From IMG/VR virus record IMGVR_UViG_3300042691_025466, positions 1 to 22,223 of that record: a stretch of DNA of 22,223 nucleotides; one strand, written 5' to 3'. The translations under genes and the position numbers were made by a program. Positions 1 through 22,223 of this stretch are shown one piece after another; position 1 is the first letter of the stretch; every line of letters begins with the position of its first letter. The notes under the pieces are model-generated. The model did no database searches, had not been told where the DNA came from, and saw nothing but the letters and a program-made list of their open reading frames with translations. Origin of the DNA: a virus.

Positions 1-172
1 TCAATCGAACTTCCATCGATTGAAATCTAACTCCGGCTGGTATAGATGAGTTTGCTAATGCTTTTGCATCGTTTTCATTTCCTGCAGTAAACGGACCAGA
101 CCAAGTGTCAACTGGTACTGGATTTACTGGTTGAATACCAAATGGAGATTGAATTCCGTCTTGAAGCGGCAT
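1..172 (-). CDS. Phage structural protein, N-terminal part only (runs off the left edge)
   Basis: An open frame begins with an ATG at 172-170 and stays open to position 1, giving about 57 residues that start MPLQDGIQSPFGIQPVNPVP. The ATG lies one base after the TAA stop of the fibre gene and is preceded by AAGAGGATAAT, a good ribosome-binding site, so the two genes are probably transcribed and translated together. The visible part is rich in Pro, Val, Ser and Asn and contains a GPFTAGNENDAKALANSSIP segment. In my recollection this style of sequence is common in short virion or fibre-associated proteins of T4-like phages. No catalytic motif or signal peptide is visible. It may be a fibre-associated or other minor virion protein. 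The existence of the gene is well supported; its role is a guess from position. Confidence 0.7.
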   Translation of the reverse strand, partial: MPLQDGIQSPFGIQPVNPVPVDTWSGPFTAGNENDAKALANSSIPAGVRFQSMEVRL

Positions 173-173
173 A

Positions 174-3139
<2,966 letters not shown>

Positions 3140-3154
3140 TAATTTTTATGTCGT

Positions 3155-4867
3155 TTATGGGCAAATCATTTTGCTGAAATTATTTCTTTTCTCAAAAGAA
3201 ATAACAGAGGAAAATTTATCAATTAATTGATCTGTTTTGTGGCTTATGACAAAAATATTAGAATTTTTTCCCAATGCCTGTAATAGTTTCATAAATTCTT
3301 CAGTCCCCCCTGAATCTAAAGAGGAATCAAAGACTTCATCCAATATTAATAAATTGCAAGAAACGCTATTTTTCATTCTTGCAATTTCTCTCCAACATAA
3401 TAAAAGACTCAGATCTATGCGCATTTTTTCGCCTTCACTGAAGTTTGCATATGAAAAATCGTCTCTGTGTCTACTTTTTATTGTTTCGTTAAACTCTTCG
3501 TCTAAATTAAATTTAACAAAAAAATCCATTGATGAAAGATATTTGTTGATAAGTTTGTTGATTATTGGCAAATAATATTTTATAATTTTTGCTTTTATCC
3601 CAGAGTCCTTCAACAGACTTTCAATAACATCCATATAATTTTCATCATCTTTTAATTTTTTTTGCTCGGATTCTAGTTTATTTTTTTCAGTAATAATTTT
3701 TTTTAAATTATCTTTTTCTTTCTCTATATCTTCTTCGTTATTATTTTTTGGTTTGTTTAATTTTTCAATTTCATAATTTATATTTGAAATTCTATCATCT
3801 AAAGTTGAAATTTTAAACTGCAGTTGAGTCAATTTATTATCAATTTCTTTTGCATTTTCAAGTTCTTCATTATATTTTTGAATTGACTCTCTAGCTTTTT
3901 CAATTCCATTTTTTAGTTCTTTTATTTTTTCTGATTTTTGTGAAACACATTTGTGTTTTACATCCTCAGAAATTGTTTGTTGGCATGTACCACAAACTTG
4001 GTTATTTTCATAAAAATCAATTTCTTCTTGAAGTTTATTTAAATTTTCTTCCAAGCGAGATTCAATATTATTAAGTGAAATTATAGTTTTTTGAATATTA
4101 GACGTATTTTTAGATTCTTGTACTAATTTTTCATATGCAGCAATTAAAGGTGCTCTTTCATCCTTCAATAATTTAATATTTTCTTTGTGTGCATTTAGTT
4201 TTTCGTTGATATCGTCGTCCGTGTCTTTTTTCATTTTTTCCAAATTATTAATATAGGATTTAACTATACGTTCTTTCTCTAATAGAACTTCTAATTTATT
4301 CTCTATAGTTTCTTGTCGTGTCTTCATTTGAGATATTTTTTCCTTAAGAACAACATTCATTTCGGAAAAAATTCCAATGTCCAATATATCTTCGATTACC
4401 GCTCTTCTATCTGCTGCCGTCAATTGCATAAATGGAATAAAAGACGTACTTCCTAGAATTACAACCTGCGTGAACGATTTAAATGTCATCTTAAGGATAT
4501 CTTCCTCAAGATGACGTTGATAATCTTTAGTTTTTGAAGACTGATTCAGTAGAATATTATCTTGAAAAATTTCAAAAATTTTTGGATTTAATCCTCTTCG
4601 AATTAAATAATTAGTTTTTCCAATTGAAAATTCGATTTCGACAATACAATTTTTTTTGTTTATGCTATTTGGTAGCTGTGGTATGTTTATTTTTCTAAAT
4701 GGTTTTCCAAATAAAGCAAATGTTATGCTGTCTAATAACGCAAATGACTTTCCATGGCCATTTGTCCCACAAACCAATGTAGTAGGTTTTGAATCTAGTT
4801 GAATTTCAGTAAATGAATTTCCAAAAGATCCAAAATTTTTAAATCGAACTTTTGTAAAGAATATCAT
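3155..4867 (-). CDS. gp46: gp46, SbcC/Rad50-like subunit of the recombination nuclease
   Basis: ATPase subunit of the phage Mre11-Rad50-type complex. With gp47 it resects DNA ends for recombination-dependent replication and takes part in host DNA breakdown. Visible in its 570 residues: Walker A GTNGHGKS (34-41); a long Glu/Lys-rich coiled coil (about 170-410) with a zinc-hook CGTC (C292, C295) near its middle; the ABC signature FSEGEK (476-481); Walker B LLILDE (506-511); and a switch histidine H543 in ISHKTD. The length is close to T4 gp46 (560). The ATG is 3 nt after the SET-like gene's stop. This places it last in the gp55-gp47-SET-gp46 operon. Every catalytic element is present, so it should be active. 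It is among the most AT-rich genes here: a hand count of 3661-3720 gave 11 G/C in 60. Confidence 0.97.
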   Translation of the reverse strand: MIFFTKVRFKNFGSFGNSFTEIQLDSKPTTLVCGTNGHGKSFALLDSITFALFGKPFRKINIPQLPNSINKKNCIVEIEFSIGKTNYLIRRGLNPKIFEIFQDNILLNQSSKTKDYQRHLEEDILKMTFKSFTQVVILGSTSFIPFMQLTAADRRAVIEDILDIGIFSEMNVVLKEKISQMKTRQETIENKLEVLLEKERIVKSYINNLEKMKKDTDDDINEKLNAHKENIKLLKDERAPLIAAYEKLVQESKNTSNIQKTIISLNNIESRLEENLNKLQEEIDFYENNQVCGTCQQTISEDVKHKCVSQKSEKIKELKNGIEKARESIQKYNEELENAKEIDNKLTQLQFKISTLDDRISNINYEIEKLNKPKNNNEEDIEKEKDNLKKIITEKNKLESEQKKLKDDENYMDVIESLLKDSGIKAKIIKYYLPIINKLINKYLSSMDFFVKFNLDEEFNETIKSRHRDDFSYANFSEGEKMRIDLSLLLCWREIARMKNSVSCNLLILDEVFDSSLDSGGTEEFMKLLQALGKNSNIFVISHKTDQLIDKFSSVISFEKRNNFSKMICP

Positions 4868-4870
4868 GTA

Positions 4871-5473
4871 TTATTTTATTTCAATTGTTTCAATATTCTG
4901 GATCTCTGGTGATGACATGGCTCTAAATCCTGATGTGTCTACATTTTTTTCTTGAAGTTGTTTTTGTCTGTCTTCATAGAATTTTTGTATTTGCATATTG
5001 TTCTTCAATACTTGATATGATCCATATCTGTAAATTGTTATCTCATGGCCCAGTGGAATATCTTTCAGTGCCTTGATTGATAAATTTTTAGAGATATGAT
5101 CAAAAATAATATATGCGTTTGGATCATATGAATGGCGATAAAATGGAGTGTTACCGCCACCGATTATTAATCGGGGTCCATTATCTTTTGTAAATTGACT
5201 AAAATCTTCTAGTACAAACATATGCTCCATCTGGGGCAATGCTTCTGATGGATCTTTAGAGAGTTTAACTCCATGTAATACTTCAAATGCAGAAACTTCG
5301 ATTGTTTCACCCTGAAGAACATCTTGTGATGTTCTCACACAATATCTGTTGTTCAATGTGCATATTGTGCCCAGACTGAGACGTTTTTTATCATAACCAC
5401 GAACTGAAAAGTTATCGACTACTACATCGTTTCCCAAATAATTAGGATCAAAAAAATATGCTGGTTTATTCAT
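4871..5473 (-). CDS. SET-domain-like protein inserted between gp47 and gp46
   Basis: A 200-residue protein with the pattern of a SET domain, the fold of many lysine methyltransferases. RTSQDVLQGETIEVSAFEVL (47-66) resembles the N-terminal SET strand (x.T..I..GE.IE..P...). YRHSYDPNA (112-120) corresponds to the family's NHSCDPNA cofactor-binding motif. KALKDIPLGHEITIYRY (134-150) matches the AxRDIxxGEEITxxY end motif. The first Asn of NHSC is Arg here and the Cys is Tyr, so cofactor binding or activity may be altered. No pre-SET or post-SET cysteine cluster is present. The start overlaps the gp47 stop by 4 bases and the stop lies 3 bases before gp46, so all three should be made together. A substrate cannot be read from sequence; a nuclease subunit or a host protein is speculation. 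I recall SET-like proteins in other T4-type phages, but not their function. Confidence 0.72.
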   Translation of the reverse strand: MNKPAYFFDPNYLGNDVVVDNFSVRGYDKKRLSLGTICTLNNRYCVRTSQDVLQGETIEVSAFEVLHGVKLSKDPSEALPQMEHMFVLEDFSQFTKDNGPRLIIGGGNTPFYRHSYDPNAYIIFDHISKNLSIKALKDIPLGHEITIYRYGSYQVLKNNMQIQKFYEDRQKQLQEKNVDTSGFRAMSSPEIQNIETIEIK

Positions 5474-6522
5474 CTGTGTTGACTCTCCAAAAAAATATCT
5501 TTTATAAAAGATTTTAATTTAATTTTATCTTGAGATAACTCCATGTTATCTATTTCAGTGTTTATTAACGAGAACGTATCTTGGGATAAATCCATATTAA
5601 TTTCTTCACGATATTCTTCTTGAATATCCTCAAGAACAGTAACTCCATATGCCCCCACATTATACAATTTTTCCATCATTTGTTCAAGTATGGACTGGTG
5701 TTTTTTTACTTTTACAAAAATACGGACAAAACAATTTTTTGCCTCTGGATATTCTAAATTTAAAAGTTTATCCTTGTTTGGACCGGAATCATCGTAAAAA
5801 TATTGACGGAACAATTGTCGTGGGTTTTCCACGAATTCCAATTCAGAAGTAGCTGTATCCAGAACATGAAAACCTTTCTGTTCATTTAAATCACTCATAT
5901 ACAATTGATAAGGAGTTCCAAGATAACCAATATTATCTTTATAACTCCTTATGTGAAAATGGCCAGACATTACCATATCATATTTGTTGAACATTGACGA
6001 TGGCATTCCGCTTTCGGATTTAATTCCGCGGAGGACTTCTCTTCCTTCTATTTCGAAGTGACCCCCCAACATTCTGCATGGAGCATCCTTAATAAATTTT
6101 TTACATTCATCTAAATTTTCTTTTGTTATCCACGGGACAAGACCAAGACAAAATCCATCATACTCTTTAACTATTGGATGCTCTATAACATTTACATTAT
6201 CAAAACACGCAAATACTTGCTTTGGTGTATTTACACTATTCGTATTTTTATAATAACAGTCATGGTTTCCCAATATTAAATCTATTTTTATATTGGATTC
6301 CTCTAATGGTTTTAAGATTTTATTTCTTGTTTCATGCAATATATTGATATTGATATATTTTCTTCTGTCAAAAAAATCCCCTAAATGAATAACATGTGTT
6401 ATGTTATGTTGTTTACAGTAGGGAAAAAATACTTCAGTAAAAAAAGAAACTGAATTTTCAAAAAATATAGGAGAATCATTTCTTATTCCAATATGAGTAT
6501 CGGTTATTATTCCCAATTTCAT
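5470..6522 (-). CDS. gp47: gp47, SbcD/Mre11-like nuclease subunit
   Basis: Metal-dependent phosphodiesterase subunit that pairs with gp46. The calcineurin-like metallophosphoesterase motifs are all visible in order: DTH (D8, H10), GDFFDRR (D49), GNHD (N86, H87), GGHFE (H155) and SGHFHIRSY (H188, H190). These residues normally bind two Mn/Mg ions. Length 350 compares with 339 in T4. The C-terminal 100 residues are acidic and likely hold the gp46-binding segment. The start overlaps the gp55 stop by 4 bases (ATGA) and the stop overlaps the SET-like gene by 4 bases, indicating translational coupling in one operon. Expression should be early or middle, as for T4 gp46/47, because the operon lies behind sigma-70-like sequences rather than a late promoter. 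Confidence 0.97.
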   Translation of the reverse strand: MKLGIITDTHIGIRNDSPIFFENSVSFFTEVFFPYCKQHNITHVIHLGDFFDRRKYININILHETRNKILKPLEESNIKIDLILGNHDCYYKNTNSVNTPKQVFACFDNVNVIEHPIVKEYDGFCLGLVPWITKENLDECKKFIKDAPCRMLGGHFEIEGREVLRGIKSESGMPSSMFNKYDMVMSGHFHIRSYKDNIGYLGTPYQLYMSDLNEQKGFHVLDTATSELEFVENPRQLFRQYFYDDSGPNKDKLLNLEYPEAKNCFVRIFVKVKKHQSILEQMMEKLYNVGAYGVTVLEDIQEEYREEINMDLSQDTFSLINTEIDNMELSQDKIKLKSFIKDIFLESQHR

Positions 6523-7052
6523 TTTCTTTTTCTCTTTATTTTTTTCTTTTCTTTTGGTTTCTTCTTTTTTTCAAATCCTTCAGACATGTTCATTATGTCT
6601 ATTAATGGATTTTCTTCTTTTTCTTCTTCTAAATAATTATGTTTTAACCATTTATGAATGGTTCCATCATCTAATAATTCGGTCATTTTTAATTTAACAT
6701 ATGCTTGTTTCTTCTCTTTTTCAATTCTTCTCAAGAAAGCAAAATATATTATTTGAGTAAAATATGAGAAAGGATTCTTTGACTTTCTTGGGTTAAAATT
6801 ATGAGCATACATTAAACAATTTTCTATGCCATCACCTATCATTTCTTCTTTGAAGGGGTAATTAGCAAAATTTGGTTTTTGTGATAAATGATCGGCTATC
6901 TTCATTATGCACTCGCCGATATAATGTGTCACAGGCGGTCTTGGATCATCGCTATCTTCTGCGGCTTTGACCTCTTTTTTCCAAGCAACCATTTGTTTAT
7001 AAAATTCTTTGTTGTCTATATAATGTGTTTTTTGCTTTCTCATAATCAACAT
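6519..7052 (-). CDS. gp55: gp55, late-transcription sigma factor
   Basis: A minimal sigma factor that replaces host sigma-70 on RNA polymerase and recognises the late -10 TATAAATA. Residues 65-120 match the conserved core: YPFKEEMIGDGIENCLMYAH, then NFNP..SKNPFSYFTQI and a RRIEKEKKQAYVK helix. Length 177 compares with 185 in T4. Two starts are possible, ATG at 7052-7050 or ATG at 7043-7041 (MRKQKTHYID); neither has a Shine-Dalgarno. The shorter start aligns better with T4 gp55 as I remember it. The C-terminus is odd: residues 161-177 have 13 Lys/Arg out of 17. T4 gp55 instead ends in an acidic-hydrophobic epitope that binds the sliding clamp. It is first in an overlapping operon with gp47, the SET-like gene and gp46. 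Confidence 0.93.
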   Translation of the reverse strand: MLIMRKQKTHYIDNKEFYKQMVAWKKEVKAAEDSDDPRPPVTHYIGECIMKIADHLSQKPNFANYPFKEEMIGDGIENCLMYAHNFNPRKSKNPFSYFTQIIYFAFLRRIEKEKKQAYVKLKMTELLDDGTIHKWLKHNYLEEEKEENPLIDIMNMSEGFEKKKKPKEKKKIKRKRK

Positions 7053-7080
7053 ATTGTATCACAAAACAAAATAAAATCAA
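7053..7080 (-). promoter_or_regulatory. Sigma-70-like promoter touching the gp55 start
   Basis: On the minus strand TTGATT (7080-7075), a 16-nt spacer, then TACAAT (7058-7053) with a TGA just before it (extended -10, TGn). The -10 ends immediately before the first gp55 ATG. Transcription from it would begin near 7046, inside the annotated start, and would favour the second ATG at 7043 on a nearly leaderless mRNA. The pattern fits host-polymerase transcription before gp55 exists. Confidence 0.45.
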
Positions 7081-7097
7081 GTGTTTGATTGCCTATT

Positions 7098-7133
7098 GAC
7101 AAGATTTCTATAGGAGATTATAATTTCCTTGTC
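7098..7133 (-). promoter_or_regulatory. Perfect -10 box flanked by an inverted repeat, upstream of gp55
   Basis: The minus strand has a consensus TATAAT at 7122-7117, about 65 nt before gp55. No good -35 is seen at the right distance (TTGAAT lies 14 nt upstream, which is short). The box lies between the arms of a 6-bp inverted repeat, GACAAG (7133-7128 on minus) and CTTGTC (7103-7098). A second 5-bp pair (+ strand CCTAT 7092-7096, ATAGG 7110-7114) overlaps it, so alternative hairpins are possible. It may be an operator or a leader structure. Confidence 0.35.
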
Positions 7134-7153
7134 GGGATTCAAGCCACATTAGG

Positions 7154-7171
7154 TCTATAAGGTATTATAGA
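7154..7171 (-). terminator. AT-rich hairpin at the end of the GNAT-like gene, possible weak terminator
   Basis: On the minus strand TCTATAA, loop TACC, TTATAGA: a perfect 7-bp stem that includes the stop codon. There is no U-tract behind it, so it is not a standard intrinsic terminator. It could protect the 3' end of the mRNA or slow polymerase before the gp55 promoter region. A TATAAT also lies inside the stem (7169-7164). Confidence 0.35.
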
Positions 7172-7803
7172 ATGACTTTACCTGTATGGGAATAATGAAG
7201 AAGAGCGTTTTCCCCACCGCTGTAGATCGTATCAACATGGCCTTCGTTTTCAGGATCAAATGTAAAAGGCTGAAATCTTCCAAAAGTGTGAACACCGGTC
7301 ACTTTGCCAGATTTTGAAAGTTCTTTCCAAATATTTTGCGAACCTCTAGTTTGAGAATAATCAGAAATTATATCTCTTCCAGTGTGTTTACCCAATATTG
7401 AATATACTCTAGAAATAAGTCCAGTTCCAGTATGTTCTGGATGAATATTCGGTTCTAAACTTATTGCCTCATGTTTTCTATTTAATTGAGTTTGAATTCT
7501 GTCTTGGGCTAATTGTCTAGATGGACTATACAAAGTACCGATGGTTCCAATACCTTCCACTTTTCCTTCCGGATTTTCATGTGCTAGCATGTAAATCCTT
7601 TCATTCACATCTTCATCTTGTGTTTGATAAAGATGATATTTTTTACGATTATGAGAAAATGTTTTTATTTTGTCGTAGGAAGTAGATGGTTGTAAAAATC
7701 CAGAGGGATAAAAATCCCTATAATGAGGAGGTGCTTCGCTTCTATTTCTAGCACGACCTAAAACAATATCATCTTCTAAAAGATATGTTTTAAACGATTT
7801 CAT
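7165..7803 (-). CDS. GNAT-like protein with putative capsid-targeting N-terminus
   Basis: A 212-residue protein. The N-terminus MKSFKTYLLED resembles the capsid-targeting sequence of T4 internal proteins (MKTYQEFIAE as I remember it). It ends in L-L-E, which fits the (Leu/Ile)-x-Glu cleavage rule of the prohead protease gp21, present in this window. Residues 113-165 resemble motif A of GNAT acyltransferases: ISLEPNIHPEHTGTGLISRV with the x-x-G-x-G acyl-CoA loop, then SDYSQTRGSQNIWKELSKSG, a form I associate with GNAT-like proteins of T4-type phages. Residues 1-60 are Tyr/Lys/Arg-rich. The start lies 3 nt after the upstream gene's stop. If both readings hold, the protein is packaged in the head and injected, but that is inference. 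GNAT assignment is moderate. A non-enzymatic structural protein is the main alternative. Confidence 0.55.
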   Translation of the reverse strand: MKSFKTYLLEDDIVLGRARNRSEAPPHYRDFYPSGFLQPSTSYDKIKTFSHNRKKYHLYQTQDEDVNERIYMLAHENPEGKVEGIGTIGTLYSPSRQLAQDRIQTQLNRKHEAISLEPNIHPEHTGTGLISRVYSILGKHTGRDIISDYSQTRGSQNIWKELSKSGKVTGVHTFGRFQPFTFDPENEGHVDTIYSGGENALLHYSHTGKVIL

Positions 7804-7806
7804 GTT

Positions 7807-8583
7807 TCAATGATAATCCGATGAATTTGGATCATCGCTCCAATCTGACCAAAGATTCCCAAAGTTCTTTCTGTCTTTTTCATCTCCAGTGTATTCATCT
7901 CTGATTTTTTCACTGGGTTTCTTTGATGTTGGTTTTTTCTTCGCTTTTTTCTTTGGAGGCTGTTTCATTTTTGCTTTTATTTCTAGATACATCTCACCAA
8001 AAAACTCAGGGTCAATAGCCCCAGACTCAACCAAATCAACAATGACTTCTGGTGGAAACATCATATTCATAAACACCATATCATCCTTGTCTGATTTCTT
8101 TTGTTTATTTTCATTGTTTTCCGGATCAACCATATCCTTCAATTTATTTGTATTTTCAGCCAAATACTCCATCATTTTCTTAAAATCTTCTTCTGTTTGT
8201 TCATCAATTGGATCGGGATGATTTCCCATATGCTCTTCTACCATTTTATCTAACTCTTCTTCAATTTCTTCTTTAAATTTTATAAGGCTTTCTTGTTTAT
8301 CCTGTCTTTCTTTTTCACCTTCGTACATCTTTATGGCTTCTTTGCATGGGGTACTTGTCATCATCACTGATGATTTTGGAATTGAAAGATATTTTTCTTC
8401 TGAAAATACACTCCAATTTTTTATTATGACAACTTCTTTTGGTCTCATTGTATGATCTTGAGTCAAGAAGGATTTAAAGACCATGGGTCTTTCTATTACT
8501 AATGTATCAGAATCAGAATCTATTATTTTAGTTATAACCTCTTCTCCGTTATTCAGTTTCAGTAGGTGGTATTGTTCCCCCAT
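7807..8583 (-). CDS. Protein with an Hfq/Sm-like N-terminal domain
   Basis: A 258-residue protein. Residues 4-80 look like a small five-stranded Sm-type barrel: YHLLKLNNGEEVITKI, LVIERPMVFKSF, VVIIKNWSVFS, YLSIPKSSVMMTSTPCKEA. T4-like phages commonly carry short proteins of this pattern, described as Hfq/LSm-like. The middle (about 90-190) is highly charged and helical, with FPPEVIVDLVESGAIDPEFF near 180-200. A basic linker follows (PPKKKAKKKPTSKKP), then an acidic Trp-containing tail (LWSDWSDDPNSSD). The start overlaps the end of uvsW by 35 bases but is well supported by GAAAGGAATCAAGATG, so the overlap is real. RNA binding is suggested only by the domain and the basic linker. The function is unknown. 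Confidence 0.6.
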   Translation of the reverse strand: MGEQYHLLKLNNGEEVITKIIDSDSDTLVIERPMVFKSFLTQDHTMRPKEVVIIKNWSVFSEEKYLSIPKSSVMMTSTPCKEAIKMYEGEKERQDKQESLIKFKEEIEEELDKMVEEHMGNHPDPIDEQTEEDFKKMMEYLAENTNKLKDMVDPENNENKQKKSDKDDMVFMNMMFPPEVIVDLVESGAIDPEFFGEMYLEIKAKMKQPPKKKAKKKPTSKKPSEKIRDEYTGDEKDRKNFGNLWSDWSDDPNSSDYH

Positions 8584-10081
8584 CTTGATTCCTTTCTAAA
8601 GTAACAGAGGTTAACTTAAAGTTGAATCTCTCTTTCTTATATATTCTCATCCTTTCCTCCAAATGTCTGAAGGTGTGATTCTTGTATTTTTTGTAAATAA
8701 GATCATCTGATATGTCATATATTGTAACATTTTCTTTTGTATCACTCTTTCTCAATCCCCTTCCAATCGATTGAAGAACACGAATACAAGATTTTGATGG
8801 GGATGCAAATATAATATTGTGAATGTTACGAATGTTAATTCCAGTGCTAGTCGTGCCATAACTTGCTACCATTATTGAATTTTCTGATCTATCCACTATG
8901 TGGCGAATTTCTTCTCTGGTTTCTGTTTCTGTCTTACCATAAATGAAGTGTATATTCTTACCAGAATCTTTTAGAAGATTATATAATGGTTTTCCTTGTT
9001 TTTCGACATAATTAAACAAGATTAAAGTATTGCCAGATAATTTTTCAGCAAGATTTGATATAAATTTATTTCTTCTTGGATCAGTTACAATCCATTCTAT
9101 TTCTTCTTGATATGTTCTTCTTTTTAATTTATTTTTATCTTGTTCTGAATGTTTTATCATTAAGCATTCTATATTTAACTCGGACAACACTTGATTGTCT
9201 ATTAGATCTTTAGTTGATATTACTTTATATGTTTTACCAAATAGACCCTCGATAATTAATCTATGAACTTGTAAGCCATCTAATGTTCCTGTTGTACCTA
9301 TCCTATAAGGACAATTTTTCAATTTTGTCATTATTTTGACTAGGGAGTTGCTTTTATACTGATGGCATTCATCTCCAAATACTGCGGCAAATGAATCGAA
9401 CCATTCTTTTGGTTCTCGAAATACGCTTTGCCAAGTTGTCACAACCACTCTTTTTGCAGTTTCTTTGCTTTTTCCCGAATGTATACCATGACAATGCAGA
9501 GATGCTTTCCACGATGTTCCCCCAGAATACTCTGAAAAATCCGAAATCATTTGTTGGACTAGCCCAGTAGTCGGAACTATGATTAAAATCTTCTTTTCTG
9601 GTGGTATAACTTTCAGATAATATCTCAGCAGCGCGTATATGATCATGCTCTTTCCAGAACCTGTCGGGGACAAAAGCAGGCATCTCTTCTGCTCTATTGC
9701 GTGCTGAATGGCGTTTATTTGATAATCTCTTAATTTTATTTTTTCTCCAGAGAGTCTTGGATCTAAATGATTTTCTATAAATTGGCATAGCACTTCTCTT
9801 TTTACAGTCGATGTTTTTTCTTCAAAACCTGTTATTTCATAATTTCTATCAATTGCAAATTTTTTTACATAATCAAGTAATCCTCGATATATTAGATGAT
9901 TATGTAATCCAAAAAGCCTTATCTTTCCATCCCAGAATTTGTTTCTATATGCGGGCATGTATTTATGATTTGGAACATCAAATGTAAAATATTGGCTTAA
10001 TTCCTTAGCCAGTCCCTTTTCGGTGTCAATTCGAACATAGACAGAATCTACATCGACAACGTTTATTTTTTCACTGTCCAT
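8549..10081 (-). CDS. uvsW: UvsW, recombination DNA helicase
   Basis: Superfamily 2 helicase that unwinds R-loops and branched DNA and moves Holliday junctions, so it controls the shift from origin to recombination-dependent replication. Length 510 compares with 503 in T4. The N-terminal DNA-binding domain carries the conserved YMPAYRNKFWDGKIRLF (41-57). The helicase motifs are Walker A SPTGSGKS (138-145), DECH (237-240), TTGTLDG (263-269), the FNYVEKQGKPL segment (356-366), and motifs V-VI YGTTSTGINIRN and QSIGRGLRK (437-445). It overlaps the uvsY end by 11 bases and the Hfq-like gene by 35 bases. All key residues are present. Expression probably comes from the promoter element before the tube-like gene, which would make it late, as UvsW is in T4. 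Confidence 0.97.
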   Translation of the reverse strand: MDSEKINVVDVDSVYVRIDTEKGLAKELSQYFTFDVPNHKYMPAYRNKFWDGKIRLFGLHNHLIYRGLLDYVKKFAIDRNYEITGFEEKTSTVKREVLCQFIENHLDPRLSGEKIKLRDYQINAIQHAIEQKRCLLLSPTGSGKSMIIYALLRYYLKVIPPEKKILIIVPTTGLVQQMISDFSEYSGGTSWKASLHCHGIHSGKSKETAKRVVVTTWQSVFREPKEWFDSFAAVFGDECHQYKSNSLVKIMTKLKNCPYRIGTTGTLDGLQVHRLIIEGLFGKTYKVISTKDLIDNQVLSELNIECLMIKHSEQDKNKLKRRTYQEEIEWIVTDPRRNKFISNLAEKLSGNTLILFNYVEKQGKPLYNLLKDSGKNIHFIYGKTETETREEIRHIVDRSENSIMVASYGTTSTGINIRNIHNIIFASPSKSCIRVLQSIGRGLRKSDTKENVTIYDISDDLIYKKYKNHTFRHLEERMRIYKKERFNFKLTSVTLERNQDGGTIPPTETE

Positions 10082-10499
10082 TAGTAAACTTCATCCAGTC
10101 AATAGCAGAACGAATGGCCCATTGTCTATTGGATATTATTTTTACTATGTCTTCTATGTAATTTATTATACGATTTATTTCATTTAATTTATTCTGTAGT
10201 TCTATTAAATCAAAATCTGCGTATAAAATTCTATCGACATCAGTTCTTAATATATTTAAATCAAAGGGTTCCCAACCAAGTTCTTTTTGTTGTTCCTCTG
10301 ACATTTTTCCCGTATAATATAACCATTTATTTTTTTCTAATAGTTTATATTCATTTTCTATTTTGTCTTTTTTATTTTTTAATCTCATCAATAACAAAAG
10401 ATATTTGTTATGTAATTGTGGAGTCCTCAGAGACTCGTTTGCGAGATCGGTATCATCGATTTTTAAATCGATTTCAATAGACTTAAAATCTAATTCCAT
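10071..10499 (-). CDS. uvsY: UvsY, recombination mediator
   Basis: Loads the recombinase UvsX onto single-stranded DNA covered by gp32. Length 142 compares with 137 in T4. The identifying features are a mostly helical, charged sequence, the WLYYTGKMSEEQ motif in the middle (T4: DYYSGRG), and a C-terminal ISNRQWAIRSAIDWMKFTNG that matches the T4 end SRGFAIKHIQDMRAFEAG. It is placed directly before uvsW, as in T4-type phages. The start lies 11 nt after the tube-like gene, with GAGG about 9 nt upstream. UvsX itself and gp32 are not in this window. Confidence 0.92.
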   Translation of the reverse strand: MELDFKSIEIDLKIDDTDLANESLRTPQLHNKYLLLLMRLKNKKDKIENEYKLLEKNKWLYYTGKMSEEQQKELGWEPFDLNILRTDVDRILYADFDLIELQNKLNEINRIINYIEDIVKIISNRQWAIRSAIDWMKFTNGQ

Positions 10500-10510
10500 T
10501 ATTTAAATCC

Positions 10511-11035
10511 TCACAATTCTTCAATTTCATAATAAGAATACGAAAAATTAGCAGAACAAATTACAGGTTCTGATGTTTGAGCAGTAGATGTAAAATTAAT
10601 TGATCCTAATGTATTTGGAAAAATATAATAATAATTAATTTTTAATATAGGTTGATATGCACTATTCGTAATTAAAAGACTTGCGTCCGAAAATTTATCA
10701 TGGTGATCTATTTGAGATTTTGTGTCTTTTAAGTTTCCAAGACTTTTCATCCAATTATAAATCTCAAGCCATGATCTCATTTTATTGTCAACTAAAAATG
10801 TAACTTGGAGATCATCAAATATAAAATTAGTCGCAGGTATCTTTGGAAATGTTCCTAAAGTTGCTGGTTGATTTATGGCTCTGGTGGATAACATCGGCAA
10901 ATTTGCAGATTGTACAAAATATGTAAAATTTGGTATTCTGTCAATATGAAATTGAAAGAAATTACTAGCCAGATAATTTGTATCTTCTGGCTTTCCGGTT
11001 AGCACGGTGTTGGGATTGCAATCTGATAATGCCAT
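10511..11035 (-). CDS. Second tail-tube-fold protein, between gp23 and uvsY (possible gp3 equivalent)
   Basis: A 174-residue protein with the same plan as tail tube gp19: FFQFHIDRIPNFTYFVQSAN near the start, an NFIFDDLQVTFLVDNK strand pair, a helix WLEIYNWMKSLGN, and a beta C-terminus ending FSYSYYEIEEL. It is much less like the gp19 at 16812-17435 than a recent duplicate would be. Its length is close to T4 gp3 (176), the tail terminator, and I recall cyanophage maps placing gp3 between gp23 and uvsY. It may therefore be the tube terminator; a tube initiator such as gp54 or gp48 is the alternative. The start has no Shine-Dalgarno and follows a CATAAATA element by 6 nt. Confidence 0.7.
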   Translation of the reverse strand: MALSDCNPNTVLTGKPEDTNYLASNFFQFHIDRIPNFTYFVQSANLPMLSTRAINQPATLGTFPKIPATNFIFDDLQVTFLVDNKMRSWLEIYNWMKSLGNLKDTKSQIDHHDKFSDASLLITNSAYQPILKINYYYIFPNTLGSINFTSTAQTSEPVICSANFSYSYYEIEEL

Positions 11036-11041
11036 ACACTA

Positions 11042-11049
11042 TATTTATG
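11042..11049 (-). promoter_or_regulatory. Late-promoter-like element before the tube-like gene
   Basis: The minus strand reads CATAAATA, then TAGTGT, then the ATG at 11035. It matches TATAAATA at 7 of 8 positions. It directly follows the U-tract of the gp23 terminator, so transcription would stop and restart within about 15 bp. The 6-nt distance to the ATG and lack of a Shine-Dalgarno predict a leaderless mRNA. Confidence 0.6.
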
Positions 11050-11081
11050 AAAAGAAACAGGGAGCATTTCTGCTCCCTGTT
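11050..11081 (-). terminator. Strong intrinsic terminator after gp23
   Basis: On the minus strand AACAGGGAGC, loop AGAAAT, GCTCCCTGTT: a perfect 10-bp GC-rich stem (11081-11056), followed by TCTTTT. It starts about 26 nt after the gp23 stop. It would end the scaffold/capsid transcript and protect the abundant capsid mRNA. Confidence 0.93.
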
Positions 11082-11106
11082 CTTGATTCGAGACTACTAT
11101 TTCTTA

Positions 11107-12573
11107 TCAGAAGCTGATGCCAGCGGTCAAGCCTTGACCGTGGAGATTAGCCACGCGGAAGATGCGGTAGTATTGATTCTTTCCGTTTCCTGATGGAACG
11201 CGGAGGTTGATATCTTCAGCGAATGGATTGGCGACCATGCCGTAGCGGGTCTTGAAGCCAATCTTCGGTTGGAAGGTATCTTGTCCGACTGAACGGAACA
11301 TTTGTAGTGGGACGTATGGGCAGTAGAACAAGCCAGCGTCATATGCGATTTGGCCCTTGTATCCAACGACTGCGAAGTTAACGCCGGTTGGAGCATAGGG
11401 GTCAATGAAGACGCGGAACTTGCCGTTAAGAACGCCTGCGAACACGTTACCAGTGTCATCAACTTCGAGGTTGACATTGAGTGCTGGTGAAATGTTGAGG
11501 TATCCACCCATGGCGAGTGCTGAAGCAACGTCGCTTGAGCAGATTACGAAGTTACCCTTACCACGACGAGTTTCCTTGGCGATGGTGTTGGCTTCGCGTT
11601 CGATTTGGAACATGAGACCACGGAAGCGTTCAGCTGACCAACGACCGTCTGAGTCGAAGATGAGGTCGTAAGTACCATCGGTTCTGAGATCGCCTTGGAC
11701 GCATCCTTGCTTAGCGTTACGATAAACGGTAGCGAGAACTTCACGATTGATTTCATGAAGAATTTCTTGTGAGAGGATGTTGGCGAGTTCAGTTTCAGCA
11801 TCGAGACCGTGAACAGCCTTGAGGTCTTGAGCTAGTTCGGTGGTGTATTCTGCCTTCAAAGCACGGCTACGAGCTTCGACTGCGAGACGTTCGATGGTGA
11901 ATGACATTTCTTGGAAGTTTCTTCCAGATTCTCCGAGTTTTTCGGCATCCTTGGTAAGCATACCACGGAATGCTTCGAACAGGGTAACGCCAGTGTCAGC
12001 GGTGTAACCACCGAAGGTTCCACCTGCACCACAGAGACCTCTCCACCAGAAGGGATCTTTGTTTTCGCTAGCCAGAGTTGCAGCACCGGTTAGGGTGTTT
12101 CCTTGGCCTGAGAAAGCTGTCCATGGTTCTTGGAAAAGGGCTTCGTTCTTGCCACGGTTATTAGCAATACCATCGGCATCAAAGCTGTTTCCACTCTTGA
12201 ATTGATCTTGAGTGCCGTAACGTGAACGCATTGCGAAGATGAGTCCAGTTGGGGCAACCATTGGTTGAACGCCTGCGATGTCGTAGGCAATTAGGTTTGG
12301 CATTGCACGACGAACGAGGCTGATGAGCACAGGGCTGTAACCAGCGAGAGCGTTGTTAGCTGAGCCAACTTGCGGATTGAGGAATGAACCGCCCATTTCA
12401 TTACCATATTCGGTAAGGAATTGTTCTTTGAGAGCCTTTTCTTGGTTCTCAAGAAGAACAGCGGTGCAACGTTTACGGTGATAATCACCGATTGATGGCA
12501 GTGCTTCGGTATCGAGCACTGGGCTCCATTTTTCTACTAAAGTATCGTAAGGTGTAGTTCCTTGAAAGTCCAT
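11107..12573 (-). CDS. gp23: gp23, major capsid protein
   Basis: Main HK97-fold shell protein of the head. Length 488 compares with 521 in T4. The highly conserved block YSPVLISLVRRAMPNLIAYD (79-98), followed by GVQPM..PTGLIFAMRSRY, identifies it, as does the C-terminal RYGMVANPFAED..LRVPSGN region. T4 gp23 is cleaved by gp21 after a Glu near residue 65. Here FLTE (E55) or the nearby E50 are candidates by the (L/I)-x-E rule, E55 fitting best. The start has an excellent Shine-Dalgarno. It lies 21 nt after gp22, probably shares its late promoter, and is closed by a strong terminator. The gene is much richer in GC than its neighbours (31 of 60 by hand count at 11341-11400). No gp24 vertex paralogue is in this window. 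Confidence 0.98.
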   Translation of the reverse strand: MDFQGTTPYDTLVEKWSPVLDTEALPSIGDYHRKRCTAVLLENQEKALKEQFLTEYGNEMGGSFLNPQVGSANNALAGYSPVLISLVRRAMPNLIAYDIAGVQPMVAPTGLIFAMRSRYGTQDQFKSGNSFDADGIANNRGKNEALFQEPWTAFSGQGNTLTGAATLASENKDPFWWRGLCGAGGTFGGYTADTGVTLFEAFRGMLTKDAEKLGESGRNFQEMSFTIERLAVEARSRALKAEYTTELAQDLKAVHGLDAETELANILSQEILHEINREVLATVYRNAKQGCVQGDLRTDGTYDLIFDSDGRWSAERFRGLMFQIEREANTIAKETRRGKGNFVICSSDVASALAMGGYLNISPALNVNLEVDDTGNVFAGVLNGKFRVFIDPYAPTGVNFAVVGYKGQIAYDAGLFYCPYVPLQMFRSVGQDTFQPKIGFKTRYGMVANPFAEDINLRVPSGNGKNQYYRIFRVANLHGQGLTAGISF

Positions 12574-12579
12574 TTTTAT

Positions 12580-12585
12580 CTCCTT
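12580..12585 (-). promoter_or_regulatory. Strong ribosome-binding site of gp23
   Basis: AAGGAG with a 6-nt A-rich spacer (ATAAAA) before the gp23 ATG. It is among the best Shine-Dalgarno sites in the window, fitting the need for very high capsid output. The sheath gene gp18 has the same AAGGAG at 18776-18771. Confidence 0.85.
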
Positions 12586-12594
12586 ATTGAATTG

Positions 12595-13557
12595 TTAGAC
12601 TTTTTTCTTAGCTTGTCTTTCGATTGCGGTCAAATACATGTTCATAGAATCAGTTGGTGATTCTATAGTTTTATTGGTTGTTTCTTCGAATGATTCAACG
12701 AGGTATTTGCTCTTTGAATTATTCATTTGTTTGATGTAAGTTTCTTTGAGAATATTCAGTTTGTCGCTATATTGTTCGACGTTAGAATATTCAAGTCCTT
12801 CAGCGAGTGATGCTAATTTTTCAATTTGAACATCAGTCAATCCGCCAGTGCTTTCTAGGAAAGCCATGTTGCATTGATATTCAAGAAGTTGTTTCTTGAG
12901 TTCAATGTTTTCATTGATTGAGGTGTTAACTTGTTCTTCTAGCTCTTCGGTTCTTTCGTGAAGTTTATCGAATACATCAGTTTTGCCTTCTGGCATTTCG
13001 ATGTAGTGTGATTCAAAAAGTTCTTTCAAACCAGTGAGGAATGATTCGGCAATGTCTACCTTGATTCCTTCTTCGAGTGAAAGTTTATTTTCGTTCATCC
13101 ACTCTTCGACAACGTAATTCAAGTAATCATCTAACTTTTCAGTTAGTTGACTGCTGATTGCCAAAACTTCTTCTTCAAGAATTTTATTTGCTTCTTGAGT
13201 GAGTTGTTCTGAAATTGCAGAAACTTTTTGATTAACTGCAGCTTCAAAAACAACTTTCATTTTTTCTTTGAATTCTTCGCTAAGATTTTCTCCATCGAAG
13301 ATAGCATCAAAATCAAATGATTCTGATTCATATGCTGCAGTGCTAGCTGCAGTTTGTGGTGCTTCTTGTTTCATCTCTTCTCCTTTCTTTTTTCCTGCGT
13401 TTACCATTTGAACTGGTGCAGGTCTAGAGTTAGGAGAAAGGGACTGCATATTAGCAGCAGCATTTCCTCCCATAACTCCCGGCATGACAATTCCTTTACC
13501 GGTAGCGTCTTTGGTGTAAGTGTAAGCGTCTCCCATTGGGTTTATTTGTTTATCCAT
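12595..13557 (-). CDS. gp22: gp22, prohead scaffold protein
   Basis: Main component of the internal core on which the prohead forms. It is later digested by gp21 and removed. Of its 320 residues (T4 269), the first 80 are Gly/Ala/Met/Gln-rich and probably disordered. Residues 85-290 are helical and charged, with the conserved stretch LDDYLNYVVEEWMNENKLSL (about 142-161) then EGIKVDIAESFLTGLKELFESHYI. Several L/I-x-E sites (LSE, LTE, ILE) could be cut by gp21. It sits between gp21 and gp23, as in all T4-like phages, with AAGAGG before the ATG and a perfect late promoter just upstream. The N-terminal extension relative to T4 is the only unusual part. Confidence 0.95.
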   Translation of the reverse strand: MDKQINPMGDAYTYTKDATGKGIVMPGVMGGNAAANMQSLSPNSRPAPVQMVNAGKKKGEEMKQEAPQTAASTAAYESESFDFDAIFDGENLSEEFKEKMKVVFEAAVNQKVSAISEQLTQEANKILEEEVLAISSQLTEKLDDYLNYVVEEWMNENKLSLEEGIKVDIAESFLTGLKELFESHYIEMPEGKTDVFDKLHERTEELEEQVNTSINENIELKKQLLEYQCNMAFLESTGGLTDVQIEKLASLAEGLEYSNVEQYSDKLNILKETYIKQMNNSKSKYLVESFEETTNKTIESPTDSMNMYLTAIERQAKKKV

Positions 13558-13583
13558 TTTTATACCTCTTTTTGGTCAATTTT

Positions 13584-13591
13584 TATTTATA
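13584..13591 (-). promoter_or_regulatory. Consensus T4-type late promoter for gp22-gp23
   Basis: The minus strand reads TATAAATA, an exact match to the T4 late -10. The 26 nt to the gp22 ATG contain AAGAGG at 13570-13565. The predicted start gives a 5' leader of about 20 nt. It lies in the 40-nt gap after gp21 and should drive scaffold and capsid synthesis through gp55. Confidence 0.88.
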
Positions 13592-13597
13592 AAAAAT

Positions 13598-14257
13598 TTA
13601 TTTTCTACCTACTGACAATTTACTCATGAAATTTTCGAACAAATCTAATGCGGTTTTTTCCATCAATCTTGATGGCGTTTTTTTGATTGTTTTCTTGTAG
13701 CCTTCTAATACTTCTTGCTTCAAAATACCATTGTCCCATATCCACTCCACACCTTCCATTATTCCATTTACAAACGCATTCGGTGCAGACGGATCAGCAA
13801 CAATATCAACTGCCGACAACATAAAGTCTTTTTGAACTTCTTTATAGCCATTTTGTTCTTTAAGGCTTCCCATTCCTCTGGAAGATACACCGAGTCTAAC
13901 TCCAGCTTCTATAAGATTTTGAGCAATCATACCACAAGGGGTTTCTAAAAGTTTTGCTTTTCCAGAAACATCATTACCTTCAATCACTAATTTAGTAATT
14001 AAATGAGAACATTTATCTAAATTGACTGTTGGACCACTTGGATGGTTTAATTCTCCAAGGGCTCTGTTTTCGGAAACATATTTTTTATTGTAAGTATTAA
14101 CAGCACTTTCCATAATAGATGAGGGATAAACTCTACCATTTCTATTTACGGTATTTGCCTGCATAAAGACACCCTCAATGAAGTATCTCTTCTTGCCGTT
14201 TTCAGCAGTTTCTGAAATACAAGAAATATTTTCTACCATTTCTGTTATTAACTTCAT
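13598..14257 (-). CDS. gp21: gp21, prohead core protease
   Basis: Serine protease that matures the prohead by cutting gp22, gp23 and the internal proteins after L/I-x-E. It has the herpesvirus-assemblin-like fold of phage prohead proteases. Length 219 compares with 212 in T4. Motifs: N..GRVYP (39-45), catalytic His in GELNHPS (H72), catalytic Ser in GVSSRG (S125 or S126), and DIVADPSAP (151-159), whose Asp probably completes the triad. The start overlaps the stop of the acidic core gene by 4 bases. The last 40 residues are Lys-rich and probably a self-cleaved tail. All catalytic elements are present. Confidence 0.96.
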   Translation of the reverse strand: MKLITEMVENISCISETAENGKKRYFIEGVFMQANTVNRNGRVYPSSIMESAVNTYNKKYVSENRALGELNHPSGPTVNLDKCSHLITKLVIEGNDVSGKAKLLETPCGMIAQNLIEAGVRLGVSSRGMGSLKEQNGYKEVQKDFMLSAVDIVADPSAPNAFVNGIMEGVEWIWDNGILKQEVLEGYKKTIKKTPSRLMEKTALDLFENFMSKLSVGRK

Positions 14258-14760
14258 TTTTTCTTGTCCTTCTTCTTGTTTTTATTTTTTCCATTTTTTT
14301 CATTGTGTGAATTTATGTCAAAATGAAAACTTTTTCCACCCTTTTTAACAACATCTTCTTCTTCCTCTTCTTCTTCCTCTTCTTCATCTTCCTCGTCATC
14401 GTCTTCTTCGTCGTCTTCTTCTTCCTCGTCTTTATCTTTTTTATTCTTTTTTTCTTCTTTTAATTTTTTCTTTCCATCATCGTCATCATCGTCATCATCG
14501 TCATCGGTGTCTTCATCATCGGCATTATCGTCTTGACCGGGTTTTTTATCTGCCCAATCTGGAACACCATCTCCGTCTGCATCGGGTTTCTTTTCACCTT
14601 TTTCTTCTATTAATTCTGCATCAAAAATAGATGCTAAAGTTTCGGTAGTTTTGTTTGATATTTCTTCAGATAATTTTCCGTATAAAATATCATTTACCAA
14701 AGAACGAAACTTGACATGATTTTCTTCGGCAACTAGTTTTATTAAATTTTGATTGCTCAT
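14254..14760 (-). CDS. Extremely acidic prohead-core-type protein (gp67/gp68 position)
   Basis: A 168-residue protein between portal and protease, where T4 encodes core proteins gp67 and gp68. Residues 14-50 (HVKFRSLVNDILYGKLSEEI and following) resemble the short helical N-terminus of such proteins in T4-type phages. Residues 60-71 (DADGDGVPDWAD) look like a calcium-binding thrombospondin-3-type loop. Then come ten Asp in a row (86-95), a Lys-rich stretch, a 26-residue Asp/Glu run (about 111-136), and a Lys/Asn-rich tail. IEE and LSE could be cut by gp21. T4 gp67 is processed into small acidic internal peptides, so this protein may do the same. It is coupled by 4-base overlaps to both neighbours. 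The family assignment rests mainly on position. Confidence 0.65.
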   Translation of the reverse strand: MSNQNLIKLVAEENHVKFRSLVNDILYGKLSEEISNKTTETLASIFDAELIEEKGEKKPDADGDGVPDWADKKPGQDDNADDEDTDDDDDDDDDDGKKKLKEEKKNKKDKDEEEEDDEEDDDEEDEEEEEEEEEEDVVKKGGKSFHFDINSHNEKNGKNKNKKKDKKK

Positions 14761-15212
14761 CCGGGAATCCTTTCAATGTGTTTTTTTGAAAATTTTAGTA
14801 TTTTATTATATTCTGTAAAAGACTCAGACATTAATTTTCTCATTTTTTCTTGATTAATAATATTTAGATTATCATGCATTTTTATTAAATAATCTGCGTC
14901 TTCACATGTAATTGCCACAGTATTTCCATCTCTAAATTTGTGTAAAATTGTTTTTTCATTGAAATAAGATTCTTTTAGACTGGAAATTATATTGTGCTGT
15001 TGTTGTTCTTTGCTCTCTGCCACTATTGGTTTAGTTTCTTTTTTTGTGGACACAACGATGTCATTTTGTGCAAATTCTTTAAGAGAGTTTTTAAATTTGT
15101 CCTCAACCTTAGCTTTCATTCTTTTTGTAAGGTTTTCTTTTAAATTGGAACAGAAAGTCTCTTTTGGACTGGTGGTTATACTTTCTATGATTTTACTTAA
15201 CCCTAGCTCCAT
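14757..15212 (-). CDS. Prohead-core-type protein next to portal (gp68/gp67 position)
   Basis: A 151-residue protein directly after gp20. Residues 89-143 (ILHKFRDGNTVAITCEDADY, then LIKMHDNLN..NQEKMRKLM..S...YNKILKFSKK) fit a short domain that I recall in core-region proteins of cyanophage-type T4 relatives (DG..V.....A..L...F..LN..N...M...........I..FA). The first half is helical and Lys-rich and differs in character from the acidic neighbour. The ATG overlaps the gp20 stop by one base (TAATG), and the stop overlaps the next gene by 4 bases, so expression is coupled to portal and protease. It probably belongs to the assembly core. Which T4 number it matches is not certain. Confidence 0.6.
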   Translation of the reverse strand: MELGLSKIIESITTSPKETFCSNLKENLTKRMKAKVEDKFKNSLKEFAQNDIVVSTKKETKPIVAESKEQQQHNIISSLKESYFNEKTILHKFRDGNTVAITCEDADYLIKMHDNLNIINQEKMRKLMSESFTEYNKILKFSKKHIERIPG

Positions 15213-16792
15213 TACTGCTGTCTCCCTTGCTGTTGTTGTTCCATTCCCATTTGTTGTTGCATTATTTGTTGTTGCATCATTTGCTGTTGTTTGATCTGAG
15301 CTTCATTATTCATTTCTATGTTCATTCGAATAATTTCTTGATCACTTTGTTTCAACAAATACTTTCTAATGTATTCTTCAGAGAAGTATCTACCTACAAA
15401 CGGATCAACAGTCGCAAGAATATCCATTCTTTCTTTTAATATTTCTGCCTCTTTCAACTCATCAAAATACGAATCTCGATTAAATGTAAACGAAACATCC
15501 TGATTTATAATATGCCAATCTTCTTCACTTATAATTCCTTTGAGAAGAAGTTGGGTTTTCAACAAGTTTAAGAATAATATAGAAAATCTATTTCTTAATC
15601 TATCTATGAATTTATAAAACTTAACTTCATCTCTAGTGATCTCTGCTGCTCTTCCCATATTGAATCCACTCTCTGGTAACATTCTGGAAAGAGGCACATT
15701 GAGTGCTTGCCAAAGCTTCTTTTGGAAATACTCTACATCGGTCATTTCACCAAGATTAGAACCAGAAGTTAAAGTATCAACTTCTGTTCCTCTTGCTCCT
15801 TCTCTACGAGGCATCCAGAAATCTTCCAACATAGACTGAAAATTTCTATCATCTCTGATTTGTCCTGTAGATGGATCATATACTATTTTATTTCTATAGC
15901 GATTCATTATATCGCGGACATATTGTTCGGCTTTTTGCTTGGGAAGATTACCAACGTCCACATAAAATATTCTTCTTTCAGGAGCCCTAGCGATTCTGTA
16001 AATTACAACAGAATCCTCTAATTGACGTAACATGTTCAGAGGACGTATTGCTTTTTGTAGATAACCAACCACTCTTTTTGTTGCAGAATCCACTATTCCC
16101 GAGTGGACATAGCAGATGGTATCTACAGAGAACTTTATTCCAGTCGGAGCAGTTGGGATCAATGCATCTCTATCAGTATCGATATAGACATAGTATTCTT
16201 CCATCTTTTTCATCACAGGAGCAACTACATTTACATTTGGATCTATTCTTTTTCTTTCTTTTTCAATTTTTCTTACTTTTTTAATCTTTATTGGATCAAT
16301 TGGCAAAAGATCAAGAATTCCCGATTGAGGATTTTTTGGATCTATTTGAATATAATAAAATAATTTGCTATCGATATACCATTTTCGAAATATATCATAA
16401 CCTTTATTATTAAAATCTAAAAGATTTAAAATATAATTAAATTCACTGTATATTTTATTTTTTATGACATCAGATAATTGAACATTATCCATATTCAATT
16501 TTACTGGTTTTTTGTCTACTCCGGGAACTATAGAATCATTTACAATATCATCAATTGCTTTATCCACTTCCGAATAAATGGCCATTGATCGATATTGTTG
16601 AATTAATTGATTTTCATCACGAACAGAACCGGAGAAGTCCACTAAAGATCCTTGGACTCCTCCGGTTTCTATTAGATACGCTCCGTCAACTTTATCTGGA
16701 GGTATTATTTGCGGTTGTGGTGGAGAAAGTTCAGATGTTCCGTCTGGTCTTTTTCTACCGATGTTAAATCCTAATATATCTAAAATAGCCAT
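15212..16792 (-). CDS. gp20: gp20, portal protein
   Basis: Forms the dodecameric ring at the head vertex through which DNA is packaged and the tail joined; it also starts prohead assembly. Length 526 compares with 524 in T4. The classic gp20 signature is present: RIARAPERRIFYVDVGNLPK, QYVRDIMNRYRNKIVYDPSTG and MLEDFWMPRREGARGTEVDT, followed by LSRMLPESGFNMGRAAEITRDE. The last 30 residues are a Gln/Met-rich low-complexity tail. The start has AAAGGA 7 nt upstream. It begins 19 nt after the tail-tube gene and leads a tightly coupled set of portal, two core proteins and protease. Confidence 0.98.
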   Translation of the reverse strand: MAILDILGFNIGRKRPDGTSELSPPQPQIIPPDKVDGAYLIETGGVQGSLVDFSGSVRDENQLIQQYRSMAIYSEVDKAIDDIVNDSIVPGVDKKPVKLNMDNVQLSDVIKNKIYSEFNYILNLLDFNNKGYDIFRKWYIDSKLFYYIQIDPKNPQSGILDLLPIDPIKIKKVRKIEKERKRIDPNVNVVAPVMKKMEEYYVYIDTDRDALIPTAPTGIKFSVDTICYVHSGIVDSATKRVVGYLQKAIRPLNMLRQLEDSVVIYRIARAPERRIFYVDVGNLPKQKAEQYVRDIMNRYRNKIVYDPSTGQIRDDRNFQSMLEDFWMPRREGARGTEVDTLTSGSNLGEMTDVEYFQKKLWQALNVPLSRMLPESGFNMGRAAEITRDEVKFYKFIDRLRNRFSILFLNLLKTQLLLKGIISEEDWHIINQDVSFTFNRDSYFDELKEAEILKERMDILATVDPFVGRYFSEEYIRKYLLKQSDQEIIRMNIEMNNEAQIKQQQMMQQQIMQQQMGMEQQQQGRQQ

Positions 16793-16811
16793 AAAATTCC
16801 TTTGGATTTAA

Positions 16812-17435
16812 TTATCCATTGTACTCATAAACCATTTCACTGAATTCTAATTGAACAGTGAATGTAATCAAATTTTCATTATTTTCCATATCAAAAGATA
16901 ATTGACCAACATTAGAACACCAAGCTCTTTGTAATGTTGCTTGTTTAACTACCTGATCACCATTCAAACTTAATTGAAACACGGTTATATCAGTCATCAA
17001 ATCGGACATATCAAGGGCTTGTCCCTGAGTTTGATTATTCGAATGACCGTTTATTGCATTCGACCAATCACTAAAGAATCTATATCCACCGTGATTTCTG
17101 TCATCTAAAACAGTCATTTCCCATGTTGCATAAGTACGAACTCCCGGCATTTTGAAAATTCTTCCTCTATATGGAACAGGAATTGTAGACATCGTTGCCG
17201 GAGGCATTGATGCCGCCCGGCAATGATAAACCCATGCTTCTGGATTTATATTTTTCCCTGTAGCCATTGCTGCAAGATTTTGAATAGGATTTTGCCCGGG
17301 TAGAGCAGTATCTCCAATGGTTGTGTTTGGTGGTGCTACACCTGTTACAGCACCAATCGCCAAATAAAATCTATTAGGTCTTAATCCGCCATTAAATCCA
17401 TCTATAAATTCTGATATTGAATGTTTGTCTGCCAT
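16812..17435 (-). CDS. gp19: gp19, tail tube protein
   Basis: Forms hexameric rings stacked into the inner tail tube. Length 207 compares with 163 in T4. Features of the family: SEFIDGFNGGLRPNRFYLAI at the N-terminus, the YHCRAASMPPATMSTIPVPY strand-loop region, GRIFKMPGVRTYATWEMTVL in the centre, and a C-terminal ITFTVQLEFSEMVYEYNG. The roughly 40 extra residues fall in loops (about 26-60 and around 125-140). AAGAGG precedes the ATG. It follows the sheath gene by 16 nt, the order found in every T4-like tail block. Confidence 0.95.
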   Translation of the reverse strand: MADKHSISEFIDGFNGGLRPNRFYLAIGAVTGVAPPNTTIGDTALPGQNPIQNLAAMATGKNINPEAWVYHCRAASMPPATMSTIPVPYRGRIFKMPGVRTYATWEMTVLDDRNHGGYRFFSDWSNAINGHSNNQTQGQALDMSDLMTDITVFQLSLNGDQVVKQATLQRAWCSNVGQLSFDMENNENLITFTVQLEFSEMVYEYNG

Positions 17436-17451
17436 ATTTGCCTCTTATCTA

Positions 17452-18765
17452 TTAGGTGTTTTGATTTGTAAATCTGAGTGTTATGTAATTAATACTCTTT
17501 GCGGGTTTGACTAAAATATCAGCTACGAATTGATTTGCATCAATAACAGCGGCTGGATTATTAGTTTCATCGCAAATTATTTGATAATCTGTAATACCTC
17601 TTTGTGCGGCTACTGTTCTCAACACCCCATCCACTGCTGTTCTAAACAAAGTTCTTGTAGTGGCATCATTAAATTCAAATAAGAATCTCTTGGCTAAAGG
17701 ACCGATTGTATTAACAAGATATATGAACAATCGGCTGACATTTATTCTAGAGAAAGTTGAGGTATCACTTTCCATGGTCTTATCACCCATAAGGAATGTT
17801 CCTTCACCGGGTATGGTCAAAGCATAATTTATATTATTATCGTAAAGAATGCTTTGATTTGCTACACTTGGTTGATCTGCTAATCTTATAAGATTAAGAA
17901 TTCTGCCTCTGTTGTAACCAGCAGGCGACCACCATGGAGCGAAATCTCTATCGGTTCTGCATATGCATCCAGCAACATCTGCTATTATTGGAGTACGAAT
18001 GGTTTGATCTTCGTTGAGGTCCAAACCTAGATGAATCTTATCACCATACACACAAACGCCATATTTACCTAAACCAGAAGCTCTAGTGTAAATATTACTT
18101 GCAACTTGCATGCTTATTCCTGCAACCCCCCCACAAACACCTGCATATCCTGACAAAGATCCACTTGCACCAACCACCCCAATACAATCGAATTCTCTAG
18201 CATTTACTAACGCTTCTACTGCGGTTGCTTGAGCAGCTGTCGAATCTAATGCAAACACAACATCTACATCGTTTAAGGTGCTCTTTTCCATTAAGGGATT
18301 TGCAAGAGAAGTAAAAGTAGTTCCTATACTTCCACCAACAAACGCAACACCACCATATTGAAGGAAGTTTGCTACACTCCACCAGTGTGTGGCTGCAGTC
18401 CCAGTAATTCCATTAAATATAGTTCCATCTGGTAAGGTAGTTCCTGCATTACTGTAGGGACTTTTAACCACAGATAGTGTGACACCAGTGAGACCAGCTG
18501 GAATTCCTCCAAATGGAACATTTGCTGCACCGCTTGCGGTAGTTCCAGCATATGCATTGAAAATGGTATTATATCTGTTAACCCAAGTCGCCAATGTGTC
18601 AACCGACATGTATCCGGCTGTTCTTTCTGCTGTATTTCCTAACAAAGATAACAAATTGTTAGATAAATGAGAAAATGCGACCCCGACTGTGTTTGAAATA
18701 TTTTCAGATCCAGAGGCTACAAAGCTCTCATCGACTATTTTAATAGTAACATTTGGTGCTGCCAT
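17452..18765 (-). CDS. gp18: gp18, tail sheath protein (short form)
   Basis: Contractile sheath subunit around the gp19 tube. Its 437 residues are much fewer than T4's 659. The conserved C-terminal assembly region is clear: RDFAPWWSPAGYNRGRILNL, GEGTFLMGDKT, SRLFIYLVNTIGPLAKRFLF, and the end FVADILVKPAKSINYITLRF. The N-terminal strand VTIKIVDESFV is also typical; in contracting sheaths these two ends weave neighbouring subunits together. What is missing are surface-exposed inserted domains, so the sheath should be thinner but functional. A strong AAGGAG precedes the ATG. A TATAAATA-like ACTAAATA lies 27 nt upstream, so it may be separately transcribed late. Confidence 0.94.
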   Translation of the reverse strand: MAAPNVTIKIVDESFVASGSENISNTVGVAFSHLSNNLLSLLGNTAERTAGYMSVDTLATWVNRYNTIFNAYAGTTASGAANVPFGGIPAGLTGVTLSVVKSPYSNAGTTLPDGTIFNGITGTAATHWWSVANFLQYGGVAFVGGSIGTTFTSLANPLMEKSTLNDVDVVFALDSTAAQATAVEALVNAREFDCIGVVGASGSLSGYAGVCGGVAGISMQVASNIYTRASGLGKYGVCVYGDKIHLGLDLNEDQTIRTPIIADVAGCICRTDRDFAPWWSPAGYNRGRILNLIRLADQPSVANQSILYDNNINYALTIPGEGTFLMGDKTMESDTSTFSRINVSRLFIYLVNTIGPLAKRFLFEFNDATTRTLFRTAVDGVLRTVAAQRGITDYQIICDETNNPAAVIDANQFVADILVKPAKSINYITLRFTNQNT

Positions 18766-18792
18766 TTTATCTCCTTCAGTGTATTCTAAGGA

Positions 18793-18800
18793 TATTTAGT
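18793..18800 (-). promoter_or_regulatory. Possible late promoter for gp18-gp19
   Basis: The minus strand reads ACTAAATA, 6 of 8 matches to TATAAATA, with 27 nt to the ATG including AAGGAG. The spacing is nearly the same as at the consensus gp22 promoter (26 nt), which raises its credibility. The two mismatches are at the 5' end of the box. Confidence 0.4.
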
Positions 18801-18804
18801 TTTT

Positions 18805-20469
18805 TTATATTTTTGCGGATTTCCATATTCCGTCTTGGTCTAAAATTGTGTCTTCTTCTGAATTTTGAGTGGAAATAAAGCCAAATGGAGTCAAATCATT
18901 TTCAAGTTCTTGTAATTCATTCTGAAACATTCCTTTTCGAACATCCACTGAAGTCATATCTTTAAAATAGGTTTGGCGACACAACCAAGCAAAAAATACC
19001 AAACACATCACAAGATCATCGGTATGCCCTTCTTCCGCTTTCCAATTACTTTCGGAATGAGCAACAAAGGTCATTAATTCTTCAATAATATGTATGTCAT
19101 TTATCAGTAGTCTATCTTGTTCGACTAAGTTTTTAAGAATAGAACATCCTGATTTTTTGATGGATTGGGTAGTTTTTATTCCCATCAATTTATTTCCTCT
19201 ACCAAAACCACCGCTTACTACCTGTCCTCGTCTACCCTTCGATACGGTAACTACTATATTTTCATACTCTAATTCATGATGAAGAATGTCAACGACCTGT
19301 CCGCCAATATCATTTGTTTCTACTAAAATCCATGCATCATTGTACAGTCTTGCAACAGACTCTAATACATTCGGGTATACCAGAGGTGGAATTATATTAT
19401 TTCTATATTTTGCAACAATCTTGTAAGGTAAAACAGAAGCATCTATAACTAAAAAGGCACTGTAGTCTTTGCCCAAGCCTCTAGCGACATCCGCTGTCAT
19501 TGCATATACATGTCCCGGTTTTGGCTGTTCGTATATCCAAAGACCTTCTTTTGTTTTTTTAATTGGAGTATCCCATGTCAATTGACTTAACTTGGATGTC
19601 GAAATTAAAGTATTTGTGGAACCCAAGAATTCTGTATTATATTCTTGATTAAACTGTTCTTCACTGGTATTTGCTATCGTTTCTTTCATCCACTCATTAT
19701 CACGGAGAGGTCCTCCCGGATATTTTGGAACATCTCTCCAAGAAACATCTATTGGAATAAACTCATTTTTTCCCTCTTCTCCGGGTTTTCTGGTTGCACC
19801 TTTCCACAATTGATAAAATTTGTTTAAACCTTTAGGCGTGCTGGTAATAAGAACTTTTGTGTCTTTACCGGCAGAAATGGTGGGATAAACGCTAGAAAAG
19901 AAATCTTCTGCTATGTTATTTGGTATGTGGGCAAATTCGTCCAAGTAAATTATGTTTACAGATAAACCACGGACAGCAGAAGAACTTGTTGCAGAAGCAA
20001 TTATTCTGGAACCATTTTCAAGAACTATTGATCCTTTGTTCCACTCCATCACACCTTGTTGTAACCACTTTGGAACATATTGATATGCATTTTTAATTCT
20101 TTCCAGAATTTCATAAGCAATAGTTTTTTTGTTTGCCAATACCGCTATATTCATGTCTTGATTAAATAACACAACCCACAACAAATAAGCACACATTGTT
20201 AGTGTTTTTCCGCTTTGTCGCGGAAGTTTACATATCACGAATCTATTGCTGTGTATTGTTTCTATTATTTTTTTCTGATAAGGATAAGGTATATACGGTA
20301 TTAATCCTTCATTCAATGATACGGCTTTGACGTATTTCGTCACAAAATACATAGGATCCTGACCGCATTTGACATATTCTTTTACCTGTTCTGGAGTAAA
20401 ATCTATTTTTACTCCATGCGGTTTGAGATTTACATTGTCTCTATATCCATGTAATGATCTTTTAGCCAT
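18805..20469 (-). CDS. gp17: gp17, terminase large subunit
   Basis: ATP-driven DNA packaging motor and headful nuclease. Length 554 compares with 610 in T4. ATPase domain: Walker A PRQSGKT (83-89), Walker B IIYLDE (173-178) with the catalytic Glu E178, and coupling motif TSTP (209-212). RuvC-type nuclease domain: TADVARGLGKD (D327), ILVETNDIGG (E384) and GHTDDLVM (D484), the three acidic residues that bind metal. The start overlaps the small terminase end by 8 bases, so the subunits are made together. All catalytic residues are intact. The C-terminal 50 residues are variable, as in other members. Confidence 0.98.
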   Translation of the reverse strand: MAKRSLHGYRDNVNLKPHGVKIDFTPEQVKEYVKCGQDPMYFVTKYVKAVSLNEGLIPYIPYPYQKKIIETIHSNRFVICKLPRQSGKTLTMCAYLLWVVLFNQDMNIAVLANKKTIAYEILERIKNAYQYVPKWLQQGVMEWNKGSIVLENGSRIIASATSSSAVRGLSVNIIYLDEFAHIPNNIAEDFFSSVYPTISAGKDTKVLITSTPKGLNKFYQLWKGATRKPGEEGKNEFIPIDVSWRDVPKYPGGPLRDNEWMKETIANTSEEQFNQEYNTEFLGSTNTLISTSKLSQLTWDTPIKKTKEGLWIYEQPKPGHVYAMTADVARGLGKDYSAFLVIDASVLPYKIVAKYRNNIIPPLVYPNVLESVARLYNDAWILVETNDIGGQVVDILHHELEYENIVVTVSKGRRGQVVSGGFGRGNKLMGIKTTQSIKKSGCSILKNLVEQDRLLINDIHIIEELMTFVAHSESNWKAEEGHTDDLVMCLVFFAWLCRQTYFKDMTSVDVRKGMFQNELQELENDLTPFGFISTQNSEEDTILDQDGIWKSAKI

Positions 20470-20899
20470 TTTCTATAGAATCATCCTTTAACACTTTTTT
20501 TCTGCTTCTAGAAGTGTTTATCAAGTCTTGTAGATCGGAAGTGGAACCAACGTATATTGAATTATTAGTGGTATTTTTTTCTACAACGTTTGGTTTTTCA
20601 ATTTGTTTCATTTTATGATGCATTTCAATTATATCTTTGTTGACTTCAGAAACTGTTTTTATCATTGCTGCTGCAACTTCATATGCTCTGGGAGAATCAC
20701 CTTCTTGAGCAACCTTTAATATACCTTCGATCGCTTCTTCTCCCGTAGACACTAAATTTTTAAGATTTTTTCTAACCTGTTGAAAGTCTATTTCTAATTG
20801 TTTTGATTCTTCTATTTCTATCTTAACAATTGGTGTTTCTTTTTTTTCTTCAGGAACAAATGGAATTCCAAGCGATTCACTTATTTTTTCAAATGTCAT
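20462..20899 (-). CDS. gp16: gp16, terminase small subunit
   Basis: Regulates and recruits the large terminase and recognises DNA for packaging. Length 145 compares with 164 in T4. The helical core LKNLVSTGEEAIEGILKVAQ (47-66), EGDSPRAYEVAAAMIKTVSE and the later NNSIYVGSTSDLQDLI motif are typical of gp16 of T4-type phages. A long central helix suggests the usual oligomeric ring. The start has TGAGG 8 nt upstream. It directly follows gp14; the gp15 gene that commonly lies between them is absent here. Confidence 0.92.
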   Translation of the reverse strand: MTFEKISESLGIPFVPEEKKETPIVKIEIEESKQLEIDFQQVRKNLKNLVSTGEEAIEGILKVAQEGDSPRAYEVAAAMIKTVSEVNKDIIEMHHKMKQIEKPNVVEKNTTNNSIYVGSTSDLQDLINTSRSRKKVLKDDSIENG

Positions 20900-20907
20900 A
20901 ATTTACC

Positions 20908-21840
20908 TCAAAATTTACCCTCAGAGAAAGGATCTTTTTCACAATAATTAATAATATCTTCTTTTTTCGCTCTCAATGACGCAACATCATTATCACCATA
21001 ATTCTCATCAGAGACTGAATTCTTCGGTATAAGTGTATTTGACGTAGTAATACCAGACAAATACCACCTTGCGTTTGAATCCATACCCTTTATAATTGTT
21101 GTTCCATTGGTGATGAAGTTGTCATCAGTCGTCACATACAAGCGTTTTGTGGATGAATCGTAGTTAACTACAGTTCCCTGTGCAATCAAAGTATTTCCTA
21201 CAACACCTGTTTGCCCTGCTACAATATGATATTGTCCTGCAGTTTCTCCCTCATAGAAAGATATTGCAGATATTCCAGTAATACCGGCTAGAACTATATC
21301 CACCGTCTTTCTGTGAGTTTCTTTTTCCAAAGCATCTATTTCTGTAACACCGGTATCCATAATTGAATGATCATATGTGAATAATTCACAAGTCAATTTA
21401 TAGACATATAATTTTCCTAAAGTATAAAAAGGATTTTCGTGTTCTGTAAAATTTATTTCAAATAATCCGTTACTGAGGGGAAAATAAATTAAATCCCCTT
21501 CTCGGGGTCTTTTTATATCTACTCTTTTTTCGGAAACTTCTTTTTCAAATCTTTTTCTTGCGACAATTAGTGTAACTTTATCTTTTACTTGAATACCAAA
21601 TTTTGTCATCAAATCTTCTTGACCTTCAAATCCATTCACAGATTCAATATACATTTCTATAGGAAAAGCATCTTTAAATTTATATTTTCCTGCTTCTCCA
21701 AAAATTTTGTCTTCATTGATCATTTCTCTTGGCACATATATCATATCCTGACCCATCATACGAATGGTTTCAACCGTCAAATCTTGAATTAGATTTTGTT
21801 CAGCCGGAAATTTTTGATTAAAATATGGATTTGTTGCCAT
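20908..21840 (-). CDS. gp14: gp14, neck protein
   Basis: Neck component that, with gp13, closes the filled head and makes the site for the tail. Length 310 compares with 256 in T4. The N-terminal region matches gp14 of marine T4-like phages as I remember it: NLIQDLTVETIRMMGQDMIY, VPREMINEDKIFGEA, FPIEMYIESVNGFEGQEDLM. A beta-rich middle is followed by a variable Gly/Thr-rich insertion (about 175-275) that T4 does not have at this size. The C-terminus KKEDIINYCEKDPFSEGKF is conserved in type. It begins 2 nt after the gp13 stop. Confidence 0.9.
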   Translation of the reverse strand: MATNPYFNQKFPAEQNLIQDLTVETIRMMGQDMIYVPREMINEDKIFGEAGKYKFKDAFPIEMYIESVNGFEGQEDLMTKFGIQVKDKVTLIVARKRFEKEVSEKRVDIKRPREGDLIYFPLSNGLFEINFTEHENPFYTLGKLYVYKLTCELFTYDHSIMDTGVTEIDALEKETHRKTVDIVLAGITGISAISFYEGETAGQYHIVAGQTGVVGNTLIAQGTVVNYDSSTKRLYVTTDDNFITNGTTIIKGMDSNARWYLSGITTSNTLIPKNSVSDENYGDNDVASLRAKKEDIINYCEKDPFSEGKF

Positions 21841-21842
21841 GA

Positions 21843-22223
21843 TTATCCCATCTGGAAGAACGGAGGACCTTCATATGCAGTCATTATTTCGGCTTCAATT
21901 CTATCAATTTCTCCCTGTGCCTCTGCATATATTTTTTCCCCACGGAGAGTTCCACCACCGGGTAGCTGTATATTTTCAAATTTTGAAAGATTCTGTCCCC
22001 ACTGTCGTTTTAAAAGTTGAACGTAATACTTTTTCAACATTCTATCGTTGTATATTTCCGGAAATTTTTCTGGATCTAATGCAAAGTATGCCTCAAACAT
22101 CAAATTTTGACCGGGTTTCATATCTGTAGTCCAGTCGCTGTTTATATAAATTCTATTTGATGTTTTTGTAAATGTGATGCTTTTTTCTGGTGAAAAATAT
22201 TGATTCATCAAAGTAATATAACG
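21843..22223 (-). CDS. gp13: gp13, neck protein, C-terminal part only (runs off the right edge)
   Basis: The reading frame remains open to the right edge with no stop, so the ATG at 22208-22206 is very probably internal and this is the last roughly 126 residues of a longer protein (T4 gp13 is 309). The sequence holds a LKKYYVQLLKRQWGQNLSKF helix, IQLPGGGTLRGEKIYAEAQG and a short helix to the end, a pattern I associate with C-terminal ends of gp13 in T4-like phages. Its place directly before gp14 supports this. gp13 joins gp14 in completing the head before tail attachment. Confidence 0.78.
   Translation of the reverse strand, partial: RYITLMNQYFSPEKSITFTKTSNRIYINSDWTTDMKPGQNLMFEAYFALDPEKFPEIYNDRMLKKYYVQLLKRQWGQNLSKFENIQLPGGGTLRGEKIYAEAQGEIDRIEAEIMTAYEGPPFFQMG

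What the first reader, a model, noticed from the sequence alone, without database searches (positions are those of the whole stretch)
7165..7803. GNAT-like protein with an apparent capsid-targeting sequence: a candidate packaged, injected effector
The first ten residues, MKSFKTYLLE, resemble the T4 capsid-targeting sequence and end in an L-x-E site that the gp21 protease in this window could cut. The rest resembles a GNAT acyltransferase (HPEHTGTGLISRVYS, SDYSQTRGSQNIW). T4 packages Alt and internal proteins this way. A packaged acyltransferase would act on the host at the moment of injection.
Basis: partly seen in the sequence, partly recalled or inferred. Interest (0 to 1): 0.62.

Follow-up and report, generated by a model that had tools for sequence, protein, structure and literature searches.

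The report
Capsid-tagged GNAT-like protein in T4-like phage
A T4-like virus of bacteria carries a protein of probable acetyltransferase shape whose first ten amino acids match the tag T4 uses to pack proteins into its head, so it is probably injected into the host with the DNA, and related environmental viruses carry rows of different proteins with the same tag.

Summary
The gene is real: minus strand, 7803 to 7165, 212 aa. Its N-terminus MKSFKTYLLE|D matches the T4 capsid-targeting sequence (IPII and IPIII: MKTYQEFIAE) at the positions shown by mutation to matter (4 and 7 for targeting, 8 and 10 for processing). Chance is about 3.5e-6 per protein. Residue 10 ends its only [LI]xE site, and an S77 (gp21) protease lies in the window. 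Two orthologue groups at the same gene position (53% and 49% identical) keep M, K, S, F4, Y7 and E10 while residues 5, 6 and 9 vary. The gene is accessory. In a wider family sharing the C-terminal domain, 17 of 18 members carry the tag, often within tandem arrays of tagged, cysteine-poor, basic proteins. Of 16 tag-bearing contigs of at least 85 kb, 13 have S77 and one more has T4-type terminase and portal. A codon-reversed control pattern matched once, against 95 for the tag. GNAT fold is moderately supported (AlphaFold2 pLDDT 76; Foldseek neighbours mostly GNAT domains), but the acetyl-CoA motif is degenerate, so catalysis is unproven. Verdict: a new T4-internal-protein-like packaged protein with a GNAT-like domain. 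Virion presence and target remain untested.

The parts
7165..7803 (-). 212-aa ORF: capsid-tagged protein with GNAT-like domain
   Evidence: orthologues at the same position between the Sm-like gene and gp55 in other contigs
7774..7803 (-). Capsid-targeting-sequence-like decapeptide MKSFKTYLLE
   Evidence: matches T4 IPII/IPIII MKTYQEFIAE at positions 4, 7, 8, 10 (PMC9026906); M, K, S, F4, Y7, E10 invariant in orthologues while 5, 6, 9 vary, with synonymous codon changes; chance 3.5e-6
7771..7776 (-). Predicted gp21 cleavage between E10 and D11; mature protein of 202 aa starting DDIVLG
   Evidence: only [LI]xE in the protein; gp21-type protease in the window; cleavage itself inferred
7189..7677 (-). 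GNAT-like domain, about residues 43-205
   Evidence: AlphaFold2 mean pLDDT 75.8, pTM 0.72; Foldseek neighbours mostly GNAT domains; shared by 18 distinct proteins
7414..7443 (-). Glycine loop HPEHTGTGLI (residues 121-130) at the position of the GNAT acetyl-CoA loop; R/Q-x-x-G-x-G/A degenerate (T125, G126, T127, G128, L129, I130)
   Evidence: alignment A1; lies between the strand at 113-115 and the helix at 129-141 in the model
7327..7365 (-). Family signature S-[DG]-x-x-[QH]-[TS]-x-G-x-x-x-[VI]-W (residues 147-159)
   Evidence: S147 and W159 invariant in 13 aligned members
7807..8583 (-). Upstream neighbour: Sm-like domain protein, ending 3 bases before the tagged ORF begins (probable co-transcription)
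   Evidence: Pfam PF16243 E 8.8e-6, below its cut-off; synteny
13598..14257 (-). gp21-type prohead protease (Peptidase_S77), presumed processing enzyme
12595..13557 (-). gp22-type scaffold core protein, the presumed docking partner of the tag
   Evidence: Pfam PF25623 E 4.9e-67; docking inferred from T4

Best explanation
This is a T4-internal-protein-like packaged protein. The N-terminal decapeptide docks the protein on the gp22 core of the assembling prohead. The gp21 protease cuts after Leu-Leu-Glu10, leaving a 202-residue GNAT-like domain loose in the head, and that domain is ejected into the host with the DNA, where it acts before phage genes are expressed. Shown here: the ORF, the tag and its conservation, the protease gene, the accessory insertion, the shared domain and the arrays of tagged genes. 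Moderately supported: the GNAT fold. Inferred: packaging, cleavage, injection. The most likely action is on a host or defence target, either acylating a protein or RNA (as gpRac of phiKMV-like phages does to RNA polymerase, or AtaT/KacT do to aminoacyl-tRNA) or inhibiting a defence enzyme by binding, as T4 IPI-III do.
For: Tag matches T4 IPII/IPIII at the mutationally defined positions 4, 7, 8, 10. Joint chance 3.5e-6 per protein, and the only tagged family in 355 tag-blind proteins. Orthologue groups at 53% and 49% identity keep M, K, S, F4, Y7, E10, partly through synonymous codons, while 5, 6 and 9 vary. 17 of 18 wider members have the tag, including two found by the C-terminal domain alone on one contig. 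MKSFxxY[IL]xED has 95 hits in the viral collection, its codon-reversed control 1. Of 16 tag-bearing contigs of at least 85 kb, 13 carry Peptidase_S77 and one more carries T4-type terminase and a portal cut by the contig end. Tagged ORFs are more often cysteine-free (59% vs 27%) and net-positive (70% vs 41%) than other ORFs of the held loci. GNAT: Foldseek top PDB hits are ICL2 (prob up to 0.99), AtaT, dopamine NAT, NAA60 and KacT, and in the viral library NAT_SF and acetyltransferase proteins; Acetyltransf_1 and Acetyltransf_10 are each weakly matched by one relative.
Against: No virion proteomics for this or any held relative. Most distant family members came from contigs fetched by a tag pattern, so 17 of 18 is partly ascertained. 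The PDB Foldseek matches have E of 0.02 or worse and TM of at most 0.43; no sequence profile reaches a GNAT family cut-off. The acetyl-CoA motif is degenerate. The mature protein is neutral (net 0, pI 7.4), unlike T4 IPII and IPIII. No clear late promoter lies just upstream; late expression would have to come by read-through from further up the co-directional run. Two tag-bearing contigs of at least 85 kb show neither S77 nor a T4 portal.
Confidence: 0.7

Rival explanations
1. Packaged and injected, but a GNAT-fold pseudoenzyme that works by binding, for example inhibiting a restriction or other defence nuclease as T4 IPI, IPII and IPIII do.
For: The R/Q-x-x-G-x-G/A motif is degenerate here and differently so in relatives. 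The T4 internal proteins with known function are inhibitors of GmrSD enzymes (PMC12373910). The best PDB fold neighbour is ICL2, which is not an acetyltransferase by name and is solved with bound acetyl-CoA. Accessory, fast-diverging and arrayed genes fit an arms race.
Against: G126-x-G128 is invariant in the near family, and residues around the putative pocket (S147, Q151, T152, G154, W159) are strongly kept, which suggests a functional site.
Confidence: 0.35
2. Packaged but structural: a minor core or scaffold-associated protein of the head that is not injected or has no host target.
For: The tag is a core-binding signal, and gp22, gp67 and gp68 are also core proteins. The window's gp68-like protein also has an [LI]xE at residue 10, MELGLSKIIE|S.
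Against: The gene is absent from close relatives with the same head genes and is far more variable than head proteins; tagged relatives lie in arrays of unrelated enzyme-like proteins.
Confidence: 0.12
3. The decapeptide is incidental; the protein is made and acts in the infected cell and is not packaged.
For: No virion evidence; some tagged ORFs encode proteins usually thought of as metabolic (cytidylyltransferase, adenylate kinase).
Against: Conservation falls exactly on the functional positions; the same tag recurs on unrelated proteins; control pattern 1 versus 95; S77 co-occurrence; low-cysteine and basic bias of tagged ORFs.
Confidence: 0.15
4. The domain is not GNAT at all but another alpha/beta fold.
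For: No significant PDB Foldseek E-value; a first model from three sequences gave unrelated hits.
Against: The better model's neighbours are dominated by independent GNAT structures in both libraries; the strand, glycine loop, helix order and the HPEH..G.GL stretch fit GNAT motif A.
Confidence: 0.2

Closest known systems
T4 internal proteins IPII and IPIII (and IPI, Alt)
   Same: 10-residue N-terminal propeptide M-K-[ST]-[FY]-x-x-[FY]-[IL]-x-E in IPII and IPIII; no cysteine; small accessory gene; T4-type head genes and gp21 protease in the same phage
   Different: No mature-domain similarity seen; the window protein has a GNAT-like domain, is twice the length of IPII, and is neutral rather than basic
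gpRac-type GNAT of phiKMV-like phages
   Same: A phage GNAT described as acting on host RNA polymerase (PMC7824862)
   Different: Not known to be packaged by a capsid-targeting sequence; no sequence similarity tested here
GNAT domains of polyvalent proteins
   Same: GNAT domains predicted to be injected with phage DNA (PMC5512222)
   Different: Those are parts of large multidomain proteins in other phages; here a solo domain with a cleavable T4-type tag
AtaT/KacT GNAT toxins and a domain of ICL2
   Same: Closest solved structures by Foldseek
   Different: Low identity (8-16%), TM about 0.3-0.43; canonical acetyl-CoA motif not kept here
Homologous domains in Achromobacter phage Motura and Agrobacterium phage Atu_ph07
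   Same: Weak profile match to the family domain (E 2e-4 and 0.03), also structure hits
   Different: No canonical capsid-targeting sequence

Membership tests
T4-type internal (packaged) protein | N-terminal capsid-targeting sequence with aromatic 4 and 7, aliphatic 8, Glu 10 | tested here: met
T4-type internal (packaged) protein | gp21 (S77) protease in the same phage with an [LI]xE site at the propeptide end | tested here: met
   only [LI]xE site ends at residue 10
T4-type internal (packaged) protein | Present in the virion as the cleaved form | not testable with these tools
   needs mass spectrometry
T4-type internal (packaged) protein | Injected into the host with the DNA | not testable with these tools
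   needs an infection experiment
T4-type internal (packaged) protein | Accessory, variable gene with a conserved tag but a diverged body | tested here: met
   gene absent in L007, L008, L010, L011, L016, L017; tag kept in orthologues
T4-type internal (packaged) protein | Small, basic, cysteine-free | tested here: inconclusive
   no cysteine in any of 13 members, but the window protein is neutral (pI 7.4); most relatives are basic
GNAT superfamily | Fold (mixed sheet with the acetyl-CoA loop between beta4 and alpha3) | tested here: inconclusive
   model pLDDT 75.8; GNAT neighbours, but best PDB E 0.02
GNAT superfamily | Motif R/Q-x-x-G-x-G/A | tested here: not met
   T-G-T-G-L-I: only the central Gly kept
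GNAT superfamily | Profile match above a curated cut-off | tested here: not met
   no Pfam hit for the window protein; weak hits (E 0.06-0.14) to GNAT-type families in single relatives
GNAT superfamily | Acyl-CoA-dependent acyl transfer | not testable with these tools
   needs biochemistry

The most novel reading that the evidence does not exclude
Environmental T4-like phages carry a large modular arsenal of capsid-tagged effectors, often in tandem arrays of five to eight genes sharing only the 10-residue tag. A diversified GNAT-fold family, with up to three copies on one contig, is a major cargo class that chemically modifies host or defence components within the first moments of infection.
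Probability: 0.35. Interest if true: 0.78.

Novelty: new variant of a known kind. Interest (0 to 1): 0.6.

Why it matters
What T4-type phages inject besides DNA is known for a handful of E. coli phages. A ten-residue tag that can be read from sequence would turn metagenomic T4-like contigs into a catalogue of candidate injected effectors. The GNAT-like family is a new cargo class for that route, and the tag-plus-gp21 prediction (mature N-terminus at residue 11) is directly checkable by virion proteomics.

Tried and rejected
Pfam, PHROG, PDB sequence searches and tblastn of the phage collection with the single protein gave nothing usable. A first direct viral-contig search found no relative; relatives were reached through the neighbouring uvsW gene and then by alignment. 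A first AlphaFold model from three sequences was poor and its fold hits meaningless; it was replaced by a 13-sequence model. A genome-contig scan found no bacterial homologue. tblastn with three distant family members found no isolate phage. A weak PADLOC hit to ZorC (E 0.043) was judged chance. PHROG 'virion structural protein' matches (phrog_14802) in the tagged set could not be traced to particular proteins in the ten rescanned, so they are not used as evidence. The hhalign comparison of A3 with A5 shares sequences and is not independent. A T4 late-promoter motif was sought upstream of the gene and not found close by.

Full report
What is there. The window is a 22,223-base IMG/VR fragment of a T4-like myovirus. 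It holds gp16-gp23-type structural and head genes, uvsY, uvsW, an Sm-like gene, and gp55-, gp47- and gp46-like genes, all on the minus strand (gene names without a Pfam hit are by similarity and gene order). The finding's ORF is real but runs on the minus strand from 7803 to 7165 (212 aa, P0001). It starts 3 bases after the Sm-like gene ends and is followed by the gp55-like gene.

The tag. The first ten residues are MKSFKTYLLE. T4 IPII and IPIII, read here from the T4 record, both begin MKTYQEFIAE. A review of the T4 work states that the first ten residues of IPIII suffice for packaging, that targeting depends mainly on residues 4 and 7, and that processing depends on residues 8 and 10 (PMC9026906). 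The window protein has F4, Y7, L8 and E10. Residue 10 ends the only [LI]xE in the protein. Using per-position frequencies from 355 non-redundant ORFs of T4-like loci that were fetched through uvsW, and so without regard to the tag, the joint probability is 3.5e-6 per protein. The expected number is 0.0012; three were seen, all this family.

Conservation. The uvsW search brought in contigs with the same gene order. Two further groups have a homologue at exactly this place: L003/L004/L005/L024 (53% identical by the full alignment) and L012-L015 (49%). Their N-termini are MKSFFQYITE and MKSFRDYISE. M1, K2, S3, F4, Y7 and E10 are kept while residues 5, 6 and 9 change; S3, F4, Y7 and E10 are kept through synonymous codon changes. 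Other contigs of similar relatedness (L007, L008, L010, L011, L016, L017) have no gene between the Sm-like gene and gp55, so the gene is accessory.

Wider family. An alignment search found more distant relatives (L088, L089, L090). Profiles of the C-terminal domain alone, run over all held ORFs and over whole contigs, brought the family to 18 distinct proteins, of which 17 begin with the tag (one with I for K at position 2; two with GTG starts). Most came from contigs fetched with a tag pattern, so this ratio is partly ascertained. Members reached without use of their own tag include the three at this locus, two paralogues on the L165 contig found by the domain profile (L319), and L088:6168-6962. 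The exception, L166:5383-6834(-), carries a phage lysozyme domain and no tag. More distant fold relatives in the jumbo phages Motura and Atu_ph07 lack the canonical tag.

Arrays. The contigs of L088 and L089 carry tandem runs of six to eight ORFs that share little but the tag. Similar runs of five or more occur in L174, L183, L237, L248 and L131. Pfam matches among 93 tagged ORFs include Zeta_toxin, cytidylyltransferase, adenylate kinase, S-AdoMet lyase, NUDIX, DnaJ, SprT-like, Zn protease and lysozyme. Tagged ORFs of 80-400 aa are more often cysteine-free (59% vs 27%) and net-positive after residue 10 (70% vs 41%) than other ORFs of the held loci, as T4 internal proteins are.

Controls for the tag. 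MKSFxxY[IL]xED, as a DNA pattern, matched 95 stretches of the viral collection; the same codons in reverse order matched 1. A looser pattern finds IPII, IPIII and gp61.1 in T4, one ORF in S-WAM1, three in S-SRM01, none in four other T4-like marine phages and none in phiKZ, T5, SPO1 or P1. Of 16 tag-bearing contigs of at least 85 kb, 13 carry Peptidase_S77. One more (the L089 contig) carries a T4-type terminase and a T4-type portal cut by the contig end, so its protease gene may lie beyond it. Two show neither. The base rate of S77 in the collection was not measured; as a rough guide, uvsW relatives occur in 3,188 of 50,697 isolate phage records.

The fold. Pfam has no hit for the window protein; among relatives, single members weakly match Acetyltransf_1 (0.064), Acetyltransf_10 (0.082) and Autoind_synth (0.14), which from general knowledge belong to one fold class. 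AlphaFold2 with 13 family sequences gave mean pLDDT 75.8, pTM 0.72, with all five models between 71 and 76. Foldseek against the PDB ranks ICL2 (several entries, probability up to 0.99), AtaT, dopamine N-acetyltransferase, NAA60 and KacT at the top, though with E of 0.02 or worse. In the viral library nine matches pass 0.001, and the named ones among the top twelve include NAT_SF, acyltransferase and acetyltransferase proteins. That the ICL2 match is to its GNAT-like C-terminal domain is from general knowledge. The stretch ISLEPNIHPEHTGTGLISRVY sits where GNAT motif A should be, between a strand and the next helix. Read against the motif R/Q-x-x-G-x-G/A it gives T-G-T-G-L-I, so only the central glycine fits. 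Other relatives degenerate differently. The fold is therefore likely and catalysis open.

How it most likely works. Inferred from T4: the decapeptide docks on the gp22 core, gp21 cuts after E10, and the 202-residue domain leaves the head with the DNA. In T4 the internal proteins Ip1-3 each inhibit a GmrSD-type restriction enzyme and share only the leader (PMC12373910). Phage GNATs can also modify RNA polymerase (gpRac, PMC7824862), and GNAT domains are predicted in injected polyvalent proteins (PMC5512222). The choice between an acyltransferase and a binding inhibitor cannot be made here.

Novelty. Capsid-targeting sequences, injected internal proteins and predicted injected GNATs are each known. 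No held paper contains the leader sequences searched for, and I found no description of a capsid-tagged GNAT or of such arrays in environmental T4-like phages; most subscription literature was not searchable. I rate it a new variant of a known kind.

Noticed in passing
L088:2902-9602, L089:7549-11791, L174:2112-7215, L183:2489-5541, L237:4039-9145: Tandem arrays of five to eight ORFs that share little but the MKSFxxY[IL]xE leader.
   Followed up: partly
93 tagged ORFs of alignment A6 (for example L208:1042-1437 Zn protease, L112:1877-3859 cytidylyltransferase/zeta-toxin-like): The same leader stands before unrelated enzyme domains, including an S-adenosylmethionine lyase, NUDIX, adenylate kinase and SprT-like.
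   Followed up: partly
L088:2527-2892, L088:4432-4968, L089:9513-9941(-), L089:2157-3770: A second recurrent N-terminus near the arrays, roughly M-x-L-K-[ED]-Y-Y-K-x-x-L-x-E, which could be another packaging leader.
   Followed up: no
L091:18966-19130 (T4 gene 61.1): T4 gp61.1, annotated hypothetical, begins MKTFKEFIKED and fits the capsid-targeting pattern.
   Followed up: no
L166:5383-6834(-): The GNAT-like domain without the leader, in one ORF with a C-terminal phage lysozyme domain (E 2.5e-23).
   Followed up: partly
4871-5473: SET-domain protein (PF00856, E 8e-8) between the gp47- and gp46-like genes; also at that place in several relatives.
   Followed up: no
174-3125: 983-aa protein with long collagen-like repeats (PF01391, E 2.5e-37).
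   Followed up: no
14757-15212: gp68-like core protein whose N-terminus MELGLSKIIE|S also offers an [LI]xE site at residue 10.
   Followed up: no
L007:2540-2740, L010:4100-4280, L011:10200-10380, L016:9840-10020, L024:10930-11060: A conserved element, roughly TTGAATC-CGACAAGG-AATTATAAAG, before gp55 in relatives, of unknown role.
   Followed up: no
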